From Acidimicrobiia bacterium (GTDB lineage: Bacteria > Actinomycetota > Acidimicrobiia > Acidimicrobiales > Bin134): a stretch of 64,000 bases of DNA. Numbering within the stretch: position 1 is the first letter of the stretch; each line of letters starts with the position of its first letter. A program made the position numbers and the translations under genes. Shown here piece after piece: positions 1 through 64,000 of the stretch. The DNA lies in the NCBI GenBank assembly GCA_022822905.1, contig JAJDYE010000004.1, positions 1-64,000 of the forward strand, in the 5' to 3' direction. The notes beneath the pieces were generated by a model. The model searched no databases. It was not told the DNA's origin and saw only the letters and a list, made by a program, of their open reading frames with translations.

Positions 1-983
1 CACTCATGCACCGGCCATGTGGGAGTGGCCCTAGTGCTAACCCAGAACTGGCCCGCAGGCGCAGCGCGCGGCGGCGTCCAGCCGTTAGTGCCAGTTCCGT
101 ACTCATACCCATTCGGGCACGTCACACCGGCAGGGGGCTCGATTTTGCAGACCTTCGAGTGGTGGTTGTGGCTGTCCGTGCCTGTGTGGGTGGTCCAAGT
201 GACGGTCTGGCCCGCGTTGCCGGTTCCGCACACCGGCTCGGCGTCATGGTCGGGGTGGCAGGTGTTGGTGCTGTCGTGGCGGTGCCCATTGCTCGGCTTC
301 ACACATTTGGTTTGGACCGCCGGGCAGGTCTTCGATTGCGGGTTGTAGTGGGCGGCGATCCAGGTGACCCTCTGGCCGCCGTTGGAGCTGGTGCAGGCCG
401 GCTCGGCGGTCGCGTGGCCTTGGGAGGCGCAATGAGACGCCAGCCCGTTGTGGGTGTGCTTGGCGCAAACCGGCGTGGGCTGAACCGTCGGGGTGGGGCA
501 GGGTGTGGCCCCGCCGCAGGGCAGGTTTGGGTTGGGCGGGTCCGGGAGTTCGTCGTGCGGGGTGTGGATCGTGCGGGTTCCGGTTCTGGTCTCGGTCACC
601 GTGTACGTCTCGGTCCTGGTTCCGGTCTGCACCTGGAACGGCTTGCCGGACTTGTAGTTGTAGACCGGGCGGGTTCTGGTCTCCCCCGGCGGGCAATAGT
701 TGACTGCTTGGCCCCATAGGACGATCAGCTCGCACGGCGGGTAGTAGGTGTACGTCTCGGTGAACGGCGCAACACGAACCTTGAGCGAGACCCACTTGTA
801 GACCGGGACCTCACGGGTCTTGGTGACATCGACCTCATAGGTGTAGGTCTCAGTCCACGGGGGATGGGCGTCGGCGGTGGGCGCGCTGTCGGGCAGCGCG
901 AGCACAAGGCCCCCGGCCACCAGCAGCATCGACAGAAAGGCCAAAAGCAGTTTCCGACTCGGACGCTTGGCTGGTGCGGTCAT
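1..983 (-). CDS. Secreted His/Cys-rich repeat protein, C-terminus cut by window edge
   Basis: An open frame runs from an ATG at 983 to the left edge without a stop. The start has a purine-rich Shine-Dalgarno (GAAGGGGG) just upstream. The N-terminus is basic (MTAPAKRPSRK) followed by a hydrophobic stretch ending near ADA, a typical Sec signal peptide. The mature part has Thr/Tyr-rich segments (TETYTY, TETYTVTETRTGT), then a Pro-rich linker, then at least two related His/Cys modules each of the form C-(T/G)-x-NGGQ/NAGQ-x-VTW ... C-x-V/A, with clusters such as HNHHSKVC and GHRHDSTNTCHP. The spaced Cys and His suggest disulfides or metal binding outside the cell. I recognise no family. It is divergent from the recombinase at 1492. 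Confidence 0.7.
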   Translation of the reverse strand, partial: MTAPAKRPSRKLLLAFLSMLLVAGGLVLALPDSAPTADAHPPWTETYTYEVDVTKTREVPVYKWVSLKVRVAPFTETYTYYPPCELIVLWGQAVNYCPPGETRTRPVYNYKSGKPFQVQTGTRTETYTVTETRTGTRTIHTPHDELPDPPNPNLPCGGATPCPTPTVQPTPVCAKHTHNGLASHCASQGHATAEPACTSSNGGQRVTWIAAHYNPQSKTCPAVQTKCVKPSNGHRHDSTNTCHPDHDAEPVCGTGNAGQTVTWTTHTGTDSHNHHSKVCKIEPPAGVTCPNGYEYGTGTNGWTPPRAAPAGQFWVSTRATPTWPVHE

Positions 984-1038
984 CTTGGCGGCCCCCTTCG
1001 GGCGGAGTCGTTTCATTAGGAAGCCCCGATCTGGTATT

Positions 1039-1412
1039 CGGCGGATAAATGCCTTTATCCACCGCGTTGTAAACCGTCCGGATCTGGCGGGGATTGCTGG
1101 ATCAGCAGGTGCTTGTGCTTGGTTCCATCTGGGGATTCACTGGACCAGAGAAGGCGGGCAGGGAACCGGGTTCCATTAGGGTCTGGGGGACACCGCGGCC
1201 TTGCGCTCAGCGCCGACCTCGAACCAGTCGGTGCTGACCCAGCGGCAGGGAGTCTGTTCTCCCGAAGACATAGCTGAACTGCCTCTGGGGTTGTTTCGCC
1301 TGGTCACACTCGCTTCTGCGCATCGGTCAACGGGGCTGTGCCAGCTCGCTTCAGGCGAGGGGTTGACAGGCGCGTTGTGTCTGAGCTAACCAATAAAGGC
1401 ATTTATCCGCCG
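1039..1412. repeat. 20-bp inverted repeat pair in the gap before the recombinase
   Basis: Positions 1039-1058 (cggcggataaatgcctttat) recur as an exact inverted copy at 1393-1412. The left copy sits in a larger imperfect palindrome, with GGATAAA at 1043-1049 and TTTATCC at 1054-1060 around TGCC. A 13-bp direct repeat (tctggtattcggc) occurs at 1030-1042 and 1442-1454. The pair lies in the 508-bp region between the divergent starts at 983 and 1492, where I see no gene. Position and symmetry fit recombinase binding or attachment sites, but regulatory palindromes are an alternative. Confidence 0.6.
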
Positions 1413-1491
1413 CATAGAGCCACGCTTGACCCGGTGAGTTTTCTGGTATTCGGCTCGTGTTGGGTTGAAAGTATCGGCTAGGAAAACGGCG

Positions 1492-2547
1492 ATGAATCAC
1501 CCCCCCCCCCCCCCCAGCCACACGGGTTCGCATAGCGCCTCGAACAGCTATGCCGCCCTTGCCTTTTGCTGCTTGGACGAGCTGATAACGCAGGCCGAAA
1601 CCGCGGCGCTGTCCGCCAACACCCGCAAGACCTACAAAACCGGTTGGAACAGCTGGGTCCGCTGGGCAGCCGCAAACGGCCAAAAGATCGCGAAGGCCAC
1701 AGTCAAGAATATCCAGCGCTGGCTGGCCGATCTCTATAGGCAGGGGAAGAAGCTGACCACATTGCGCACCTACCTCGCCGCGGTGGCCTACGAGATGCGC
1801 GGCCGCCCCGGCTCCAACCCAGCCCGCGACCACCGGGTGCGGCTGCTCTTGGCCGGCTTGGCCCGCAACGCCGCTGAACGAGGCATAACTGCCCGCCAGG
1901 CAGGCCCGCTGCGCCGGGAGCACATACGACGAATCGCAGCCGCCGCCCCGACGCCGAGACACAACCAGCCCGGCGGCCGGTTGGAAACCCCCGCACAAGC
2001 CCGAGAACGCGCCGAAGCCGACATCGCCATGCTCGCCGTCGGCCGCGACGCCTTGCTGCGCTGTAGCGAACTCCTCGCCCTCACCTGGAACGACATCGAC
2101 CACCCACCTGACGGCGGACTGGCCACCATATGGATCCGCCGCTCCAAAACCGACCAGAACGGCAAAGGCGCCGCCGTCGCCATATCCGAATACGCATCGC
2201 AAGCCCTCGCCCGCCTGAGAACAGCAGGCTCCGATCCCGCTGCCCGCATATTCGATTTCTCGCCCAGCACCGCCCGCCGCCGCATCAAAGCAGCAGCCCG
2301 AGACGCCGGCATCGACCCCGCCGGCATCTCTACCCACTCACTGCGCGTGGGCATGGCCCAAGACCTCGCGGCCTCGGGCATCGACATGGGCGGCCTCATG
2401 CTCGCAGGCCGATGGCACACCCCCCAGACCGCCGCCCACTACGCACGGCGCATCCAAGCCCAACACACCCCCGCCGCCCAACACCTCAAAACCCAACAGC
2501 CCCTGATTCCCTGTTCCAGGGATTCCTCCCAGGATTCCGGGGATTAA
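1492..2547 (+). CDS. Tyrosine recombinase / phage-type integrase
   Basis: This 351-aa protein has the architecture of a tyrosine site-specific recombinase: an N-terminal SAM-like core-binding domain (about residues 25-120, with TYKTGWNSWVRW) and a C-terminal catalytic domain. Catalytic residues are visible: R190 in LLRCSELLAL, the Lys in RRSKTDQ, H282-S-L-R285, W308 in AGRWHTP at the usual His/Trp position, and the nucleophile Y317 in AAHY. The ATG at 1492 is preferred because AGGAAAA precedes it; an in-frame TTG at 1465 would add nine residues. Codons 3-8 run through a 16-nt C tract. It is probably the integrase of a mobile element or its remnant; the inverted repeats upstream could be its sites. 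Confidence 0.85.
   Translation: MNHPPPPPSHTGSHSASNSYAALAFCCLDELITQAETAALSANTRKTYKTGWNSWVRWAAANGQKIAKATVKNIQRWLADLYRQGKKLTTLRTYLAAVAYEMRGRPGSNPARDHRVRLLLAGLARNAAERGITARQAGPLRREHIRRIAAAAPTPRHNQPGGRLETPAQARERAEADIAMLAVGRDALLRCSELLALTWNDIDHPPDGGLATIWIRRSKTDQNGKGAAVAISEYASQALARLRTAGSDPAARIFDFSPSTARRRIKAAARDAGIDPAGISTHSLRVGMAQDLAASGIDMGGLMLAGRWHTPQTAAHYARRIQAQHTPAAQHLKTQQPLIPCSRDSSQDSGD
1500..1515 (+). repeat. Homopolymeric C(16) tract inside the recombinase start
   Basis: Sixteen consecutive C residues encode the end of His3 and Pro4-Pro8 of the recombinase. A length change not divisible by three would frameshift everything downstream. It could be a phase-variation switch or an error-prone spot in the assembly. 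Confidence 0.9.
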
Positions 2548-2569
2548 GGTCTAGACGGCTGCGGGCCAC

Positions 2570-3103
2570 CTACGCCGCGGTCAGGCGGGCGACGGCTTCG
2601 TCGATGATGGTGGTGGCCAGCTTTTGGAGCGACTCGTCGTCGAGGGTGGACACGGGGTGGGGGACGGTGACCGCGGGGTAGCTGGCCATGCCCACGGTGG
2701 GGGCGAACGACTCAACCACCGGCTCAAACGGCTCGGTTATCAGCAGCATCGAAGGGATGCCCCGGGATTCCATGTGGACGGCGTCGTGCAGACTGCACGC
2801 CGTGCAGGCCCCTCAATCGCCCAAGCCGGAAATGATGAGGTGGGAGCGGGCGGCCAGCATCTCGGCGTCGTCGGCGTCGATGGGCTTGCCAGCAGCCGAC
2901 TTGGAGTGGACCACGATGTCGGCCACCGGGAGGCGGTCGCGCAGGCCCTCGGCCACGTAGGTGAGCAGCTCTTTAGCGTTGTTCTTGGCGTTGTCGATCA
3001 CCCCGATGACCAACGGCTCAGTGGGGGTGAAGCGGGGGGCCATCGCCACTTCATCGATTTGGGCTTCTTCGTAAACCGGAGACAGAACAGTTACCGACGA
3101 CAT
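2570..3103 (-). CDS. UGSC-family selenoprotein (in-frame UGA = Sec97)
   Basis: Two apparent ORFs (N-part ending at the TGA at 2813-2815, C-part from 2773 to 2570) are in the same frame. Reading the TGA as selenocysteine gives one 177-aa protein with GLGDUGACTACSLHD, which matches the UGSC family of (seleno)proteins, where U or C precedes G-(S/A)-C. Coding character continues seamlessly across the UGA, and a hairpin fitting bacterial SECIS rules lies just downstream. The start is ATG 3103 with GAGAGGAG upstream; the longer start at 3136 would overlap the previous gene. It is 13 nt downstream of the 353-aa partner gene, so they are one operon. The U-G-A-C site suggests a redox function, but the reaction of this family is unknown to me. 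No selA, selB, selC or selD is in the window. Confidence 0.87.
2780..2801 (-). promoter_or_regulatory. Candidate bacterial SECIS hairpin
   Basis: On the minus strand the mRNA can fold as GGC-GUGCA-GUC-UGCAC-GAC-GCC: a 5-bp upper stem (2786-2790 with 2794-2798), GUC apical triloop (2793-2791) and an outer GGC/GCC pair with a 3-nt bulge. The apical loop starts 19 nt after the UGA and begins with G. Published bacterial SECIS models want a loop 16-37 nt from the UGA with a G in its first two positions, so it fits. Folding was done by eye. Confidence 0.6.
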
Positions 3104-3116
3104 GCGAACTCCTCTC

Positions 3117-4178
3117 TCACGCCAAGGGTAGTCCATCGCCGGGCGCGGCCACCTTGCGGGTGACGGCCTCCGAGTGTACGACCGGGGCCCAGTTGGGGAT
3201 GTAGGCCGACCAACCGGCTCCGGGACTGCCTGCGGTGACCAAGAAGATGTCGTCGGGCCCCCGCACGGTGTTGAGCTTGCCGTCGGCGTCGGGGGTCATG
3301 TCGTTCTGGGCGGTGAACTCCTGCAAGACGCCGCCAGCGTTCAAGTACCCGGGAGTCACCCTGCTGTGCTCGGTCAAGAACTCCCGCACCTGCTGTTTGG
3401 TCCAACCGGCCTCGGCCAGAATCTGGCGGTGCTCGTGGCCGATCACCAGCAGTACCTGGTGTTTCTTGGCCACTGCGTAGGTGGCCGGGTTGGTCATGGC
3501 AGCGGCGAAGGTCAACAGGATCCCCTCGGGGTCGCCGTTGAGGTGGTTGGCCACTTGATGGAGGCTCTCAGAGGGGAACATCGTCACCGTTGTGTCGCCC
3601 TCGCCGTAGCCCAACTCTATCCGCAGCGGCGGCCACCCCTCGGGAGGGGGCTCCTCGGCCACCAGCATCGTGTACTTGCCGGGGTGTCCTAGCGACGACC
3701 CGTCGAGGGTGTCCGACCGGGCGCCCAGCACGTTCATGGCCACCAGCCGCAGGGCCCGCCCCACCGTGGCGTTGGCCCGGTGGCCCGGCCCGAGGGCATT
3801 GCGAGAGGAGTTAAACCCCAGTTCAGCCACCAGCGGCCCGCTCACCACCGCGCACAGCGCAGCACCGCCGGTGCTGGTCACCACGGTGTGGCACCCGAAT
3901 TGGGGGTCGAACATCGCCGACAAGCCGGCAAGCACCACTGGGAAGTACTCGGTTCGGCACCCGGCCATCACTGCGTTGATCGCCGCCTTCTCCGCCGTCA
4001 CTTCTCGGGACCGCTCGGGCACGTTGCCCACGATGTCGCTCGCGCCCAATCCGGCATGGTCGAGCATCGCCTCAACCCGATCCGACGCGGGCGGAACCAC
4101 GGGCAGCCCATCGGTCCACCCCCGGTCGAAGAACTCCTCTTGCACGTCCCCCGCGTCGAGCATCAACTCCTGAGCCAT
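3117..4178 (-). CDS. Conserved 353-aa partner of the UGSC selenoprotein
   Basis: This 353-aa soluble-looking protein has no signal peptide or membrane segment. It begins MAQELMLDAGDVQEEFFDRGWTDG and carries PERSREVTAEKAAINAVMAGC, a Gly/Ala-rich STGGAALCAVVSGP segment and ELGFNSSRNALGPGHRANATVGRALRLV. I do not recognise a named enzyme. It ends 13 nt before the selenoprotein start and shares its strand, so the two are co-transcribed and probably act together, for example as catalytic and redox subunits. The ATG at 4178 has no Shine-Dalgarno but a TAGTTT hexamer 6 nt upstream, so it is likely leaderless. Confidence 0.8.
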   Translation of the reverse strand: MAQELMLDAGDVQEEFFDRGWTDGLPVVPPASDRVEAMLDHAGLGASDIVGNVPERSREVTAEKAAINAVMAGCRTEYFPVVLAGLSAMFDPQFGCHTVVTSTGGAALCAVVSGPLVAELGFNSSRNALGPGHRANATVGRALRLVAMNVLGARSDTLDGSSLGHPGKYTMLVAEEPPPEGWPPLRIELGYGEGDTTVTMFPSESLHQVANHLNGDPEGILLTFAAAMTNPATYAVAKKHQVLLVIGHEHRQILAEAGWTKQQVREFLTEHSRVTPGYLNAGGVLQEFTAQNDMTPDADGKLNTVRGPDDIFLVTAGSPGAGWSAYIPNWAPVVHSEAVTRKVAAPGDGLPLA

Positions 4179-4184
4179 GGAGCG

Positions 4185-4197
4185 AAACTAGTAGGGT
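4185..4197. promoter_or_regulatory. Back-to-back -10 hexamers of divergent leaderless genes
   Basis: TAGTTT (minus strand, 4190-4185) lies 6 nt before the ATG at 4178, and TAGGGT (plus strand, 4192-4197) lies 8 nt before the GTG at 4206. The divergent starts are only 27 bp apart, so the two promoters must overlap and probably compete. No Shine-Dalgarno is seen on either side. Confidence 0.55.
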
Positions 4198-4205
4198 TCG
4201 CCGCC

Positions 4206-5000
4206 GTGACGGGAAGACTGACAGGCAAGAGGGCCATAGTGACCGGGGCAGGCTCGGGCATCGGCAAGGCCGCGGCCCAGCTGTTCGCTGCCGAGGGCGC
4301 CCGGGTGATGTGCGCCGACATCAACGGCGACGCCGCGGCAGTCACTGCGGCTGAGGTCGGAGATGCCGCCATCAGCATGCGGGTGGACGTGACCCAACCC
4401 GACGACTGCCAGGCCATGACCGAACAGGCGGCAGCCGCCTTCGGCGGCCTCGACGCGGTGTACTCCAACGCCGGGGTGGACGGGCCGGGCCGGGCCGGCG
4501 ATCTCAGCTTGGAGGAGTGGAATCGAGTGATCGGGGTGAACCTCACCGGAAAGTGGCTGTCGGTCAAGTACGCCATACCCCACCTCATCGAGGCGGGCGG
4601 CGGCTCGCTGGTGCTCCAGGCCAGCGTCGGCGGCGTGATCGGCGTGCCGGGCATCGCCGCTTATGCCGCGGCCAAGGCCGGGGTGATCGGCCTCACCCGG
4701 CAGATGGCAGTGGACTACGGCCCCGACAAGATCCGGGTCAATGCCATCTGCCCGGGAACGGTACCCACCCCCCTGGTGCGGGCCACCTACGAGAAGCGGG
4801 GCGGGTTCTCGGCCACCGCCGCCGTGGCGGCCGACGCCACCGTCGATGAGATGATCGAAGCCGCCGTTGTTCGCCACCCCATCGGCCGCCTCGGCACCAC
4901 CACCGACATCGCCCAACTCGCCCTGCACTTGGCCTCCGACGAGTCGTCGTGGACCACCGGCACCGCCATCGTGATCGACGGCGGCATGTCGGTGGCCTGA
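4206..5000 (+). CDS. Short-chain dehydrogenase/reductase (SDR)
   Basis: A 264-aa classical SDR. It has the N-terminal cofactor motif TGAGSGIG (residues 13-20), the acidic ADIN after the second strand (favouring NAD), the structural motif NAG (SNAGVDG), the catalytic Ser in LQASVGG, and the Y-x3-K pair in AAYAAAKAG. The C-terminus ends with the usual WTTGTAIVIDGG. The start is GTG 4206; a much longer upstream frame is only the shadow of the opposite gene. Substrate cannot be told from sequence; relatives oxidise secondary alcohols in lipid, steroid or xenobiotic breakdown. Confidence 0.88.
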   Translation: MTGRLTGKRAIVTGAGSGIGKAAAQLFAAEGARVMCADINGDAAAVTAAEVGDAAISMRVDVTQPDDCQAMTEQAAAAFGGLDAVYSNAGVDGPGRAGDLSLEEWNRVIGVNLTGKWLSVKYAIPHLIEAGGGSLVLQASVGGVIGVPGIAAYAAAKAGVIGLTRQMAVDYGPDKIRVNAICPGTVPTPLVRATYEKRGGFSATAAVAADATVDEMIEAAVVRHPIGRLGTTTDIAQLALHLASDESSWTTGTAIVIDGGMSVA

Positions 5001-5013
5001 CCAAACTCGAGGC

Positions 5014-5577
5014 TCAGCCGACCTCGGCGAAAAACTCTTGCCAGGTGTCAAGGCTCTCGGGGAGCTCCGACGGTCCCACCGTGCCGAAATAGCGCTTGCG
5101 GTCCGACTCCGACAGGCCGCCGTCCACCAGTGCGGCCATGTCCATGTAATAGATCATGGCCACCTTCCGCTCCACGAAGCGCCAGCGGCCGTCCTCCACC
5201 CGGTACTCGTCGAAGTAGCGCAGCGCGGTCATCAGCGTGCGACCGTCGAGGGCCAGTTCGGCGTGGGCGTTGACCATGCCGGTGGCAAAGCCGGGGCGGT
5301 CGGGATCGAACTCGATGACGTGGCTATGGGGGTAGTGGTACGTGGGCCCGAACGCGGCCATGCGCTCGGTGTAGAAATCGATCACCGCCTGCCGGCCCTG
5401 GTTGGCCACCATGCCGTCGGCCAAGGCGAACTTGGCGTCAGAGGTGAACATGTCGGCCAATCCGCTCACATCCCGGTCATCCACCGCCATGCCGTAGCGG
5501 GCCACAAGCTCCCGGATTTCCTCCCGAGCCTCCAACTGCGCAATGCGCTCGGCCAAGCCCTCAGATGCACCAGACAT
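5014..5577 (-). CDS. SnoaL-like / NTF2-fold protein
   Basis: A 187-aa protein with the SnoaL-like (NTF2) cone fold: an N-terminal helix (LEAREEIRELVARYGMAVDDRD), the FTSDAKFAL strand, and a C-terminal TALRYFDEYRVEDGRWRFVERKV block typical of the family. Members include polyketide cyclases, dehydratases and ring-hydroxylating dioxygenase small subunits. The ATG at 5577 with GAGAGGA upstream is chosen; an earlier start at 5682 would only add an unlikely Arg-rich tail. It converges on the SDR with 13 bp between stops. The exact reaction is unknown. Confidence 0.75.
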   Translation of the reverse strand: MSGASEGLAERIAQLEAREEIRELVARYGMAVDDRDVSGLADMFTSDAKFALADGMVANQGRQAVIDFYTERMAAFGPTYHYPHSHVIEFDPDRPGFATGMVNAHAELALDGRTLMTALRYFDEYRVEDGRWRFVERKVAMIYYMDMAALVDGGLSESDRKRYFGTVGPSELPESLDTWQEFFAEVG

Positions 5578-5696
5578 GCCGTTTCCTCTCCGCTCGCGAA
5601 GTTCTGCCGCCCCAGCCTGGTTTGCCGAGTCCAGCCAGCGAAAACTACCGTCGCCCTCCGTTGGCCAGCAACGCCCGGTCAACTTCTAGGGGGGCC

Positions 5697-6605
5697 ATGC
5701 TTCTAGCCTTTGGCAACTTCACAGCCGATCCGAGCGTCAACCTTCAGCTCTTGATTGGCGGATTGGCCCTCGGTGCCATCTACGCGGTGGTGGCTCTCGG
5801 CTTCGTGCTCGTGTACAAGAGCACCGACGTCTTGAACCTGGCCCACGGAGAGTTCCTGATGCTCGGGGCCTACTTCGCGTTGACGTTCTTGATTTCCGAG
5901 AATCTCAATTTCTTCCTCGGCGTGTTCGTACTGCTGCTGGTCATGCTGGTTTTCGGCTTGCTGGTCCACTACGGGATCATGCGACGAATGGTGGGCCAGG
6001 GCTTTTTCGCCATTGTGCTGATAACCCTGGGCATCGCCACGATCATCCGCGCCCTCTTGCTGATCTTCTACGGCCCGACGGAACGAGCCCGCCTCGACCT
6101 GTTGCCCCAGGGCAGCTTCGAAGTCGGCGGCGCCACCGTGAGGTATGTCGACTTGATCATTTTCGGTGTCGTGGCCGCGTGCGTGCTGCTGTTCTTCCTC
6201 TTCTTCAAGTACACCCGACTGGGCCTGCACATGCGGGCAGTGGCCGACGACATCGAGGCCGCCGCGGCCATGGGAATCGACCCCGACAAGGTCTACGCCA
6301 TGACCTGGGCCGCGGCCATGGTCATGGCCGGCGTTGGGGGACTGCTGTTCGGCCACGTCACCGGCGCCATCGATCGCAGCATCGAGGCCATCGGCCTGCG
6401 GGCCTTCCCCGCCGCGGTGGTCGGCGGGCTCACGTCGCTGGGCGGCTCCATTGTGGGCGGCCTGGTGGTGGGCGTGATCGAGCAGTTCGCCAACGGCCAT
6501 TTGGGCACCAAGTGGCGAGAGCCGGTGGCCTTCTCAGTGATGTTCGTGGTGCTGCTGGTACGCCCGACTGGGCTTTGGGGCCGGAAGGACTTGGAGCGGG
6601 TATGA
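5697..6605 (+). CDS. livH: Branched-chain amino acid-type ABC permease (LivH family)
   Basis: A 302-aa polytopic permease of the LivH family. About eight hydrophobic segments are evident, with the family signatures SLNLAHGE-like (VLNLAHGEFLMLGAY) near the N-terminus and AAAMGIDPDKVYAMTWAAAMVMAGVGGLLFG, which includes the loop contacting the ATPases, followed by GLTSLGGSIVGGLVVGVIEQF. AGGGGGG lies before the ATG at 5697. It is the first gene of a transporter operon and its stop overlaps livM by 4 nt (ATGA). In this family substrates range from Leu/Ile/Val to amides, urea and aromatic acids. Confidence 0.9.
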   Translation: MLLAFGNFTADPSVNLQLLIGGLALGAIYAVVALGFVLVYKSTDVLNLAHGEFLMLGAYFALTFLISENLNFFLGVFVLLLVMLVFGLLVHYGIMRRMVGQGFFAIVLITLGIATIIRALLLIFYGPTERARLDLLPQGSFEVGGATVRYVDLIIFGVVAACVLLFFLFFKYTRLGLHMRAVADDIEAAAAMGIDPDKVYAMTWAAAMVMAGVGGLLFGHVTGAIDRSIEAIGLRAFPAAVVGGLTSLGGSIVGGLVVGVIEQFANGHLGTKWREPVAFSVMFVVLLVRPTGLWGRKDLERV

Positions 6606-7945
6606 CGGCTGTCGAGAACCCCGCCTCCCAACAAGAAGATTCCCCGACCTATCGCCCGTCGCCCGTCCAGCGGTTCCTCCCGTTCGCCATCGCCGCGGTC
6701 GTCCCGTTCATCCTGGGCTCAACCACCGAGAATGTGAATTTCTGGTGGAAGGCGCTGATCACGGTGGTGGTCTTGGCCGTGGTCGCCCGAATGGCCTGGG
6801 TGTGGACACCCCGGGGCGAGCTGACCCACCGGGAGGACATGCGGCTGTGGCGCACCCCCAGCGATCGGTCGTGGGCCGCGGTGACCACCTTTGGACTGCT
6901 GGTGCTGCCCTTCATTTTGGCCTCCGACTTCACCCCTCCCATGGACTTCCCCTGGGCCACCTGGTTCGCGGTGGTCAATCTGGTGCTCATCTTCGCCATG
7001 GGCGCCGCGGCCTTCAACCTTCTGGTGGGCTACTCCGGCCAGATCAGTCTGGCCCACGTGGCGTTCTTGGCTTTGGGCAGCATCGTCGGCGGCATCGTCG
7101 GCGTGCAGTGGAGCGGCGGGAATATGTGGGTGGCCCTGCCCGCTGCGGCCTTGGCCGGAGCCGTCGTGGGCGCAATATCCGGTCTGCCCGCCCTGCGGCT
7201 CAAGCACCTCTACCTTCTGCTGGCCACCTTCGGATTCCACTTCGTGATGATGCTGGTGTGGCGGGAATACCTCCAGGAGTACTTCGGCTTCGTCGGCATC
7301 CGCTTCAAGGGTGAGAACTCCCCGCGGATCGCCTCGTGGCTGCACTGGCTGCCCGGCATCGACCCTGACGACAACGGCGAGTTCATCATCACCGGTCAAT
7401 TCCGGTGGTACTGGGTACTCATGCCCATCACGGTGCTGTCGATTCTGTTCATGGTGAACGTGGTTCGGACTCGGGAGGGGCGGGCCTTCGCCGCAGTGCG
7501 CGACCGGGATGTGTCCGCATCGCTGCTGGGCATCAACGTGGCCCGATCCAAGCTCTTGGCCTTTGCCCTGTCTTCAGCGGTGGTGTCCATGTCTGGTGTG
7601 CTGGCCTCCTTCTACATCGGCTCTCGGGGGGAGGACAGCTTCAACGTCCAGACCGTGCTGAACTACGCCATCATCATCGTGGTCGGCGGCTTCTCCAGCA
7701 TTCAGGGGGCCATCTTCGGCTCGGCGTTCTTCTGGTTCCTGCCCGAGTGGTTCAAGTGGGCCCGAGAGGAACTCTGGATCGTGAGGGATATCGACTTCCT
7801 CAGCGACTACCCCAGCGAGATCGACTTGGCCATCAAGGGGTTCTTGGTGGTGATCATCTTGATGTTCAAGCCCGATGGGCTGGCCGGGCTGTGGAAGGAC
7901 GTCAAGGGCTGGATTGGCCGTTCGCTGGCGAGGAGGGGGCCATGA
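6602..7945 (+). CDS. livM: Branched-chain amino acid-type ABC permease (LivM family)
   Basis: A 447-aa permease of the LivM family, longer than the usual ~330 aa because of an N-terminal hydrophobic extension (first ~120 residues with extra membrane segments). The family core follows: FNLLVGYSGQISLAHVAFLALGS, GLPALRLKHLYLLLATFGF, and RDRDVSASLLGINVARSKLLAFALSSA, then GGFSSIQGAIFGSAFFWFLPEW. The ATG overlaps the livH stop and the TGA overlaps the livF start, so the operon is translationally coupled. Confidence 0.9.
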   Translation: MTAVENPASQQEDSPTYRPSPVQRFLPFAIAAVVPFILGSTTENVNFWWKALITVVVLAVVARMAWVWTPRGELTHREDMRLWRTPSDRSWAAVTTFGLLVLPFILASDFTPPMDFPWATWFAVVNLVLIFAMGAAAFNLLVGYSGQISLAHVAFLALGSIVGGIVGVQWSGGNMWVALPAAALAGAVVGAISGLPALRLKHLYLLLATFGFHFVMMLVWREYLQEYFGFVGIRFKGENSPRIASWLHWLPGIDPDDNGEFIITGQFRWYWVLMPITVLSILFMVNVVRTREGRAFAAVRDRDVSASLLGINVARSKLLAFALSSAVVSMSGVLASFYIGSRGEDSFNVQTVLNYAIIIVVGGFSSIQGAIFGSAFFWFLPEWFKWAREELWIVRDIDFLSDYPSEIDLAIKGFLVVIILMFKPDGLAGLWKDVKGWIGRSLARRGP

Positions 7946-8772
7946 GCTCTGACGGACTCGACCTTCGGATCGAAGACCTCACGGTGGTGTACGGGGGCGT
8001 CACTGCGCTGGACAACGTGAACATCACCGTGCCCCCCGGCGGGTTCGTCACCGTCTTGGGGGCCAACGGCGCGGGCAAGACCACCTTGGTCCGGTCGATC
8101 ACCAGCCTGCTCTATCTCCATAAGGGCCGAGTGCGCCGGGGGGACATCACGCTGGGGGGCGAGTCGATCCTGGGCAAGAAGAGCCCCGACATCGTGAAGG
8201 CCGGCGTGGCCCAAGTACCCGAGGGCCGCAAGCTGTTCCCCAACCTAACGGTCAAGGAGAACCTGCTGTGCGGGGCGGCCAGTCGCTCCGACGTCGACGC
8301 CATCGACGATTCCCTGGAACAGAACCTGGAGCTGTTCCCCCAGCTTCGGCCGCTGTTGAACCAGACCGCTGGTTTGCTTTCGGGCGGCGAGCAGCAGATG
8401 GTGGCGGTGGGACGGGCGCTGATGTCGGATCCAGCCCTGTTGATCTGCGACGAGCTGTCGCTGGGCCTGGCCCCCAAGATCGTGCATCGCCTGTTCGAGC
8501 TGCTCACCGAGATCAACGAGAGGCGGGGCACGTCGATTCTGGTGATCGAGCAGAACGCCAGCTTGGCACTACAGCACGCCGCCGATGCCTATGTGCTCGA
8601 ACTGGGCCGGGTGCTGATCGAGGGCACCGCCGATGAGCTCCGGGGCAATCCCATGGTGCAGGAGCTGTATCTGGGCGGCGGCGGGGAGGCCCACACCTCC
8701 TACGCCGCTATAGAGCGGCCCAGTCGCCGCCCGGAATCCCACGGCCGACGGCCACCGGTATCCGAGACATGA
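7942..8772 (+). CDS. livF: ABC transporter ATP-binding protein (LivF family)
   Basis: A 276-aa ATPase. Walker A is GANGAGKTT (about residues 39-47), the Q-loop region reads VAQVPEGRKLFPNLTVKENL as in LivF proteins, the signature is LSGGEQQM, Walker B is ALLICDEL with LSLGLAP after it, and the H-loop slot has Q (LVIEQN), which is normal for LivF. A short Arg-rich C-terminal tail is extra. It pairs with LivG on the cytoplasmic face. ATGA overlaps at both ends. Confidence 0.92.
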   Translation: MSSDGLDLRIEDLTVVYGGVTALDNVNITVPPGGFVTVLGANGAGKTTLVRSITSLLYLHKGRVRRGDITLGGESILGKKSPDIVKAGVAQVPEGRKLFPNLTVKENLLCGAASRSDVDAIDDSLEQNLELFPQLRPLLNQTAGLLSGGEQQMVAVGRALMSDPALLICDELSLGLAPKIVHRLFELLTEINERRGTSILVIEQNASLALQHAADAYVLELGRVLIEGTADELRGNPMVQELYLGGGGEAHTSYAAIERPSRRPESHGRRPPVSET

Positions 8773-9566
8773 GCGACGAGATTCTGAGCTTCGAAAACCT
8801 CACCGTGCAGTTCGGTGGCGTGCGGGCCTGCGACGCCATCGACGGCCACGTCAAGCGAGGCTCCCTGTTCGCCTTGATCGGGCCCAACGGAGCGGGCAAG
8901 ACCACCCTGGTCAATGCCATCTCCGGCGTCTACAAGCCGCTGCCCGGCGCCCAGGTGCAATTCCATCCCGCGGGCAAGCCAACCGAGGATCTGCTGTCCT
9001 ACCGCCCCTTCCAGATCGCCCGGCTGGGGGTGGCCCGGACGTTCCAGAACCTTGGTCTGTTCATGGGCGAGAACGTGCTCACCAACCTGCTCCTCGGCCG
9101 CTACATCCACGAGCACACCCGGCTCATCGAGGGCGGCCTGTTCACTCGAAGGGCAGTAAAGCGGGAACTGGCCGCCCGCCAGGCCATTGAACGAGTGGTG
9201 GATTTGCTGGACCTGGGCTCGTTCAAACGAGAGCCGGTGGGCGATTTGCCCTACGGGGTGCAGAAGAGGGTCGAATTCGGCCGAGTGCTGGCCATGGAGC
9301 CGGAACTGCTGATGCTCGATGAGCCCATGGCCGGCATGAGCGTGGACGAGAAGCAGGACATGATCCGCTACATCTACGCCGCCCAAGACGAGCTCGATAT
9401 GACGGTGTTCCTCATCGAACACGATATGAGCGTGGTGATGTCGATCGCCGACCATGTGATGGTCTTGGACTTCGGCCAGAAGATCGCAGAGGGAACCCCC
9501 GTGGAGATGCAGCAGGACGAGCGAGTGATCGCCGCCTACCTCGGAACCGAGATGGCCGAGAACTGA
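8769..9566 (+). CDS. livG: ABC transporter ATP-binding protein (LivG family)
   Basis: A 265-aa ATPase of the LivG family: Walker A GPNGAGKTT (about residues 37-45), GVARTFQNLGLF as the Q-loop (R-T-F-Q-N is typical of LivG), Walker B LLMLDEPMAGM, and the H-loop LIEHDMSVVM. The ABC signature is degenerate (DLPYGVQKRVEFGRVLA instead of LSGGQ), as often in LivG. The last gene of the tightly overlapping livHMFG block; the binding protein follows after 137 nt. Confidence 0.92.
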   Translation: MSDEILSFENLTVQFGGVRACDAIDGHVKRGSLFALIGPNGAGKTTLVNAISGVYKPLPGAQVQFHPAGKPTEDLLSYRPFQIARLGVARTFQNLGLFMGENVLTNLLLGRYIHEHTRLIEGGLFTRRAVKRELAARQAIERVVDLLDLGSFKREPVGDLPYGVQKRVEFGRVLAMEPELLMLDEPMAGMSVDEKQDMIRYIYAAQDELDMTVFLIEHDMSVVMSIADHVMVLDFGQKIAEGTPVEMQQDERVIAAYLGTEMAEN

Positions 9567-9631
9567 GTTCGCCACACATTTGGCCCCTGACGCCCGCTGT
9601 CAATTAGGGTTCCGCGCAGGACTTCCAATTG

Positions 9632-9659
9632 TTGGATTGCCAACTATTGGATTGCCAAC
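9632..9659 (+). repeat. Tandem 13-bp repeat/hairpins between livG and livK
   Basis: TTGGATTGCCAAC occurs at 9632-9644 and again at 9647-9659. Each unit is itself an inverted repeat (TTGG...CCAA), and CCAATTGTTGG just before can also pair. The location, 45 nt before the livK start, suits either an operator for separate livK expression or mRNA hairpins that protect the upstream or downstream message. Confidence 0.7.
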
Positions 9660-9703
9660 AAAAGACACTGACCACCACAACTCTCGAGGGAAGAGGGGAA
9701 CCC

Positions 9704-11074
9704 ATGACTCGACGCTGGCTGAAGCTTGTTGCAGCCCTGTTTGCGTTCGCACTGATCGCAGCAGCCTGTGGCAACGATGATGACGACGGTGGTGCTGCTC
9801 CGGCGCCAGCGCCTGCTGAAGAGGAAGCACCCGCTCCGGCGCCGACCGAGGCGCCCACCGAGGCGCCCGCTCCAGCGGAAGAAGAGCCCATGGAGATGAC
9901 GGTGCCCGACAACCCGGACAACGGGGTTACCTCCGACTCGATCAAGGTCGGCTGGATGGGAGACCTGACCGGTCCGACCGCCTCGTCGCAGTCGTTCAAC
10001 AGCCACGGCATCGAGGCCTATTTCGAGTGCGTCAACGAGAGTGGCGGCGTCCTGGGACGGATGATCGACTATCTGCCCGAGGACGACCAGTTCAACGCCG
10101 ACAATGCCGCGATCAACTTCACCAAGCTCACCGAAGACGACAAGGTGATCGCCCTGCTCGGCTTGGGCGGCTCGCACATCAGCACCCAGCTCCAGCCCGA
10201 CGTCGAGGCCCTGAACCTGCCGGTGATCGGCCCACCCCAGACCATTGACATCCAGCTTGAGGGTGACCAGTACTTCAACAACCTGGCCCACTACGGCGAC
10301 CAGGCCGACCTGGCCGCCGGACACATTGCCGCCACCGTCGGCGGAATCGAGAACGCCGTGGTCATGGGCATCAGCCTTGAGGTGCCCTCCGGCACCGAGT
10401 TCGCCGCCTACGTAGAGCAGTCCGTACTCAAGGGTGGCGGCACCTACGTCAACACCCTGTACGTGGCGCCGGGGGCCACAGAGGTCACCGCTCAGATGGT
10501 GGAACTGCAAGAAGGCATCGATAACCAGGGCGTGAACTACGTGACCCTCCACGGCTCGCCGGGCGCTGGCCTGGTGGTCATGCAGGGCATGGCCGACGTG
10601 GGAATAACCGACATTCCCATCATCGGCATCCACGGCATCGCGGCCAACTCGATCTGGACCGAGGGACCGGAGTCGGTCAGCGACCAGACCTTCGGCATGC
10701 ACTCCTTCATGACCGCCAACAACAACATCGCAGCCTCGGCTGAGATGGAGCGGTGTGCAACGCTGGCCGGCTACGACGGCGAGCACCTGAACCTGAACTT
10801 CTCCCACGGCTTCCTCAACGGGTACGTGTTCCACCAGGCCATAGAGCGGGCTGCGGAGACCGGTGAATTGAGCCGCGAGAGCCTGACCGAGGCTCTGAAG
10901 GGCACATTCGACACCATGGGCATAACCTGCCCGATCGACTGGAGCGCCAGCAACCACAGCCAGTGCGGCGCGGCGTTCTCGCTCGATCCCGCCTCCGGCG
11001 GCATGGTGCCGGCCAATCCGTTCAGCTTCTACGCCGACAGCTTCGACGGCGAGTACGGCATCGAGATCGGCTAG
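9704..11074 (+). CDS. livK: Branched-chain amino acid-type ABC substrate-binding lipoprotein
   Basis: A 456-aa periplasmic-binding-type protein (Peripla_BP_6 family). The signal peptide ends in the lipobox IAAAC with Cys22 as the lipid anchor. A low-complexity Ala/Pro/Glu linker (about residues 25-65) follows, then the two-lobed binding domain from SIKVGWMGDLTGPTASSQSFNSHG onward. The start has AAGAGGGG upstream. Cell-surface-tethered receptor for the LivHMFG transporter. The ligand is not predictable; the P450 just downstream hints at a substrate that is oxidised after uptake. Confidence 0.9.
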   Translation: MTRRWLKLVAALFAFALIAAACGNDDDDGGAAPAPAPAEEEAPAPAPTEAPTEAPAPAEEEPMEMTVPDNPDNGVTSDSIKVGWMGDLTGPTASSQSFNSHGIEAYFECVNESGGVLGRMIDYLPEDDQFNADNAAINFTKLTEDDKVIALLGLGGSHISTQLQPDVEALNLPVIGPPQTIDIQLEGDQYFNNLAHYGDQADLAAGHIAATVGGIENAVVMGISLEVPSGTEFAAYVEQSVLKGGGTYVNTLYVAPGATEVTAQMVELQEGIDNQGVNYVTLHGSPGAGLVVMQGMADVGITDIPIIGIHGIAANSIWTEGPESVSDQTFGMHSFMTANNNIAASAEMERCATLAGYDGEHLNLNFSHGFLNGYVFHQAIERAAETGELSRESLTEALKGTFDTMGITCPIDWSASNHSQCGAAFSLDPASGGMVPANPFSFYADSFDGEYGIEIG

Positions 11075-11103
11075 CCGAATCGACTAATCGAAAGGCCCCC
11101 ACG

Positions 11104-12336
11104 TTGTCGGACTCCAGTTCGGTCGCTGAAGAATTCAACGCCTATCTGACCGACAACGTGGGGGCCGACCCCTATCCGGCCTTCCGCCGGATGCGGGAAG
11201 AGGCCCCGGTGGTGTGGGCTGAACCGCTCCAGGCCTGGGTGCTCACCCGGTGGGAAGACATCACCGCCATGCTGGAAGACACCGAGAACTTCGGGGCACT
11301 GATGAACCGGCCGGGCACGTCCAGCATCTTCGGCCGGGCCATCTTGCAGATGTCGGGCGACGAGCACCGGCGCAAAGACGCCATTTTGGCCAAGCGTTTG
11401 CGGGGCCCCCGCTATCTCGGTTCCACCATCGAGGAGATCGTGTCCGGCTTGGTCCACGAGTACGGCGACCAACTGCCGGTGGCCCCCGAGGTGGCCGACC
11501 TGCGCACCGGGCTCACCGAGCCGGTTCCGCTGGGGGCCATCGCCGAGCTGATGGACATGGGAGCGGCCAGCAACTTCCGGAACTGGTACAACGACATCGT
11601 CGCCGCGGGAACCTCCAACTTCGCCCAAGACCCAGAGGTCCACTCCCGGGGCGAGGTGGCCCGAGACGAGCTCTACGACTTCGTCACACCCAGCATCGAG
11701 GAGCGCCGCGGCTGTCCCGGCGACGAGCTGCTGTCCGACCTGTGCTCCATGGAGTACGAGGGTGAGCGGCTGTCCGATGACGAGGTCCGCAGCTTTACCG
11801 CGTTCTTGCTGTCAGCCGGTATCGAGACCACCGACCGGGCGCTGGCCAATCTGGTCAAGCACCTCATCTTGCAGCCCGAGCAGTGGCAGCGCCTGAAGGA
11901 CGATCCATCGCTGTCCAGCTCGGCCGCTACCGAGATCCTCCGATTCCGTCCCCCAGTGCAGGCCATCGTGCGCATGACCAAGCAAGACATGGAGGTCAGC
12001 GGCACGGTGATCCCCGCGGAGAACAAGCTCATGGGCTTCATCGCCAGCGCCAACCACGACCCCGACCGGTTCGATAATCCTGGGGAGTTCGACGTGGGTC
12101 GCTTCCAGGGTGCCGAGCGCCCCAACTACACCCCGATCGGCCCGGTTCGGGCCTTCGGCGCCGGCCCCCACACCTGCACCGGCTCGCTGCTGGCCAAGCT
12201 GGAGATGGAACGCACCCTGGAGTACATGATCGAGCGGTTCGACCACTTCGAGTTTGCGGGTGACGTGCCTCCCGACACCGGCATCGTGCTTCGCTCCCCT
12301 GAGACCCTCGACGTAGTCCTACACCCTGCCGCCTGA
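11104..12336 (+). CDS. Cytochrome P450
   Basis: A 410-aa soluble bacterial P450. The I-helix reads AGIETTDRA with the acid-Thr pair for O2 activation, the K-helix ExxR is in ATEILRFRPP, and the heme-binding loop is FGAGPHTCTGSLLAKLE with the Cys ligand. It needs ferredoxin and ferredoxin reductase; a matching pair is encoded at 60433-61840. The chosen start is TTG 11104 with AAAGG upstream, 29 nt after the livK stop, so it can be the last gene of the liv operon. Substrate unknown. Confidence 0.92.
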   Translation: MSDSSSVAEEFNAYLTDNVGADPYPAFRRMREEAPVVWAEPLQAWVLTRWEDITAMLEDTENFGALMNRPGTSSIFGRAILQMSGDEHRRKDAILAKRLRGPRYLGSTIEEIVSGLVHEYGDQLPVAPEVADLRTGLTEPVPLGAIAELMDMGAASNFRNWYNDIVAAGTSNFAQDPEVHSRGEVARDELYDFVTPSIEERRGCPGDELLSDLCSMEYEGERLSDDEVRSFTAFLLSAGIETTDRALANLVKHLILQPEQWQRLKDDPSLSSSAATEILRFRPPVQAIVRMTKQDMEVSGTVIPAENKLMGFIASANHDPDRFDNPGEFDVGRFQGAERPNYTPIGPVRAFGAGPHTCTGSLLAKLEMERTLEYMIERFDHFEFAGDVPPDTGIVLRSPETLDVVLHPAA

Positions 12337-12357
12337 ACCGGCCCAAGCCGGGGCGGT

Positions 12358-13356
12358 CTAGGAGACAAACTCAGCGGGCTGGGCCTCGAAGCGCTGTTGG
12401 CAGCCGGTAGCGCAGAAGTAGTAGGTGATGCCGCCGTGGATGGAGCGGTAGCGGGCATCGGCCACCAGCACGGTCATGCCGCACACCGGGTCGATGGCCT
12501 CTTCAGGGCGATCTTGGGACGCGGCCTCGGTGTCGGCTGCGAGGTGGCCCTCGGCCCGGCGAGCCACCAGGTCGGCCATGATGGCCGCCGCGATCTCCCG
12601 GTTGGGAATGCGGCCCAGGTTCAAACCGGCCGGAGAGCTGATCCGGGCCAGATCGTCGTCACCGAACCCCTGGGTGCGGAGGTAGTCGTTCATGGCCTCG
12701 GCCCGCTTGGCCGACGCCACCAGGCCGATGTATCCGGCATCGGTGCCCAACGCAGCCGCCAGCGCCACGTCGTCGTAGTGCCCCTGGGTGGCCACCACCA
12801 CTGCGGTGGCCTGGTCGACGATCAGGCCGCTCAAGTCCAAGCTGGTGCGCACGAGCTCGGGGCGCTCATGGTCGTCGGGCTGACCGCCGTCGTCGACGAC
12901 CACCGCATCCCAGCCGATGGCGGTGGCCACCGCGGCGATGGCGTCCACCGCCGGAGATCGCCCGATCACCACCACCTGGGGGGCGGGCAGGCTCGGCTCC
13001 AGATAGATCTCCATCGCACCCTCCGATTCACATGCCATGGCAATCGTGCGCAGCCCGTCGCTGTGCTCGTCGCTTTGACCAGTTCCCGCGCTCCGGCTTC
13101 GGTCTCGGCCGTCCGATGGACCCAGACACAGCAGCCGAGGTTCGCCATGGTCCAAGCAGGCCAGCGCCTCCACGATCACGGTGGGCTCGGCGCACGCCCC
13201 GCCCAGCCAGCCCCGCACCGAGCCGTCGGGCAGGATCACCGCCTGCGACCCCTGCTGGCCCGACGAGGGTGCTCGCCGCCAGATCACCGAGGCCATCACG
13301 AACGGCTGGCGCTGCTGGCGTAACTCCACGGCCCGAGCCATGACGTCGACGTTCAC
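12358..13356 (-). CDS. XdhC/CoxF-like molybdenum hydroxylase accessory protein fused to a YHS domain
   Basis: A 332-aa protein. Residues ~1-70 form the XdhC_CoxI N-domain (MARAVELRQQRQPFVMASVIWRRAPSSG..GSVRGWLGGACAEPTV); residues ~125-275 are the C-terminal Rossmann domain (QVVVIGRSPAVDAIAAVATAIGW, VVATQGHYDD, YIGLVASAKRA); residues ~285-332 are a YHS domain (DPVCGMTV ... YYFCATGCQQRFEAQP) with metal-binding-type cysteines. XdhC-like proteins mature Mo hydroxylases by binding Moco and helping sulfuration, or in CODH systems copper loading. It follows coxL by 17 nt on the same strand. GTG 13356 is chosen for its AAGGG; ATG 13341 is the alternative. Confidence 0.88.
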   Translation of the reverse strand: MNVDVMARAVELRQQRQPFVMASVIWRRAPSSGQQGSQAVILPDGSVRGWLGGACAEPTVIVEALACLDHGEPRLLCLGPSDGRDRSRSAGTGQSDEHSDGLRTIAMACESEGAMEIYLEPSLPAPQVVVIGRSPAVDAIAAVATAIGWDAVVVDDGGQPDDHERPELVRTSLDLSGLIVDQATAVVVATQGHYDDVALAAALGTDAGYIGLVASAKRAEAMNDYLRTQGFGDDDLARISSPAGLNLGRIPNREIAAAIMADLVARRAEGHLAADTEAASQDRPEEAIDPVCGMTVLVADARYRSIHGGITYYFCATGCQQRFEAQPAEFVS

Positions 13357-13373
13357 AACACGAGCACCCTTGG

Positions 13374-15725
<2,352 letters not shown>

Positions 15726-15734
15726 GATCGCTCC

Positions 15735-16214
15735 TCAGCTTCCGTTGGACGATTCGGCCACCCGAGCGGCCGCCGTCTGAATGGCCTTGACAATGTTGAT
15801 GTAGCCGGTACACCGGCACAGGTTGCCCGAGATGGCCCAGCGCACGTCGTCGTCAGACGGGTCGGGGTTCTCGGCGATGAGAGAGGCGCCCACCAGCATC
15901 ATGCCGGGGGTGCAGAACCCGCACTGGAGGCCGTGGTCATCGGTGAACGCCGACTGGATGGGATGCAGGCCGTCGGCACCCTTGAGGCCCTCCACGGTGG
16001 TGACCTCCGACCCGTCGGCCTGCGCAGCCAATACTGTGCAGGCCTTGACCGGCGTGCCGTCCATCAGCACGGTGCAGGCCCCGCAGCTGGTCGTGTCGCA
16101 GCCCACGTGGGTGCCGGTGAGCCCGACCGTGCGGCGGATGTGGTCCACCAGCAGCGTGCGGGGCTCCACGTCGCTGGCGTGGTCGGAACCGTTGATGGTG
16201 ATGTTGATTTCCAT
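15735..16214 (-). CDS. coxS: Carbon monoxide dehydrogenase small (2Fe-2S) subunit
   Basis: A 159-aa iron-sulfur subunit. The N-terminal plant-type cluster site is CDTTSCGACTVLMDGTPVKAC and the C-terminal helical domain has CGFCTPGM ... NLCRCTGY, the pair of [2Fe-2S] motifs of this family. ATG 16214 is chosen, one nt after the coxM stop; the longer frame upstream is coxM shadow. It carries electrons from the Mo-Cu site in CoxL to FAD in CoxM. Confidence 0.94.
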   Translation of the reverse strand: MEINITINGSDHASDVEPRTLLVDHIRRTVGLTGTHVGCDTTSCGACTVLMDGTPVKACTVLAAQADGSEVTTVEGLKGADGLHPIQSAFTDDHGLQCGFCTPGMMLVGASLIAENPDPSDDDVRWAISGNLCRCTGYINIVKAIQTAAARVAESSNGS

Positions 16215-16215
16215 G

Positions 16216-17079
16216 TCAGCTCCCTTCGGCCTGCTGGGCGGCGGCGGCCAGCCCCCGCTTGGTGTAGGTGCGGACCACCTGGCGTTTCCAGGCGGCGGTG
16301 CCCCGGACGTCGTCGCGGGGCTCGGCGGCGGCCGCGGCCAACTCGGCAGCCTCGGCAAACAGCTCCTCTGAAGGCTGCTGGCCCACTAGTAGAACCTCGG
16401 CATCGGCCACCTTGGTGTTGATGGGATTGACCGAGGTGAGGGCCAGTCCGGCGGCGGCGATGGCCCCGGAGTCATCCAGTTCCAGATGGGAGGCCACCGC
16501 CACCGTGGCATAGTCGCCGATCTTGCGCTCCAGCTTGAGGTAGGCCCCTCCGGAGCGGCCCGACGGGACGGGGATGCGAAGCCCAACCACCAGCTCGTCT
16601 TCGCCCAGCGTGGAGGTGAACGCCCCATCCACGAAGTCGGCAATGGAGATCGACCGCTCGCCGCTGGGCCCTTGGGCGATCACATCGGCCCCGGTAGCCA
16701 ACAGCACCGAGTTCCAGTCGCCCTCCGGGTCGCAGTGAGCCACCGACCCGCACATCGTCCCCCGGTTCCTCACCAGAGGATCGGCCACCCACGGTGCAGC
16801 AGCGGCAACAGCTCCAAACGTGGCATCCGAAGCCACCACATCGGCATGGCGCACCAGCGCCCCCACCTGGAGGTGCCCGTTGGACCGCTCAATGGCATCC
16901 AGCCCAGCAATGCGGTTGATGTCAATCAGCGTCTCGGGAAACGCCACCCGCATCTTCATCATGGGGATGAGACTCTGGCCCCCGGCAAGGAACCGACCCC
17001 CCTCCCCCGCGTCCACCTTGGCCTCCACCGCCTCCGCGACGGTCTGGGCCACGACAAGGTCGAACCGAGACGGGAACAT
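16216..17079 (-). CDS. coxM: Carbon monoxide dehydrogenase medium (FAD) subunit
   Basis: A 287-aa FAD-binding subunit of the xanthine dehydrogenase/CODH type. FAD contacts are seen in LAGGQSLIPMMKMR (usual AGGHS with Gln for His) and VRNRGTMCGSVAHCDPEGDW (usual TIGG replaced by RGTMCGS, as in CoxM relatives), then the C-terminal CO_deh_flav_C domain (YLKLERKIGDYATVAVA). A strong GGAGGAGGG sits just before the ATG at 17079. First gene of the coxMSL-xdhC operon; the promoter must lie in 17080-17169. Confidence 0.93.
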   Translation of the reverse strand: MFPSRFDLVVAQTVAEAVEAKVDAGEGGRFLAGGQSLIPMMKMRVAFPETLIDINRIAGLDAIERSNGHLQVGALVRHADVVASDATFGAVAAAAPWVADPLVRNRGTMCGSVAHCDPEGDWNSVLLATGADVIAQGPSGERSISIADFVDGAFTSTLGEDELVVGLRIPVPSGRSGGAYLKLERKIGDYATVAVASHLELDDSGAIAAAGLALTSVNPINTKVADAEVLLVGQQPSEELFAEAAELAAAAAEPRDDVRGTAAWKRQVVRTYTKRGLAAAAQQAEGS

Positions 17080-17169
17080 AGGCCCTCCTCCCCTGGGCTT
17101 CAGTTGTGTCCGCCACCCTACCCCTCAGCCCAAAACCCCGCTGAGGAAGTGAAGGTGTTCATCTCCGGT

Positions 17170-17568
17170 TCACCCCAAGCGGCGGTCCAGCCGATCGCGA
17201 AACGCCCGGGCTCCTACTACTACGGCACCGTGCCGGCGGACTCGCCGCGCCAAGTCGCGGTCGGAGGTGACCACCGTGGCCGCCGACGGATCATCCATAG
17301 CAGCCACCTCATCGGCTATGCGGTCATCGGCCGCGTTGGGACCGCGGCGCGAGGCATAGGCCAGTTCGACTGGGCCGTGATGCCCGGAAGGCAAGCTGGG
17401 CACTGGTCGGCCGTCCGCCACCACCAGCGCCGGCACCCCAGCATCGCCCAAGTCTTCAATCAGTCGGACCAACGCGCCATCCCGATCAGCCCACCACCCA
17501 TCAGGCCGACACCCAATAACGTTCATAGCATCAACCACCAACACCAAGACCCCCCTCAGATTCGCCAC
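17170..17568 (-). CDS. NYN/PIN-like nuclease (YacP-type)
   Basis: A 132-aa protein of the NYN domain family. Acidic residues typical of the PIN-like active site are present: D in LVVDAMNVIG, D in VVADGRP, the D-D pair in AADDRIADE and D in VVTSDRDLARRVRRHG. YacP/Rae1 relatives cleave mRNA on ribosomes. The start is uncertain: GTG 17568 is the longest, while a TTG or GTG some 15-25 nt later follows an AGGGGGG stretch and would still keep the first active-site Asp. It stands alone between coxM and the peroxidase. Confidence 0.78.
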   Translation of the reverse strand: MANLRGVLVLVVDAMNVIGCRPDGWWADRDGALVRLIEDLGDAGVPALVVADGRPVPSLPSGHHGPVELAYASRRGPNAADDRIADEVAAMDDPSAATVVTSDRDLARRVRRHGAVVVGARAFRDRLDRRLG

Positions 17569-17739
17569 CGACGGTAGGCGGGGCGGCGGGTGGCTCCCCC
17601 ACCCTGCCCATCCAGCATGGCCGTACCCACGGTAGGGCCGGGGGGTGGCGTCGGTGGCGGACCTGGCCGCACCGACGGCCAGGCCGCTTCCGGCGACAGG
17701 ACCCGCCGGCCCGGATGGAAATCAGCCCTGGAAAACCGA

Positions 17740-18660
17740 CTAAGCCAGGCTGGTGTCGAGGCACTCCACGGAGGGAGCGAAGTAGTAACTACCCGAAGCC
17801 GGGTTCGAGAAATCAGTAAGCATGTCGCGCACCTGGCCGTTGCGGCCATACATCGCATCCATGCGCTCCCGGAACGGGGCCTGGGTCTTGCAGAAGGCCA
17901 TGAAGTACAGCCCCACGGTGCCATCGTGGAAGGCATACGGGGTGGACCGACGAGCGATCTCGTCCCGCTTGGGCTTGGACGCATCGGCGGTATCGCCGTC
18001 GCGCAGCTCCACGTGGGAGAGGTGCGAGTGCGGGGCCTGCTCGTCCAAACGGGTGGAGTCGGCCTTGGTCCTACCGAAGTTCACCTCTTGGGTGGGCACG
18101 TCAAGCTGCTCCCAGGCCACCAGGTCGTGGACCCAGCGCTGGGCGATGATGAAGCTGCCGCCCGCACCGGCCTCGCCGTCGGGGATGATGGCCACGGCGG
18201 GCTGATCCTCATCCTCCGGGTTGCCGGTGCCGTCGATGAAACCGGTCATGTCCAGGCTCTCGCCGTAGATAAAGGTGGGGGTCTCCCGGGCCACGCTCAT
18301 CCCGCCGGCGATCAGGGCCATGCGGGCGTCCCATTGGGCTTTCCACACCAAGTCCTTCTCGTCGTGGGTCATCCACAGCAGCAGCTCCTCTTGGGTGCCC
18401 TTGGCCTCGCGGCCACTGCCGTCGATGGACTCCACCGTGTGATACGGCTGGAAGTCGCCGGGAACGTCGTCGGTAAGGTCGGCCAACAGAGTGGGGCCGA
18501 GCCCGATGACGAGGTTGATCCCCTGGGCGTCGCAGTTGCTGCGGCAATCGGAAATAGCCGACTTGATAGCCCCCAAATCGGCGCCGTCACCGCGACTGAG
18601 GTGGACATACCATTGGTATTTGCCCATTTCGTTGAAAATTGCCGGCTGGCAGGTCGCCAT
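17740..18660 (-). CDS. DyP-type heme peroxidase
   Basis: A 306-aa dye-decolorising peroxidase of the YfeX-like subgroup. The signature GFIDGTGNPED holds the distal Asp of the GxxDG motif; the proximal heme His lies in the RLDEQAPHSHLSHVEL region. The N-terminus MATCQPAIF has no signal peptide, so it is cytoplasmic (or an encapsulin-type cargo, but no such targeting tail is seen). It reduces H2O2 while oxidising a range of substrates. GGAGGAG precedes the ATG. The 171 bp between its stop and the NYN gene contain no gene that I can support. Confidence 0.9.
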   Translation of the reverse strand: MATCQPAIFNEMGKYQWYVHLSRGDGADLGAIKSAISDCRSNCDAQGINLVIGLGPTLLADLTDDVPGDFQPYHTVESIDGSGREAKGTQEELLLWMTHDEKDLVWKAQWDARMALIAGGMSVARETPTFIYGESLDMTGFIDGTGNPEDEDQPAVAIIPDGEAGAGGSFIIAQRWVHDLVAWEQLDVPTQEVNFGRTKADSTRLDEQAPHSHLSHVELRDGDTADASKPKRDEIARRSTPYAFHDGTVGLYFMAFCKTQAPFRERMDAMYGRNGQVRDMLTDFSNPASGSYYFAPSVECLDTSLA

Positions 18661-18776
18661 TGCGCATCTCCTCCCTGAAAACGTTGGCTGCTAACGAAGT
18701 CTGGCACTATTGCCAGGCAGATTCACCTTGAAGCGCAAAATTCCATAACCCATGCTGACAACCGCAGGAGGAGCCC

Positions 18777-19571
18777 ATGAATCCCGATGACTACGGCGCC
18801 TTGGAAGTGTCCACCGTCGATCGCATCACCACGGTGGTGCTCAATCGACCCGAGGCCCGTAATGCCATCAATCCGGTTCTTCACGACGACCTGACCCGGG
18901 TGTTCACCGATCTGGACCAAGACCCCGACACCGATGTGGCCATCCTTGCCGGAGCGGGCGGTTCGTTCTGCGCTGGTGGCGATATTCCCTGGCTGCGCCA
19001 ACTGGCCGGAAACGTCTCTGAGGTGGAACGGGTGATCCGGGCCGACCGGCGCATCACCGAGTCGGCGCTCACTCTGGAAAAGCCCATCTTGGCCAAGGTG
19101 GACGGCCCTGCGGTGGGCCTGGGGTGCTCGCTGGCCCTGTACTGCGATTTCGTATACGCCTCCGAGCGGTCGGTGTTCGGCGACCCCCACGTGTCGGTGG
19201 GCCTGGTGGCCGGCGACGGGGGCGCCCTGCTGTGGCCCCAGCTCGTGGGCTACGCCCGGGCCCGGCGCTACCTGCTGACCGGCGACTTCATCAAAGCCCC
19301 GGAGGCCGCCGATATCGGCCTCATCACCGAATGCGTGCCCGGTGATGAGCTCGATAACACCGTGCAGGCCATGGCCGAGCGGATGCGAGATGGCGCCCGC
19401 ATGGCCATCAAATTCACCAAGGCGTCAATCAACGCCGGCCTGCGCCAGGTGGCCGATGCGGTGGTGGACCGGGCGGCGTCCACCGAGGGCATGACCATGA
19501 TGACCGAGGACTTCAAGATCGCTCTCGACGCCTTTTTGGCCAAAGAGCCCCCCAAGTTCATCGGCCGCTAA
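18777..19571 (+). CDS. Enoyl-CoA hydratase/isomerase family protein
   Basis: A 264-aa crotonase-fold protein. The oxyanion-hole segments are LAGAGGSFCAGGDIPWLRQL and VDGPAVGLGCSLALYCDFVYAS; the next helix gives FGDPHVSVGLVAGDGGALLWPQLVG, where E in canonical hydratases is replaced by D/G positions, so hydratase versus other crotonase activity is uncertain. AGGAGG precedes the ATG. It is followed by an acyl-CoA dehydrogenase and an ACAD10-like kinase, pointing to fatty acid or aromatic acyl-CoA breakdown. Confidence 0.88.
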   Translation: MNPDDYGALEVSTVDRITTVVLNRPEARNAINPVLHDDLTRVFTDLDQDPDTDVAILAGAGGSFCAGGDIPWLRQLAGNVSEVERVIRADRRITESALTLEKPILAKVDGPAVGLGCSLALYCDFVYASERSVFGDPHVSVGLVAGDGGALLWPQLVGYARARRYLLTGDFIKAPEAADIGLITECVPGDELDNTVQAMAERMRDGARMAIKFTKASINAGLRQVADAVVDRAASTEGMTMMTEDFKIALDAFLAKEPPKFIGR

Positions 19572-19585
19572 TTCGGAGACACGCT

Positions 19586-19648
19586 GTGGACTACCCCAAG
19601 GCCCTACAACACCTACCTCTAGGGCCAGACCGATGCCAGGAGTTTTAG
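19586..19648 (+). CDS. 20-codon upstream ORF mimicking the acyl-CoA dehydrogenase start
   Basis: GTG 19586 opens a 20-codon frame (VDYPKALQHL...) whose TAG overlaps the next GTG as TAGTG at 19646-19650. Its first 15 bp nearly duplicate the start of the acyl-CoA dehydrogenase (gtggactaccccaag against gtggactacccccaag). It has GGAGA upstream. It may be a leader peptide that couples translation, or just the scar of a small tandem duplication. Confidence 0.35.
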   Translation: MDYPKALQHLPLGPDRCQEF

Positions 19649-20814
19649 TGGACTACCCCCAAGAAGCCGAGCACCACGGACTGTTGAGGGATACCGTCCG
19701 GCGCTTCGTTGAGACAGAGGTGCCCCGGGAGGTGGCCCGGCAGTGGGACCGGACCAACGAGATCGACCGAGGCGTGCTCTACAAGCTGGCCGACCTGGGG
19801 CTGTTCGGAATCACCATTCCCGAGCACTACGGCGGATCGGGCCGGGACATCACCGCCACCATGATCGTGATCGAGGAACTGTGCCGCCGCAGCACCGCCC
19901 TGGGCAGCGGCTACATCTACGGCGCCTGCTACGCGGGCATGAACCTGGTGGAGACCGCCAGCGAGGCCCAACGCCAAGCGTGGCTGCCCAAGGTGGCCCA
20001 GGGGGAGATGCTGTTCTCCTACGGGCTGACCGAGCCCGATGTGGGCTCCGATCTGGCCAGCGTCACCACCACCGCAGTGCGCGACGGCGACGTGGTGCGG
20101 ATCAACGGAGCCAAGCGGTTCTGCTCGGGCACTACCTACACCGACTACATCTACGCCCTGGTCAACACCAATCCCGATGGCGATCGCTACCACAATCTGA
20201 CGTTCGTGCTGATTCCGCCCTCATCACCGGGAGTGACCATCGAGCCCCAGCACGCCATGGGCCTCAAGGGGTCGATGACCACCGACGTCACCTTCACCGA
20301 TGTGGAGGTGCCTGCTGACAACATCGTGGGCGGCGACGAGGGCTGGAATCAGGGATGGGCCAAGCTGGCCGGCCCGGGTTTGGACGTGGAGAAGATCGAG
20401 GTGGCCGCCATGGCTCTGGGCATCGCCACCGGAGCGGTTGAGGACGCCTGGACCTATGCCCAAGAGCGAGTGCAGTTCGGCAAGCCCATCAGCAGCCACC
20501 AGTCCATCCGCCACATGCTCTCCGAGGGTCGCACCCGGCTACTGGCCTCCCGCCTGATGACCTACCACGCCGCCCGACTGCTGGATGAGGAGAAGCCGGC
20601 GTCGGTGGAAACCTCTATGGCCAAGCTGTTCGTGTGCGACACCGCCAAAGACATCGTGTTGTCGATGCAGCAGGTGATGGGTGCCTACGGATACGTGGAG
20701 GACTTCGACATGGAGCGCTACGTTCGCGACGTGCTGGTGATGCCCATCATCGGCGGCTCCTCCGCCATCCAGCGAAATAACATCTCCAACCGGCTCAAAC
20801 TGGCCAAGGAATAG
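19648..20814 (+). CDS. Acyl-CoA dehydrogenase
   Basis: A 388-aa flavoprotein with the full acyl-CoA dehydrogenase fold: N-terminal helices, the middle beta domain (FSYGLTEPDVGSDLASVTT, INGAKRFCSGTTYTD), and the C-terminal helical domain (VQFGKPISSHQSIRHMLSE, QVMGAYGYVEDF). The usual Glu base near the C-terminal QR motif is missing (GGSSAIQRNN), but GLDVEKIEVAA offers a Glu at the isovaleryl-CoA-dehydrogenase position. GTG 19648 is preferred over ATG 19633 because AGGAG lies 5 nt upstream of it and its codons follow the TAG of a small uORF. It oxidises acyl-CoA to enoyl-CoA, feeding the adjacent hydratase. Confidence 0.9.
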   Translation: MDYPQEAEHHGLLRDTVRRFVETEVPREVARQWDRTNEIDRGVLYKLADLGLFGITIPEHYGGSGRDITATMIVIEELCRRSTALGSGYIYGACYAGMNLVETASEAQRQAWLPKVAQGEMLFSYGLTEPDVGSDLASVTTTAVRDGDVVRINGAKRFCSGTTYTDYIYALVNTNPDGDRYHNLTFVLIPPSSPGVTIEPQHAMGLKGSMTTDVTFTDVEVPADNIVGGDEGWNQGWAKLAGPGLDVEKIEVAAMALGIATGAVEDAWTYAQERVQFGKPISSHQSIRHMLSEGRTRLLASRLMTYHAARLLDEEKPASVETSMAKLFVCDTAKDIVLSMQQVMGAYGYVEDFDMERYVRDVLVMPIIGGSSAIQRNNISNRLKLAKE

Positions 20815-20820
20815 CTTGCA

Positions 20821-22185
20821 ATGACCGTTACCAAAGACCCCATGGACCTAGAAGCTGCCTCCGACAAGGTGGTGGCCTGGTTGGAGGACAACTTGGGGGG
20901 AACGGTCACCCATATAGAGCGTCAAGCCCGGTGGCGACCGGTGTGGTTCGCCGATTTGGAGCGCAACGGCGAGCGGCTCGAACTGTGCGTGCGGGGCGAT
21001 CGCACCGATATGCCCCTGGTCTTCCCACTCGACCACGAGATGCGGCTGCAAAGCCTGCTCGGCGACCACGGAATCCCCGTGGCCCATGTGTACGGCTGGA
21101 TCGACGACCCGATGGCCTACGTCATGGACCGGGTTCCCGGCGAGAACCACTTTGAGAACTGCACCGATGCCGAGCGAGACGCCGTGGTGGACGACTACCT
21201 CCACATCCTGGCCCGGATGCACGCCCTCGAAATCCAGCCATTCGTCGACGGGGGCATCATGCGAGCAGAGCGACCCGAGGAGTCGGGCTTGCTGGGTTTG
21301 CGGCGCTACGAGCAGTTGTACCGCAGCGTGAAGACGCTCCCCGACCCGTTTCTCGAGTTCTCCTTGGGCTGGCTGCACCGCAATCCCCCGTTCTCCCGGG
21401 GCCGGGAGTCGGTCATCGTGTGGGACACCGGTCAGTTCCACCATCAAGACGGCCGAGTGCTGGCCGTCTTGGACGTGGAGATCGGCCACATCGGCGACCC
21501 GATGATGGATTTGGCCGCTTGGCGCCAGAGAGACACGGTGCTCGGGTTCGGAAACTTTGCCAAGCTGTACGACCGCTATGGCGAGCTGGCCGGCGAGCCG
21601 GTGGACCTGGACGCCATCCAGCGCCACCACTTCATGTTCACCCTCTCCAACCAGCTCCCGTTCAGCGCAGCGCTGCGGGAACCGGCCCCCGACTCCGACC
21701 TGATGACCAATCTCCAGTGGTGCTACGAGACCAACCTGTTCGCCACCGAGGCCCTGGCCGAGATCCTTGGTGTGGAACTGCCCACAGTGGAGATGCCCGA
21801 ACCCCGGGAATCCCGGGCCGAAGTGGTGCTTAACCACCTGGTGCGCAACCTGCGCACCGTGCAGATCGAAGACGAACACCTGCGCTACAAGCTGCGAACC
21901 ATGTTCCGCATGGCCCGCCACGCATCCCGCATCGACGAGATCGGCGACGCGGTTTCCAACGCCGACTTGGACGACCTCCACGAGCTGCTGGGCCATCGTC
22001 CAGCGTCATGGTTGGCGGGCGAGGCCGAGCTCGAACAGTTCGTGCTGGCCAACGCCGACACCGACCGATACGACGAAGCCCTGGTCACGCTGTTCCACAA
22101 GCGCAATCTGCGGGCGCAGATGCTCCTCGGACCGGCCGGCTCAGCCATGGCCCGCCACCTCCGCATTCAGACCTTCAGCGACTGA
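20821..22185 (+). CDS. Aminoglycoside-phosphotransferase-fold kinase (ACAD10-like)
   Basis: A 454-aa protein of the APH/choline-kinase fold. N-lobe strands cover residues ~25-100 (including PLVFPLDHEMRLQSLLGDHGIPVAHVYGW). The C-lobe has YVMDRVPGENHF and a catalytic region SVIVWDTGQFHH, where the canonical HGD is altered but D-x3-(N/Q) spacing is kept, then LDVEIGHIGDPMMDLA as the metal-binding segment. The C-terminal ~150 residues are a helical extension. It starts 6 nt after the acyl-CoA dehydrogenase. Such kinases paired with ACADs phosphorylate hydroxyacyl-CoAs or are uncharacterised. Confidence 0.8.
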   Translation: MTVTKDPMDLEAASDKVVAWLEDNLGGTVTHIERQARWRPVWFADLERNGERLELCVRGDRTDMPLVFPLDHEMRLQSLLGDHGIPVAHVYGWIDDPMAYVMDRVPGENHFENCTDAERDAVVDDYLHILARMHALEIQPFVDGGIMRAERPEESGLLGLRRYEQLYRSVKTLPDPFLEFSLGWLHRNPPFSRGRESVIVWDTGQFHHQDGRVLAVLDVEIGHIGDPMMDLAAWRQRDTVLGFGNFAKLYDRYGELAGEPVDLDAIQRHHFMFTLSNQLPFSAALREPAPDSDLMTNLQWCYETNLFATEALAEILGVELPTVEMPEPRESRAEVVLNHLVRNLRTVQIEDEHLRYKLRTMFRMARHASRIDEIGDAVSNADLDDLHELLGHRPASWLAGEAELEQFVLANADTDRYDEALVTLFHKRNLRAQMLLGPAGSAMARHLRIQTFSD

Positions 22186-22188
22186 GGC

Positions 22189-23067
22189 CTACTCCGCTGA
22201 AGCTCGGGCGGCAACGGCCGCGGCACCTATGATGCCGCCGTCGGGGCCGAGGGGGCTGGGGATGATGCGGGTGCCTTGGGAATGAACCAGACGGCAGACC
22301 CGGTCGATCTCGGCTTGAGCGGCGTCGAAGAAGTCGTCGCCATAGCCCAGCGCTACGGATCCGCCGACCACGGCCAATCTCAGATCCAGCAGGTTGGCCA
22401 CCGAGCCGACTCCCCGCCCTACCAGCGTCCCCACTCGGCGCCGCATCTCTGTCGGCGCTTCGGCGGGGGCGATCCCGTCCAGCAGATCGGCGATGGCGGT
22501 TCCCGAAGCCTGGCCCTCCAACAGCCCCACCGCTCCGGCAGCGTCGGCTCGCCCGCCTTCGGCCACAAAAATGTGCCCGATATGGCCTGCGTTGCCATCA
22601 GCCCCGTCGAGCAGCCGGCCGTTCAGCACGATGCCGCCACCGATCCCGGTTGACACCACCATGGCCAGGTAGTTGTCCTCCCCTACGGCTCCTCCTACCC
22701 AGCCTTCAGCCAGAGCGAGGGCTTTGGCGTCATTGTCCACCGCTACCGGCAGGCGGAGCGCGTCTGACAGCCGTTCTCGCAACGGGAAATCCCGCCACAC
22801 GGCGATGTTGAGGGGTGACAGGAGCCGATGGTTGTCCCGTGACGGTCCACCGCTGCCCACGCCGCAGACCGAGACCGGCTGGCCGTGCTCCTCCAGCACC
22901 GCCCGAGCCAACTCCACAACCAGGGCGAACAGAACCTCCTCGTCAGGAGCCTGGGATGGCCCCCGTTGCTGGCACAGCACCTGCCCGTCAGGGGCAACCA
23001 CGCCGACGGCCACCTTGGTGCCGCCGATGTCCACGGCTAGCACCGGGCCGTCAAGCACTATCTCCAC
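22189..23067 (-). CDS. ROK family sugar kinase
   Basis: A 292-aa ROK kinase: the phosphate motif VDIGGTKVAVGVV, sugar-binding GVGSGGPSRDN and VDNDAKALALAE with the catalytic Asp, and STGIGGGIVLNG. The zinc motif CxCGxxGC after the GHIGH helix is absent (ADAAGAVGLLEG instead), so it belongs to the zinc-free ROK subset. It likely phosphorylates glucose or another hexose. GTG 23067 has TAACCT 6 nt upstream and no Shine-Dalgarno, so it is probably leaderless. It converges on the APH-like gene with 3 bp between stops. Confidence 0.87.
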   Translation of the reverse strand: MEIVLDGPVLAVDIGGTKVAVGVVAPDGQVLCQQRGPSQAPDEEVLFALVVELARAVLEEHGQPVSVCGVGSGGPSRDNHRLLSPLNIAVWRDFPLRERLSDALRLPVAVDNDAKALALAEGWVGGAVGEDNYLAMVVSTGIGGGIVLNGRLLDGADGNAGHIGHIFVAEGGRADAAGAVGLLEGQASGTAIADLLDGIAPAEAPTEMRRRVGTLVGRGVGSVANLLDLRLAVVGGSVALGYGDDFFDAAQAEIDRVCRLVHSQGTRIIPSPLGPDGGIIGAAAVAARASAE

Positions 23068-23076
23068 GGCTTGAGG

Positions 23077-23757
23077 TTAGGAGACGGAATCCCCTGTCGG
23101 TTTGTCCTGTGGGTACACAAACCGAATCAGCAGCACCGCGGCCACCAGCCCGGCGATCTGCATCACGATGAACATGGGAGCCGACGACGGCTCGATGCCG
23201 GCGAAGGTGTCAGAGAACATCCGTCCCACGGTCACCGCCGGGTTGGCGAAGCTGGTGGACGACGTGAAGTAGTAAGCCCCGCCGATGTAAGCCGCTACCC
23301 CGCCGGCCACATACCGGACCCTTCCGGTGCTCACCAGCGCAAAGATCAGAGCCACCAGCCCAGCGGTGGCGATCACTTCGCCCAGCCACAGATGGCCGGC
23401 CGAGCGGTCCTTGGTGGACCAGTCCACTGCGTTCAGGTCGAACATCAGGTTGGCCAGCATGGTCCCGACCACCGCACCGGCCACCTGGGCCGCGATGTAG
23501 GGGGCGATGTGGCGGCGGGGGAAGTCTCCCAGCGCCCAGTCGGCCAGCGTCACCGCCGGGTTGAAGTGGGCCCCCGACATCGGGCCGAACATCAAGATGA
23601 TGGCGAACAGCACCGCCGCGGTGGCCGCCGCGTTCTGGAACAACTGCAACCCCACGTCGGTGGGCGACAGCCGCTCGGCCATGATGCCCGACCCCACCAC
23701 GCCGATCAGCAGCATCGCCGTTCCCACGCCCTCGGCGACCAGCTTCCGAATCAGCAC
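23077..23757 (-). CDS. Aquaporin / MIP family channel
   Basis: A 226-aa six-helix channel with both Asn-Pro-Ala half-helices: SGAHFNPAVTLADWAL and SFANPAVTVGRMF. The second motif is followed by the usual Arg-like selectivity position (V-G-R). It resembles the short bacterial MIP proteins often found with arsenic genes (AqpS-like), but no ars gene is nearby. It conducts water, small solutes or metalloids across the membrane. GTG 23757 has TAGCTT 6 nt upstream and faces the CoxL-like gene with 27 bp between starts. Confidence 0.9.
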   Translation of the reverse strand: MLIRKLVAEGVGTAMLLIGVVGSGIMAERLSPTDVGLQLFQNAAATAAVLFAIILMFGPMSGAHFNPAVTLADWALGDFPRRHIAPYIAAQVAGAVVGTMLANLMFDLNAVDWSTKDRSAGHLWLGEVIATAGLVALIFALVSTGRVRYVAGGVAAYIGGAYYFTSSTSFANPAVTVGRMFSDTFAGIEPSSAPMFIVMQIAGLVAAVLLIRFVYPQDKPTGDSVS

Positions 23758-23762
23758 GCGAA

Positions 23763-23776
23763 AAAGCTAATACGCT
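23763..23776. promoter_or_regulatory. Divergent -10 hexamers, aquaporin and CoxL-like gene
   Basis: TAGCTT on the minus strand (about 23769-23764) lies 6 nt before GTG 23757. TACGCT on the plus strand (23771-23776) lies 8 nt before ATG 23785. Neither start has a Shine-Dalgarno, and the arrangement repeats that seen at 4185-4197. Confidence 0.45.
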
Positions 23777-23784
23777 CAGCGGCC

Positions 23785-26139
23785 ATGCGGTTCACCGGCG
23801 CCAGCGTCCCCCGACGGGAGGACCCGCGTCTTTTGGCCGGTGCCGGGCGATTTGTGGACGACATCGACCAGCCCGGCCTCTTGGAGGCGGCGTTCGTGCG
23901 CAGTCCGGTGGCCCACGGGCAACTGGTTTCCGTTGACGCTGAAGCCGCTTTGAGCACCCAGGGTGTGGTGGCGGTTCTCACCGCCGAGGATCTCGCCGAC
24001 TGCTGCTCCCCCATGGGATTGCGAATGTCCGGGCCGCTGATCGTGCCCGCCCATCTCCCTTTGGCCGACACGAAGGTTCGCTTCGCCGGCGATCCTGTCG
24101 CAGTGGTGATTGCCACCAGCCGGGCCGCCGCGGAAGACGGCGCCGATGCGGTGGAGGTGGACATCGAGCCGCTGCCCCCGGTGACCAGCGCCGCCGCGAT
24201 GGGCGAAAACGCCGCCGCCGTGTGGGATGAAGCCCCTGACAACGTGCTGTGGTCTGGTGAGGAAGTGTGGGGCGACCCCGACAAGGCCTTCGCGTCTGCG
24301 GCCCATGTCATCTCTGAGACGCTCACCCAGCACCGCCACACCTGCGTCCCCCTGGAGACCCGGGGCGGAGTGGCCGAATACGACCCGTCCACCGGCAGCC
24401 TTCGCTACGAGGTCTCCCACCAGAACCCCCATGCACTGAGGGTGCATCTGGCTGCCATCCTCGGGATGCCCGCCTCTCGGATTCGCATAATTTGCGACAG
24501 CATCGGCGGATCGTTCGGCCTCAAGTCCAACCCCACCCGGGAGGATGTGGTGGTGTGCGCCGCCTCCCTGCTGCTGGGCCAGGCGGTGCGGTGGGTGGAG
24601 GACCGGGCCGAGAACCTGGTGGCCGGCGGCCACGCCCGCGAGGAGCAGGTGAGCGTGGAGGCCGCGCTCGACGAGAGCGGGGTGGTGATCGGTCTGCGAG
24701 CCGATCTAGTGATGGACCACGGCGCCTACCCGTTTTTGAACCTGCCGCTGTCGCTGTTCGCCAACATCATCAAGGTGCTGCTGCCCGGCACCCTGAGAGT
24801 GCGCCACTACCAATTCCGAGGATCGGTGGTGGCCACCACCAAGGCCTCCTTTGTGGCCTATCGGGGACCGTGGGAGATCGAGTGCTGGGTGCGGGAGCGG
24901 CTCATGGACCTCATCGCCCGCCGACTCGACCTTGATCCTCTGGAAGTGCGCCGCCGCAACTACATGGGCGACGACCAATTCCCCGGCGCCATGCTCACCG
25001 GCCCCACCCTGGACTTCATGACCATCAACCAGACGCTGGACCGGGCGGTGGAGCTGGCCGACTACCAGGGCTTTCGATCCGCCCAGGCCGAGGCCCGATC
25101 AGAGGGGCGGTATCTGGGCATCGGGCTTTGTACCTACTTGGAGCCCGGTCCCGGTCCCACCAACTACGGCCAGGCCCTGGGCTTCACCTACGAGCAGCGG
25201 TCCATGCAACGGGCTCGGGTGAAGCTGGAGCCCGACGGCTCGGTGACCGCATTTACCAGCCAGCAGCCCCACGGTCAGAGCCACGAAACCACCCTGTCAC
25301 AGGTGGTGGCCGACGAGCTGGGGGTGCCCATCGACAATGTGCGGGTGGTGGTCGGTGACACCGACCAGGTGCCGTTCAACATGGTGGGCACCGGCGGGAG
25401 CCGGGCAGCCACGCTGGGCGCCGGGGCGGCCCAGGGCGCGGCCCGAATCGTGCGCCACAAGCTGCTGGCGGTGGTGGCTACCCTGCTGGAGGCCAACCCC
25501 GACGATCTGGAGATCGTCGACGGGGTGGTGGCCGTGAGGGGCTCGCCCGACCGATCCAAGACGGTGGCCGAGGTGGCCCGGCTGTCGTACATGGCCCCGT
25601 TCACCCTGGACGAGGCACTGGGCGACGGTTTCGACGCATCGTTTGACTTCGAGACCCCGGCTGGAGGCTGGACCCAGTCGACCCATGTGTGCTGGGTGGA
25701 GCTCGACCCCGGAACCGGATTGGTGACCGTGCCCCGCTATCTGGTGGTGGAGGACTGCGGAGAGATGATCAACCCCTCGGTGGTGGAGGGCCAGATCCGG
25801 GGCGGGGTGGCCCAGGGAATCGGCAGCGTGCTGCTCGAGCGCATCGTCTATGACGACAGCGGACAGTGCACCACGTCCACGTTCATGGACTACCTCCTGC
25901 CCACCGCGGCCGAAATCCCCCGCATCGACATCGAGCACATCGAGGGGCCCTCGCAGGGCGACGTCCCCTGGCGGGGCGTCGGCGAGGGCGGGGCCATCGG
26001 TTCCCCCGCCGCGGTGTGCAACGCCATCGAAGACGCCCTAGCCCCCTGGGGCGTGGAGATCACCGAGCAGCACCTCCCCCCCAGCCGCATCCTCGAGCTG
26101 ATCGCTCCCACTTCTGAGCCTGCCGCAGGCGACCACTAG
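23785..26139 (+). CDS. Orphan molybdenum hydroxylase large subunit (CoxL-like, not form I)
   Basis: A 784-aa xanthine-dehydrogenase/CoxL-type large subunit with Moco contacts (DSIGGSFGLKSN, QQPHGQSHETT, GVGEGGAIGSPAAVCN). The active-site loop reads AYRGPWE (residues 358-364), not the AYxCSFR of form I CODH nor the AYRGAGR of form II, so CO is not the expected substrate. No iron-sulfur or FAD subunit gene is beside it; those may be elsewhere or shared with coxMS. A cupin and a TauD-like dioxygenase follow in the same operon. It probably hydroxylates an aldehyde or aromatic heterocycle. Confidence 0.88.
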   Translation: MRFTGASVPRREDPRLLAGAGRFVDDIDQPGLLEAAFVRSPVAHGQLVSVDAEAALSTQGVVAVLTAEDLADCCSPMGLRMSGPLIVPAHLPLADTKVRFAGDPVAVVIATSRAAAEDGADAVEVDIEPLPPVTSAAAMGENAAAVWDEAPDNVLWSGEEVWGDPDKAFASAAHVISETLTQHRHTCVPLETRGGVAEYDPSTGSLRYEVSHQNPHALRVHLAAILGMPASRIRIICDSIGGSFGLKSNPTREDVVVCAASLLLGQAVRWVEDRAENLVAGGHAREEQVSVEAALDESGVVIGLRADLVMDHGAYPFLNLPLSLFANIIKVLLPGTLRVRHYQFRGSVVATTKASFVAYRGPWEIECWVRERLMDLIARRLDLDPLEVRRRNYMGDDQFPGAMLTGPTLDFMTINQTLDRAVELADYQGFRSAQAEARSEGRYLGIGLCTYLEPGPGPTNYGQALGFTYEQRSMQRARVKLEPDGSVTAFTSQQPHGQSHETTLSQVVADELGVPIDNVRVVVGDTDQVPFNMVGTGGSRAATLGAGAAQGAARIVRHKLLAVVATLLEANPDDLEIVDGVVAVRGSPDRSKTVAEVARLSYMAPFTLDEALGDGFDASFDFETPAGGWTQSTHVCWVELDPGTGLVTVPRYLVVEDCGEMINPSVVEGQIRGGVAQGIGSVLLERIVYDDSGQCTTSTFMDYLLPTAAEIPRIDIEHIEGPSQGDVPWRGVGEGGAIGSPAAVCNAIEDALAPWGVEITEQHLPPSRILELIAPTSEPAAGDH

Positions 26140-26149
26140 CGTGGGAGCC

Positions 26150-26623
26150 GTGACCGACAACCCCATTGGCGAGCGGCAACCGATCCGCATAGCCGAGATC
26201 GAATGGGAGGACTACGCCGATCCCGACGAGCCGGATCGGGCGCCGGGGCCGTTCGTGCGCTGGCTGGTAGATCCGGCGTCGGGCAACCGGGTCATGCACG
26301 TGAAGTCGTGGGCGGGCCGCAATGCCGAGGCCCACTGGCATCTGTCCGACACGGTGTATCTGGTGACCAAGGGCGAGTTCATAGTGGAGGGCGAGGAGCC
26401 CTACCGGGAGGGCGACCTGCGCTGGGTGCGGGGCGGGTTCGCCTACGGCCCGGAGCGGTCGGGCCCCGACGGCTGCGAGTACCTGTTCTTCAGCCTCGGC
26501 CCCTACGACAAGCTCGACCCCGATGAACACCCACCCCCGCTGGGCCGCTGGGACGACCCCTCTACCTGGGTGGAGGGCTACCCCCAGGTGGAGCGGGCCA
26601 AGCTGATGGACAGCCCCCGATGA
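26150..26623 (+). CDS. Cupin-domain protein
   Basis: A 157-aa single-domain cupin. The first motif is seen around SWAGRNAEAHWHLSDTVYLVTKGEFIVEGEEPYREGDLRWV, with His residues for metal and the Glu replaced in part, and the second near GCEYLFFSLGPY. It may be a dioxygenase, isomerase or sensor. GTG 26150 is chosen; GTG 26141 would add three residues. It starts right after the CoxL-like stop and overlaps the next gene by 4 nt (ATGA), so it is part of that operon. Confidence 0.75.
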   Translation: MTDNPIGERQPIRIAEIEWEDYADPDEPDRAPGPFVRWLVDPASGNRVMHVKSWAGRNAEAHWHLSDTVYLVTKGEFIVEGEEPYREGDLRWVRGGFAYGPERSGPDGCEYLFFSLGPYDKLDPDEHPPPLGRWDDPSTWVEGYPQVERAKLMDSPR

Positions 26624-27477
26624 GCCTGACCATCACCCCACTGGAAGCCCCCCTCGGCGCGGAGGTTGCCGGCTTCGACTTCGCCGCTCCACCGGATTCG
26701 GAGACGGCCGCCGAGCTGCTGGCCGCGGTGGACGAGCACCTGTTGCTGCTGTTCCGCAACCCCGAGCCGCCCTCTCCCGCCCAGGTGACCGACTTCTGCG
26801 AGTCGTTCGGGCCGCTGCGGCCCACATTGGCCGACAAATCCCGCCTTCCCGGCTTTCCCGGCATCAACCGGGTGTCCAACGTGGACGTCGATGGCGTGGT
26901 CGGCACCGGGGGCACCGACGTGGTGACCTTCCACTCCGATCTCAGCTTCACTCCGCCCCTAATCGAGTTCCTGTATCTGGACGCGGTGGCGCTGCCATCG
27001 GAGGGTGGGACCACCAAGTGGTTGAACCTGGTGGCCGCCTACCAAGACCTGGACGACGGCTTCAAGGCCCGCATCGACGATGTAGGAGTGGTCTATCGGC
27101 TGCGCGACGGCTTGGACTTCGGCAGCTATTTCAAAGCCACCGATGGCGAGGCGCTATTGGCCGACCGCACCTGCATCTCCCTAGTGCAGACCAACCCCCG
27201 CAACGGCCGCCGCAGCGTGTGGCCCAACACCGGCCCTGATTTCGCCGCCGATGTGGAGGGCCACGGTCCCGACGAGGGTGCCGCCCTGCTAGCCGAGTTG
27301 TTCGACCACTGCACCCAAGATCGCTACGTCTACGAGCACCACTGGACCGTTGGAGAATCCGTTTTCTGGCTCAACACCCAGACCATGCACCAGCGCGAGG
27401 CCTTCCCCCCCGACCAGGTGCGAGAGCTCCGCCACGTGAACATCCTGGGCCACACCGACCCCCGCCAAGCCGCCTGA
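26620..27477 (+). CDS. TauD/TfdA-family Fe(II)/2-oxoglutarate dioxygenase
   Basis: A 285-aa dioxygenase. The iron ligands are H-x-D in TFHSDLSF (about residues 105-107) and the distal His in TQTMHQREAF, followed by the 2-oxoglutarate Arg in RELRHVNILG. These are the usual facial triad and cosubstrate site. The length fits TauD/TfdA. The substrate could be a sulfonate, carnitine-like compound or aryloxy acid. It overlaps the cupin gene and is probably co-expressed with the CoxL-like protein. Confidence 0.9.
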   Translation: MSLTITPLEAPLGAEVAGFDFAAPPDSETAAELLAAVDEHLLLLFRNPEPPSPAQVTDFCESFGPLRPTLADKSRLPGFPGINRVSNVDVDGVVGTGGTDVVTFHSDLSFTPPLIEFLYLDAVALPSEGGTTKWLNLVAAYQDLDDGFKARIDDVGVVYRLRDGLDFGSYFKATDGEALLADRTCISLVQTNPRNGRRSVWPNTGPDFAADVEGHGPDEGAALLAELFDHCTQDRYVYEHHWTVGESVFWLNTQTMHQREAFPPDQVRELRHVNILGHTDPRQAA

Positions 27478-27490
27478 GGGGACAAGGCCC

Positions 27491-28459
27491 ATGACCAATC
27501 GCCAGCGCTGGTTCCGCATTGGGTCGTTGGCCGTGGCTGTCGCTCTTGCCCTTTCGATGGCTGGCTCCTCGGCCGGCGGACAGGCCCCCGATGAGCGGGA
27601 TGCCCTGATTGCCCGTCAGCAGGCGCTGATCGACGAGCAGGAGAGACTGATCACCGCCCAAGAGGCGCTGCTCAACGAGTACCGATGCCGGTTCGCCATC
27701 GACACCCAGCTAGTGCCCAACGGCTGCCCTGAACAGGCCCGACCCACACCTACACCCACCGCCACGCCTACCCCGACTGCGTCACCCACAGCCACTCCTA
27801 GCGCCACTGCAACTCCAACCCCGACCGCCACTGCAACACCGACTCCGACCGCTCTGCCTGATCCGACCATCCCCGCAGGCACTACCGAGGAGCAGTGGGA
27901 GCAACTCCGCCAGTGCAATGCCAACGGCAACTACCAGCACGCCAACTCCAACGGAATCCACTTCGGTGCCTACGAGTTCAGACAAACCAGCTGGGACGAC
28001 CTAGCCCGCCGCCACTACCCCCGCCTGGTCGGCGTCAATCCCCGCGACGCCGCCCCCGCCGACCAGGATCGCATGGCCTACGCCCTCTACGAGGAGCGGG
28101 GTTGGGCGCCGTGGCCCAGCTGCGGGCCATCAACCCAGCCAGGAAACAACACCCCGACGGACCCAACTGGATTGCCGCCGAATCCGGCAGGCACCACCCA
28201 AGCCCAGTGGGATCACCTCATCTCGTGCGAGTCGGGCGGCAACTACCGGGCTTACAACCCCGCAGGTCCGTACCTGGGCGCCTTCCAATTCAACCAGTCC
28301 ACTTGGAACGGCGTGGCCGGCCGCCACTATCCCCGTCTGCAAGGGGTTGACCCCCGCGACGCCTCCCCCGCCGACCAGCACCGCATGGCCTACGCCCTCT
28401 ACGAGGAGCGGGGTTGGCAGCCCTGGCCCGCCTGCGGCGCGCCATTCCGGTCGTCCTAA
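27491..28459 (+). CDS. Secreted protein with two Rpf-type transglycosylase domains, first inactive
   Basis: A 322-aa exported protein. A signal peptide (to about residue 30, AGSSAGGQA) is followed by a short coiled coil (RQQALIDEQERLITAQEALL), a Pro/Thr-rich linker (about residues 83-120) and two resuscitation-promoting-factor-like domains (about 135-215 and 236-318). The second has the catalytic Glu in SCESGGNY (E247). In the first it is replaced: QCNANGNY with N143. Rpf enzymes cleave peptidoglycan and wake dormant actinobacteria. The first copy may bind peptidoglycan without cutting. Confidence 0.9.
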   Translation: MTNRQRWFRIGSLAVAVALALSMAGSSAGGQAPDERDALIARQQALIDEQERLITAQEALLNEYRCRFAIDTQLVPNGCPEQARPTPTPTATPTPTASPTATPSATATPTPTATATPTPTALPDPTIPAGTTEEQWEQLRQCNANGNYQHANSNGIHFGAYEFRQTSWDDLARRHYPRLVGVNPRDAAPADQDRMAYALYEERGWAPWPSCGPSTQPGNNTPTDPTGLPPNPAGTTQAQWDHLISCESGGNYRAYNPAGPYLGAFQFNQSTWNGVAGRHYPRLQGVDPRDASPADQHRMAYALYEERGWQPWPACGAPFRSS

Positions 28460-28538
28460 CGGTCGCGCTGCTGGCCTGCTGTGGCACCGCGAGCACCCGA
28501 TACCATCGTCCCGCTCGAACAGTTAAGGGAGACCGCGG

Positions 28539-29486
28539 ATGCGAGGCATGAGAATTGGGGCGATGGCCGCCGAGGGCACCGGCGACCCGCCGGTGCCGGG
28601 GATGAGCGGGCCTCCCGGACTGGATGAGATAACCGAGAACGCTCAGCGGTTCGAGGCGCTGGGGCTGGACACGGCGTGGATCGCCAACATCGAGATCGAC
28701 GCCGTCACCGCATCGGCGGTGGTGGGCACCGCCACGAGCCACATCGAGATCGCTACCGGGGTGACTCCCACCCCCATGCGCCACCCCTTCGCCCTGGCCC
28801 AGCAGGCCGCCACCGCCCAAGCGGCCTGCGACGGGCGGTTCACCCTGGGCATCGGCCTGTGCCACCAGGGGATGGTGGAGAACCTGATGGGTCTGTCCTA
28901 CGCCCGGCCGGCCCGCCAGATGAAGGAGTACCTGGAGATCGCCGGCCCCATGCTGCGAGGCGAGGGCATGAACTACGAGGGCGAGATCTACACCACCCGC
29001 TGGCGGGGCCTGTCGCATGGCCCTCCCACCGAGATCATCGTGGCCGCCATGGGGCCGATCATGTTGGGCCACGCCGGGCGGCTGGCCAGCGGCACCTTCG
29101 TGTGGGCCACAGGGCCCAACACGCTGGCCGACTACGTGGTTCCCACCATCAGCGCCGCGGCCACAGATGCCGGGCGTCCCCAGCCGAGGGTGGCGGCCGG
29201 ATTCCCCATCTCGGTGGTCGACGACGCCAGCGCCGGCTATGAGGCCGCGGCCCGCACCTTTGCCCACTACAAGGACATCCCCTCCTATCGAGGCATGCTG
29301 GACCGAGAGGGAATGCCCGGCGTGGAGGACCTGACCATCACCGGTGACGAGGCCGCGGTGACTGCGCAACTGGAGCGAGTCCGCGACGCCGGCGTCACCG
29401 ACCTGGTGGCCTTCATCTACGACACCGACGACCGATCCCGAGGCCGCACCGAAGCCTTGCTGGGAGAACTGGCCGGCTCAGGCTGA
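28539..29486 (+). CDS. LLM-class (luciferase-like, F420-type) oxidoreductase
   Basis: A 315-aa TIM-barrel protein of the luciferase-like monooxygenase superfamily: FEALGLDTAWIANIE, ATSHIEIATGVTPTPMRHPFALAQQAATAQAACDGRFTLGIG and a C-terminal AAVTAQLERVRDAGVTDLVAFIY. The pattern, in particular the ATG-V and RFTLGIG segments, matches actinobacterial F420-dependent members rather than FMN ones, though the cofactor is inference. GGGAG precedes the ATG. It opens a catabolic-looking cluster and overlaps the small minus-strand gene at its 3' end by 9 nt. Confidence 0.88.
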   Translation: MRGMRIGAMAAEGTGDPPVPGMSGPPGLDEITENAQRFEALGLDTAWIANIEIDAVTASAVVGTATSHIEIATGVTPTPMRHPFALAQQAATAQAACDGRFTLGIGLCHQGMVENLMGLSYARPARQMKEYLEIAGPMLRGEGMNYEGEIYTTRWRGLSHGPPTEIIVAAMGPIMLGHAGRLASGTFVWATGPNTLADYVVPTISAAATDAGRPQPRVAAGFPISVVDDASAGYEAAARTFAHYKDIPSYRGMLDREGMPGVEDLTITGDEAAVTAQLERVRDAGVTDLVAFIYDTDDRSRGRTEALLGELAGSG

Positions 29487-29750
29487 GCTGAGCAGGGCGA
29501 TATAGGGCTCGGGGTTGCCGATCCAGCGCAGGGCCCGCAGCTCTTGGGCGCCGCGCTCTCCGGCCAGCACCTCATGGAGCTCATCTAAGGGCGCTTCGAG
29601 CGTGGCCGCCGGCGGCATCCGGTCGGCCACCCCCACGATCCGGGTCTCGTCGCCGAACCGCAGCACCAGGCCGCGCAACCCGGCGTCCACGATGCGCCGC
29701 CCCAGTTCGGCGGCCAGCGCTTCGAACTCCGGGCCTGCCGTAGCGGTCAA
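29478..29750 (-). CDS. Small conserved-looking protein after the amidohydrolase
   Basis: A 90-aa frame opened by TTG 29750, whose bases overlap the TGA of the amidohydrolase gene (TTGA), a usual coupling arrangement. The product (TATAGPEFEALAAELGRRIVDAG..., ending GNPEPYIALLSSA) is a mixed alpha/beta sequence without signal or membrane segments. I do not recognise a family. The frame is open far upstream through the amidohydrolase in a shadow frame, so the start is inferred from the overlap. Confidence 0.5.
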   Translation of the reverse strand: MTATAGPEFEALAAELGRRIVDAGLRGLVLRFGDETRIVGVADRMPPAATLEAPLDELHEVLAGERGAQELRALRWIGNPEPYIALLSSA

Positions 29751-30988
29751 ACCGCTGCTCGGTCCCGCAGCTCGGCTGCGGTTGGGATATCCAAGCCCAG
29801 CATCCGGATGGCATTGTCCCGGCAGATGGCGTCCACCTCGGGCTGGGTCAGGTGCGCCATCTGCGAGGCCAGCAGCTCCTTGGAGTGCGGCCAAGTGGAG
29901 TCGGAGTGGGGGTAGTCGGTCTCGGTGGTGATGGTCTCCAGTCCGATGGCGTCGATGTTGGCCAGACCCACCTTGTCGTCGAAGAAGCACACGAACACGT
30001 GATCCCGGTAGTAGGTGGACGGCGGCTCGGGCACCTTGTCGGCCACCCCGCCCCAGGCGGCGTTCTCCTTCCACACCACGTCCACCCGGTCCAAGATGTA
30101 CGGCAGCCAGCCCATCTGCCCTTCGGAGTAGGCCACTTTGAGGCCGCCGAAGCGTACGAACACGCCCGACATCAGGAAGTCCACCAATGAGTAGGTGGCG
30201 TTGGAGTGGACTAGCGCCGAGCCCACCGCGCCGGGGGCATCGGGCGAGGTGGACACCATTTTCGAGGACGACCCGATGTGCATGCACACCACGGTGGCCG
30301 TCTCCTCGCAGGCCGCGAAGAACGGGTCCCAATACCCGGAGTGGATCGACGGCAAGCCCAGGTTGGGCGGGATCTCCGAGAAGCACACCGCCCGCACCCC
30401 CCGCTCGGCGTTGCGCCGAACCTCGGCCGCGGCCAACTGCACGTCCCACAACGGGATGAGGCACAGCGGAATCAGCCGCCCATCGGAGGGGCCGCACCAC
30501 TCCTCCACCATCCAGTCGTTGTAGGCCTGCACGCACAAAAGGGCCAGATCCATGTCGGAGGCTTCGGCGAAGGCCTGACCGCAGAATCGGGGGAACGACG
30601 GGAAGCACAGCGAGGCCTCCACATGGCCGATGTCCATGTCGGTCAGCCGGGGCGCCACCTGCCAGGCGCCGGGTTGCATCTCCTCGAAGGTGATGCCCAC
30701 CATCTGGAGCTCGTCGCGGGGGAAGGTCACCGCCGAATGGGTGCGGACCATCGGATAGTGGAGGTCCTCGTAGTACCAGTACGAGGTGGGCCGGCCCACG
30801 CCCTCGGTCCACGAGAAGACTCCCCCCACGTAGGAGATCTCGCACGGGGCGGTCACCACCCGGGGGCCGATGTCGGCATAGCGGGCCGGCAGCCGGGACT
30901 GCCACACATGAGGCGGCTCGATTACGTGGTCGTCTACCGAGATGATGGGGGGAATCTCGATCCCCGACTCGGCAGCCGACGCAGCCAT
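29747..30988 (-). CDS. Amidohydrolase-2 family protein
   Basis: A 413-aa metal-dependent hydrolase/decarboxylase of the amidohydrolase_2 TIM-barrel family. The N-terminal metal motif appears as SVDDHVIEPPHVWQSRLP (D-H in place of D-x-H, common in this clade), an internal His in VCMHIGSSS and the C-terminal Asp/His in ETDYPHSDSTWP. Related enzymes decarboxylate aromatic acids or hydrolyse cyclic intermediates. Its ATG overlaps the P450 stop by one nt (TAATG). A paralogue with the same motifs is encoded at 34284-35504. Confidence 0.88.
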   Translation of the reverse strand: MAASAAESGIEIPPIISVDDHVIEPPHVWQSRLPARYADIGPRVVTAPCEISYVGGVFSWTEGVGRPTSYWYYEDLHYPMVRTHSAVTFPRDELQMVGITFEEMQPGAWQVAPRLTDMDIGHVEASLCFPSFPRFCGQAFAEASDMDLALLCVQAYNDWMVEEWCGPSDGRLIPLCLIPLWDVQLAAAEVRRNAERGVRAVCFSEIPPNLGLPSIHSGYWDPFFAACEETATVVCMHIGSSSKMVSTSPDAPGAVGSALVHSNATYSLVDFLMSGVFVRFGGLKVAYSEGQMGWLPYILDRVDVVWKENAAWGGVADKVPEPPSTYYRDHVFVCFFDDKVGLANIDAIGLETITTETDYPHSDSTWPHSKELLASQMAHLTQPEVDAICRDNAIRMLGLDIPTAAELRDRAAV

Positions 30989-32223
30989 TACTGCACCGTG
31001 ATGGGGAACATTCCCAAAGCGCCGTCGCCCTCGGGCTCGCTCTGGGTGAACTCCACGTTCAGCCCCTCCAGGCCCCGGGTGAACGCCCCAGGACGGTAGC
31101 GGGGAGCATAGAAGGGCTCCAGCCTCATGTCGGGCAACCGCCGGGTGAGCTCCTCGAACATGACCTTGAGCTGAAGCCGGGCCAACGACGCTCCCAAACA
31201 GAAGTGGGTGCCGAAACCGAAGGAGAGGTGGCTGCGGGCGTCGCGGCGCACATCCAGCGCCTCGGGGTTCTCAAACGCCTCGGGGTCGCGGTTGGCCGAG
31301 GCGTACATCAACAGCACCTGATCGCCCTCGTTGAGGGTCTTGCCGTGAAGCTCGTGGGTGGCCGTCACCGTGCGGCGCATGTTCAAGATGGGCGACACGA
31401 AGCGGATGAACTCCTCCACCGCGGTCTCGCCGATCACCTCGGGCTCATCGATGAGGATCTGGCGCTGGTCGGGACTCTCCATCAGCGCCAAACACGTGGT
31501 GCCGATCACCGTACGGGTGGTCTCGGCTCCGCCGTCGAGCACGAGGAGCACCTCGTGCATGATGTCGTCGTCGCTCAGCGGCTGGCCGTCCAGCTCTTTG
31601 TGGCACCACATGGAGATGAGGTCGTCTTGGGGATCGGCCTTGCGCTTCTGCACCAGCTCGTAGGTGGTGCCAGCCCACTCCTCGATGGCACGGTCTCCCT
31701 GCACGGTGTGGTAGCCCGGTCCGCCTCCGCCCTGCATGGTGGCCTCCGACCAGTGCATTACCCGGGGCCACATCTCGGCGGGATAGCCCAGCCGCTCGCC
31801 GATCATGTAGGCCGGCAGCGGTGCGGCCAGGTCGTACACCACGTCGCACCATCCCCGGGGGGCCACCCGGTCGATCAGCTCGGTTACCACCGCCCGGATC
31901 TTGTCTTCCTGCTTGCGGACCGCTCGGGGGGTGAATTCCCGGGCCACCAGCATCCGCTGGCGCTGGTGGTCGGGGTCGTCCATGTTGATCATGGAGTCCG
32001 ACATCTCGATCTTGGGCCGGCTGCCCGAGGCCGAGCTGTACAGATCGGTGTCCTTCTCTACCGCCAGCAGGTCGGCATGGCGGGAGACGCCCCAGATCTC
32101 GTTCTTCTCGTCCCAGTACACCGGGTCGTTCTCCCGCAGCCATTCATAGACCGGGAAGGGATCTTGGGCGTACATGTACCCGTCTAGCAGATCAACGGGC
32201 TGGGTCACCTCAGCAGTCGCCAT
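30988..32223 (-). CDS. Cytochrome P450
   Basis: A 411-aa soluble P450. I-helix DGGAETTRTVIG, K-helix ExxR in AVEEFIRFVSP, and heme loop SFGFGTHFCLGASLARLQLK are all present. It resembles CYP125/CYP124-like actinobacterial enzymes in the loop, but substrate is not predicted. ATG 32223 is preferred to the longer frame; it has TACCAT 8 nt upstream, a leaderless layout. Downstream genes are an amidohydrolase and a small protein, so oxidation followed by ring or amide hydrolysis is plausible. Confidence 0.92.
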   Translation of the reverse strand: MATAEVTQPVDLLDGYMYAQDPFPVYEWLRENDPVYWDEKNEIWGVSRHADLLAVEKDTDLYSSASGSRPKIEMSDSMINMDDPDHQRQRMLVAREFTPRAVRKQEDKIRAVVTELIDRVAPRGWCDVVYDLAAPLPAYMIGERLGYPAEMWPRVMHWSEATMQGGGGPGYHTVQGDRAIEEWAGTTYELVQKRKADPQDDLISMWCHKELDGQPLSDDDIMHEVLLVLDGGAETTRTVIGTTCLALMESPDQRQILIDEPEVIGETAVEEFIRFVSPILNMRRTVTATHELHGKTLNEGDQVLLMYASANRDPEAFENPEALDVRRDARSHLSFGFGTHFCLGASLARLQLKVMFEELTRRLPDMRLEPFYAPRYRPGAFTRGLEGLNVEFTQSEPEGDGALGMFPITVQ

Positions 32224-32252
32224 AAGCGGCGATGGTAGTGGGCGCGCTCCGG

Positions 32253-32837
32253 TCAGTCGGAAGCGAGGTTCTCGGCGGCGAACTCCCAGTTGATCAGGTG
32301 GTCCAAGAACGCCTCCACATAAGCGGCCCGGGCGTTCTGGTAGTCGAGGTAGTAGGCGTGCTCCCACACGTCCACCACCAGCAGAGCCCGGCGATCTTCC
32401 AGCAGGGGCAGATCGGCGTTGGAGGTCTGCACGATGTCGAGCCTGCCGTTGTCGGCTACCAGCCAGGTCCAGCCGGAGCCGAACAACCCCACGGCCGCAT
32501 CGGCGAACCGGCGGCGGAACTCGTCGGTGGAGCCGAATGACTCCTCAATGGCCGCCCGAACGGGCCCCGAAGGAGCCCCACCCCCGTCTGGGCTCATCGA
32601 ATGCCAGTAGAAGGTGTGGTTCCAAATCTGGGCTGCGTTGTTGAAGATCGCACCCTCGGCCCCCAAAACCACCTTCTCGAGTTCGGCGCCCTCCCACTGG
32701 GTGCCGCTGGTCAGGCGGTTCAGGTTGGCCACATAGCCGGCGTGGTGCCGCTCATAGTGGAAGCTCACGGTCTCGGCGCTCACATACGGTTCGAGCGCGC
32801 TTTGCGGGTATGGAAGGGGAGGAAGCTCAAACGCCAT
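32253..32837 (-). CDS. sodB: Superoxide dismutase, iron type
   Basis: A 194-aa Fe/Mn superoxide dismutase. Metal ligands are H27 (VSFHYERHH), H74 (WNHTFYWH), D156 and H160 (VVDVWEHAYYLDYQN). Gln at position 70 in NNAAQIWNH, with Gly in the C-terminal GLFGSGWTW loop, points to iron rather than manganese. No signal peptide, so cytoplasmic. Its ATG lies within the 3' end of the amidohydrolase gene (11 nt overlap). It may protect the oxidative enzymes around it. Confidence 0.94.
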   Translation of the reverse strand: MAFELPPLPYPQSALEPYVSAETVSFHYERHHAGYVANLNRLTSGTQWEGAELEKVVLGAEGAIFNNAAQIWNHTFYWHSMSPDGGGAPSGPVRAAIEESFGSTDEFRRRFADAAVGLFGSGWTWLVADNGRLDIVQTSNADLPLLEDRRALLVVDVWEHAYYLDYQNARAAYVEAFLDHLINWEFAAENLASD

Positions 32838-34236
32838 AACGGGCTATTACGGTACCGGCAAAAAAATCGGGATTGATAGCCGTATACATCCGATACGGGT
32901 TGTCGAACACAAACGCCCGGAAATCGGCGTCGGTGATCAGCCCCTCTTCCACCAGACCGTGGGCCTCCTCCATAATCGAGCTGACATCGGTCACGTCCCA
33001 GTGGCCGATGTCGGAGGAGAAAACCGCGTTGAGCTTCACACCGCAGGGGTTGGCCGGGCCGAAGGCCACATTCACCCCCCGGTCGTCGGCTTCGCACCCG
33101 AAGTAGAGAGAAGACGCGAACGACTGAGCGATTTCCTCGTCGGAGCCCACTCCCAGTCGGGTCCACTCGTCGGGCTCTTCAGGCGTTCCCCCGTGGATGG
33201 GCATGCCGTGGGCATATGAGGCCAGGTCGTCACCGAGGATCTCCCGGAAATCCCCGCCGTAGCGCTCGAAGTACCGGCCCAGCTCATCGAGGTCGAGCAG
33301 AGCGGGGTCGAAGTTGCGCTGGATGGCCTCCCAGCTGCGCTTCTCCCAGTGCTCGATGATGTCGCACAACAGCTGGGTGCCCCACGACACGCCGCACTCC
33401 AAGAACACGAACGGCAGCTCGGGAATGCGCCGGGTGACCCCGCCCAAGAACAAGGCCTTGCACAGCTCATACATAAGGGCTTGGAACTGGCCGATGTGAT
33501 TGGCGGTATAGCTGGACACGAAGGTGTGGATGCCGGGGCGGAAGGCCAAGCCGCCGTGGAAGGTGGCGGCAAAGCCGAGCTCTACGCAGCGGCGCCACAC
33601 CGGGTCGTAGTCGTAGGCCGAGTCGAGGCCATAGCAGTCGAACCAGTGGTGCTGGCCGGGCCACAGCCACCCCGACCGGGTCTGCTGGTCGGGCTCGTCG
33701 ATGGGCCGCATCACTCCCTCGGCGAACACCACCACCTTCAGGCCCAGCGCAGCGCAGTGCTCCAGCTCGGCAATGGCCTCGTCGGGGGTGTGGGCGGGGA
33801 TGATCCCGGCCATAGCCATGCGATCGGAGTAGGGGTTGTAGACGTCGGCGTAGAACTCGTTGAAGGCCCGGCACAGGCCGGTGCGGTAGCCGGTGTCTTC
33901 CACCGCGCAGCTGGTGAGGGTGTTGGTGGGGTACAGCACCGAATAGTCGATGCCCACCTCGGGCAGACGCTCATAGAGCAGGGCGGGAAGCATGGCGGTG
34001 GCCCGGTCCAGCACATTGGCGGTGTGGGTGCCCCACCAAGCCCCCTGCGGCGAGCGGTTTCGGCGGCGCTCATCAAGGCTGCGGGCCTTCTGCGAGTTGC
34101 GCATGGGAAGACCCTCCGACAGGTATCGCCCATACAAATCGGCCCCCAGCACTCGCTCCAGGTGGGGCTGTTGGGCCGCAGTTATCTCCAGCACATGGCC
34201 ATCGGCATCGATCACCGGGTGGCCGAACCGGCTCAC
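32827..34236 (-). CDS. Amidohydrolase-2 family protein (long form)
   Basis: A 469-aa amidohydrolase-like protein: N-terminal VIDADGHVLEI (D-x-D-G-H metal motif), ATFHGGLAFRPG with an internal His, FVFLECGVSWG, and AVFSSDIGHWDVTD near the C-terminus in the position of the usual DxxH. It is longer than its two neighbours and only distantly similar. GTG 34236 is the start; I see no hexamer or strong Shine-Dalgarno. Likely metal-dependent decarboxylase or hydrolase. Confidence 0.83.
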   Translation of the reverse strand: MSRFGHPVIDADGHVLEITAAQQPHLERVLGADLYGRYLSEGLPMRNSQKARSLDERRRNRSPQGAWWGTHTANVLDRATAMLPALLYERLPEVGIDYSVLYPTNTLTSCAVEDTGYRTGLCRAFNEFYADVYNPYSDRMAMAGIIPAHTPDEAIAELEHCAALGLKVVVFAEGVMRPIDEPDQQTRSGWLWPGQHHWFDCYGLDSAYDYDPVWRRCVELGFAATFHGGLAFRPGIHTFVSSYTANHIGQFQALMYELCKALFLGGVTRRIPELPFVFLECGVSWGTQLLCDIIEHWEKRSWEAIQRNFDPALLDLDELGRYFERYGGDFREILGDDLASYAHGMPIHGGTPEEPDEWTRLGVGSDEEIAQSFASSLYFGCEADDRGVNVAFGPANPCGVKLNAVFSSDIGHWDVTDVSSIMEEAHGLVEEGLITDADFRAFVFDNPYRMYTAINPDFFAGTVIARYGV

Positions 34237-34283
34237 CGCAGTCTCCGCGTCACGTCAAGCAGTGAGCTGGAGCCGAATCCGAG

Positions 34284-35504
34284 CTACGGAAGGCAGACGT
34301 CGGGCAGCGGGTGGCGGAACAGGCGAGCCGCGTTCTCATGGGTGAGCTTGCGGATCACGTCGTCGCTCAAATGCCCCAGCTTCGACTCCAGAGTGTCCTG
34401 GCAATTGGGCCATGTGGAGTCGGCGTGGGGGTAGTCGGTTTCCACCATGGTGTGGTCGAGGTTCATCGCGATCACCGCGTCGATGGAAGACGGGTCGTTG
34501 ATGGTGCAGTAGTAGAAGTTGCGCATCAGTACTTCGTGGGGGCCGATGTCGGTGCCGCCGGGCCACAAGCTTCGACCGTGGCCGGAGATCTCGATCTGGT
34601 GCTTGAGCCGGTCGTACATGATGGGCACCCAGCCGCATCCTCCCTCCGACATGGCGATCTTGATGTTGGGATAGCGCACCGGGATTCCCGACCACACCCA
34701 GTCGGCCGCGGCCGCATAGGCGTGCATCTGGAACATGGTGGCCCCAACACCAATGGGCGGTCCACCGGGGTCTGTGGGCATGACGTGTCCCGACGACGCC
34801 ACATGCAGGCAGATCACGGTGTCGGTCTCCTCGCACGCCCTCCACACCGGCTCCCACCATTCGCTGTGGATGGACGGCAGATCGATGTTGTGGGGAATCT
34901 CCGGCAGCGTGACGGCCACGAAACCCCGCTCGGCGTTGCGGCGGATCTCGGCGGCGGCCAGATCGGCATCCTTCAGCCAGGTGATGCCCATGGGGATGAT
35001 GCGCTCCGGATAGGAGCCCCACCACTCCTCATAGATCCAGTCGTTGAACGCCCGGGTCACCGCCAAGCCCAGCTCGGGATCGGAGCAGTCGGAGTACACC
35101 CGGCCACAGAAGCCGGTGATCTGGCTGGGGAAGCAGATCGACGCCCAGATGCCTCCCAGGTCCATGTCGTGGATGCGGGCCTTGATATCCCAGGAGCCCC
35201 GGCGCATGTCGGAGAAGCGGGCCGGCTCCATGGTGAAGTCATTGCGGTCGGCCCGTCCCACCAGGGCGTTCAGGCCGAGCTGGGCGTAGATCTCGCCGTC
35301 GAATTCCCAGTGCTGGCCCCCGTCACCGCTCTCGACCACCTTCGGCGCCCGATCGGCGAACCGGGCCGGCACCCGGCCCTCGAACAGCCAGGGAGGCTCC
35401 ACAAGGTGGTCGTCAACCGAAATGAGCGTGTAGCGGATGCGCTGGGGCTCGGGGTCGGGAAGCAGCAGATCACTGGGCTTCTCGTGGATATCGACGATGG
35501 TCAT
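34284..35504 (-). CDS. Amidohydrolase-2 family protein
   Basis: A 406-aa paralogue of the protein at 29747-30988, sharing ISVDDHLVEPPWLFEGRVPARFADRAP, AFNDWIYEEWWGSYPERIIPMG, the internal VICLHVASSG and the metal motif VETDYPHADSTWPNC. The conserved pairs suggest the same chemistry on a related substrate. ATG 35504 is preceded by TAGGCT 6 nt upstream (leaderless). Its stop is 47 nt from the start of the long amidohydrolase, so the minus-strand cluster 35504-29478 may be one or two transcripts. Confidence 0.88.
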   Translation of the reverse strand: MTIVDIHEKPSDLLLPDPEPQRIRYTLISVDDHLVEPPWLFEGRVPARFADRAPKVVESGDGGQHWEFDGEIYAQLGLNALVGRADRNDFTMEPARFSDMRRGSWDIKARIHDMDLGGIWASICFPSQITGFCGRVYSDCSDPELGLAVTRAFNDWIYEEWWGSYPERIIPMGITWLKDADLAAAEIRRNAERGFVAVTLPEIPHNIDLPSIHSEWWEPVWRACEETDTVICLHVASSGHVMPTDPGGPPIGVGATMFQMHAYAAAADWVWSGIPVRYPNIKIAMSEGGCGWVPIMYDRLKHQIEISGHGRSLWPGGTDIGPHEVLMRNFYYCTINDPSSIDAVIAMNLDHTMVETDYPHADSTWPNCQDTLESKLGHLSDDVIRKLTHENAARLFRHPLPDVCLP

Positions 35505-35585
35505 GGTCGAAGCCTACGGTCCTAGAAGCGACCGGCGCTAGAAGCCAGCCCCTCAATGCCTGGATTTCGCGCCAGTAGCCCCGGC

Positions 35586-35960
35586 TCAGTCCAAGCCAGC
35601 CGCCCGGAACGCCCGGCTAAGCAACGGTGGGACCTCCCCCACCGCAGCCTCCTCCATCTCCTCCTCATCGACTTCCTCCATAGTGGGAAGCCGGAGGGGG
35701 CCAGAAGAGTCCGACGAGCCGGACGCGCCGTCGCCGACCAGCACCAGTTCGGGCTCCGTGGCAGGGGAGCGCGAATCTGCCAGAGTCCATCCCAGCGGAA
35801 CCACCACTGCATCAGCATGAACCCGACACAGCGGCACGCCGCCAATGCCACGCTCCTCGTGGATGTCCACCAGGTGGGCCGCCAGCTCCCGGGCGCCGAT
35901 CAACAGAATCGCCGAAGCGCGTTTGCCGCATGAGACACGAGCGCAGAACTTCACCGACAT
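35586..35960 (-). CDS. DUF3499 family protein
   Basis: A 124-aa protein with the actinobacterial DUF3499 pattern: FCARVSCGKRASAILLI at the start (paired Cys), then PLCRVHADAVVVPLGWTLAD, where C and H probably complete a small metal site. The tail is acidic (EEVDEEEMEEAA). In many actinobacteria this gene sits near phosphomannomutase genes; here a phosphohexomutase is 2 kb away. Function unknown. ATG 35960 has TATTTT 6 nt upstream, so it looks leaderless. It diverges from the M29/NicX-like gene. Confidence 0.8.
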   Translation of the reverse strand: MSVKFCARVSCGKRASAILLIGARELAAHLVDIHEERGIGGVPLCRVHADAVVVPLGWTLADSRSPATEPELVLVGDGASGSSDSSGPLRLPTMEEVDEEEMEEAAVGEVPPLLSRAFRAAGLD

Positions 35961-36094
35961 ACTCAGAAAATAGCCTCGGAGAAGTCACAAATAACGGATA
36001 CCCCGGTTGCACCATCTTGTGGAACCGCAGTAGATAGGTTGGGAATGGAATCAGGTAATGGGCGAGCCGATGGAATCCGGAGATAGGTGAAGGA

Positions 36095-37099
36095 ATGGAG
36101 TCGGATGCTGTTGATCGGCGTGCGGTGGAGGTTGTGGCCCGCCAATTGGAGCTATGCCGGGCTGCCCCGGGCCGCCCCGCAATTGTGCTGGCGGATGGAG
36201 ACACCGATCCGGCCCTTCTGAATGCCGTTGTCCATGCCCTAAACAAAATCGGAGCTCTCCCGAGGACCGTCTTGACCGACGACCAACCAATGGGCGGAAT
36301 GGATGCTGATCTGACTCCGCCCGAAATCGTCGTCAGCCTCCTCAGTTCCCACTCAGACGCGGTGGACGCTCACGTCCCCCCAAACTGCCGGGTGTTGTCG
36401 GTGGTGGCCCACAACACCGGCGAGCTGCGAGGAATGGTGCCCCACGTCGGCTTGAGCCGCCGGGTGAAACGGGGCTTGGAGCTTCTTGAAGCCGGACAGC
36501 AGCTGCACGTGGGGGACGACCGCGGCACGAACTTGCAAGTGGGCCTCAAAGGCGCACGCCGGTGGATGCATGACGGGATGGCGACGACTCCGGGCAAGGG
36601 TGCCGAATGGCCCCGGGGGATGATCGGGACGGCTCCAGCGCCGGGAACTGCCAAGGGCACAGTGGTGATGTCTCCGGGCGACATATGGCTCCCGATGGGG
36701 TGGTATGCCCGATCGTCGGTGGTGCTGACATTTGAAGGAGGGCGGATGGTGAGCATCGAGGGTCCGCAGAGCGAGACCGATGCCATCCGAGCCCATCTTG
36801 CCTCGGTGGGCACTCCTTCGGCCTACCGACTCGACGCGGTGGAGATCGGTCTTTTATGGGTCGACAGTCCTCGACCACCGGCCCTTTTCGAACCGGGCTT
36901 CGCTGAATCCTTCGGGGTTGCCGACCGCTATGGCCATGTGGTGATCGCCACGGGCGACTACCCCACCGTGGGCATCGCCTGCTGCTTGAGGAGCGCGACG
37001 GTGGCCGTCGATGAGGTGGCTGCCGTTAGGTCTGGCCAGCCCGAGAGCGAGCTCGCCCCCGACATCTACGAGCAGGCCGCCCACCGCTTCCCGTTGTAG
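36095..37099 (+). CDS. M29 aminopeptidase / 2,5-dihydroxypyridine dioxygenase-like protein
   Basis: A 334-aa protein whose middle resembles the M29 peptidase/NicX fold: GTAKGTVVMSPGDIWLPMG, then SSVVLTFEGGRMVSIEGPQSETDAIRAHL, matching the family rule that a promoter-like P-G-D/E-loop precedes L-x-F-x-x-G-R-(V/M)-x-x-I-E-G. N-terminal third looks Rossmann-like. The metal ligands cannot be assigned with certainty. It overlaps the aldo/keto reductase gene by one nt (TAGTG), so both are co-translated. The NicX-type reading is a weak homology argument. Confidence 0.5.
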   Translation: MESDAVDRRAVEVVARQLELCRAAPGRPAIVLADGDTDPALLNAVVHALNKIGALPRTVLTDDQPMGGMDADLTPPEIVVSLLSSHSDAVDAHVPPNCRVLSVVAHNTGELRGMVPHVGLSRRVKRGLELLEAGQQLHVGDDRGTNLQVGLKGARRWMHDGMATTPGKGAEWPRGMIGTAPAPGTAKGTVVMSPGDIWLPMGWYARSSVVLTFEGGRMVSIEGPQSETDAIRAHLASVGTPSAYRLDAVEIGLLWVDSPRPPALFEPGFAESFGVADRYGHVVIATGDYPTVGIACCLRSATVAVDEVAAVRSGQPESELAPDIYEQAAHRFPL

Positions 37100-38043
37100 T
37101 GTCCGAGCGCATGGAGATGCGCAGCATTGGGAACTTGTCGGTATCGGTAATCGGGCTTGGGTGCAACAACTTCGGCATGACCATCGACGCCGACGCCAGC
37201 CAGACGGTGGTGGATGCGGCGATTGACGCCGGGATCAACTACTTCGACACCGCCGACTTGTACGGCCGGGGCAAGTCGGAGGAGTTCTTGGGCGCGGCGT
37301 TGGGCAGCCGGCGCGACCAAGTGATCGTCGCCACCAAGTTCGGGCACCCCGGTGCCCTGCCCGAGGGTCAGAAGGGCGGCGACCCGGCCTGGATTCGCCA
37401 AGCCGTGGAAGCCAGCCTCACCCGGCTCAACACCGACCGCATCGACCACTACCAGCTCCACATGCCCGACACCGAGACCCCTCAGGCCGAGACGCTGGGA
37501 GCACTTCAGGAACTGGTCGACGAGGGGAAAGTGCTGGAGACCGGCTGCTCCAACTTCAGCGCTGAACAGATCGACGAGGCCGCCGGGGCCGCGGCGGAGG
37601 TTGAAGCGGGGAACTATGCCAGCGTGCAAAACCACTATTCGGTGCTGACCCGCAATGTGGAGGATGAGGGAGTGATCGATGCCTGTGAGCGCACCGGCAT
37701 GACGGTGATTCCCTACTTCCCCCTGGAGTCTGGATTGCTCACTGGCAAGTACTCGGGGATGACGCCTCCGGAGGGTGCCCGCCTGTCGATGTGGAAGGGC
37801 GAGATGCGGGACATGTTTTTGAGCGAGGACAACCTGGCCGCGGTCGACCGGCTCACCAGCTATGCCACCGACCAGGGCCACAGCATCTTGGAGCTGGCAA
37901 TCGGCTGGCTGGCCTCCAATCCGGCAGTGGCTACCGTGATCTGCGGCGCCACCAAGCCCTCCCAAGTGGCCTCCAACGTGGCCGCAGCAAGCTGGACCAT
38001 GAGTCCTGCCCAGCGGTCCGAGATCGCAGCGTTGGCTTCATAG
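37099..38043 (+). CDS. Aldo/keto reductase
   Basis: A 314-aa aldo/keto reductase. The catalytic tetrad is visible: D and Y in FDTADLYGRGKSEEFLG, K in VIVATKFG and H in YQLHMPD. The C-terminal NADPH region reads VICGATKPSQVASNVAAASW. GTG 37099 overlaps the previous stop. It converges on the phosphohexomutase with 6 nt overlap. Physiological substrate is unknown. Confidence 0.9.
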   Translation: MSERMEMRSIGNLSVSVIGLGCNNFGMTIDADASQTVVDAAIDAGINYFDTADLYGRGKSEEFLGAALGSRRDQVIVATKFGHPGALPEGQKGGDPAWIRQAVEASLTRLNTDRIDHYQLHMPDTETPQAETLGALQELVDEGKVLETGCSNFSAEQIDEAAGAAAEVEAGNYASVQNHYSVLTRNVEDEGVIDACERTGMTVIPYFPLESGLLTGKYSGMTPPEGARLSMWKGEMRDMFLSEDNLAAVDRLTSYATDQGHSILELAIGWLASNPAVATVICGATKPSQVASNVAAASWTMSPAQRSEIAALAS

Positions 38044-39660
38044 TCCGAGAATCAGCTCTCGAACCGCTTCGCTCAAGGTTAGGAGGGGGTCGGGGAACGT
38101 GATGTCGCCGACCACTTCGATGTAGCCCTTGATCTGGGGTTCGGTGCCGCTGGGACGTAGCGACACCCGGCTATCGTCGGCCAAGTCGAATCGGAGCACG
38201 TCGGCATTGGGCAGCCCCTCCACTCCGTCTCGATAGTCGGTGGTCCGGACCACCTCGGTCTCGCCAAACCGGACGGGCCGGGCCGTTCGGATTGCGTCCA
38301 TGATCTCTGATCCGGTGCGGCTACCCAGATTCACGCTGACCTGATAAGTGCGGTGGAGGCCGAACTCGTCCATCAACTCGGCCAGCCGTTCGATGGGGGT
38401 TCGGCCGTCTTCCATCACCAGGGCTCGGCACAAAGCGACGAATTGCACTGCCGCGCTGATGCCGTCCTTGTCTCTCACGGCGTCGTTACAGGCGAAGCCC
38501 AGCGCCTCTTCGTAGCCGAACACCAGCCTCCAAGGCAGGCCATCACTCCGAGGCACAAGATTGTCGGCCGCTCGGGCGATCCACTTGAATCCGGTCAGCG
38601 TCTCCACGTGGGTGGCCCCCCGGGCTTCGGCGATACGGCCTACCAGCCGGCCGGAAACGATGCTGTTGGCCACCACTCTCTCGGTGCTGCCAGGGGTGGT
38701 CTCCAGCATCCAGTCGCACAGGAGGGCGCCAATCTCGTCGCCGGTCAGAATGCGCCATTCGTTGTCGTAGGCCCATACCGCGGCGGCCAGCCGGTCGGCG
38801 TCGGGGTCGGAGGCCAACGCCAACGGCGTGTCGATCTGTTCAGCTCGGCGGATCACCCTGGCCAATGTGTCGTGGTTCTCGGGGTTGGGCGAGACCACGT
38901 TGCGGAACAGCGGGTCGGGCTCGGCCTCGTCCTCCACCACGTAGGGGCGCCCATTGTTGATTTGTTCTAGGGCTTGACTGAGTAGAGGCAGGCCGACGCC
39001 TTGGAGCGGGGTGTAGGCCAGCGGATGAAACGGTCCGCGGATAGCCACGTTCGCCAAGATCGCAGTGGTGTATTCGGCGCTGACGTCGACTCTCTCAGGT
39101 GACGCCGACGCCAACTCCCGAGTAGGCAGCGGCTGAGAGACGATTGCTGCTTCGATGGTCTGGTCGTGGGGAGGAATTATCTGGGCACCATCGCCCAAAT
39201 ACACCTTGATGCCGTTGTCGCCAGCCGGGTTGTGGCTGGCGGTGACCATCACGCCGGCGTCGGCCCCAAGGTGGGTGACCGCGAAGGCCAACACCGGGGT
39301 CGGCGATTTCGGGGGGAGCATCATGGGATGGCAACCGGCCGCCGCAAGCACTGAGGCCACGTCTTGTGCGAACACATCGGAGTTCTGGCGGGCGTCGAAG
39401 CCGATCACCACCTTGGCCCCCGGACCTACGTGGGTGGCCAATGCCGCTGCCGTCTGGCGGACTACCACCCGGTTTATGCGGTTGGGGCCGACGCCCATCG
39501 GGCCTCGGATTCCGGCAGTGCCGAACCGGAGACGGTCGCCGAAGCGGTCGTCGATCCCGGCTTGGTCGCCAGCGTCAATCAGCTGCCGCAATTCGGCTCG
39601 GGTGACCGGATCGGGGTCGGCAGCCAGCCAGTCCTCGGGCGTCGGGGCCTGGGGACTCAC
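38038..39660 (-). CDS. Phosphohexomutase-superfamily mutase, probable phosphopentomutase role
   Basis: A 540-aa alpha-D-phosphohexomutase. The four sites are present: phosphoserine loop VMVTASHNPAGDNGIKVY, metal loop LASDPDADRLA, sugar loop FGYEEALGF and phosphate loop SLRPSGTEPQIKGY. GTG 39660 overlaps the purine nucleoside phosphorylase stop (GTGA), so they are coupled. The same pairing in mycobacteria (pmmB next to deoD) suggests it interconverts ribose-1-phosphate and ribose-5-phosphate released from nucleosides, although glucose or mannose phosphate cannot be excluded. Confidence 0.9.
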   Translation of the reverse strand: MSPQAPTPEDWLAADPDPVTRAELRQLIDAGDQAGIDDRFGDRLRFGTAGIRGPMGVGPNRINRVVVRQTAAALATHVGPGAKVVIGFDARQNSDVFAQDVASVLAAAGCHPMMLPPKSPTPVLAFAVTHLGADAGVMVTASHNPAGDNGIKVYLGDGAQIIPPHDQTIEAAIVSQPLPTRELASASPERVDVSAEYTTAILANVAIRGPFHPLAYTPLQGVGLPLLSQALEQINNGRPYVVEDEAEPDPLFRNVVSPNPENHDTLARVIRRAEQIDTPLALASDPDADRLAAAVWAYDNEWRILTGDEIGALLCDWMLETTPGSTERVVANSIVSGRLVGRIAEARGATHVETLTGFKWIARAADNLVPRSDGLPWRLVFGYEEALGFACNDAVRDKDGISAAVQFVALCRALVMEDGRTPIERLAELMDEFGLHRTYQVSVNLGSRTGSEIMDAIRTARPVRFGETEVVRTTDYRDGVEGLPNADVLRFDLADDSRVSLRPSGTEPQIKGYIEVVGDITFPDPLLTLSEAVRELILGL

Positions 39661-40466
39661 AGCACTTTGATGACAGTGCTCAGCACTTCGGCGACCCGGC
39701 TCTGGGCGGCCTGGCCGGCGTCTAGCACCTCTTGGTGGTCCAGTGCCTCCCCCATACCGGCAGCCGCGTTGGTGACCAGCGACACCCCAGCCACCTCGGC
39801 CCCCAGATGGCGGACGGCGATGGCCTCCAGCACGGTGGACATGCCCACCAAGTCGGCCCCCATTCGGGCCAGCATGGTGATCTCCGCCGGGGTCTCGAAG
39901 TGCGGCCCCACCAATCCGGCGTATACCCCCTCGCCCACCGTGGGGTCGATGCGACGCACGGTCTCGCGGATGCGGGACGAGTACAGATCGGTCAGGTCGG
40001 TGAACCGGATGGCGTAGCCCTCGGGCGGGGCCGGGCCGAACAGCGGGGACTGGCCGGTGAGATTGATGTGGTCGCTGATCAGCACCGGCTGTCCCACACC
40101 AAAGGCGGGGTTCATGCAACCCGCGGCGTTGGTGAGCACCACCGTGGAGCAACCTGCCGCCACCGCGGCCCGCACACCGTGGACCACGTCGGCCGGGGGA
40201 TGGCCCTCGTAGAGATGAACCCGTCCGGCCATCACCAGCACCCGCCGGCCGTCAACGGTCACCGATCGGAGGGTTCCGCCATGGCCGGGCACCGACGGGG
40301 GGTGGAATCCGGCGATGGTCTCGGCCGCGACCACCGCATCCGCTGCGCCCAACCCTTCGGCGACCTCCGCCCAGCCCGAACCCAGCACCACGGCAGCGTC
40401 AAAACGACCGCCCAACCGCTCGACCAGCTCGGCTCCGGCCTGCTCGGCCCGTTCGAATGGGTTCAT
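39657..40466 (-). CDS. Purine nucleoside phosphorylase (trimeric class)
   Basis: A 269-aa nucleoside phosphorylase of the trimeric type. Key segments: VVLGSGW (phosphate), MAGRVHLYEGH, VLTNAAGCMNP, GVYAGLVGPHFETPAEI and LVGMSTVLEAIAVRH. Inosine/guanosine plus phosphate gives base plus ribose-1-phosphate, which the coupled mutase can use. ATG 40466 has TACCAT 6 nt upstream and no Shine-Dalgarno. The adenosine-kinase-like gene lies upstream on the same strand (54 nt), so these form a salvage unit. Confidence 0.93.
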   Translation of the reverse strand: MNPFERAEQAGAELVERLGGRFDAAVVLGSGWAEVAEGLGAADAVVAAETIAGFHPPSVPGHGGTLRSVTVDGRRVLVMAGRVHLYEGHPPADVVHGVRAAVAAGCSTVVLTNAAGCMNPAFGVGQPVLISDHINLTGQSPLFGPAPPEGYAIRFTDLTDLYSSRIRETVRRIDPTVGEGVYAGLVGPHFETPAEITMLARMGADLVGMSTVLEAIAVRHLGAEVAGVSLVTNAAAGMGEALDHQEVLDAGQAAQSRVAEVLSTVIKVL

Positions 40467-40520
40467 ACCCCGATGGTAGAAGGCATTGATGACACATCCC
40501 GCACCGCGTTCGGTGGGGAG

Positions 40521-41501
40521 TTACTGGGCCAAATGGGCCAGCGAGCCAGAGGGGCGGGCGCCGAACTGGCTGATGGTCTCGGTGGCGGCCAAAGAGCCCA
40601 GCCTTCCGCACTGGGCCAAGTCCATACCCCGAGTCCAGCCGTAGAGGAAACCGGAGGCGTACAGGTCGCCGGCTCCGGTGGTGTCCACCACTTCAGCCGT
40701 GGGCGCGGCCGGCACCTCGATGATCTCGGTGGGGGTGACCAGCACCGATCCCTGCTCGCTCCGGGTCAGCGCGGCCACTTGGCACCTTCCCTGCACCGCT
40801 GCCACCGCAGCCTCGAAGTCGTCGCCGGTCTCATACAGCGTGCAGATCTCGTGCTCGTTGCCGAACAGCAGGTCGATGGGCCCGTCCACCAAGTCGAGCC
40901 ATTCCTGGTGGTGGCGCTTTACGCAGAAGCTGTCCGACAGCGTGAACGAGATTGTCCCCCCGGCAGCCGAGCAGATGGAGATGGCCTTGCGGATGGCCTC
41001 CTTGGTGATGGCCACGTCCCAGATGTAGCCCTCGCAGTACAGCACCTGCGCCGCGCCCACCAGGTCGGGATCGATGTCGTCGGGGTGCAGTTCGGTGCTG
41101 GCCCCCAGGTAGGTGTTCATGGTGCGGGCCGCGTCGGGGGTCACGATGATGAGACAACGGGCGGTGGGCGGCCCATCAGCGGCCCGAGCCACCTCGAAGC
41201 GCACCCCCAGCGCCCCGATGTCGTGGGCGAACACCTCACCGAGCTGATCGTCGCGCACCTTACCGATGTAGCCCACCTGTCCCCCGAACGAGGCCACCCC
41301 GGCCACTGTGTTGGCCGCCGACCCCCCCGATGTCTCGATGGCCGGCGCCATAGCGCCGTACAGCTCCTCGGCCCGTTCGGCGTCGATGAGCGTCATCGCC
41401 CCCTTAACCAGGCCATGAGCCTCAATGAACTCGTGATCCTCGGTGCTGATCACATCGACAATGGCGTTGCCAATCCCCACCACGTCCAACGCCCCACTCA
41501 T
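40521..41501 (-). CDS. PfkB-family kinase, adenosine kinase-like
   Basis: A 326-aa ribokinase-fold enzyme. The PfkB motifs are ETSGGSAANTVAGVASFGG (substrate) and DTTGAGDLYASGFLYG (anion hole and catalytic Asp), with FGNEHEICTLYE between. The SGGSAANT form and the AARTMNTYLGAS segment match the adenosine-kinase-like branch. It would return adenosine to AMP, fitting the phosphorylase and mutase downstream. ATG 41501 has TAGCCT 9 nt upstream. Confidence 0.87.
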   Translation of the reverse strand: MSGALDVVGIGNAIVDVISTEDHEFIEAHGLVKGAMTLIDAERAEELYGAMAPAIETSGGSAANTVAGVASFGGQVGYIGKVRDDQLGEVFAHDIGALGVRFEVARAADGPPTARCLIIVTPDAARTMNTYLGASTELHPDDIDPDLVGAAQVLYCEGYIWDVAITKEAIRKAISICSAAGGTISFTLSDSFCVKRHHQEWLDLVDGPIDLLFGNEHEICTLYETGDDFEAAVAAVQGRCQVAALTRSEQGSVLVTPTEIIEVPAAPTAEVVDTTGAGDLYASGFLYGWTRGMDLAQCGRLGSLAATETISQFGARPSGSLAHLAQ

Positions 41502-41513
41502 AGCGAACCGAGG

Positions 41514-41912
41514 CTACCGAGGCGGAACGACCACCTCGCAACGCAACCCGCTGGCGCTGCTCAGTTTCCGGTCGAGCGTGAACAGCGGATTGCCGAGCGC
41601 CTCAGCAAGCGCCACACACCAAGCGTCGTAGCTGGTCACATTTGCCCGCAACTCCCAGACGCGCTCGGCCAGTGGATTGAATGGGTAGAGCTCGATGTCA
41701 AGACGAAGAAGATCGCCAAAGGACGCAGTCGCCTCCAGTCTCGAAACCTGACCCGAGTGCTCCAAGCGGCGCAAGATATTGGTCGTCTCAGCGATTGCCA
41801 TCTCTGGCGCGGCCAACTGGCCCTGCGAAATCGCCAACTCAGCCCAAGGGCCGTGTTGCGCTGAGTCGACCAGCGCGGCGACGAGCACCGAAGCGTCGAC
41901 GACCGCGCTCAC
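41514..41912 (-). CDS. vapC: PIN-domain toxin (VapC family)
   Basis: A 132-aa PIN-domain ribonuclease. The acidic site is D6 (VVDASVLVAAL), E42 (AIAETTNILRRL), D96 (SYDAWCVALAEAL) and D114 (FTLDRKLS). VapC toxins cleave tRNA or rRNA and are held inactive by the cognate antitoxin. Its start overlaps the antitoxin stop by 4 nt, the usual operon form. It ends 13 nt from the kinase start, downstream on the same strand. Confidence 0.92.
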   Translation of the reverse strand: MSAVVDASVLVAALVDSAQHGPWAELAISQGQLAAPEMAIAETTNILRRLEHSGQVSRLEATASFGDLLRLDIELYPFNPLAERVWELRANVTSYDAWCVALAEALGNPLFTLDRKLSSASGLRCEVVVPPR

Positions 41913-42145
41913 CGGCGATCAGCATCTCTGGCGTCGAGGATCATCGACGCGGTAACGCTGGTGCCTGCTGCATCCTTGCGACGGCGAACCTCATCAAGCC
42001 ACGAATCAAGAGACGGTCTCGAAGCCAGCCGCATCAACTCACCCCGCAGATACTCCTGCATCGACTGGCGCTTGAGCGCAGCCCGCGCCGCCAACACATC
42101 CCGCACTTCCTCCGGCACCCCTCGAATGGTGATCTGCACCGCCAT
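41909..42145 (-). CDS. vapB: Ribbon-helix-helix antitoxin (VapB/FitA-like)
   Basis: A 78-aa antitoxin with an N-terminal ribbon-helix-helix DNA-binding domain (VQITIRGVPEEVRDVLAARAALKRQSMQEYLRGELMRLA), like FitA, and a C-terminal tail (LDSWLDEVRRRKDAAG) that would wrap the PIN toxin. The start codon lies inside an 11-bp tandem repeat that is the likely operator; CATAAT sits 6 nt upstream, so it is probably leaderless and autoregulated. Confidence 0.88.
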   Translation of the reverse strand: MAVQITIRGVPEEVRDVLAARAALKRQSMQEYLRGELMRLASRPSLDSWLDEVRRRKDAAGTSVTASMILDARDADRR

Positions 42146-42165
42146 GACAGCATTATGACAGCATT
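42144..42165 (-). promoter_or_regulatory. Tandem 11-bp repeat over the antitoxin start, likely autoregulatory operator
   Basis: ATGACAGCATT occurs twice in tandem (42144-42154 and 42155-42165, plus-strand reading). On the coding strand the second unit contains CATAAT, a good -10, and the first runs into the ATG. A ribbon-helix-helix dimer pair could bind the two units and block transcription. Confidence 0.6.
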
Positions 42166-42190
42166 GCCAGCAAATTGCATCACAACCGGA

Positions 42191-43969
42191 CTACTGGGGA
42201 TGGATCTTGTGAAGGCCATCGGCACCCCAGCACACCGCAGTTCCCTCAACGGTGATACCGCAGGAATGTATGTTGCCCGCAGATACGGAGGAGAAATGAC
42301 CCGAGGGGGGAGAGGACCTGCCGAAGTCGTCGCTGCCCCAGCACGCGATGGTGCCGTCCTTTCGCACGCCACATGAATGTGAATTTCCAGCCGAAACGGA
42401 GGCATACAAGCCGTCAGGGGCAAGTGCTTTGCCACTCTCGTTGTCGCCCCAGCACACGACACTCTGGTCGATCTTCAGCCCACACGCGTGACCGAACCCG
42501 GCCGATACCGAGGTGAAGGCGCCTGATGGCGCCGCTACGTTCTCGTGGAAATCGCTACCCCAGCACACCGAACTCTGATCAACCAACACCCCACACACAA
42601 ACCCATAACCCGTCGAAACGGCGGTGAAGTGGCCTTCGGGTGCAGACAGTTGCTCCAAAATATGTTCCACAGAGTCATTTCCCCAGCACATCACTTTCCC
42701 TTCAACCGTCACCCCGCATGCATAGTGGTGCTCGGCCGATATCGACACGAATTGACCCGCAGGCGTGGCCTTATTGCCAAAATGGCCAAGGCCCCAGCAC
42801 TCCACGCTCTGATCAACCCGCAGACCACATTTTGAGTTTCCGGTCGACAGTGAGGAGAACCTGCCCTCGGGCTCGGGGAAATAGCCGGAGAAGTCTTGCC
42901 CCCAACACTCCACGCTCTGATTAACCCGCAGGCCACACGAATAATCACCGCCTGCCACTACAGAATCCATCAAGCCATCAGGAGCGATTGCCCTGCCGTC
43001 AGTGAATCCATGTCCCCAGCAAACCACGGTCTGGTCAGCCCTCAGACCACAAGCATGATTGCCGCCAGCTGACACGGATGTATACAAGCCATCAGGTGCG
43101 TTAAGCCGGTTGAACTGATTCTCGCCCCAGCACTTGATGGTCCTATTGGCCATCACTCCGCACGAGTATCCATCACCGGCAGAGACTGAGTGGTAAGACC
43201 CTTGGGGGGCAGACAACTGGCCATCCAAGTCGCTCCCCCAGCACACCGCAGCTTGATCGACCATCACTCCGCACGAATGGTCAAAACCAGACGATATTGA
43301 GACAAATGACCCGTCTGGATCCGAAGTCTCCATTGTGGCCTCGAACACATCAACACCCCAGCAGGCAACTGTCTGGTCAATCATCAATCCGCATGAACGT
43401 AGACTGCCTGCGGAGACAGAAACGAAAGCATCAAAAGGAAAGCCCTGAGAATCAAAAGCGTCGCCGCCCCAACACACCGCTGACCCATCAATCCTCACTC
43501 CACATGTGCTGAAGGAACTAGCAGACACTGAGAGGAAGAGCCCCCTTGGGACAGACAACTGGCCATACCTGTCGCTACCCCAGCACGCGATCGTTTGATC
43601 AACCCTCAACCCACAAGAATGCACGAGTCCCGCAGACACCGAGGTGAACAGGTCCTCTGGCACAGACAATTGGCCGTGGCTGCTGCTTCCCCAGCACACG
43701 GCCGTTTGATCAACCCTCAACCCGCACGAGTGTGTGCCACCAGCAGACACCGACAAGAACACCTCGGGTGATGACTCCTCGGGAGGATCCACGTCGACAT
43801 CTGTCGGGGTTGAAGTCGTCACACTTGTCGCCGCGTCCACTTCAATCGGCGACGGAGTGAATAAACCCGTCTGGCTCTCGTGCCCACCTCCCCCACACGA
43901 AGCTGCAATAAGTGCGAATGAAGACAGGGCGATGACCAGTCTGAATCGGTGCGCGTCCTTGGGAATCAA
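42191..43969 (-). CDS. Surface lipoprotein with ~14 RCC1-type propeller repeats
   Basis: A 592-aa lipoprotein. The signal peptide ends in IAASC with Cys25 as lipid anchor, then a Ser/Thr-rich linker (about 30-70) and about 14 repeats of ~35 residues with the core F-x-S-V-S-A-G-x-x-H-(S/A)-CG-(L/V)-x-x-(D/E)-x-x-(V/I/A)-x-CWG. These are RCC1_2-type blades, forming one or two beta-propellers outside the cell; the paired Cys in each repeat could form disulfides. The start is TTG 43969. The region is visibly poorer in G+C than its neighbours, a sign of acquisition. Ligand unknown. Confidence 0.88.
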   Translation of the reverse strand: MIPKDAHRFRLVIALSSFALIAASCGGGGHESQTGLFTPSPIEVDAATSVTTSTPTDVDVDPPEESSPEVFLSVSAGGTHSCGLRVDQTAVCWGSSSHGQLSVPEDLFTSVSAGLVHSCGLRVDQTIACWGSDRYGQLSVPRGLFLSVSASSFSTCGVRIDGSAVCWGGDAFDSQGFPFDAFVSVSAGSLRSCGLMIDQTVACWGVDVFEATMETSDPDGSFVSISSGFDHSCGVMVDQAAVCWGSDLDGQLSAPQGSYHSVSAGDGYSCGVMANRTIKCWGENQFNRLNAPDGLYTSVSAGGNHACGLRADQTVVCWGHGFTDGRAIAPDGLMDSVVAGGDYSCGLRVNQSVECWGQDFSGYFPEPEGRFSSLSTGNSKCGLRVDQSVECWGLGHFGNKATPAGQFVSISAEHHYACGVTVEGKVMCWGNDSVEHILEQLSAPEGHFTAVSTGYGFVCGVLVDQSSVCWGSDFHENVAAPSGAFTSVSAGFGHACGLKIDQSVVCWGDNESGKALAPDGLYASVSAGNSHSCGVRKDGTIACWGSDDFGRSSPPSGHFSSVSAGNIHSCGITVEGTAVCWGADGLHKIHPQ

Positions 43970-44090
43970 CTCGATTGACTGACACTACAGATGGGAGACA
44001 TGGAGGAGAAGGTCGGCTCGAATGATCGGCACTCGGGTTGTCTCATTCTTGACTGGTTCAATCTAAGGTGGAATCGGTGAGGCCTAGCCG

Positions 44091-44909
44091 ATGAACGACC
44101 GGATCGACGGGGACGAGTACCGGGTTTCCGATGAGGATAAGGCGTACTTCGCGGAACACGGCTATGTGCATCTGCGGGGGGTGCTGACCGACGACGAGGT
44201 AGGCGAGCTCGAGGCTGTCTACGACCGGTTCTTGCGCCGGGAGATCGAGGTGCCGGGCAAGGACTACTGCGACATGGCCGGCGACTACGGCCGAGACCCC
44301 GAGGACTTCTCGATCATCAACGTGATGCTGCCCCGGCGTTACTACCCGGCGTGGCAGGGCAACATCTACGAGCGCCGAACCGCCTCAGCCGCCCGCCAGC
44401 TATGTGGCGACGGGATGGCCATCGACTATGACCAGATCTTGGCCAAACAGCCCTTCAAGCTCGACGCGGTGTTCGCTTGGCACCAGGACATGGCCTATTG
44501 GCCCGATACTCCCGACACCCGCACGGCTACGTTTTGGCTGGCCATCGACGACTCCACCATCGAGAACGGCTGCATGCGCTTCGTGCCGGACACCAACCGG
44601 GAGCCCACGCTGCGGCCCCACACCCCACAGTACGGCGACCGGGGCGAGTCCCACGCCTTGGGCACCGAATTGCAGGAGGGCGACGAGCCAGTTCCCGTTC
44701 CCATCGCCCGGGGCGACGTGACCGTGCACAACGAGCGGGTCATGCACGGGTCCGGCGGTAACTCCACCGCCGGTTTCCGCCGGGCCTATGTGATCGCTTA
44801 TCGATCCGAGGACACGGTGGCCATCGAGCGCCAGCTCGGCTTCACCCACAGCCACAACGACAGCGGCGATGTGCTCGACCAGGTGGGCGTGGAGGGCCAG
44901 AGCCGCTGA
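44091..44909 (+). CDS. Phytanoyl-CoA dioxygenase (PhyH) family protein
   Basis: A 272-aa Fe(II)/2-oxoglutarate dioxygenase of the PhyH group. The iron triad reads H-x-D in FAWHQDMAYWP, the distal His in ERVMHGSGGN and the 2-oxoglutarate Arg in FRRAYVIAYR. GYVHLRGVLTDDEV at the N-terminus is the usual PhyH opening. GTGAGG is upstream of the ATG. Substrates include acyl-CoAs and small natural products. It converges on the aldo/keto reductase with 3 bp between stops. Confidence 0.9.
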   Translation: MNDRIDGDEYRVSDEDKAYFAEHGYVHLRGVLTDDEVGELEAVYDRFLRREIEVPGKDYCDMAGDYGRDPEDFSIINVMLPRRYYPAWQGNIYERRTASAARQLCGDGMAIDYDQILAKQPFKLDAVFAWHQDMAYWPDTPDTRTATFWLAIDDSTIENGCMRFVPDTNREPTLRPHTPQYGDRGESHALGTELQEGDEPVPVPIARGDVTVHNERVMHGSGGNSTAGFRRAYVIAYRSEDTVAIERQLGFTHSHNDSGDVLDQVGVEGQSR

Positions 44910-44912
44910 GTT

Positions 44913-45881
44913 CTAGCCGGAGAAGATGTAATCGACCTCGGCTGCGGTCAGCTCTGCCCGCTCGGCGGCAGTGCTCTGCTCCACCTCCTCCATCGAGGCG
45001 TTGCCCACAATCACCAAGGGTTCGAAGTCGGCGTGCAGCGCCCAGGCCAGCGCCACCTGGCTGAGGCTCAATCCGTGCTGGCGGCCCACTTCGGCGGCCC
45101 GCTCCCGCCGCGCCCAGTTGACCTCGTTGAGATAGCACCGGGCAGTGTCGGCCAAATGGCCCTCGGTTGCCGACTCAAGCTCGGCGCGGCCGATCCGCTC
45201 GCTCAGAAAACCCCCGGCCAGCGGCGACCAAGCGACAACCCTTACGCCCCGCTCTTGATGCCAGGCCCGATCGGCAGCTCGGTGAGCACCGGTGAGCGTG
45301 ACCACGTCGTCCCAGGGCTCATCAAGCTGGTCGACGAGGCTCCAGTGAGCGCTGTTGGCCACCGGCCCTCGCAGATCGTGGGCATCGGCGTACTCCACCG
45401 CCGCCTCGATCCGAGCCGTGGTCCAATTCGACACCCCCCACGCCCCGATGTGGCCCCGGTCGATGGCGGCGTTGACCGCCTCAACCAGAATGCCGATGTC
45501 CATGGCGGAATCGTCGCGGTGGAACATCCATAGATCGAGCTGGTCGACGCCGATCTGGCGTCGCGACAGTTCCATGTCCGCAGCTATGGCCTCAGGGGTC
45601 ACCCGGGGGCTCCAGTCGGGAAGCTCGGGGTGGCATCCCTTGGCAAAGAAGACGATGCCGTCCCGACCGCCCCGGTGGCGGACCCACCGACCGAGGATGG
45701 CATCCACCCCGTCGTTGCCGAAGGCGTAGTTCACCGCGGTGTCGAACGTATTGATCCCCGCTTCGACGGCGGCATCGAGCATGGCGAAGCGGGCTGGGTC
45801 GTCTTGGGCGAACAGGCCGATGGCCCCTTGCACCACCCGGCTGACCGGGGTGGCGACTCCGGGAAACTCCACGTACTCCAC
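44913..45881 (-). CDS. Aldo/keto reductase
   Basis: A 322-aa aldo/keto reductase. The tetrad is seen as D in NTFDTAVNYAFG with Tyr (NY), K in VFFAKGCHPEL and H in LWMFHRDD. NADPH region PLVIVGNASMEEVEQS. GTG 45881 overlaps the stop of the Gfo/Idh gene (TAGTG), so the two are co-translated, and together they look like a sugar or inositol metabolism pair. Confidence 0.88.
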   Translation of the reverse strand: MEYVEFPGVATPVSRVVQGAIGLFAQDDPARFAMLDAAVEAGINTFDTAVNYAFGNDGVDAILGRWVRHRGGRDGIVFFAKGCHPELPDWSPRVTPEAIAADMELSRRQIGVDQLDLWMFHRDDSAMDIGILVEAVNAAIDRGHIGAWGVSNWTTARIEAAVEYADAHDLRGPVANSAHWSLVDQLDEPWDDVVTLTGAHRAADRAWHQERGVRVVAWSPLAGGFLSERIGRAELESATEGHLADTARCYLNEVNWARRERAAEVGRQHGLSLSQVALAWALHADFEPLVIVGNASMEEVEQSTAAERAELTAAEVDYIFSG

Positions 45882-46870
45882 TACTGCCCCATTTCGGTTT
45901 CGAAGGGGTACACAACCCCGATGCGGGCTCGGATCTCATCGCACAAGCCGGCCATCTCCAATGTCAAAGACAGCGGCATGCGCTCGCTTTCGGTGCGCCC
46001 GGCCCGAACGCAGTCCACCACCTCTTGGATCTCGTATTCGAATCCGTTGGCCGGGTGGGGAATCGCCTCGGTCTCCTCTTGGCCCCCGGCCCGCAGAATG
46101 GCCCGGTCGGCGGCCCAAAAGACCGGTATCTCGATCGACCCTTCGGTCCCGGAGATCACGGCACTGGATCCCAGTTCGGCCACCACGGCAGAGCCGAGAT
46201 GGGCCAGCCCGCTCCCCGGATAAGACGCCGAAATGGAGACGATCTCGTCCACATTTGTCTCGCCGACGCGGGCCACCACCCCGTAGTCCACCGGCGGCCC
46301 GCCGTACAGCCACCGGGCCAAGTGCAGCGGGTAGACCCCCACGTCGAGCAAGCTTCCCCCGGCGAGGTCGGGATTGAACAGCCGGTGCTCGGGCATCACC
46401 GGGGCGGCAAATCCGAACGAGGCCGTCAACTGGCGGACTTCGCCGATGCGCCCCTCGTCGATCCAGCCCCGCACCACCTCATAGATGGGCAAGAACCGAG
46501 TCCACATCGCCTCCATGGCGAACACCCCGGCGCCCCGGGCGGCCTCCACAATCCGGGTCGCTCCCTCCAGGTTGGGGGCGATGGGCTTCTCCACCAATAC
46601 CGCCACCCCGGCGTCAATGCAGGCAATAGCCGCCTCGGCATGGGACGGGTGAGGCGGGCAGATGTACACCGCGTCGAGTTCCTCGCCCTGGAGCATCTCC
46701 CCCACCGACCCATAGCTCGCCGCAATGCCGTGATCTTGGGCAAACGCCCCAGCCCGGCCCGCGTCCCTCCCGGCCACCGCAGCAACGCATGCCCCCTCCA
46801 CAACCTCCATCGCCCCCAGAAACTGACCAGTGATGTGGCCGTGCCCGACCATCCCAAAACAGAAATCCAT
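45881..46870 (-). CDS. Gfo/Idh/MocA-family oxidoreductase
   Basis: A 329-aa NAD(P)-dependent oxidoreductase. N-terminal Rossmann start FGMVGHGHITGQFL, then AVYICPPHPSHAEAAIACIDAGVAVLVEKPIAPN with the EKP motif, and the C-terminal domain with GGSLLDVGVYPLHLARWLYG. ATG 46870 is chosen: TAGCGT lies 7 nt upstream and GGGAG is also close. The long upstream frame is spurious. On the other side, 25 nt away, the structured element of 46895 begins on the plus strand. Confidence 0.88.
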   Translation of the reverse strand: MDFCFGMVGHGHITGQFLGAMEVVEGACVAAVAGRDAGRAGAFAQDHGIAASYGSVGEMLQGEELDAVYICPPHPSHAEAAIACIDAGVAVLVEKPIAPNLEGATRIVEAARGAGVFAMEAMWTRFLPIYEVVRGWIDEGRIGEVRQLTASFGFAAPVMPEHRLFNPDLAGGSLLDVGVYPLHLARWLYGGPPVDYGVVARVGETNVDEIVSISASYPGSGLAHLGSAVVAELGSSAVISGTEGSIEIPVFWAADRAILRAGGQEETEAIPHPANGFEYEIQEVVDCVRAGRTESERMPLSLTLEMAGLCDEIRARIGVVYPFETEMGQ

Positions 46871-46894
46871 ATCTCCCACGCTAGAATCCAAATG

Positions 46895-46965
46895 GCCGAG
46901 GGCAGTAGCCCGAGGAAGTGGAGCCCGGTACCTCTCCGGACGGTGAGTGGCCGGGCTCTTGCGCG
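46895..46965 (+). ncRNA. Unclassified structured element, copy 1
   Basis: A 71-nt unit beginning GCCGAGGGCAGTAGCCCGAG. It can form a GGGC-AGUA-GCCC hairpin (46900-46911) and a long stem GAGCCCGG/CCGGGCTC (46921-46928 with 46951-46958) around a shared inner loop. TAGAAT at 46882-46887 ends exactly 7 nt before it, as a -10 would. A near copy lies at 47918-47986 on the same strand, on the far side of the metallophosphoesterase gene. I know no Rfam family that it matches. Confidence 0.5.
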
Positions 46966-47086
46966 CCAAGGCCGCCTGCGGACTAGCGGAAGCCCGAGAA
47001 CGCCAGAAGGCCCTCCTGAGTCCATAAACCATCGCCTGCTTCGGACGTCGGGCTGGTACGAATGGGAGTGAGCTGGAGGAGTTGAA

Positions 47087-47899
47087 ATGACTGCCCATGT
47101 CCTGCCCTGCCCCAAGTCGCCGCGGGTTGCTTTGGTTGGCGACACGCATGCCAACTCAGTTTGGACAAGGCGCGTCATCGAGGAGTTGGCGGCTGATGGG
47201 GTGGACATGGTTGTCCAGCTTGGGGATTTTGGGTGGTGGCCGCAGACGGGATTCGCCAAGAAGATCTCCAAGGCTGCGACCGTTGCTGGAATCACGGTCT
47301 GCTTCATCGACGGGAACCACGAGGACCATGAGCACCTCCGCTTCCACGCCCGGCTCCGCAATCCCGGCGGCAGACCAACCGATCCGGTGGAGATGTACCC
47401 CAGCCTGTGGTATCTGCCCCGGGGCTGCTCGTGGGAGTGGCATGGAGTTCGGTTCCGGGCGCTCGGCGGAGGGTTCAGCATCGACCATGCAGTCCGCACG
47501 CCGGGCCAAGACTGGTTCCCCATCGAGGAAGTGCCCTCGATAACCGAGGCCGAGCGAGCCATCGCCGGCGGACCCGCCGACGTGCTACTGAGCCACGATT
47601 TTCCCGCACTCGGCTACCTCCTGAGCGGCCGGGCCATCCCCGAGGCCGATGAGCGGGCCTCCCGACAGGTGCAACACCTGCTGGCCAAGGTGGTCGAGGC
47701 CACCGAGCCCAAGCTCGTGGTACACGGCCACTGGCACTACCCATACGACATCGTGCGCCATGGCGTCACCGTCAAAGGCCTTGACTGTGACGGCACCGAC
47801 CAGGCCGTCACCGTGCTCAACCTGGACACCCTCGCTACCGAGGACTGGCGGCTACCTATCAAGCGGCAGGAGGCAAATCGGGTGGAGTTAGCCCGCTAA
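47087..47899 (+). CDS. Calcineurin-like metallophosphoesterase
   Basis: A 270-aa cytoplasmic phosphoesterase with all five metal motifs: GDTHAN, QLGDFGWW, DGNHEDH, LSHDFPALGY and HGHWHYPYD. It lacks extra domains. GGAGGAG precedes the ATG. It is flanked on both sides by copies of a ~70-nt structured element (46895-46965 and 47918-47986). Substrate could be a cyclic nucleotide, nucleotide or nucleic acid; nothing in the sequence decides this. Confidence 0.9.
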   Translation: MTAHVLPCPKSPRVALVGDTHANSVWTRRVIEELAADGVDMVVQLGDFGWWPQTGFAKKISKAATVAGITVCFIDGNHEDHEHLRFHARLRNPGGRPTDPVEMYPSLWYLPRGCSWEWHGVRFRALGGGFSIDHAVRTPGQDWFPIEEVPSITEAERAIAGGPADVLLSHDFPALGYLLSGRAIPEADERASRQVQHLLAKVVEATEPKLVVHGHWHYPYDIVRHGVTVKGLDCDGTDQAVTVLNLDTLATEDWRLPIKRQEANRVELAR

Positions 47900-47917
47900 A
47901 CCACTATCGTTGAGGAC

Positions 47918-47986
47918 GCCGAGGGCAGTAGCCCGAGGAAGTAGGCCCGGCTCCTCTCCGGACGGTGAGCAGCCGGGTTTTGCGCG
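47918..47986 (+). ncRNA. Unclassified structured element, copy 2
   Basis: A 69-nt unit, identical to copy 1 over its first 25 nt and over the inner CCTCTCCGGACGGTGAG. The outer stem differs but still pairs: CCCGGCT (47946-47952) with AGCCGGG (47971-47977), followed by TTTT like an intrinsic terminator. TATCGT (47905-47910) ends 7 nt before it, the same spacing as TAGAAT at copy 1. It starts 18 nt after the metallophosphoesterase stop. Confidence 0.5.
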
Positions 47987-48022
47987 TTCTGCCCGCCATC
48001 CGCGACGAGGTGCAGTCCACCG

Positions 48023-48268
48023 TTTGAGCCAGCGACGCCTACCCGCTACTACGGCCGGGTCACCGTCAAGGCCGACCGATGGACAAGGACAGCAGCCGAC
48101 ATCGCCGAAGCCATAGTCAACCAACTCGCTCAAGCCGAAGACGCCAAGGTCTCCGTCACCATCGAAGTAGAGGCCACCGCCGACGACGGCTTCGACGACG
48201 ACGTCCAACGCACCATCACCGAAAACGCCGCCACCTTGAAGTTCAATGACAGCGACTTCGAGTCCTGA
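48023..48268 (+). pseudogene. C-terminal remnant of a DUF499-type ATPase
   Basis: No start codon is near, but the frame ending at TGA 48268 reads like the C-terminus of DUF499-family ATPases: TRYYGRVTVKADRWTRTAADIAEAIVNQL, VSVTIEVEATADDGFDDD and a final RTITENAATLKF. It runs about 80 codons with strong codon bias and nothing coding in frame upstream past 48000. DUF499 ATPases occur in defence islands beside DUF1156 methyltransferases and DUF3780 proteins. This looks like the last trace of such a system. Homology is from memory of the family pattern. Confidence 0.55.
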
Positions 48269-48344
48269 GGCACTCCGCTGACCCCAAACTGTCACCGCTC
48301 TTCCTTACACTACAGGAACCTTCCAATCCCCTAAAGGAGAACCA

Positions 48345-49019
48345 GTGTCATCAGGAGCCATCGCCACCACTTTGCTGGCCGCCGCATTGCTGCCCGGTGC
48401 CTTTTTCCAATGGGGCTTCGAGCGAAATGCAGGGCGTTTTGGAATTGCGCTGAAAGACAGGCTCCTTAGAACTACGGGAATATCAGCCATATTCCTTGCC
48501 TTGTTTGCATGGCCAATCCACAGATTATACGCAAATTATTGGCCTCAGACAGCTTCCGGGGATCACTTACCAATTGCAATATATTTTGTTCCCATCGTGT
48601 ATCTATCCATTCCCCTGTTTTTGGGATGGCTATGTGGAATTACTCTAAGGATGGATTGGGATTGGGCAAAAGGTATCGCTGGAAAGAGGAGATTTCCCAC
48701 TGCTTGGGATTATGCGTTCAGCGAAATGAAGAGTGGGTGGATTCGCTGCAAACTCAAGTCAGGCGAATGGGTCGGTGGACTATATAGTTCGGTGGACTCA
48801 AGTAGTCACACTACATACGCCAGTGGATATCCAGAGCCTCATGAACTATACCTCTACCCAATTGTAGAAATGGACCAGGAGAGTGGGCTCTTTAGGGTTT
48901 CGGAAGCTGGTGAGGCCGTACCAGGGGTAGGAGGCTTGTTGTTGCGCTGGGAGGAAATTGATATGCTTAGCTTCGTTGCGAACGATTTTCAAAAGGGCTC
49001 TGATGAGAAACAAGGCTGA
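48345..49019 (+). CDS. DUF6338 family membrane protein
   Basis: A 224-aa protein with an N-terminal hydrophobic segment, one or two further membrane helices (IAIYFVPIVYLSIPLFLGWLCG) and a C-terminal cytoplasmic domain: TAWDYAFSEMKSGWIRCKLKSGEWVGGLYSS ... EPHELYLYPIV, the DUF6338 pattern. Function unknown; it often lies in accessory regions. GTG 48345 has AAAGGAG upstream. The gene is clearly richer in A+T than the core genes around it, suggesting recent transfer. Confidence 0.7.
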   Translation: MSSGAIATTLLAAALLPGAFFQWGFERNAGRFGIALKDRLLRTTGISAIFLALFAWPIHRLYANYWPQTASGDHLPIAIYFVPIVYLSIPLFLGWLCGITLRMDWDWAKGIAGKRRFPTAWDYAFSEMKSGWIRCKLKSGEWVGGLYSSVDSSSHTTYASGYPEPHELYLYPIVEMDQESGLFRVSEAGEAVPGVGGLLLRWEEIDMLSFVANDFQKGSDEKQG

Positions 49020-49132
49020 CAAGCGGAAGCGTGAGTATAGGGGGGGGTATTACCCCACTGAATCGGTTACCGGACCGCCGCCGGCGGCGTTGACCCACCC
49101 GCGGCCCGGACAGGCTCCAGAGGCCACACCTC

Positions 49133-49160
49133 CACAGGATTCGAATCCCCCTCCCTCCGA
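49133..49160 (+). other. tRNA-Ser 3'-end-like fragment (possible att scar)
   Basis: The string CACAGGATTCGAATCCCCC followed by CTCCCTCCGA resembles a T-arm and acceptor 3' strand of a tRNA-Ser, but two T-stem pairs are broken and no 5' partner is found within 120 nt. It sits at the end of the A+T-rich stretch 47.9-49.2 kb, where an integration scar would be expected. The remaining gap 49020-49202 has no gene. Confidence 0.25.
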
Positions 49161-49202
49161 ATAACATCACTGCCCCAAGAACGGGCCATCTAGTCTCATT
49201 CG

Positions 49203-51713
49203 ATGGCCGAGTCCTCAGTGAACCCTTATCGGCTGCCGCGGGGGGTGGTGCCGCGGCGGTATGAGCTGCGGTTGGAGCCTGATCTGGAGGCGTTTGCGTT
49301 TGCGGGGTCGGTGGGTGTGGATCTTGAGGTGTTGGAGCCGACCGGCGAGATTGTGCTCAATGCGGCCGAACTGGAGATCAACGGTGGCGACCTCGACGGG
49401 GTGGCGTTGGCGGGGGTGGACTATGACGAGGAGCACGAGCGGGCGGTGTTGCGGCTGGGCGAGGCAGTTCAGCCGGGGGCGGCTCGGCTGAATCTGACGT
49501 TTTCTGGCACGCTCAACGACCAGCTTCGGGGGTTCTACCGGTCCACGTTCACGGATGACGATGGCAATGAGCGGGTGATCGCCACCACCCAGTTCGAGTC
49601 GACCAATGCCCGGCGGGCATTTCCGTGCTGGGACGAGCCCGACTTCAAGGCGGTGTTCGAAATGACCCTGGTGGTGCCCGACGATCTGATGGCGGTGTCG
49701 TCGGGGGCGGAGGTGGATTCCCAACCCACTGGCGACGGTCGCCGGGAGGTGTCATTCGCGCCCACCATGGAGATGTCCACTTACCTGCTGGCGTTCATCG
49801 TCGGCCCGCTGGAGGCAACCGACCCAGTGGATGTGAACGGCACGCCGCTGCGGGTCGTCCATCCCATCGGCAAGGGACATCTCACCGAGTACGCCCTCGA
49901 CGCCGGGGCGTTCTGCCTCGTCTTCTTCGAGGACTACTTCGCCATTGACTACCCCGGCGACAAGCTCGATTTGGTGGCCATCCCCGACTTCGCCTTCGGG
50001 GCCATGGAGAACATGGGGTGCGTCACCTTCCGGGAGATTCTGCTGCTGTTAGACCCCGACTCCTCCACCCAGCAGGAACGCCAGACCGCGGTGGACGTGA
50101 TCGCCCACGAGCTGGCCCACATGTGGTTCGGGAATCTGGTCACCATGAAGTGGTGGAACGGCATCTGGCTGAAGGAGGCCTTCGCCACGTTCTGCGAGAT
50201 GCTGGCGGTGGACGCCTACCGCCCCGACTGGAAGCGTTGGCTGGCCTTCGGATTGTCACGGGCCGCGGCCTTCGACGTGGACGCCCTGGCCGCCACCCGG
50301 GCCATCGAATACCTGGTGGTCTCGCCCGCCGACGCCGAGGGCATGTACGACCTGCTCACCTACGAGAAGGGCGCGGCCGCGGTGCGAATGCTGGAGCAAT
50401 ACCTAGGCGCCGACGAGTTCCGCGACGGGGTCCGCCACTATCTCCAGCGCCACTCCTACGCCAACACCGAAACCCACGACCTGTGGGATGCACTGACCGA
50501 ATCCACCGGCGAACCAGCCCGAGACGTGATGGACTCGTGGATTTTCCAAGGAGGCCACCCGGTGGTGACCGCCGCGTCCTCCGGTGACGGCACGATCACG
50601 CTCCGCCAAGAACGGTTCCGCTACGACGGCCAGCCCGACGACGCCCGTTGGCAAGTACCGGTAGTGGCCGCAGTGGGCACCGACGCCGCAGAGCACACCG
50701 AGCGGATGGTGCTGAATGACCCGGTGGCCCTAAGCGCCGACGGCCCCGCCTGGGTCATGGTCAATCCGACCGCCGACGGCTTCTACCGAGTGGCCTACCA
50801 GGGCGGATTGCTGGATCGGCTGCTCGACGGCGGCCCCGATCTGGACCCGCTCCAGCGCTATGTGCTGGTGGACGACCAGTGGGCCCTCACGATGGCCAAC
50901 CGGCTGAGCGTGGCCGATTACATGGCGTTCGCCGAACGTATGGGCGCCGCGGAGGACGATCTGGCGGTGTGGCGTCGCTTGGCCGGCACACTGGGCACCC
51001 TCGACCACATGGTTCCCGACGATGGGCGGGCCAGCCTCCAAACCCGGGTCCGGGAAATGGTCGGCCCGGCCTGGGCCCGGGTGGGCTGGGAGCCGGTCGC
51101 TGGAGAGGACGAGCGCATCGGCGAGCTCCGGGGAGTGCTGGCCCGCACCCTGGCCGTTGGCGGCAAAGAAGCCGACGCCATCGCCCGGTGCCGAGAGCTA
51201 ATGGCCGCCCAAGCCGTCGACCCCGCGCTGGCCGCAGCCGCCATTGCGGTGGTGGCCGCCACCGGTGACGACGCCGACTACCAGGAGATCCACCACCGCT
51301 ACCAAAGCGCCCCCACCCCCCAGCTCGAACTGCGCTACCTGATGGCCCTCACCACCTTCGACGACCCCGCGCTCATGGACCGCACCCTGGCCGCCACCCT
51401 CGACGGCACCGTGCGAAGCCAAGATGCCGGCTTCGTGCTCCGAGGCTGCCTGGAAAACCGGAACCTCGGCCCCCAAGCCTGGACATTCATCGCCAACCAC
51501 TGGGACGACATCAACCAGCGCCTCCCCACCGCCATAGTCCCCCGAATGCTCGGCGGCATAACCGCCCTCTCCACCCCCGAGCTAGCCACCGGAGTCGAGG
51601 AGTTCCTAAAAGCCCACCCCGTCCCCCAAGGCAAGCTGATCCTCGCCCAACACCTAGAACGCCAAAAGGTAAACGTCCAACTACGAAGCCGAGTCCAGGA
51701 AGCCCTGAGCTAA
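49203..51713 (+). CDS. M1-family zinc aminopeptidase (PepN/puromycin-sensitive type)
   Basis: An 836-aa metallo-aminopeptidase. The exopeptidase motif GAMENMG is near residue 268, the zinc site HELAHMW has H302, E303 and H306, and the third ligand is in LKEAFATFCE. The N-terminal beta domain (RYELRLEPDL) and C-terminal alpha superhelix (ERK1-like, about residues 510-830) are complete. It removes N-terminal residues from peptides in the cytoplasm. ATG 49203 has TAGTCT 6 nt upstream and no Shine-Dalgarno. It overlaps hpnH by 4 nt at the 3' end. Confidence 0.94.
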   Translation: MAESSVNPYRLPRGVVPRRYELRLEPDLEAFAFAGSVGVDLEVLEPTGEIVLNAAELEINGGDLDGVALAGVDYDEEHERAVLRLGEAVQPGAARLNLTFSGTLNDQLRGFYRSTFTDDDGNERVIATTQFESTNARRAFPCWDEPDFKAVFEMTLVVPDDLMAVSSGAEVDSQPTGDGRREVSFAPTMEMSTYLLAFIVGPLEATDPVDVNGTPLRVVHPIGKGHLTEYALDAGAFCLVFFEDYFAIDYPGDKLDLVAIPDFAFGAMENMGCVTFREILLLLDPDSSTQQERQTAVDVIAHELAHMWFGNLVTMKWWNGIWLKEAFATFCEMLAVDAYRPDWKRWLAFGLSRAAAFDVDALAATRAIEYLVVSPADAEGMYDLLTYEKGAAAVRMLEQYLGADEFRDGVRHYLQRHSYANTETHDLWDALTESTGEPARDVMDSWIFQGGHPVVTAASSGDGTITLRQERFRYDGQPDDARWQVPVVAAVGTDAAEHTERMVLNDPVALSADGPAWVMVNPTADGFYRVAYQGGLLDRLLDGGPDLDPLQRYVLVDDQWALTMANRLSVADYMAFAERMGAAEDDLAVWRRLAGTLGTLDHMVPDDGRASLQTRVREMVGPAWARVGWEPVAGEDERIGELRGVLARTLAVGGKEADAIARCRELMAAQAVDPALAAAAIAVVAATGDDADYQEIHHRYQSAPTPQLELRYLMALTTFDDPALMDRTLAATLDGTVRSQDAGFVLRGCLENRNLGPQAWTFIANHWDDINQRLPTAIVPRMLGGITALSTPELATGVEEFLKAHPVPQGKLILAQHLERQKVNVQLRSRVQEALS

Positions 51714-52717
51714 CCAGTTCCTACCGCGGCGCGAATGGACTCGCGCAGCGACTTCATGGTGGCGAACACGGCGGTGGGCTCGTAGCCGCAGTGGGCCATG
51801 CAGTTGTCACAGCGGGGGTCTTTGCCTCGGCCGTAGCTGTCCCAGTCGGTGGTGTCGATCAGCTCCTGGTAGGTCTCGGTGTAGCCGTCGGACATGAGGT
51901 AGCAGGGCCGCTGCCAGCCGAATACCGAATAGCTGGGGATGCCCCAGGCGGTGCACTCGTACTCCACCTTCCCCTCGAGGAAGTCCAAGAACAGCGGGGT
52001 GTGGTTCAGCCGCCACTTCTTGCGCTTGCCCTCGGAGAAGGCGTCCCGGAAGAGGCTCTTGGTCTGCTCCACCGGCAGGAAGTGCTCCTGGTCGGGGGCC
52101 TTCTCGTAGGCGTACCCCGGCGAGATCATCATGGAGTCGACTTCCAGGTCGTCGTTCAGGAAGTCGAGCACGCTGCGCACGTCCTCGGGGCTGTCGGTGC
52201 TGAAGAAGGTGCTGTTGGTGGTGACCCGGAAACCCTTGGCCTTGGCCTCGTTCACGGCCTCCACCACCTCGTCGAAGACACCCTCGCGGGCCACGGCCAG
52301 GTCGTGGCGCTCCTGAAGCCCGTCCACGTGGACCACGAACGAGAAATAGGGCGACGGCTTGAACTTGTCGATCTTGCGCCGCAGCAGCACTGCGTTGGTA
52401 CACAGGTACACGAACCGCTTGCGCTTGATGAGCTCGTCCACCATCTCGCTGATCTGGGGGTGCAGCAGCGGCTCGCCCCCGGCGATGGACACCATCGGGG
52501 CCCCGCACTCCTCCATGGCCGCCACCGCCTCGTCCACGCTGACCCGCTTGCGCAGCACCTCAGTTGGGTACTGGATCTTGCCGCAGCCCGGACACTCCAG
52601 ATTGCAGGCGAACAGCGGTTCCAGCTCCACAATCAGCGGGAACTTCTCGCGGCGGCGCAGCTTGTTCTTGAACACGTAGGTGCCAACCTTTGCCGCTTGC
52701 CTCAGCGGAATGGGCAT
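51710..52717 (-). CDS. hpnH: Hopanoid adenosyltransferase, radical SAM (HpnH)
   Basis: A 335-aa radical SAM enzyme. The cluster motif is C38-NLE-C42-PG-C45, with the GGEPLLHP SAM segment and the C-terminal DPRCDNCMAHCGYEPT block of HpnH. HpnH joins a 5'-deoxyadenosyl radical to diploptene, giving adenosylhopane, the first step of extended hopanoids. It starts one nt after the hpnG stop and is the last gene of the operon. Confidence 0.93.
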   Translation of the reverse strand: MPIPLRQAAKVGTYVFKNKLRRREKFPLIVELEPLFACNLECPGCGKIQYPTEVLRKRVSVDEAVAAMEECGAPMVSIAGGEPLLHPQISEMVDELIKRKRFVYLCTNAVLLRRKIDKFKPSPYFSFVVHVDGLQERHDLAVAREGVFDEVVEAVNEAKAKGFRVTTNSTFFSTDSPEDVRSVLDFLNDDLEVDSMMISPGYAYEKAPDQEHFLPVEQTKSLFRDAFSEGKRKKWRLNHTPLFLDFLEGKVEYECTAWGIPSYSVFGWQRPCYLMSDGYTETYQELIDTTDWDSYGRGKDPRCDNCMAHCGYEPTAVFATMKSLRESIRAAVGTG

Positions 52718-52718
52718 G

Positions 52719-53276
52719 TCAGAAATCCTCCTCGGACAGCACCGGCGTCAACCGGCGAATGGTCCGCAATGCTCGATAGATCCTCACGGGAGCAACCAGA
52801 GACCGCAGCTCATGGCTGGGGGTGTCGGTTACCACCCGCACCACTGCTGCCGGACCACGATGATGCTCCAAAAGCCAGGCCGACTCCATATCGACCGCCA
52901 CCGCCCCCCGGTTGGCCAGCTCCTGTCTGCGGGGGCCGACAGCCAACTCGGACACGCTGGCCACCCGGCCGGTGTGCACGGTGAACCCGGCCGCTTGCAG
53001 TCCCTCGGCCACTGCTCCGGCTTGGGGCAGGCCAATGGGCGGCACATCGTCGGCCGACACCTCGGTGGCCACCACCACGTCACCCGGCTCGATGCCATCG
53101 ACCACCGCCCCGCCCATGCCGACCACCGCTACCGGGCCGCGGTGCGGCTCAACCCGGCGACTGCGCTTGGGTCCCATGCCAGTACACAACACCTTTGCCC
53201 CACCGCCGTGTCGGCGGATTCCCCGCCGGGCGGCTCGGGCCTCCATAGCCAACGGACACAGCACCACCAGGCTCAC
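52719..53276 (-). CDS. hpnG: Adenosylhopane nucleosidase/phosphorylase (HpnG)
   Basis: A 185-aa nucleoside-phosphorylase-fold protein, short like other HpnG proteins. VVLCPLAMEARAAR opens it; TGMGPKRSRR, GMGGAVVDGIEPGDVVVATEV and AVDMESAWLLE follow, the last with the ribose-binding Met-Glu. HpnG removes adenine from adenosylhopane to give ribosylhopane. Its ATG overlaps the shc stop by 4 nt (ATGA). Confidence 0.9.
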   Translation of the reverse strand: MSLVVLCPLAMEARAARRGIRRHGGGAKVLCTGMGPKRSRRVEPHRGPVAVVGMGGAVVDGIEPGDVVVATEVSADDVPPIGLPQAGAVAEGLQAAGFTVHTGRVASVSELAVGPRRQELANRGAVAVDMESAWLLEHHRGPAAVVRVVTDTPSHELRSLVAPVRIYRALRTIRRLTPVLSEEDF

Positions 53277-55159
53277 CCCTCACCCGTTGTCGCCTGCACC
53301 CAGCGGCCCAGGGCCATCAACGGGAACACCAGCCGGTAGAGGTGGTAGCGAATGTAGAAGTCGCCGGAGAAGCCGGTGCCGGTGTACCAGGGCTCGTCCC
53401 AGTCCCCGTCGTCGCGCTGGTGCTCCACCAACCAGGCCACCCCTCGCTGGGCCGCCTCCTCGCTCGCCCGGCCCGCGGCGATCAGCGCCAGCAGCGCCCA
53501 TGCGGTCTGCGACGGGGTGGACTCCCCTCGCCCCCGCCAGTTGTCGTCGACATAGGAGCGCATGTCCTCGCCCCAACCGCCGTCTTGGTTTTGCACCGAC
53601 TCCAGCCAGCGGCATGCTCGCACTATCCGGTTGTCGTCGGCGGGCACCCCGGCGCTGATCAACGCCGGGACCACCGCCCCGGTGCCGTAGAGGTAGTTGG
53701 CCCCCCAGCGCCCATACCAGGAACCGTCCTCCTCCTGCTCATCACTGAGCCACCGAACCCCGCGGTCCATTGCATTCCGGTCGATTGGGAAGCCCATACC
53801 GTCGGCATCCAGCTCGGCGAGCATCTCCACCACGTGGGCGGTCACATCGGCCGACGGCGGATCGATGACCTCTCCGAAATCGCAGAACGGGAGCTCGGCC
53901 ACCAGCGGCGAGCAGTTGTCGGCATCGAATGCCGCCCAGCCACCATCGGAGCACTGCATCCCCTGGGCCCACACCACCGCCCGATCCAGCGCCTTTTGCA
54001 CCTGCTTGGCGTCGGGATGGCGGATGCGGCGCAGGGCGAGGACCACCTCGGCGGTGTCGTCCAGATCGGGGTAGTAGTTGTTCTCGAACTCGAACGCCCA
54101 TCCCCCCGGGGCCAGATGAGGGCGCTGCTCGGCCCAGTCGCCCACGATCTGGACCTCTTGATCGATGAGCCAGCGAGCCCCGGCCACCATCTGCGGGTCT
54201 TCGGCGTCCACTCCGGCATCGGCCAGCGCGAGCAGCGCCAGGCAGGTATCCCAAACCGGCGACTGGCAGCACTCCAGGCGTCGCATGTCGTCTTCGACGA
54301 TGGTCCAAGCGTCGAACCCGGCCAGCCCTTGGGCCAGAATCGGATGGTGCAGGGAATAGCCCCGCACGTACAGGGCCAACAGCGAGTACACCCACGGCGG
54401 CTGGATGCCCCCCCAGCAGCCGTCGGACTCTTGGCGGGCGATGATCCACTGCTCGGCCCGACTGAGCGCCCACTCCCGCACCCGCCGCTGCGGGCGGTTC
54501 TCGTAGAGATGCAGCACCTGATCAAGGCGCTGGAATCGCCGAGCCGGACTCCCGGGCGGGGCGAGCTCCCGTTCCGGGGGGATGGCTCCGGTGCGGATCT
54601 CATCCAGGTTCAATCCCATAGACCGCACCGGGCGGTGAGCCCCCACCACGGTCAAAGCGACCAGGGTTTGGCGGGCCCAGCAGGCGAAGTCATAGATGTT
54701 CAGCGGAACCTGCTTGGGCAGAAAGATCACCTCGGGAGGCAGGGCGGGCAGGTCTTCCCAGCGCCAGAGGTCGAACAGCGCCATCCAGATTCGGGTGAAC
54801 ACCCGGCTGCGCTCCAGCCCTCCCTCGGCACGGATGTAGGCGGCGGCCTTGGCCATGTGGTCGGCGTCGACGGGATCGCCGGCGTAGCGCAGCGCCCAGT
54901 AGGCCTCCACGGTCACCGACAGATCGGCCGGACCCTGGTGGAAGGTGGCCCACGTGCCGTCGGCTCGCTGGTTGTGGCGGATCCAGTTGGCCGTCTGCCG
55001 GGTGACCTCGGGGTCGGCGATGCCCAAGAACTCCCGGAGGAACAGATCCTCAGCCTCGATGGACACGTTGGTCTCCAGCTCGTCTTTCCACCATCCCTGA
55101 GTGTCTTGCAGACTGAGGAGCCGTTCGGTGGCCTTGGCCAAAGATCGCTCAATGCCCAT
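53273..55159 (-). CDS. shc: Squalene-hopene cyclase
   Basis: A 628-aa triterpene cyclase of normal length. The DXDD acid motif is D365-L-D367-D368 in YYPDLDDTAEVVLAL. QW-type repeats recur (QDTQGWW, NQDGGWGEDM, QEEDGSWYGRWG, QRDDGDWDEPW). It folds squalene to hopene/hopanol at the membrane. ATG 55159 overlaps the prenyl synthase stop by one nt (TGATG). The long upstream frame is spurious. Confidence 0.95.
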   Translation of the reverse strand: MGIERSLAKATERLLSLQDTQGWWKDELETNVSIEAEDLFLREFLGIADPEVTRQTANWIRHNQRADGTWATFHQGPADLSVTVEAYWALRYAGDPVDADHMAKAAAYIRAEGGLERSRVFTRIWMALFDLWRWEDLPALPPEVIFLPKQVPLNIYDFACWARQTLVALTVVGAHRPVRSMGLNLDEIRTGAIPPERELAPPGSPARRFQRLDQVLHLYENRPQRRVREWALSRAEQWIIARQESDGCWGGIQPPWVYSLLALYVRGYSLHHPILAQGLAGFDAWTIVEDDMRRLECCQSPVWDTCLALLALADAGVDAEDPQMVAGARWLIDQEVQIVGDWAEQRPHLAPGGWAFEFENNYYPDLDDTAEVVLALRRIRHPDAKQVQKALDRAVVWAQGMQCSDGGWAAFDADNCSPLVAELPFCDFGEVIDPPSADVTAHVVEMLAELDADGMGFPIDRNAMDRGVRWLSDEQEEDGSWYGRWGANYLYGTGAVVPALISAGVPADDNRIVRACRWLESVQNQDGGWGEDMRSYVDDNWRGRGESTPSQTAWALLALIAAGRASEEAAQRGVAWLVEHQRDDGDWDEPWYTGTGFSGDFYIRYHLYRLVFPLMALGRWVQATTGEG

Positions 55160-56157
55160 CAGAAGTCCCTCCCCAAGATGAAATCGGCCAGCAGCCGAAA
55201 CTCCTCCACCACCTCTTCCACAACCTCCTCGTGCGCGGCCAGAGAATCGAGAGCGGAAACAGCCCGGTCGTAGTGGGTCCGGGCCAGTGCCTGGGTGCCT
55301 TCCCGGCCACCCCCCGCCTCCACCAGCGCTCGGGCTGCGTCCACGCCTCCGACATCCCAATCGGGACGGGAATAGAGCTCAGCCAGCTCCTCGGCTGCCG
55401 AGGTGCCGCTGTTGAGGGCGATCACCACCGGTACCGACTTCTTGCGCTCCCGAAGGTCGGCCCCCGCAGGCTTGCCGGTGCGCTCGGGGTCACCCCAGAT
55501 GCCCAGAAGGTCATCCACGGCTTGGAACGCCACCCCCACCTCCGCCCCGAACTCAGCCAGCCCATCAACAACCGAGTCGTCGGCTTCGGCCAGTATCGCC
55601 CCCACCGAGGTCGCGTAGGACAAGAGCGCCCCGGTCTTGCCCTGCTCCATGGCCAGGCACTCCTCCAGGGTGACGAGAGTTCTCTCCTCGAAGGCCATGT
55701 CCATGCTCTGGCCGGCGATCATTGCCGCAACTGCTGCGGTCAGATGCTTGACCGCCTTGACCCTGGGCGCTGTGGGGTCGGACAGCAACACCTCATAGGC
55801 CAAGTTGTGGAGAGCGTCTCCTGCCACCACGCCGACTCCAATGCCGAACTTGGCCCAGACCGTGGGCCGGTGCCGACGCTCGGCATCGTTGTCGATGATG
55901 TCGTCGTGGATCAGCGAGAAGTCGTGGATGAGCTCGATGGCCACCGCCCCGGGCACTCCGGTTTCCGAAGGGGCGCCCACAGCCTCAGCCGACAAGATGG
56001 CCAGTGCCGGGCGGGTTCCCTTGCCCCGACTCTGGAAGTGGTATTCAGCGGGCCCTCCCAGCTCAGGGCACAGCCCGCTCAGTGCGGCGGCAATGGCCGG
56101 GTCCACCAGCTCCCTGGCTCGGCTGAGGATGCCTGGAACCGGCATTCCCTCGCTCAC
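55159..56157 (-). CDS. Polyprenyl diphosphate synthase in the hopanoid operon
   Basis: A 332-aa trans-prenyl synthase. First Asp-rich motif DDIID at residues 85-89 (LIHDDIIDNDAERR), second DDLLGIWGD, plus the usual GKGTRPALAIL and KTGALLSY segments. It makes farnesyl or geranylgeranyl diphosphate; in this operon farnesyl diphosphate for squalene is the natural product. It overlaps hpnE by 4 nt. Confidence 0.92.
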   Translation of the reverse strand: MSEGMPVPGILSRARELVDPAIAAALSGLCPELGGPAEYHFQSRGKGTRPALAILSAEAVGAPSETGVPGAVAIELIHDFSLIHDDIIDNDAERRHRPTVWAKFGIGVGVVAGDALHNLAYEVLLSDPTAPRVKAVKHLTAAVAAMIAGQSMDMAFEERTLVTLEECLAMEQGKTGALLSYATSVGAILAEADDSVVDGLAEFGAEVGVAFQAVDDLLGIWGDPERTGKPAGADLRERKKSVPVVIALNSGTSAAEELAELYSRPDWDVGGVDAARALVEAGGGREGTQALARTHYDRAVSALDSLAAHEEVVEEVVEEFRLLADFILGRDF

Positions 56158-57617
56158 GCGCTCATCCTCTCTGGCTCAGACGGTGACGGCTCGGGGCTGA
56201 GATGCGGTCCAGAGGTGTCGCCGGATGATTGGGCGGGCCTGGAGGCAACTGCGGTGCAGCAGTGATCGAGGGCGAGGCCAGCCGCCAGCTTGCCGGAGCG
56301 GACGGCGCCCTCCATCGTGGCCGGCCAGCCGGTATCGGTCCACGCCCCGGCCAAGAACAAGCCATCGATTTCAGTGGTCGGACCAGGACGAAGCCGCCGG
56401 GTGTCGGGACGGCCGGCAAAGGTGGCCCGGTGCTCTCGGGTCACCACCGCGTCTATCACCTCAGCCTCAGCCGAGCGCGGCAGCAGCTCGGCGAGAGCCG
56501 AGCGAAAGCGCTCGATCATGTCCGCCGGGCGTTCGCCGATCTCATCGAACGCCGCCGACTGCGACACGGCCACAACCTGCTCGCCGCCACTGCCCGCGCC
56601 GACGGGCGCCCGCGGCTCATCGTCGGCCCAGTTGGCGGCCTCGGTCCGATCGAAAACGAATTGCACCGGGGAATCCAGGGCTGCGGTGAAGGGCACGTCC
56701 ATGACTTGGCGGTCGAACACGAAATGCACGTTGACGATGGGTGATACCCCGAGATCGACCAGCTCAGATTGCCCGGGCACGGTGCCGGGGGGCAGCAGGC
56801 CGTCGACAACATCGTGGGGCACGGCCAAGATCACCGCGTCGGCGTCCACCCGTTGCCCGCCTATCGTCATCGAGGGCCCTTCGCCCACGGATTCCACATG
56901 GGCTTGAAGCTGGACGTGCCCGCCTTGGGCGGTGATCACCCGGGCGGCGGCATCTCCGTGGAGAGCAGCCAAGGGCACCCGGGTCCAGCCCAGATCACCG
57001 GCATCGGCGCTGTCCAAGAGCCCGGTGCGGAACACCTTGACCGCCAGGCTGAGCGAGGCATCATCGGCCCGAAGGTTCACGGTGGGCAAGCAGATGAGGT
57101 CCCACAAACCGGCGATGGCCCGACCGGATTCGCCGCGAAATCGCAGCCACCCCCCGAAGCTCATCTCGTCGGTGTCGGGAGCATCGGGATCGAGGCGACG
57201 CAGGGCCAGCGCAGTGCGAATCGCCCGCAGCCGATCGGCTACAGAGAGCGGGCTGTAGCGCAGCAGTGACCGGGCCAGGTGAAGGGGGGACGGGGCGCCG
57301 GTGCGGAATATGCGGGCCGGACGGCGACCGGGGCGCATCACCGAAACCGACATACGGCGCTGCTCGGTCACTTGATCGGCCACCTCCAGGCGCTCCAACA
57401 GCGCCCGGTACTCGGTGCAGCACCGCATGAACACGTGCTGGCCGTTGTCGAACCAGCGGCCGTTGCGCTGGAACGACCAGGTGGCCCCGCCCAGCCGGGG
57501 GGCCCGCTCATAGAGCGTCACCCGCGCTCCGCTGTCGGCAGCGGACACTGCCGCGGCCAGTCCGGCGAGCCCGCCTCCGACCACGGCCACACGCGGCTGA
57601 GAAACGACCGGGCTCAT
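56154..57617 (-). CDS. hpnE: Hydroxysqualene/squalene-associated FAD desaturase (HpnE)
   Basis: A 487-aa FAD amine-oxidase/phytoene-desaturase-type protein. The dinucleotide motif is AVVGGGLAGLAAAVSAADSG, with LYERAPRLGGATWSF after it and a C-terminal FLAGAWTDTGWPATMEGAVRSG flavin site. HpnE reduces hydroxysqualene to squalene. Its C-terminal ~30 residues are an odd Ser/Pro tail. It is 61 nt after hpnD. Confidence 0.93.
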   Translation of the reverse strand: MSPVVSQPRVAVVGGGLAGLAAAVSAADSGARVTLYERAPRLGGATWSFQRNGRWFDNGQHVFMRCCTEYRALLERLEVADQVTEQRRMSVSVMRPGRRPARIFRTGAPSPLHLARSLLRYSPLSVADRLRAIRTALALRRLDPDAPDTDEMSFGGWLRFRGESGRAIAGLWDLICLPTVNLRADDASLSLAVKVFRTGLLDSADAGDLGWTRVPLAALHGDAAARVITAQGGHVQLQAHVESVGEGPSMTIGGQRVDADAVILAVPHDVVDGLLPPGTVPGQSELVDLGVSPIVNVHFVFDRQVMDVPFTAALDSPVQFVFDRTEAANWADDEPRAPVGAGSGGEQVVAVSQSAAFDEIGERPADMIERFRSALAELLPRSAEAEVIDAVVTREHRATFAGRPDTRRLRPGPTTEIDGLFLAGAWTDTGWPATMEGAVRSGKLAAGLALDHCCTAVASRPAQSSGDTSGPHLSPEPSPSEPERMSA

Positions 57618-57678
57618 GTGGTTGCTCCCCCAGCACGATTCGACATGCTCGATGCCTGCTCGAAGGCCACCCTCACCC

Positions 57679-58533
57679 TCATGTGGTGACTCCAGCCAGG
57701 CTGCGAACGGCCACCCAGGCCTTCTCCCTGGTGGGCAGCGACAGCCGCCCCTCCATCACGGCCGTGGGCGTGGCAGCAATGCGAGCCAGCAGACGGTGGT
57801 AGATCCCGGCCATCGCCCCGGTGCAGGCCCGGCTGCGGTGGTCCAGCATGCCGAGCAGCTTCAGGCCCTCAGCGAAATGCCGCTCGGCTCGCTCGGCTTC
57901 GAACGACACCAGTGCGCCCACCGCGTCGGGCGGGCCGGTCAGGTCGGGGGCGCAGCCGAATTGCTCGATGTCGGCGGCGGGCAGGTACACCCGCCCCATG
58001 CCCCGGTCCTCCACGATGTCGCGCAGGATGTTGGTGAGCTGAAGGGCGATGCCCAGCACATCGGCCAGCTCGGCGGCCCGACCAGGATCGCCCCTCGTGC
58101 CGAACACCCCCAGCGACAGGCGGCCCACCGATCCGGCTACCAGCCGGCAGTACTCCTCGGTTTCGGCGATGGTGGTGTACACCTTCCCAGCCGCGTCCTG
58201 CTCGCACCCGGCGACGATCTCATTCAGCGCATCGGCCGGTATGGGGAAGCGGTCGATTGCATGGCGCAGACCCACCAGCACCGGATCGTCGGGGTCGCGG
58301 AGCCCGCCTTCGGCCAGAGTGTCTATGTCGGCCCTTATCTCCGCCAGCTCGGCCAGCTTCTCACCCTGCGGCAAGGGGCCATCGCCCACGTCGTCGATGC
58401 GGCGGGCCATGGCGTACAGCGCCGACATGGCCTGGCGCTTCGGCTTGGGCAGCAGGCGAATGCCATAGGAGAAGTTGCGGGCCTCAACCCGGGTGATCTC
58501 CTCGCACCGCTGATAGGCGTCGGCGGCCTTCAC
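57679..58533 (-). CDS. hpnD: Presqualene diphosphate synthase (HpnD)
   Basis: A 284-aa squalene/phytoene synthase-family enzyme. Asp-rich motifs: ARRIDDVGDG and LQLTNILRDIVEDRGMGRVYLP. The family Arg-rich EEYCRLVAGSVGRLSL is also present. HpnD condenses two farnesyl diphosphates to presqualene diphosphate. GTG 58533 overlaps the hpnC stop (GTGA), which fixes the start; the longer frame runs antisense through hpnC. Confidence 0.92.
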   Translation of the reverse strand: MKAADAYQRCEEITRVEARNFSYGIRLLPKPKRQAMSALYAMARRIDDVGDGPLPQGEKLAELAEIRADIDTLAEGGLRDPDDPVLVGLRHAIDRFPIPADALNEIVAGCEQDAAGKVYTTIAETEEYCRLVAGSVGRLSLGVFGTRGDPGRAAELADVLGIALQLTNILRDIVEDRGMGRVYLPAADIEQFGCAPDLTGPPDAVGALVSFEAERAERHFAEGLKLLGMLDHRSRACTGAMAGIYHRLLARIAATPTAVMEGRLSLPTREKAWVAVRSLAGVTT

Positions 58534-59432
58534 CTTCGCCTCCAGCGCGCCGCGGCGTCTCGCGCGGCGCGAACTGCTTTGGCATCGGTCACCTGGCGGG
58601 GGGCGACGAGGCGGGCGACATGCGCCGCGGTGCGGACCTTGGAGGGGGTCCGCAGCTTTCTCAGTACGTCGTGGTTTGCCCCGGCGATGGCATCCAATGC
58701 GGCCATTCCGCCCGCGGCGTAGCCGGCCACGGTCACCTTGGCCCATCCGCTGAGTGAGGCCACCAGCGGCTCTCCCCGCTTCAGCAGCCCTCGGGCGGTG
58801 TCGCATTGGTGGGCCACCAGCCGGCGAAGTGCCTCCGAGGCCCGGGCCGCCCCCAGTTCACCCTCGTCCACGCCGAAGCGGGCCATCTCGTCGGCCGGGA
58901 AATAGACGCGGCCCTTTTCGGTGTAGTCCTCGCCGATGTCTTGGAGGTGCTCCACCACTTGCAATCCGGTGCATACCGCATCGCTGAGGGCGATTCGCTC
59001 GGGGGTGGCCGCGCCGAACACCGCTAGCACCAGCCGGCCCACGGGGTTGGCCGACAGCGTGCAGTACTCGGCCAACTCGGCCTGCGTCTGGTAGCGGTGC
59101 TTGTGCTGGTCAACCCGGTTGGCCTCGATAAGCGCCAAGAACGGCTCGTCGTCCACATCCACATCAGCGAGCAGAGGCGTGAGCTGAACCATGACTGGGT
59201 GGGTGGCATCGCCGGTGCGGGCCCGTGTGAGTTCTCCCTCGATCCAATCCAGCGCGGCAAGACGGTCGCCGTCGTATTCGTCGCCGATGTCGTCCACGAG
59301 TCGCGCAAATCCGTAAATGGCCAGCAGATGGGCGCGAGCACGCGCCGGGACTGCCTTCAGCACCACGGGGAAGTTCTCACTTCCTCTCTGGGCCATGATC
59401 GAGTTCAAGTCGAACTCGACTTCAGTCTGCAC
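58530..59432 (-). CDS. hpnC: Hydroxysqualene synthase (HpnC)
   Basis: A 300-aa member of the same family. Motifs: ARLVDDIGDEYDGD (first Asp-rich) and QVVEHLQDIGEDYTEKGRVYFP (second), with ELAEYCTLSANPVGRLVL. HpnC turns presqualene diphosphate into hydroxysqualene for HpnE. First gene of the hopanoid operon, with GGGGGTG just before the ATG; candidate promoter and operator lie 60-95 nt upstream. Confidence 0.93.
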   Translation of the reverse strand: MQTEVEFDLNSIMAQRGSENFPVVLKAVPARARAHLLAIYGFARLVDDIGDEYDGDRLAALDWIEGELTRARTGDATHPVMVQLTPLLADVDVDDEPFLALIEANRVDQHKHRYQTQAELAEYCTLSANPVGRLVLAVFGAATPERIALSDAVCTGLQVVEHLQDIGEDYTEKGRVYFPADEMARFGVDEGELGAARASEALRRLVAHQCDTARGLLKRGEPLVASLSGWAKVTVAGYAAGGMAALDAIAGANHDVLRKLRTPSKVRTAAHVARLVAPRQVTDAKAVRAARDAAARWRRR

Positions 59433-59490
59433 ATCACCCCCGCTGCGGCTCAGTTTTCTTCGGCTAACCCGCTGGTCAACGGGTTCCCCG

Positions 59491-59527
59491 GACGATCCAT
59501 AACAATGCTCTTACGATCGTCACCCAA
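59491..59527 (-). promoter_or_regulatory. Candidate hopanoid operon promoter with overlapping operator
   Basis: On the minus strand TTGGGT (59527-59522) and TGTTAT (59504-59499) are spaced 17 nt, a plausible -35/-10. A perfect 7-bp inverted repeat GACGATC/GATCGTC (59491-59497 and 59515-59521, 17-nt spacer) brackets the -10. The neighbouring MerR-TetR regulator is the natural candidate to bind it. Confidence 0.5.
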
Positions 59528-59541
59528 TTGCAAACAAAAGA

Positions 59542-59557
59542 GTGACCATCAGGTCAC
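59542..59557. terminator. Hairpin GTGACC-ATCA-GGTCAC, terminator or operator
   Basis: A perfect 6-bp inverted repeat with 4-nt loop, flanked by AAAAGA and CTTTTT. On the minus strand it follows the regulator stop (59586) by 28 nt and ends in TCTTTT, suiting an intrinsic terminator that separates regulator from hpnC. Its symmetry also fits a repressor site. Confidence 0.55.
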
Positions 59558-59585
59558 CTTTTTGTACGCGCTCAATCCGAGGCTG

Positions 59586-60365
59586 TCAAGGCATTGACGT
59601 CCCCGGATCTTCGAAGTTGGGACGATCGGCAAAACGACCCATGAGGCCCTCGGCAAAAATGTGGGCGATGGCGTCCATGATCAGAGCCCCAGCGAGCCGG
59701 TGGCCCCGAGGATCATCTGACAAGGCCTCTCCCAGTCGCTCGGCCAGTCGCCAGAACACCCGCTGGGCGGCGGCAGCGTGCTCCACCTGGCCCTGTACCG
59801 AGCGCTTGGCCACTTCCAGCATGATGGGCAGGCCGGGCAGAAGCGCTTCGGCCAGGCGACGGGTGAGTTCTTGGCGGCTCAATCCGATCTGGCCATCGAT
59901 CGAGGCCGAGAAATGCTCCGCAGTGTTGTCCACCACCGCTTCCACCGCTCGGAAGAACAGGTCCTGTTTCGAGCGGTAGTGGCGGTAGAAGGTCCCCTTG
60001 GCCACACCGGCCTGGGTGCATATTTCGGCCACGCTCACCTCGGTGTAGCCCCTCAAGGCGAACTCTTGAATGGCGACGTTCCGCAACTGCTCGCCGCTAT
60101 CGGGCAAATGGGGAACTTCAGTGTGATCGAGGTTCTCCGCGTTCATGATCTGGGCGATATGGCGCAGAGGCAGGCGATGGCGCTCTCGCAGTTCCCTGAC
60201 CTGCTCGACGGCTTCGGCGTGGCGCTGGCTGTAGAGGAAGCGGTTGGCCGCGGCCCGACGGGGCGCGGGCAGAAGACCCAGCCGCCGATAGTGGTGGATG
60301 GAGGCAGCCGGCACTCCGGTGCGAGCTACCAGCTCGCTGATGGGGAACTCGCCGGGAGGACCCAT
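59586..60365 (-). CDS. MerR-TetR fusion transcriptional regulator
   Basis: A 259-aa regulator with two DNA-binding domains. Residues ~8-75 are MerR-like (PISELVARTGVPAASIHHYRRLGLLPAPRR ... LRHIAQIM). Residues ~93-140 are a TetR helix-turn-helix (NVAIQEFALRGYTEVSVAEICTQAGVAKGTFYRHYRSKQDLFF), followed by a helical C-terminal ligand or dimer domain. GGAGG precedes the ATG. It sits between the ferredoxin reductase and the hopanoid operon, so either may be its target. Confidence 0.85.
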   Translation of the reverse strand: MGPPGEFPISELVARTGVPAASIHHYRRLGLLPAPRRAAANRFLYSQRHAEAVEQVRELRERHRLPLRHIAQIMNAENLDHTEVPHLPDSGEQLRNVAIQEFALRGYTEVSVAEICTQAGVAKGTFYRHYRSKQDLFFRAVEAVVDNTAEHFSASIDGQIGLSRQELTRRLAEALLPGLPIMLEVAKRSVQGQVEHAAAAQRVFWRLAERLGEALSDDPRGHRLAGALIMDAIAHIFAEGLMGRFADRPNFEDPGTSMP

Positions 60366-60432
60366 GCCTCCACTCTTATTCGGATTCCCGTGCTACCGCC
60401 AGCGCGTACCGGAAACTCGTGGCTGCGAATGG

Positions 60433-61632
60433 CTACTCCTGCTCGGCAATCTTGATGGCCTCTTCAAAGCTGGTGCCCTGCTCGATGAGGTTGCGGTACT
60501 TCATCACATGGCGGGGGCGGTTGAAGCCGAGCACCCCGACCAGACGGCCGGCTCGGCCGTAGAGGGCGGCAAACCGCCGCTCCTCGGTCGATCCGGTGAT
60601 GATGCGCACCTCGTCGTCGGGCCGGGCCCGCCCGGCCAACTGGATCTTGCGGTCGTACTGATCGCTCCAGAACCAGGGCACCGGGGCATAGGGCTGAGCC
60701 TCCTCATCGGAGGCCAGCAGGCGGAGCGCAGCATGCTGGCCCTGGGCAATGGCGTTGTCCCAGTGCTCCACCCGCATGATCTCGCCGAACAGTTCGTTGG
60801 GCCAGCGAGCCACGTCACCGGCGGCGACAATGCCCGGGGCGGCAAGACAGGTCTCGTCGCACACCACGCCGTTGTCCAACTCCAGCCCCGAGCCCTCCAG
60901 CCACTCGGTATTGGGGATCACCCCGATGCCCACCACCACCACATCGGCATCCACCGAAGTGCCGTCGCTCAAGTTCACCCGCTCCACCCGGCCATGGCCG
61001 TCGAAGCCGTCGACGCCCACGCCGAGCCGCAAGTCCACTCCGTGGTCTCGGTGCACATCAGCGCACACCGTGCCGATCTCGGTGCCCAATACGCGGCCCA
61101 GCGGCACCGGGAGGGCCTCGATCACCGTGACCTCCAGGCCCCGCTCCCGGGCGGTGGCCGCCACCTCGGCGCCGATAAATCCGGCGCCTACCACCGCCAC
61201 CCGCTGTGGGGAGGCCTCCAGCTCTGCTCGGATGGCCAGGCAGTCGTCCAGGCCCCGCAGGGTGTAGATGCCGTCGAGGCCGTTGGTGGGCAGCTCCCGA
61301 CACCGGGCCCCGGTGGCGATGAGAATGCCGTCGGCGGCGACCGTTGAGCCGTCGTCAAGCGTCACGGTCCGGTTGGCCACATCGAGCCCGGCAGCCCGGC
61401 GGCCCAGCCGCCAGTCGGCGTCTAGGTCTTGGAGCGATTCATCGTCGGACAGCGCGATTCGGTCTTGCTCCCATTCCCCGGCGAGGAGCTGCTTGGACAG
61501 GGGAGGCCGGTCGTAGGGCTGGTGGGGCTCATCGCCGATGATGGTGATGGCCCCGTCGTATCCGTCTCGCCGGAGCGCCTCCGCCGCCCGGGTTCCGGCC
61601 AGCGAGGCTCCGACAATCGCTAATGAGCGCAG
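60433..61632 (-). CDS. NAD(P)H-ferredoxin reductase (FAD, rhodocoxin-reductase type)
   Basis: A ~399-aa flavoprotein: FAD motif IVGASLAGTRAAEALRRDG, GDEPHQPYDRPPLSKQ, ATGARCRELP, NAD motif VVGAGFIGAEVAATARERG, and AAGDVARWPN. It transfers electrons from NAD(P)H to the adjacent ferredoxin for P450s. No ATG, GTG or TTG is in frame between the previous in-frame stop and the FAD motif; the best start is CTG 61632, 8 nt after the ferredoxin stop, with GGAG upstream. The first GTG, 61380, would cut off the FAD site. Confidence 0.9.
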   Translation of the reverse strand: MRSLAIVGASLAGTRAAEALRRDGYDGAITIIGDEPHQPYDRPPLSKQLLAGEWEQDRIALSDDESLQDLDADWRLGRRAAGLDVANRTVTLDDGSTVAADGILIATGARCRELPTNGLDGIYTLRGLDDCLAIRAELEASPQRVAVVGAGFIGAEVAATARERGLEVTVIEALPVPLGRVLGTEIGTVCADVHRDHGVDLRLGVGVDGFDGHGRVERVNLSDGTSVDADVVVVGIGVIPNTEWLEGSGLELDNGVVCDETCLAAPGIVAAGDVARWPNELFGEIMRVEHWDNAIAQGQHAALRLLASDEEAQPYAPVPWFWSDQYDRKIQLAGRARPDDEVRIITGSTEERRFAALYGRAGRLVGVLGFNRPRHVMKYRNLIEQGTSFEEAIKIAEQE

Positions 61633-61639
61633 CGGGCGC

Positions 61640-61840
61640 CTACTCCTCGGCGACGGAGATGGCCTGCTTGGGGCAGCGCTGGACTGACTCGTTCACCCGC
61701 TCGCGGGCCTCATCCCCAGGGGTCTCGTTCAGCAGGTACAAGAAATCGTCGTCGCGCACCTCGAAAATGTCAGGAGCGACCTGCATGCAAATGGCGTTGC
61801 TCTCGCACAGGTCGTAGTCCACGACCACCCGGTATCCCAT
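61640..61840 (-). CDS. 3Fe-4S ferredoxin for P450s
   Basis: A 66-aa ferredoxin with three cluster Cys: C in DLCESNAIC (two) and CPKQAIS (third), the spacing of actinobacterial 3Fe-4S ferredoxins. VVVDYDLCESNAICMQVAP and the acidic tail are typical. GGGAGGATCCG precedes ATG 61840. It forms an electron chain with the reductase next to it and the P450s at 11104 and 30988. Confidence 0.92.
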   Translation of the reverse strand: MGYRVVVDYDLCESNAICMQVAPDIFEVRDDDFLYLLNETPGDEARERVNESVQRCPKQAISVAEE

Positions 61841-61931
61841 CGGATCCTCCCATCTCCCAGAAAGACACCCCGACCCTACCCAACCAGCCCCCACCTAGTC
61901 ACCATCGGGCCGCCGAACTCAGTAGGACTGC

Positions 61932-62234
61932 TCAGGGGAGGATGTCGTGACTGCCGACTTGCAGCCAAACCACGTGGCGCTTGCCAGAGACCTGCTCCGA
62001 ACCCCAGGCGAATGTGGCTCGACCATCGGGTGCCCAAGACATCTCGTAGACGTTGGATGCGCCCACCACCTTCTTGACCCGCAGTCCAGGACGGAACCAG
62101 TCAATACGGCCTTCTTCAATCTCCCGAAGGTCGGCAACGAAGGACCTCAAACTACTCCTGAGCTGGGCAGCTTGAGCAGGTGCGAGGTGTCTCAGCCCGC
62201 GCCGGAATGCCGGCTTCATTGCGTATGTGGGCAC
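61932..62234 (-). CDS. RelE/ParE-like small protein
   Basis: A 100-aa basic protein (KPAFRRGLRHLAPAQAAQLRSSLRSFVADL ... RVKKVVGASNVYEMSWAPDGRATFAWGSE) with the helix-helix-sheet order of RelE/ParE toxins and the YEM-W-(A)PDGRATF run common in actinobacterial relatives. It lies 20 nt after a small upstream frame that might be its antitoxin, though no DNA-binding motif is evident there. Confidence 0.6.
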   Translation of the reverse strand: MPTYAMKPAFRRGLRHLAPAQAAQLRSSLRSFVADLREIEEGRIDWFRPGLRVKKVVGASNVYEMSWAPDGRATFAWGSEQVSGKRHVVWLQVGSHDILP

Positions 62235-62254
62235 CGCAGATGGAGCGTGTGATG

Positions 62255-62494
62255 CTAGTCAGGGACTGCGTCGTTCAGATGCACGTCGACAGCAGCCAGA
62301 AAGTCTTCGGAATTGGCATGAAATGTGCAATCAGATACGTCGGCGGCAGGCCCATTACCGGTGTCGGCGTCAATATCAGCCACCGTGAGCGCTTCGGGTT
62401 GCGATTCTCTGCGCTGCTTTCGGCTCGAAGGCAGCCAATGGCGCAAGCTTGCAAGAGCCATCAGCAGTCCTCCGAGGTCAACACCGCCACCCAC
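62255..62494 (-). CDS. Small hypothetical protein upstream of the RelE-like gene
   Basis: A 79-aa frame (MGGGVDLGGLLMALASLRHWLPSS..., ending DFLAAVDVHLNDAVPD). It has a short hydrophobic start and an acidic end, no recognised family. Coding is suggested only by its position and spacing (20 nt) to the next gene. Confidence 0.35.
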   Translation of the reverse strand: MGGGVDLGGLLMALASLRHWLPSSRKQRRESQPEALTVADIDADTGNGPAADVSDCTFHANSEDFLAAVDVHLNDAVPD

Positions 62495-62788
62495 TCTACC
62501 CAGCCACCATCAGAATGCGACAGGTAGCCTCCACATCATCAAGTTGAGGTCCCTGGCCCTAGCAGCGGCCAGTCAGCACCCGAATGGCCTCCAGGCCGCA
62601 GAGCAGCAGTCCGAACGTCGCTCAACTCACAGAGGTAGAGCATTCACTGGAACCCAGGGCATTCGACTACAGTTGCCAGCCCCAAAGACTGAATTGGCCA
62701 GACACAGAATCAGGCGGAAAAGACGAGGTGGCGTGACCCCTTGGGTTTGGTCCGGGTGATGTGTCCACCTGTTTTTGGTCTTGGTTTG
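62495..62788. other. Intergenic stretch without recognised features
   Basis: Nearly 300 bp between two minus-strand genes. It holds a D-arm-like string (GGTAGAGCATTC near 62632) but no complete tRNA. Nothing else stands out. Confidence 0.4.
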
Positions 62789-64000
62789 TTAGTCGCCGTC
62801 CTTCTCGACATTAGGCAATATGTCAGGTACTGAGGTAGAGAGTGAGACTGATCCGCCCACAACCCACTGGGGGGCGTAGTCGTCGTATCTATCGTCAGTG
62901 ATTTGGACCAAGTTTGAGCCGTTCGCGTCAACAACAAATATCTCTGCGTCTCCTTCAGGGTTCAAGCTCAGATCACCGAAACTGCTAAACGCAATCCGTG
63001 CACTGTCACGAGACCATGCGGGAAATGAGCTGCCCGGTGGTGAAACGGCAAGCGCATCAGAGTCCGCCTCCAGTGTCGCCACCCATATAATACCGAAGCC
63101 ATCTTCCGAACTTTTGATGTATGCGAGCCGCTTGCTATCCGGCGACCACACTATGTCCCCTGCCCACTCAATGGCTGAAATAAACTCTTTTCTATTACCT
63201 GCGACATCGGCTACCCAGAGTGCCAGAGCGTTGAGGGGTGATATTTCAGTAGCACTATCGGACAATACATATGCAATCCATTGCCCATTGGGGGACCATA
63301 TTGGCATCGACCCTCCTCTGATTAACCGCCGTGATGCAGTGCCATCAGCGGAAATAATGTGAATATCGTTGCCATAGGTATAGGCAATCCAATTGCCGTC
63401 CGGCGACCACGCGGCAGGCTGAGCTGGACAAATAGGAAAAGATGATCCTTCGGATATGTCACTTGCGTCATCACAGTAGGTATCAATGGTCCAAGTCACA
63501 TCACTACGTAGTTCAGAAATTACTAATTCGCTACTCATGGGTCCTGAGGGAGATGTGTACATAATCCGCGTCCCGTCAGGCGACCACTGTGGCCGGTAAC
63601 CACCACCCACCAATTGCGGCACACCTGTCCCATCGGCATTTACCACATACACGCCAAATCCGCCCTGGTCGCCTTGCCACACACCGCCGTTATCTTGATA
63701 GGCAATCCTTTGTCCGTCGGAAGACCAAGTCGGATTCACACCTGTCGGCGAAATTCGCCGCTTGACACCTATTGCAGAACCGTCCAGCACTCCGACAAAC
63801 AAACCCGACTTCTGATCCATCATCGCATTTCCCTGACTATCCTCCTCTACCGGATAAGCATACACTGCCCGCGACCCATCAGGCGATGGCACAATTTCTA
63901 GTCCATCAGGATTTGCCTCTCCGATTTGACGGAATTGGGTAAGTCCATAACGTGTCACAAATGGTGCCAGACCTTTCGGCCTGACTGACGCATATAATAA
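62789..64000 (-). CDS. TolB-type WD40-like propeller protein, N-terminus cut by window edge
   Basis: The frame stays open to the right edge, so the N-terminus is missing (GTG 63958 is only an internal option). At least 400 residues form PD40/TolB repeats: SPDGSRAVYAYP, WSSDGQRIAYQD, WSPDGTRIMYTS, WSPDGNWIAYTY, WSPNGQWIAYVL, WSPDSKRLAYIK, WSRDSARIAFSS, and a last QWVVGG. One or more beta-propellers, probably extracellular. Markedly richer in A+T than the core of the window, suggesting acquisition. Confidence 0.8.
   Translation of the reverse strand, partial: LLYASVRPKGLAPFVTRYGLTQFRQIGEANPDGLEIVPSPDGSRAVYAYPVEEDSQGNAMMDQKSGLFVGVLDGSAIGVKRRISPTGVNPTWSSDGQRIAYQDNGGVWQGDQGGFGVYVVNADGTGVPQLVGGGYRPQWSPDGTRIMYTSPSGPMSSELVISELRSDVTWTIDTYCDDASDISEGSSFPICPAQPAAWSPDGNWIAYTYGNDIHIISADGTASRRLIRGGSMPIWSPNGQWIAYVLSDSATEISPLNALALWVADVAGNRKEFISAIEWAGDIVWSPDSKRLAYIKSSEDGFGIIWVATLEADSDALAVSPPGSSFPAWSRDSARIAFSSFGDLSLNPEGDAEIFVVDANGSNLVQITDDRYDDYAPQWVVGGSVSLSTSVPDILPNVEKDGD

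Follow-up and report, generated by a model that had tools for sequence, protein, structure and literature searches.

In glycine reductase, the selenocysteine (Sec) of protein B attacks the activated substrate, and UGSC proteins rank with the most abundant selenoproteins of aquatic metagenomes. The Global Ocean Sampling selenoproteome includes the 'UGSC-containing protein', in 255 Sec and 21 Cys forms, and also reports a fusion of it to a domain named 'Unknown_1' (PMC2398784). By our present reading of a 2016 table, the family comprised 33 genes in 26 organisms (PMC5029168), and a 2026 review counts it among the families with largely uncharacterised functions (PMC13188914). Here we describe a UGSC locus in a 64,000-nt stretch of DNA ('the window', by which we mean the whole stretch analysed), taken from a 3.80 Mb genome that is 95.65% complete. 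The explanation that we favour as a whole, with a probability of roughly 0.9, is that an in-frame UGA is decoded as Sec in a UGSC gene and that this gene belongs to a conserved two-gene cassette. The features concerned are as follows:

2570..3103, minus strand: predicted UGSC-family selenoprotein gene, 177 aa, Sec97, ending in TAG (PF24696 and NF041046 matches; AlphaFold2 pLDDT 95.3)
2813..2815, minus strand: in-frame UGA, the predicted Sec97 codon (of 113 UGSC matches, 107 have UGA and four have Cys at the aligned site; kept in genus orthologues)
2804..2806, minus strand: codon of Cys100, the second redox residue in UxxC, here UGAC (at least 90% of 56 homologues share C100)
2785..2799, minus strand: bacterial SECIS-type hairpin, 6 bp, 15 nt (covariation, loop codon, low synonymous divergence)
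3109..3113, minus strand: Shine-Dalgarno-like AGGAG ahead of the ATG at 3103 (direct sequence reading)
3117..4178, minus strand: companion gene, 353 aa, heading the cassette (one copy beside each of the six UGSC genes of the genome; AlphaFold2 pLDDT 92.5)

Two minus-strand open reading frames, 3103-2813 and 2773-2570, share one frame and are joined over a single TGA at 2815-2813. A sequence-only reading of this DNA had proposed that they are one selenoprotein gene hidden as two pieces; both pieces lie where it had placed them, their junction reads GLGDUGACTACSLHD as it had written, and at the level of sequence the proposal has since been borne out by the family match, the Sec/Cys site, the hairpin and the Sec machinery alike. 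The read-through product has 177 aa and includes ...LIISGLGDUGACTACSLHDAVHMESRGIP.... A longer listed frame, 3136-2813 (minus), contains the piece 3103-2813, and the ATG at 3103 is the better start because AGGAG stands ahead of it at 3113-3109 and because it lies 13 nt past the stop codon of the gene before it, at 4178-3117 (minus). The same AGGAG and the same short distance between stop and ATG suggest that this upstream companion and the UGSC gene may be translationally coupled.

By its sequence, the gene at 3103-2570 is a new member of the known UGSC family. A homology search with the read-through product, the check that the earlier reading had called for, matched Pfam UGSC (PF24696) at 157.6 bits (cut-off 25), covering model positions 2-171 of 172. 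The family motif that this reading had pointed to is present as UGAC, a UGxC motif with Sec at its first position. With C written for U, the product scores 124.9 bits against NCBIfam UGSC_fam NF041046, 0.1 below the equivalog cut-off of 125, and three tested paralogues of the same genome score 72-92 bits. NF041046 thus misses divergent members, this one by a hair and the tested paralogues by far, and annotation that relies on it may therefore cut such genes at the UGA.

Truncation at the UGA is also what standard annotation would yield, and the two frames were listed mechanically. If the UGA were an ordinary stop, the gene would encode a truncated protein of 96 aa or be a pseudogene in decay, and 2773-2570 would be a remnant or a separately started peptide. 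Comparative evidence makes this highly improbable. Together, a scan for the companion gene and a search through 396 genomes from the phylum gave 113 UGSC matches in the fetched loci; at the aligned Sec site, 107 have UGA, four have Cys, one has Gly (a degenerate copy) and one is cut off. Homologues with C in place of U had been named as the telling test, and the four Cys forms fall exactly on the site. The UGA thus sits on the Sec/Cys active site of the family in more than 100 homologues across phyla, and all six paralogues of the genome carry a single stop, always at the Sec site. The continuous coding signal noted from the sequence is likewise seen in selection: among 13 same-length orthologues from the genus, all of which keep the UGA, pN/pS is 0.14 before the UGA and 0.11 after it, and values this low on both sides are not what a plain stop or a pseudogene would give. 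The hairpin and the Sec machinery, both in place (see below), also speak against an ordinary stop. Most members of the genus have five to seven UGSC copies with one TGA each; one member (G404), whose UGSC lacks the TGA, was considered as a Cys form and rejected, as a run of N (an assembly gap) covers the site.

Downstream of the UGA, the sequence-only reading had placed a SECIS-type hairpin within 2740-2830. A conserved, covarying hairpin is indeed found there, but it is smaller, occupying 15 nt at 2799-2785, and folding of the full 91-nt region (minus strand) gave z = -0.01, that is, no unusual stability, a value that is uninformative in GC-rich coding DNA. On the minus strand, the 5' arm spans 2799-2794, the loop 2793-2791 (GUC) and the 3' arm 2790-2785 (CGUGCA-GUC-UGCACG). 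The structure starts 13 nt past the UGA and occupies codons +5 to +10. Its apical loop is of the GUN type, with the G expected of a bacterial SECIS, and the hairpin is a putative binding site of SelB. Rfam, searched over the whole window at gathering thresholds, gave no match.

Across 58 ungapped homologues, 96% of the hairpin pair cells hold standard pairs, and 29 cells are changed on both sides, against 5.8 in shuffles. The covariation score is 0.322; shuffles score 0.105, with none reaching the observed value, and structures slid along the alignment score at most 0.053. Codons +6 and +8 pair through their third bases, as C-G in 86 and as G-C in 16 of 106 sequences, so that replacement of Cys by Trp goes with a matching switch of the third base in the Val/Leu/Ile codon. 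The Ser that supplies the loop is encoded by AGT in 90 of 90 cases, a codon that these loci use for about 10% of their serines. Because of these compensating third-base switches and the fixed AGT loop codon, constraint on the protein is insufficient to account for the hairpin, and by sequence comparison its covariation is beyond protein-level constraint. When codons were resampled with the protein held fixed, the Sec genes proved more stably folded than expected (mean z -2.0), while in the same test four Cys genes gave z of -1.1 to +1.3 and lack the hairpin. Synonymous divergence among genus orthologues points the same way (pS 0.04 in the hairpin codons versus 0.29 over the whole downstream part). 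Judged from these alignments, the hairpin is clearly under selection, the support coming from covariation and synonymous-site constraint and not from overall stability.

The genome also carries what decoding would need. The genes selA and selB are adjacent on one contig, both above cut-offs, a tRNA-Sec with anticodon TCA (UCA) lies on the same contig, and selD is present above its cut-off. The search for selA, selB, selC and selD that had been recommended thus found all four, and the absence of Sec machinery that would have spoken against the reading is removed. The selD gene (L024:1501-2445 (-), G000:C5:52458-53402) has an in-frame TGA (UGA) of its own within the SHGAGU motif, and selenophosphate synthetase is therefore probably itself a selenoprotein. 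In a set of 60 relatives, UGA-bearing UGSC occurs in 32 of 44 with selA and in two of 16 without it (Fisher P 5e-5, a value that overstates independence because the genomes are related); the two exceptions, G408 and G417, perhaps owe their lack of a selA match to incomplete assemblies.

Readthrough alone would also yield a full-length product, whether through a code in which UGA means Trp or through general stop readthrough. Such recoding is even less probable than an ordinary stop: the companion itself ends in UGA at 3119-3117, just ahead of the UGSC start, so UGA still terminates; the residue that homologues carry in its place is Cys and not Trp; and tRNA-Sec (TCA), selA, selB and selD are all present. 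On this combined sequence evidence we consider it nearly certain that the UGA at 2815-2813 encodes Sec97 and that one UGSC-family selenoprotein is made from 3103-2570 (minus). In the mechanism we envisage, SelB and tRNA-Sec(UCA) would decode the UGA as Sec97, guided by the short hairpin at 2799-2785.

UGSC genes rarely stand alone. The genome has exactly six, all with UGA and each adjoining one companion, and a profile search found exactly six companions, of 327-367 aa (about 350), one per UGSC. Within the fetched loci, a companion lies no more than 1 kb from 110 of 112 UGSC matches and shares the strand in 109 of these pairs, with the companion first in 87 and UGSC first in 22; conversely, 111 of 118 companions have a UGSC gene within 1 kb, some of the rest lying near contig ends. 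The companion loci span several phyla, among them Chloroflexota, Pseudomonadota, Rokuibacteriota, Acidobacteriota and Myxococcota, and at one locus (L191) a Cys-form UGSC and a companion make up one open reading frame, a natural fusion. Given the one-to-one pairing and this fusion, it is highly probable that the companion at 4178-3117 and the UGSC gene make up a conserved cassette, with UGSC in second place, and that the two products act together. The six companions are spread over different parts of the family tree (a short search, with some long branches), so the six cassettes look old and diverged and not like recent duplicates. Six Sec cassettes in one small genome are an unusually heavy investment in one family; the genome of the fusion (G426, same order) has a larger set still, of about ten UGSC matches, and the Cys-form fusion is one of them.

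The companion has an AlphaFold2 model with a mean pLDDT of 92.5 and the invariant residues D23, R141, N149, E175 and W182. Pfam gave no family for any of 59 companions, NCBIfam no credible family match for the six of this genome, and a comparison with PDB sequences nothing significant. Class I fumarase and Toblerone-fold amide hydrolase were considered as relatives and set aside; they gave partial matches only (TM 0.2-0.3, VIA Z about 5), which we do not use for function.

For UGSC itself, the AlphaFold2 model has a mean pLDDT of 95.3 and places Sec97 between a strand (89-95) and a helix (98-113). The structure matches listed are flavodoxin- and receiver-like Rossmannoid folds, with no thioredoxin, GrdB or PrdB chain among them, although a family missing from such a list may still share the fold. 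From these matches the fold is predicted to be flavodoxin-like, which speaks against the thioredoxin-like fold put forward in 2008; it reveals no function, as many unrelated proteins share it. Against GrdB-type proteins of the same phylum, each extended through its own UGA, the UGSC profile aligns over 133 columns with Sec on Sec (hhalign E 3e-5, probability 73%), a remote relationship; the controls gave E 0.34 for the companion against the GrdB type and E 0.22 for UGSC against the companion. TIGR01917 is matched at E <= 0.01 by 18 of 56 UGSC members. At 177 aa, UGSC aligns only with the C-terminal Sec region and falls short of a full-length GRDB domain. We infer that UGSC is distantly related to the Sec-bearing C-terminal domain of protein B of the glycine/sarcosine/betaine/proline reductases.

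Some observations on the GrdB side were made in passing. Pfam GRDB (PF07355) ends right before the Sec (match position 347), and reading through gives UGTGTR... in 13 of 13 loci (L142-L154); truncated sequences may have gone into the making of the model. The same genome has a GrdB C-terminal-like match in a stop-free frame at G000:C6:9709-10128 (-) (L189; E 1.6e-9, model positions 202-345), and short matches of this kind also occur in many genomes of the phylum.

Kinship to GrdB bears on what the selenoprotein does. It could be a general thiol-redox protein of thioredoxin-like type and not a GrdB-like substrate-cleaving enzyme, as UxxC resembles Sec-containing redox motifs and the fold was called likely Trx-like (PMC2398784); we hold this to be unlikely, since the confident model matches flavodoxin/receiver-type folds, the profile kinship points to GrdB, and one dedicated companion per copy is not expected of a general redox protein. 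About as unlikely is a reversal of roles, in which the companion would be the catalytic, substrate-converting subunit and UGSC would supply electrons or carry a selenol-bound group in the manner of GrdA. The companion is the larger protein, has invariant residues of its own, and in the L191 fusion is implied to be in direct contact with UGSC, but UGSC is the one akin to GrdB, the substrate-attacking part, and the companion belongs to no recognised catalytic or redox family.

We lean instead, tentatively and at slightly less than even odds, towards a view by analogy in which UGSC and its companion form an undescribed two-subunit Sec-dependent reductase, composed of a GrdB-type Sec domain and a substrate-binding protein of an unrecognised family, occurring across several phyla and here in six parallel versions for different substrates. 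The reductive mechanism carries the same reservation. Sec97, at the start of the helix, would attack an electrophilic atom in a small organic molecule that the companion holds as substrate; Cys100 would then close a selenenylsulfide, to be reduced by cellular thiols or thioredoxin; and the six diverged cassettes would differ in the substrates that they handle in peripheral catabolism. Cassette neighbours include thiolase, CoA-transferase, amidohydrolase, SnoaL, enoyl-CoA hydratase, and TctC and MFS transport genes, with no one pathway in common; such varied catabolic neighbours fit several substrates better than one, and because they vary, no substrate can be named from them. One of 62 scanned cassette neighbours (loci L027-L104) is SelA (PF03841, E 1.8e-157), a link between a UGSC cassette and the Sec machinery.

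In the window, a tyrosine recombinase/phage integrase gene (Pfam Phage_integrase, 1465-2547 (+)) converges on the UGSC gene and ends 22 bp from its stop, making a mobile element beside the cassette possible. The genes at 5565-9566 (+) and 5014-5682 (-) look by eye like a LIV-type branched-chain amino acid ABC transporter set, adjoining a SnoaL-like gene and a frame of SDR type upstream of the cassette, and are a possible catabolic uptake context.

Relative to the searched papers and libraries, the pairing with a companion, the six sets in one genome, the revised fold prediction and the link to GrdB go beyond what has been stated, and a specific companion together with remote GrdB kinship turns UGSC from an orphan family into a testable two-component enzyme. 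The gene resembles the UGSC family of 2008 (PMC2398784) in sequence family, in Sec within a UGxC motif, in its in-gene UGA and in the scarcity of Cys homologues; it differs in reading UGAC instead of UGSC, in a fold that is predicted here to be flavodoxin-like where a Trx-like one was thought likely, and in being one of six copies in a single genome, as against 33 genes in 26 organisms (PMC5029168). 'Unknown_1' resembles the companion of L191 in being a conserved domain fused to UGSC, and may be the same (PMC2398784). Unlike GrdB/PrdB (PF07355, TIGR01917, TIGR01918), UGSC is without the long N-terminal part, and its partner is a companion that does not resemble the GrdB-type alignment (hhalign E 0.34); like them, it has Sec at the same point of a similar stretch, UGSCTSCS...LExxGxP in UGSC against UGTGTRCG...LERAGIPT.

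Follow-up and report, generated by a model that had tools for sequence, protein, structure and literature searches.

What does a selenoprotein of the UGSC family do, and is the 353-amino-acid (aa) protein encoded next to it part of the same enzyme? Both genes lie in the window, a stretch of 64,000 nucleotides (nt) comprising positions 1 to 64,000 of contig JAJDYE010000004.1 from an Acidimicrobiia bacterium. Taken together, our results indicate that UGSC and its partner probably each supply one half of an enzyme that uses selenium and is a distant relative of glycine reductase. Tying UGSC to a near-obligate partner and to the selenocysteine (Sec) domain of GrdB and PrdB turns a selenoprotein lacking an assigned function into a testable two-subunit enzyme.

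Gene layout of the locus

On the minus strand, the partner gene (positions 4178 to 3117) ends 13 nt upstream of the UGSC gene (PF24696), which runs from an ATG at 3103 to a stop at 2570 (177 codons) and is preceded by a GAGAGGAG-like ribosome-binding site, as judged by eye. An in-frame TGA at 2815 to 2813 specifies residue 97, giving the motif context GLGD-U-GACTACS. A two-gene UGSC system with an uncharacterized partner had been proposed from the letters alone (the sequence-only reading), and the coordinates, the PF24696 assignment, and the class-wide pairing described below strongly support it.

The partner start codon (ATG, 4178) and that of an SDR gene (GTG, 4206) are divergent and separated by 27 nt (4179 to 4205). 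TANNNT-like boxes (TAGTTT and TAGGGT, by eye) are located ∼6 to 9 nt upstream of the partner and SDR starts, one on each strand. No sigma-70-type promoter was found at this spacer, and an Rfam scan of the whole window returned no match. The claim that the pair is expressed back to back with the SDR from a leaderless promoter is correct with respect to the divergent starts; the boxes fit leaderless expression and do not prove it. The SDR does not belong to the module: its synteny with the pair is shared by the nearest relative (G252) only. The SnoaL and branched-chain-transport genes were rejected as module parts on the same grounds.

Reading of the in-frame TGA as selenocysteine

The window selenoprotein is a clear member of the UGSC family, with 157.3 bits against PF24696 (curated cutoff of 25) and the Sec-G-[SA]-C motif. 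Against the NCBIfam equivalog model NF041046, it reached 124.6 bits, marginally below the cutoff of 125. Homology to PF24696 continues beyond the TGA. All six UGSC genes of the genome (3.8 Mb, 42 contigs) have a single in-frame TGA, located at an identical site in each, and the five Cys-type homologues within the class whose sequences were read encode Cys at that site (codon TGC, motif CGSC). The genome also carries selA (401 bits) beside selB (277 bits), a selD (357 bits) that has its own TGA and is Sec-containing, and a tRNA-Sec with the anticodon TCA. With this machinery present, the Sec reading is well founded; combined with the same-site TGA in all paralogues and the Cys in homologues, it indicates that this codon is no accidental stop.

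A tally of the motif (n = 151) yielded 133 UGSC, 7 UGAC, 4 UGGC, 5 CGSC, 1 UAAC, and 1 UGSS sequences. In the window, U97-G-A-C is followed by TAC, which produces a UxxCxxC arrangement (UGACTAC). A strict pattern captured 52 motifs, of which 33 have a Cys at position +6, so UxxCxxC is not universal in UGSC.

Folding of the RNA beyond the UGA was evaluated with single-base shuffles. Among 146 Sec sequences, the median z score was -1.54, versus -0.09 for the stretch 150 nt upstream; the Cys-type set in this test consisted of five sequences only. Of 143 distinct sequences, 92 have an apical loop that begins 19 nt past the UGA. Three variable base pairs form in 127, 134, and 136 of the 143, where column makeup would predict 113, 107, and 90. 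These comparisons support a hairpin immediately beyond the UGA as a property of the UGSC family. The window's candidate SECIS-like hairpin (2803 to 2778, minus strand) was placed by the centroid fold and the family-wide loop position, and this individual copy scored no better than shuffles (z scores of -0.45 and +0.88). Such a result would suit a true stop codon in a decayed pseudogene, a reading that we consider practically negligible: a single same-site TGA occurs in 6/6 paralogues and in 127/150 of the UGSC matches listed for the class, Cys takes its place elsewhere, the Sec machinery is complete, and homology runs past the TGA.

Pairing of UGSC with its partner

Each of the six UGSC genes in this genome is flanked by one of six partner genes, in both gene orders. 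The partner paralogues are 27 to 36% identical to the window partner over the alignment. Co-occurrence in other genomes, on which the sequence-only reading had staked the pairing, was borne out by a survey of 296 genomes of the class (at most 7 partner and 11 UGSC candidates scored per genome): 106 genomes had UGSC, 105 had the partner, and 103 had the two together (phi = 0.96). In both partner-only genomes (G092 and G162), the partner gene is located at the end of a contig (positions 52 to 1080 in G162). The three UGSC-only genomes comprise two weaker matches (G154, 5e-4; G196, 9e-7) and one strong match (G103).

For the class-wide analysis of adjacency, the best 150 matches each for UGSC and the partner were used. 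A partner lies on the same strand within about 0.4 kb for 146 of the 150 UGSC matches listed; 111 have a listed partner within 260 nt on the same strand, and inspection of the remaining 39 loci revealed an adjacent partner at 35. The exceptions were L134 (partner at 1.3 kb), L159 and L167 (cut by a contig end), and L132 (no partner within 3 kb). Cys-type homologues also retain the partner, a point that the sequence-only reading had proposed to check. Among the matches listed, 22 of the 23 UGSC genes without a TGA have a partner, the one exception lying at the end of a contig; all five of these TGA-free sequences that were read carry CGSC. Four further UGSC/partner pairs with CGSC were found at loci L228 to L230.

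Outside the class, a scan of an 84,980-species collection with the partner profile retrieved at least 80 loci, with 449 relatives confirmed. The hosts among the 80 listed loci include Dehalococcoidia and other Chloroflexi, Burkholderiales and other Betaproteobacteria, Rokubacteria, Gamma-, Alpha-, and Deltaproteobacteria, Acidobacteriota, Binatia, and others. In these loci, 77 of 85 partner genes have a same-strand UGSC no more than 0.7 kb away, 4 have a more distant one on that strand, and 1 has it on the opposite strand. The other partner genes (3/85) have no UGSC and are all within 223 nt of a locus end. A TGA is present at the motif in 79 of the 81 UGSC matches of the 80 listed loci. The opposite-strand case, at the gammaproteobacterial locus L068, has the two genes tail to tail and is the only one of its kind among the 85.

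UGSC and the partner also occur as natural single-open reading frame fusions. Seven were found in 6 of the 80 listed loci (L057, L062, L089 [twice], L122, L124, and L127), in both domain orders. The L127 fusion (positions 4029 to 5669) has neither Sec nor Cys at the motif of its UGSC half, and a second complete partner gene comes after it; judging from its sequence, the fusion is maybe a noncatalytic copy.

The divergence of the two proteins was also compared. Over 142 pairs (partner of at least 250 aa, UGSC of at least 140 aa, gap of <700 nt), the partner and UGSC distances were correlated with an r of 0.898, much of which may reflect shared ancestry; the largest value in 1,000 permutations was 0.07. 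For the six paralogous pairs of this genome, the distance correlation was 0.65 (rank 3 of 720 permutations). On the basis of these distances, UGSC and the partner duplicate as pairs.

Both genes are found among varied catabolic and transport genes, as might be expected were they merely cotranscribed neighbors in a catabolic island with no joint function. We regard that reading as very improbable in light of how often the genes adjoin and occur together in 296 genomes and in 80 listed loci of other groups, the existence of both gene orders, and the natural fusions. UGSC and its partner are conserved together far beyond chance and constitute a conserved module. Six copies of the pair are present in this genome, and the richest genomes surveyed have seven or eight. 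Five to eight UGSC copies per genome were observed in some class members (e.g., G123, G076, and G227). Neither UGSC nor the partner is present in G181 and G242, which are smaller genomes from the same genus; thus, the system is dispensable.

UGSC as a family dates back to 2008. A Sec-dependent enzyme, as proposed in the sequence-only reading, is our best reading. In the available text of the 2008 ocean survey (PMC2398784), a thioredoxin-like fold is proposed for UGSC, the family ranks fifth by sequence number (255) in a table, and a UGSC/"Unknown_1" fusion is mentioned with neither a function nor genome-wide pairing. This fusion is probably the same pair in fused form, and the partner may therefore have been glimpsed before, unnamed. 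As far as the available text of the literature goes, UGSC is treated as a stand-alone family, unlike the near-obligate second subunit found here. Titles and the opening parts of abstracts, from a body of work with few subscription papers and no preprints, contained neither a UGSC function nor a partner, and the review passages among the text covered (from PMC9312934, PMC7539508, PMC13188914, PMC10838667, and PMC2398784) assigned UGSC no function.

Homology and predicted fold of UGSC

A profile of 80 UGSC sequences (79 segments of at least 140 aa plus the window protein) was aligned by hhalign to a profile of Sec domains taken from 19 GrdB/PrdB-like proteins of the same phylum, with a probability of 95.9% and an E value of 5.5e-9. 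The alignment places Sec on Sec and extends to downstream ...E..GIP... and ...P-G... segments. Four GrdB-like reads (L196, L197, L201, and L204) were left out of the GrdB/PrdB-like profile. In 40 column shuffles of this second profile, the best score was 21.6, versus 61.6 for the real alignment, and the probability was at most 2.8%. Masking of the eight columns around Sec still gave 92.8%, and the GrdE controls gave 0.1 to 0.3%. These profile alignments show homology between the C-terminal part of UGSC and the GrdB/PrdB-like Sec domain. The UGSC profile matched full-length GrdB alone more weakly (68%), which counts against our best explanation. None of the six UGSC genes matched PF07355; the only PF07355 match of the genome is on contig C6. 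That contig encodes a short GrdB-like selenoprotein with the motif PVUPLC (L204, positions 9709 to 10128 and downstream), and short Sec proteins resembling it are also present in other genomes of the phylum. Against Protein Data Bank (PDB) sequences, the best UGSC match had an E value of 0.044, which was taken as chance.

The natural fusion L089 (544 aa) was modeled by AlphaFold with a mean pLDDT of 91.3 and a pTM of 0.92, from an alignment with 21 rows covering both domains and 33 covering the partner only, part of the rows reading through stops. In the model, the UGSC half alternates strand and helix in five units and places Sec465 between a strand (457 to 463) and a helix (466 to 481), and the top structural matches are Rossmann/flavodoxin-like (Z of about 9 to 11). 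A Rossmann-like fold is therefore predicted for UGSC. No GrdB or PrdB structure was among the structural matches of this half, which excludes nothing. A thioredoxin fold is not supported, as the order predicted in the fusion model lacks the beta-alpha-beta-alpha-beta-beta-alpha pattern and has Sec after strand 3. Randomly placed domains would give a pTM near 0.6, as estimated from their lengths, versus 0.92 here; thus, the joint arrangement of UGSC and the partner, as seen in this fusion homologue, is predicted with confidence.

The partner protein

The partner represents a widespread protein family not yet modeled by Pfam or NCBIfam. In an alignment of 86 members (85 segments of at least 300 aa plus the window protein), none matched Pfam, and one matched NCBIfam with an E value of 0.003, which was taken as chance. 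No PDB sequence matched the partner at E values up to 5, and PHROGs returned nothing. Invariant positions across the 86 sequences include D22, R140, N148, E174, and W181. None of the invariant positions is a Cys, and C73 is the only Cys conserved in 90% or more, in agreement with the earlier remark that the partner has no obvious redox center. GrdE/PrdA was rejected as a relative of the partner, which gave an hhalign probability of 0.1% against the GrdE profile.

The AlphaFold model of the partner (pLDDT of 93, pTM of 0.93) retrieved class I fumarases (E value of 2e-5) and cyclic amide hydrolases (E value of 4e-4) in Foldseek. These hits raise the alternative that the partner is hydratase/lyase- or hydrolase-like, with a class I fumarase/Toblerone-like fold, and that UGSC is regulatory or metal delivering. 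The fumarase/Toblerone rows (E values of 2e-5 to 1e-3) have TM scores of 0.20 to 0.30, root mean square deviations above 13, and VIA-align Z scores of 4.7 or less, values in the range of common arrangements; these matches, along with those to the chorismate mutase fold, were judged too weak. Class I fumarases are also expected to have three Fe-S Cys residues, none of which has a counterpart in the 86 partner sequences. Since this alternative would additionally leave the Sec or Cys at the UGSC site unexplained, we view it as distinctly unlikely.

A proposed two-subunit selenoenzyme

Several known systems have one Sec protein and one second subunit. D-Proline reductase, with a short Sec subunit (PrdB) and a larger second subunit (PrdA), follows the same two-gene logic as the UGSC pair (PMC13188914). 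Protein B of glycine/sarcosine/betaine reductase also resembles the pair: GrdB has a homologous Sec domain with UxxC, often UxxCxxC, and its second subunit is encoded adjacently. In genomes with full-length GrdB, GrdE is next to GrdB (PF09338 in 11/11), which reflects the two-subunit logic of UGSC and its partner. The differences lie in the long N-terminal part of GrdB, which UGSC lacks, and in the second subunits. GrdE and PrdA belong to PF09338, with no matches in this genome, whereas the partner is unrelated to GrdE by profile and has no conserved Cys for a pyruvoyl group. The lack of GrdE/PrdA similarity and of an invariant pyruvoyl-forming Cys in the partner is a further point against our best explanation.

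Sec domains such as those of GrdB and PrdB attack a substrate carbon that is activated by the other subunit, GrdE or PrdA (PMC13188914 and PMC10838667). For the fluoroacetate reductase FarB/FarE, the accessible portion of PMC10838667 proposes Sec attack on a substrate that already has a good leaving group; the FarE-type second subunit has no pyruvoyl-forming Cys, and the proposed reaction is pyruvoyl free. FarB/FarE thus offers the best chemical analogy to UGSC and its partner, although FarB and FarE are GrdB and GrdE homologues of anaerobes and the partner described here is not.

By analogy with these three systems, we lean toward a single two-subunit selenoenzyme in which the UGSC selenolate would attack a partner-held substrate and a C-X bond would be cleaved reductively. 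UGSC would supply a Rossmann/flavodoxin-like domain akin to the C-terminal Sec domain of GrdB and PrdB, with Sec opening the helix that comes after strand 3 and one or two Cys residues downstream of it (UxxC, often UxxCxxC). The partner would act as the substrate-binding subunit in place of GrdE/PrdA, being sequence unrelated to both. The selenolate would attack an activated carbon (or other electrophile) of the bound substrate, the C-X bond would be cleaved reductively, and the resulting selenoether or selenenyl-sulfide would be resolved by a neighboring Cys and a thiol reductant. The putative resolving Cys is at +3, with another at +6 in the window (UGACTAC). Paralogous pairs may serve different substrates. 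As for the earlier suggestion that Sec may serve as a redox or leaving-group site, an attacking nucleophile is likelier than a leaving group.

Alternatively, UGSC could be a thiol/selenol oxidoreductase that reduces or protects the partner (or a disulfide or peroxide there), with the partner as the enzyme and Sec resetting it. Sec followed by Cys (UxxC) occurs in many redox selenoproteins, the thioredoxin-like fold proposed in the accessible part of PMC2398784 would suit such a role, and the partner could catalyze a reaction alone via the invariant D22, R140, N148, and E174. Nevertheless, the predicted fold is Rossmann-like and not that of thioredoxin, the partner has no invariant Cys and therefore no conserved disulfide to reduce, and strict 1:1 pairing with paralogue-specific co-divergence exceeds the needs of a general reductase. 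We find this account rather unlikely and retain the two-subunit selenoenzyme as the preferred reading.

More tentatively, UGSC and its partner might represent a third two-subunit Sec reductase architecture beside GrdE/GrdB and PrdA/PrdB, a possibility to which we commit less firmly. It would combine a GrdB-type selenolate domain with an unrelated, pyruvoyl-free substrate subunit, extend from the window's class to Chloroflexota, Rokubacteria, and proteobacterial lineages, include substrate-specific paralogues, and carry out reductive cleavage of polarized C-X bonds in organisms lacking the glycine reductase system. The pair is a good candidate for a new Sec enzyme architecture with proposed chemistry, and the partner is identified as the second gene needed for coexpression with UGSC.

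Genomic surroundings

The genes around the pairs are variable and include those for an amidohydrolase, enoyl coenzyme A (enoyl-CoA) hydratase, AsnC regulator, MFS, TctC, thiolase, and CoA transferase, with MATE, PhyH, and luciferase-like proteins in spot checks. Such variety suits accessory catabolism with many substrates. No conserved third gene, GrdA/GrdC-like or other, was present among the neighbors examined; the lack of a GrdA/GrdC-like gene, like the origin of the joint model from a fusion homologue, counts against the proposed selenoenzyme. At five gammaproteobacterial loci (L100, L105, L108, L113, and L120), a gene of ∼394 to 406 aa directly follows UGSC; those of L100 and L105 encode acetyl-CoA acyltransferases (thiolases). 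Of 92 near neighbors, 6 matched thiolase. A CoA-linked substrate is possible in that gammaproteobacterial subgroup.

In the window, a tyrosine recombinase-like gene (PF00589; E value of 7.5e-12) on the plus strand (positions 1465 to 2547) is directly downstream of the UGSC gene and convergent with it; a run of C residues is found near 1501 to 1515, at its 5′ end. Just upstream of this gene, a 24-nt inverted repeat (96%; 1035 to 1058 and 1393 to 1416) contains GGATAAATGCCTTTATCC and is possibly a recombination or mobile-element end. Positions 1 to 983 encode, on the minus strand, the start of a protein rich in TxT, Cys, and His repeats that runs past the window edge and, given its signal-like N terminus (MTAPAKRPSRKLLLAFLSMLL...), is probably secreted.

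Follow-up and report, generated by a model that had tools for sequence, protein, structure and literature searches.

Orphan copies of a DUF3800-associated structured RNA, a putative antidote, in an Acidimicrobiia genome

The structured RNA motifs associated with DUF3800 genes that were described by Weinberg and colleagues reportedly number eleven, DUF3800-I to DUF3800-XI. DUF3800 proteins have an RNase H fold, and their association with candidate noncoding RNAs has been reported (PMC10910872), the motifs being those of Weinberg et al. (2017) as cited in that paper. The literature that we searched contains no statement on the function of these RNAs. In Clostridioides difficile, RCd22, an RNA of the abiF motif, neutralises the AbiF toxin both in cis and in trans (PMC12373285), and a phage RNA mimic, pseudo-ToxI, defeats the protein–RNA defence system ToxIN (PMC3475682).

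Here we analyse an RNA element of ~70 nt that occurs twice in a stretch of 64,000 nucleotides from an Acidimicrobiia bacterium, referred to below as the window. It belongs to a family of structured RNAs that recurrently adjoin DUF3800 genes, and is in this sense a DUF3800-associated RNA. It resembles the catalogued motif DUF3800-IX (RF02968), which is likewise an RNA of ~70 nt convergent with a DUF3800 gene, separated from it by 3–4 nt (loci L118 and L119). However, its sequence is different and it has two consecutive hairpins where DUF3800-IX has a closed three-way junction. Our covariance model of the new family (R1, see below) and the DUF3800-IX model do not match each other. Because the fold differs from that of DUF3800-IX and the two models are mutually blind, we regard the element as a further, uncatalogued family of DUF3800-associated RNA. 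DUF3800-IX itself was found in three actinobacterial genomes; DUF3800-I (RF02969) had no match in 296 genomes and none in the controls, so that its absence carries no information. Neither RF02968 nor RF02969 matched the window's own genome.

The element is also comparable to AbiF/RCd22, where mobile DNA carries a structured small RNA next to the gene for an abortive-infection protein, but the protein (Abi_2/AbiF) and the RNA are unrelated to those described here, and the function has been shown for AbiF whereas here it is inferred. With ToxIN it shares a protein–RNA logic, the existence of phages with a stand-alone RNA, and the occurrence of tandem units at two loci (L035 and L036). In ToxIN, the ToxI repeats form an array at the upstream end of the toxin operon, and ToxN is not known to have an RNase-H fold; in contrast, there is usually only one convergent RNA unit here, with its own predicted promoter. 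The arrangement that defines type III systems, in which antitoxin repeats precede the toxin gene within a single operon, is not seen in the RNA module. As it lacks both this operon layout and the repeat array, and inhibition is only proposed, we do not class the module as a type III toxin–antitoxin system.

The RNA family and its two copies in the window

The relevant features of the window are the following.

46882 to 46887, plus strand: −10-like box TAGAAT of copy 1 (32 of the 55 family copies have TAnnnT at −13)
46895 to 46964, plus strand: RNA copy 1, subtype A, orphan (R1 score 94.3 bits; covariation)
47087 to 47899, plus strand: metallophosphoesterase (MPE) gene (Pfam Metallophos, 5e-11)
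47905 to 47910, plus strand: −10-like box TATCGT of copy 2 (the same family-wide count at −13)
47918 to 47985, plus strand: RNA copy 2, subtype B, orphan (R1 score 88.0 bits)
48035 to 48268, plus strand: 3′ remnant of an HmaC/DUF499 defence ATPase, last 77 amino acids (92.6% DNA identity)
48345 to 49019, plus strand: DUF6338 gene (Pfam DUF6338, 7e-23; tblastn matches to L015, L014 and L029)

A sequence-only reading of the window had pointed out two plus-strand units of ~70 nt beginning at 46895 and 47918, each preceded at 7 nt by a TAnnnT/TATnnT hexamer, and both the units and the hexamers (TAGAAT and TATCGT) are present at these places. Copy 1 consists of hairpin 1 (46896–46915), hairpin 2 (46921–46958) and the 3′ tail UUGCGC; in copy 2 the hairpins occupy 47919–47938 and 47943–47980. 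The GGGC-AGUA-GCCC hairpin and the shared inner stem-loop that had been noted are found in both copies, the former within a helix of eight pairs that includes a tandem G.A. The two copies have in common a 22-nt core, which occurs exactly twice in the window and never in 100 shuffles of it, with up to three mismatches allowed. Folding gives two hairpins with a short linker between them, and energies below those of shuffled sequences (z of −2.8 and −3.3). The terminator-like T run proposed for copy 2 is just TTTT, and is followed by GCGC, which is conserved family-wide; because the run is short and the conserved GCGC follows it, copy 2 does not have a canonical terminator.

We assign the two copies to two different subtypes rather than to a duplicated pair, because copy 2 is closer to the RNAs of other genomes than to copy 1. 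Copy 1 is 100% identical to copies in three genomes (G006, G019 and G020), while the nearest relatives of copy 2 are at loci L052 (97%) and L048 and L029 (94%), compared to ~89% for copy 1; copy 2 is also similar to the second copy of G013. The earlier suggestion of a riboregulator pair is not upheld; the copies are two subtypes and not the product of a duplication around the MPE gene. A third copy is present in the window's own genome (contig C29, 22850–22919; locus L002). Its hairpin 1 has diverged and it lacks a −10 box at the usual offset; it is possibly decaying.

Searches at the DNA level identified relatives in 15 of the 22 genomes of the genus, including the window's own, and in two other families. 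Exact-core scans added copies in Jiangella, in Sva0996 and in viral contigs, and blast added copies in Rhodococcus and Mycobacterium plasmids and in a Gordonia phage. A blast match in Gordonia phage BigShaq (E 0.09) had no model match and was taken as chance. The covariance model R1, built from 29 copies, has 69 positions and 20 pairs, and retrieved homologues from six further genomes in a search of 396 actinobacterial genomes. Across 48 distinct copies there are compensatory changes in 15 of the 20 pairs, with 90.9% of cells paired. None of 500 shuffles came near the observed covariation, and shifting the partner abolished the signal. The 48-copy alignment was fitted to R1; a free MAFFT alignment led to the same conclusion. 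The covariation for which the sequence-only reading had asked is thus strong, and its claim that the outer stem differs between the copies and yet remains paired is borne out, with 15 of the 20 pairs changed on both sides among relatives. Loops AGUA and GGAC are conserved in the family, and the loop letters are invariant across several orders.

The element was correctly described as unclassified in Rfam: the window has no match at the gathering threshold and nothing meaningful at lax thresholds, so that known Rfam families could be rejected, and cmscan of the window and its relatives gave no DUF3800 match up to E values of 3–10. We note that c-di-AMP riboswitches at L106 (578–773) and L110 (8382–8489), on Arthrobacter and Cellulosimicrobium plasmids, are separate elements, which adjoin NlpC/P60 or C40 peptidase genes. 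Two IMG/VR contigs contain two RNA units in tandem (L035, 311–464; L036, 2538–2689), the second being downstream of the first and having a different convergent gene of ~129 amino acids. At L102 (G016, contig C5), three RNA units, one of them truncated, are found within 8 kb, in the company of a pAgo-like gene and of a restriction gene that is type I-like.

In 32 of 55 copies, TAnnnT starts exactly 13 nt upstream of the RNA, compared to an expected 0.6 per offset, a count that is indicative and is given without a p-value because the copies are phylogenetically non-independent. At any other offset it occurs in at most 5 of the 55. Because TAnnnT is fixed at −13, the conserved RNA begins where transcription should start. 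We conclude that the element is an RNA gene, predicted to be independently transcribed from its own promoter. The suggestion that the two units are small RNAs is in good agreement with this, as they are structured, have their own predicted promoter, show selection on structure and have many actinobacterial homologues.

The convergent DUF3800-type gene

Outside the window's genus most copies are convergent (tail-to-tail) with a gene of ~175 codons, as are several of those in the genus itself, with a gap between its stop codon and the 3′ end of the RNA of −1 to 19 nt (26 loci). All six of the further genomes found with R1, one of which (G035) was already in the R1 training set, carry this partner, whole or partial, beside the RNA, as detected by tblastn using the proteins of other genomes. 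A protein profile recovers the same six, together with G313, which has a weaker RNA match beside its gene. In the opposite direction, searches with the partner protein found 60 plasmid records and the phage Gaia. All 12 of the protein-found plasmid and phage loci that were fetched have an R1 match (42–61 bits); 11 are directly convergent, with the RNA 1–19 nt past the stop codon, and in the other one the RNA follows one more gene of the same orientation. In Jiangella muralis, each of the four partner homologues has an adjacent RNA match, two of these being weak. The RNA and the partner co-occur across genomes (Fisher p about 1e-12), and their distances are correlated (Mantel r 0.57; 0 of 5000 permutations), as expected of co-inherited parts. 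It is almost certain that the RNA and the convergent DUF3800-type gene constitute a two-component module. The neighbours at RNA loci include Tmn, pAgo, RmrA/STAND and HmaC-like genes, and so indicate a defence setting.

In subtype A of the Acidimicrobiia, an uncharacterised gene directly adjoins or overlaps the beginning of the DUF3800-like gene (L099, 8513–9454; L102, 5954–6781; L101, 8297–8695), and is possibly a third component. Its L102 copy has no match in Pfam or PADLOC.

The structure of the partner was predicted using AlphaFold, with a pLDDT of 95.3. The best structural neighbours of the model are RNase HII/H2 proteins (1uax: Z 11.7, 140 residues, 2.7 Å); a sequence search of solved structures gave chance matches only. 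Residues D6, E7, R29, H44, R79, H129 and D142 are invariant, D6, E7 and D142 being acidic (A3). The predicted structure places the partner in the RNase H superfamily, with an RNase-HII fold, as a putative nuclease.

The partner group as a whole could not be assigned clearly to any family in Pfam, PHROGs or PADLOC. Most members are individually below the Pfam DUF3800 cut-off, some with weak matches; an Arthrobacter member passes it (23.1, against a cut-off of 21), and PGAP/NCBI names some members DUF3800. An hhalign comparison with a true DUF3800, the partner of DUF3800-IX, aligned over the full length with an E value of 0.0033, and the alignment to the DUF3800 profile includes D-x-S at the start and A-D-x-V-A at the end. 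We regard the partner, on these alignments, as a divergent member of DUF3800.

Orphan RNAs and the surroundings of the window copies

The window's genome contains three RNA copies and, by profile search, no partner gene, and no partner fragments were found in the vicinity of the two window copies. Elsewhere, this genome has two further DUF3800-like genes, of which one is a weak match. The window copies are thus orphan RNAs of two subtypes; a partner may be hidden in draft genomes, and the single-contig genome G007 also has the RNA without the partner. Within the genus, the partner is intact in only four genomes (G001, G010, G011 and G016) and fragmentary in three (G013, G021 and G017), and the remaining RNA-bearing genomes have the RNA only. 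Between orthologous orphans, RNA identity is 94–100%, compared to mostly 67–85% for the upstream flank. This conservation is contrary to the decay expected under a plain antitoxin model, and may reflect a partner-independent role.

Orphans are also found in phages. In Gordonia phages of the genera Leonardvirus and Zitchvirus, the RNA is flanked by a neck/minor capsid gene and by a gene for tail assembly, and the partner is absent from all six of these phage genomes that were searched (Belphegor, Phinally, Zipp, Zitch, Phauci and Tardus). An apparent partner match in Belphegor (L057) was rejected, being out of the gene's frame in a phage that as a whole has no profile match. The RNA of Mycobacterium phage Nebkiss is identical over 121 nt to that of its relative Gaia; Gaia carries both RNA and partner protein, and Nebkiss lacks the protein.

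The MPE gene that separates the two window copies adjoins the RNA only in the window's own genome and in G003. MPE homologues are present in four RNA-negative genomes (G008, G009, G014 and G015), in G007 the MPE homologue and the RNA are ~179 kb apart, and 16 MPE loci that were searched had no credible RNA. On this distribution we reject the MPE as the partner of the RNA, the conserved partner being the DUF3800-type gene; the gene is a bystander outside the RNA system, and the earlier idea that the RNAs are substrates of the phosphoesterase is contradicted. We note that G014 has seven copies or fragments of the MPE family on contig C1 (around 2802401–2810090, 3196983, 3237151 and 505565), several of them broken by stop codons.

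The HmaC remnant that adjoins copy 2 matches the end of an intact gene of 1117 amino acids at L050 (Swt1-like HEPN and DUF499; 1.6e-303 to PADLOC HmaC), which is ~1.3 kb from an orphan RNA. In G005 and G013, too, the RNA has a DUF6338 gene as a neighbour; such a gene is beside it in three lineages (the window, L014, L015 and L029), possibly as part of the same variable island. In G007 the RNA directly precedes an M1 peptidase gene that is the same as that of the window. Overall, we interpret the region as the remains of a defence island, located at a variable site.

Possible role of the RNA

The best overall explanation, to which we give somewhat better than even weight, is that the window copies are orphans of an RNA/DUF3800 module in which the RNA is a putative antidote. 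An RNA of ~70 nt would be transcribed from its own promoter and paired with a convergent gene for a small RNase-HII-fold protein. The protein would be a nuclease toxin or an abortive-infection effector, which the RNA would bind and restrain in a type III-like manner, as in AbiF/RCd22, and stand-alone RNAs in the window's genome and in phages would persist by neutralising incoming or related nucleases. This mechanism, with RNA restraining a DUF3800-type nuclease and orphans acting as antidotes, has in our view about an even chance of being correct. Because the RNA is elsewhere tail-to-tail with a nuclease-like gene, the window copies are probably left-over antidotes.

The RNA could instead be an activating cofactor or scaffold, in a ribonucleoprotein that is the defence effector and in which the RNA presents the protein or guides it to its targets. 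The tight linkage and the conserved AGUA and GGAC loops are consistent with such a role, as is the DUF3800 protein found beside Cas12a2, for which a role in interference or crRNA metabolism has been proposed (PMC10910872). However, the conserved RNA contains no variable guide-like segment, and a guide RNA was rejected for this reason; the 5′ end is a promoter-defined start, and the 3′ flank is the stop region of the partner gene. Orphan RNAs would moreover be useless as cofactors without the protein. A cofactor thus seems rather unlikely, and the antidote role fits better because orphan RNAs exist in hosts and phages.

We consider it unlikely that the RNA acts independently, as a regulatory sRNA that the DUF3800 protein merely processes or degrades. 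The RNA has its own predicted promoter and its orphan copies are conserved, as would be expected of such an sRNA, but, leaving aside those of the genus and of phages, nearly all RNAs are next to the protein, and the two co-diverge. The adjacency and co-divergence imply that the basic role of the RNA is with the protein.

A location between convergent 3′ ends, with a terminal GC hairpin and a short T run, might also suit a bidirectional terminator or DNA-level element ending DUF3800 genes. This is very improbable, given the −10 box at a fixed distance in 32 of 55 copies, the conserved first hairpin, the invariant loop letters and the stand-alone copies that are away from any convergent gene. 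A tie to the MPE, as substrates or a riboregulator pair, is barely credible, since its adjacency is confined to two genomes, MPE homologues are present in genomes that lack the RNA and in other genomes are never close to it, and the RNA has another conserved partner.

The RNA family forms a tight and portable module, with predicted ends and promoter, a confident protein fold, and plasmids and phages as carriers. More tentatively, and at rather less than even weight, the module may represent a new actinobacterial class of defence or toxin–antitoxin system, in which a DUF3800 toxin of RNase-HII fold would be checked by a tail-to-tail RNA of ~70 nt, and which phages of two genera (Leonardvirus and Zitchvirus) and partner-free hosts would have reduced to the RNA, kept as a conserved antidote. 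If so, the unexplained DUF3800 RNA motifs would have a first function. Two natural knock-out contrasts are available, namely Gaia, with nuclease and RNA, against Nebkiss, with the identical RNA only, and the hosts in which the RNA is conserved although the partner is missing. The role of DUF3800 RNAs thereby becomes directly testable in standard laboratory hosts, and the finding points to phage-borne RNA antidotes.
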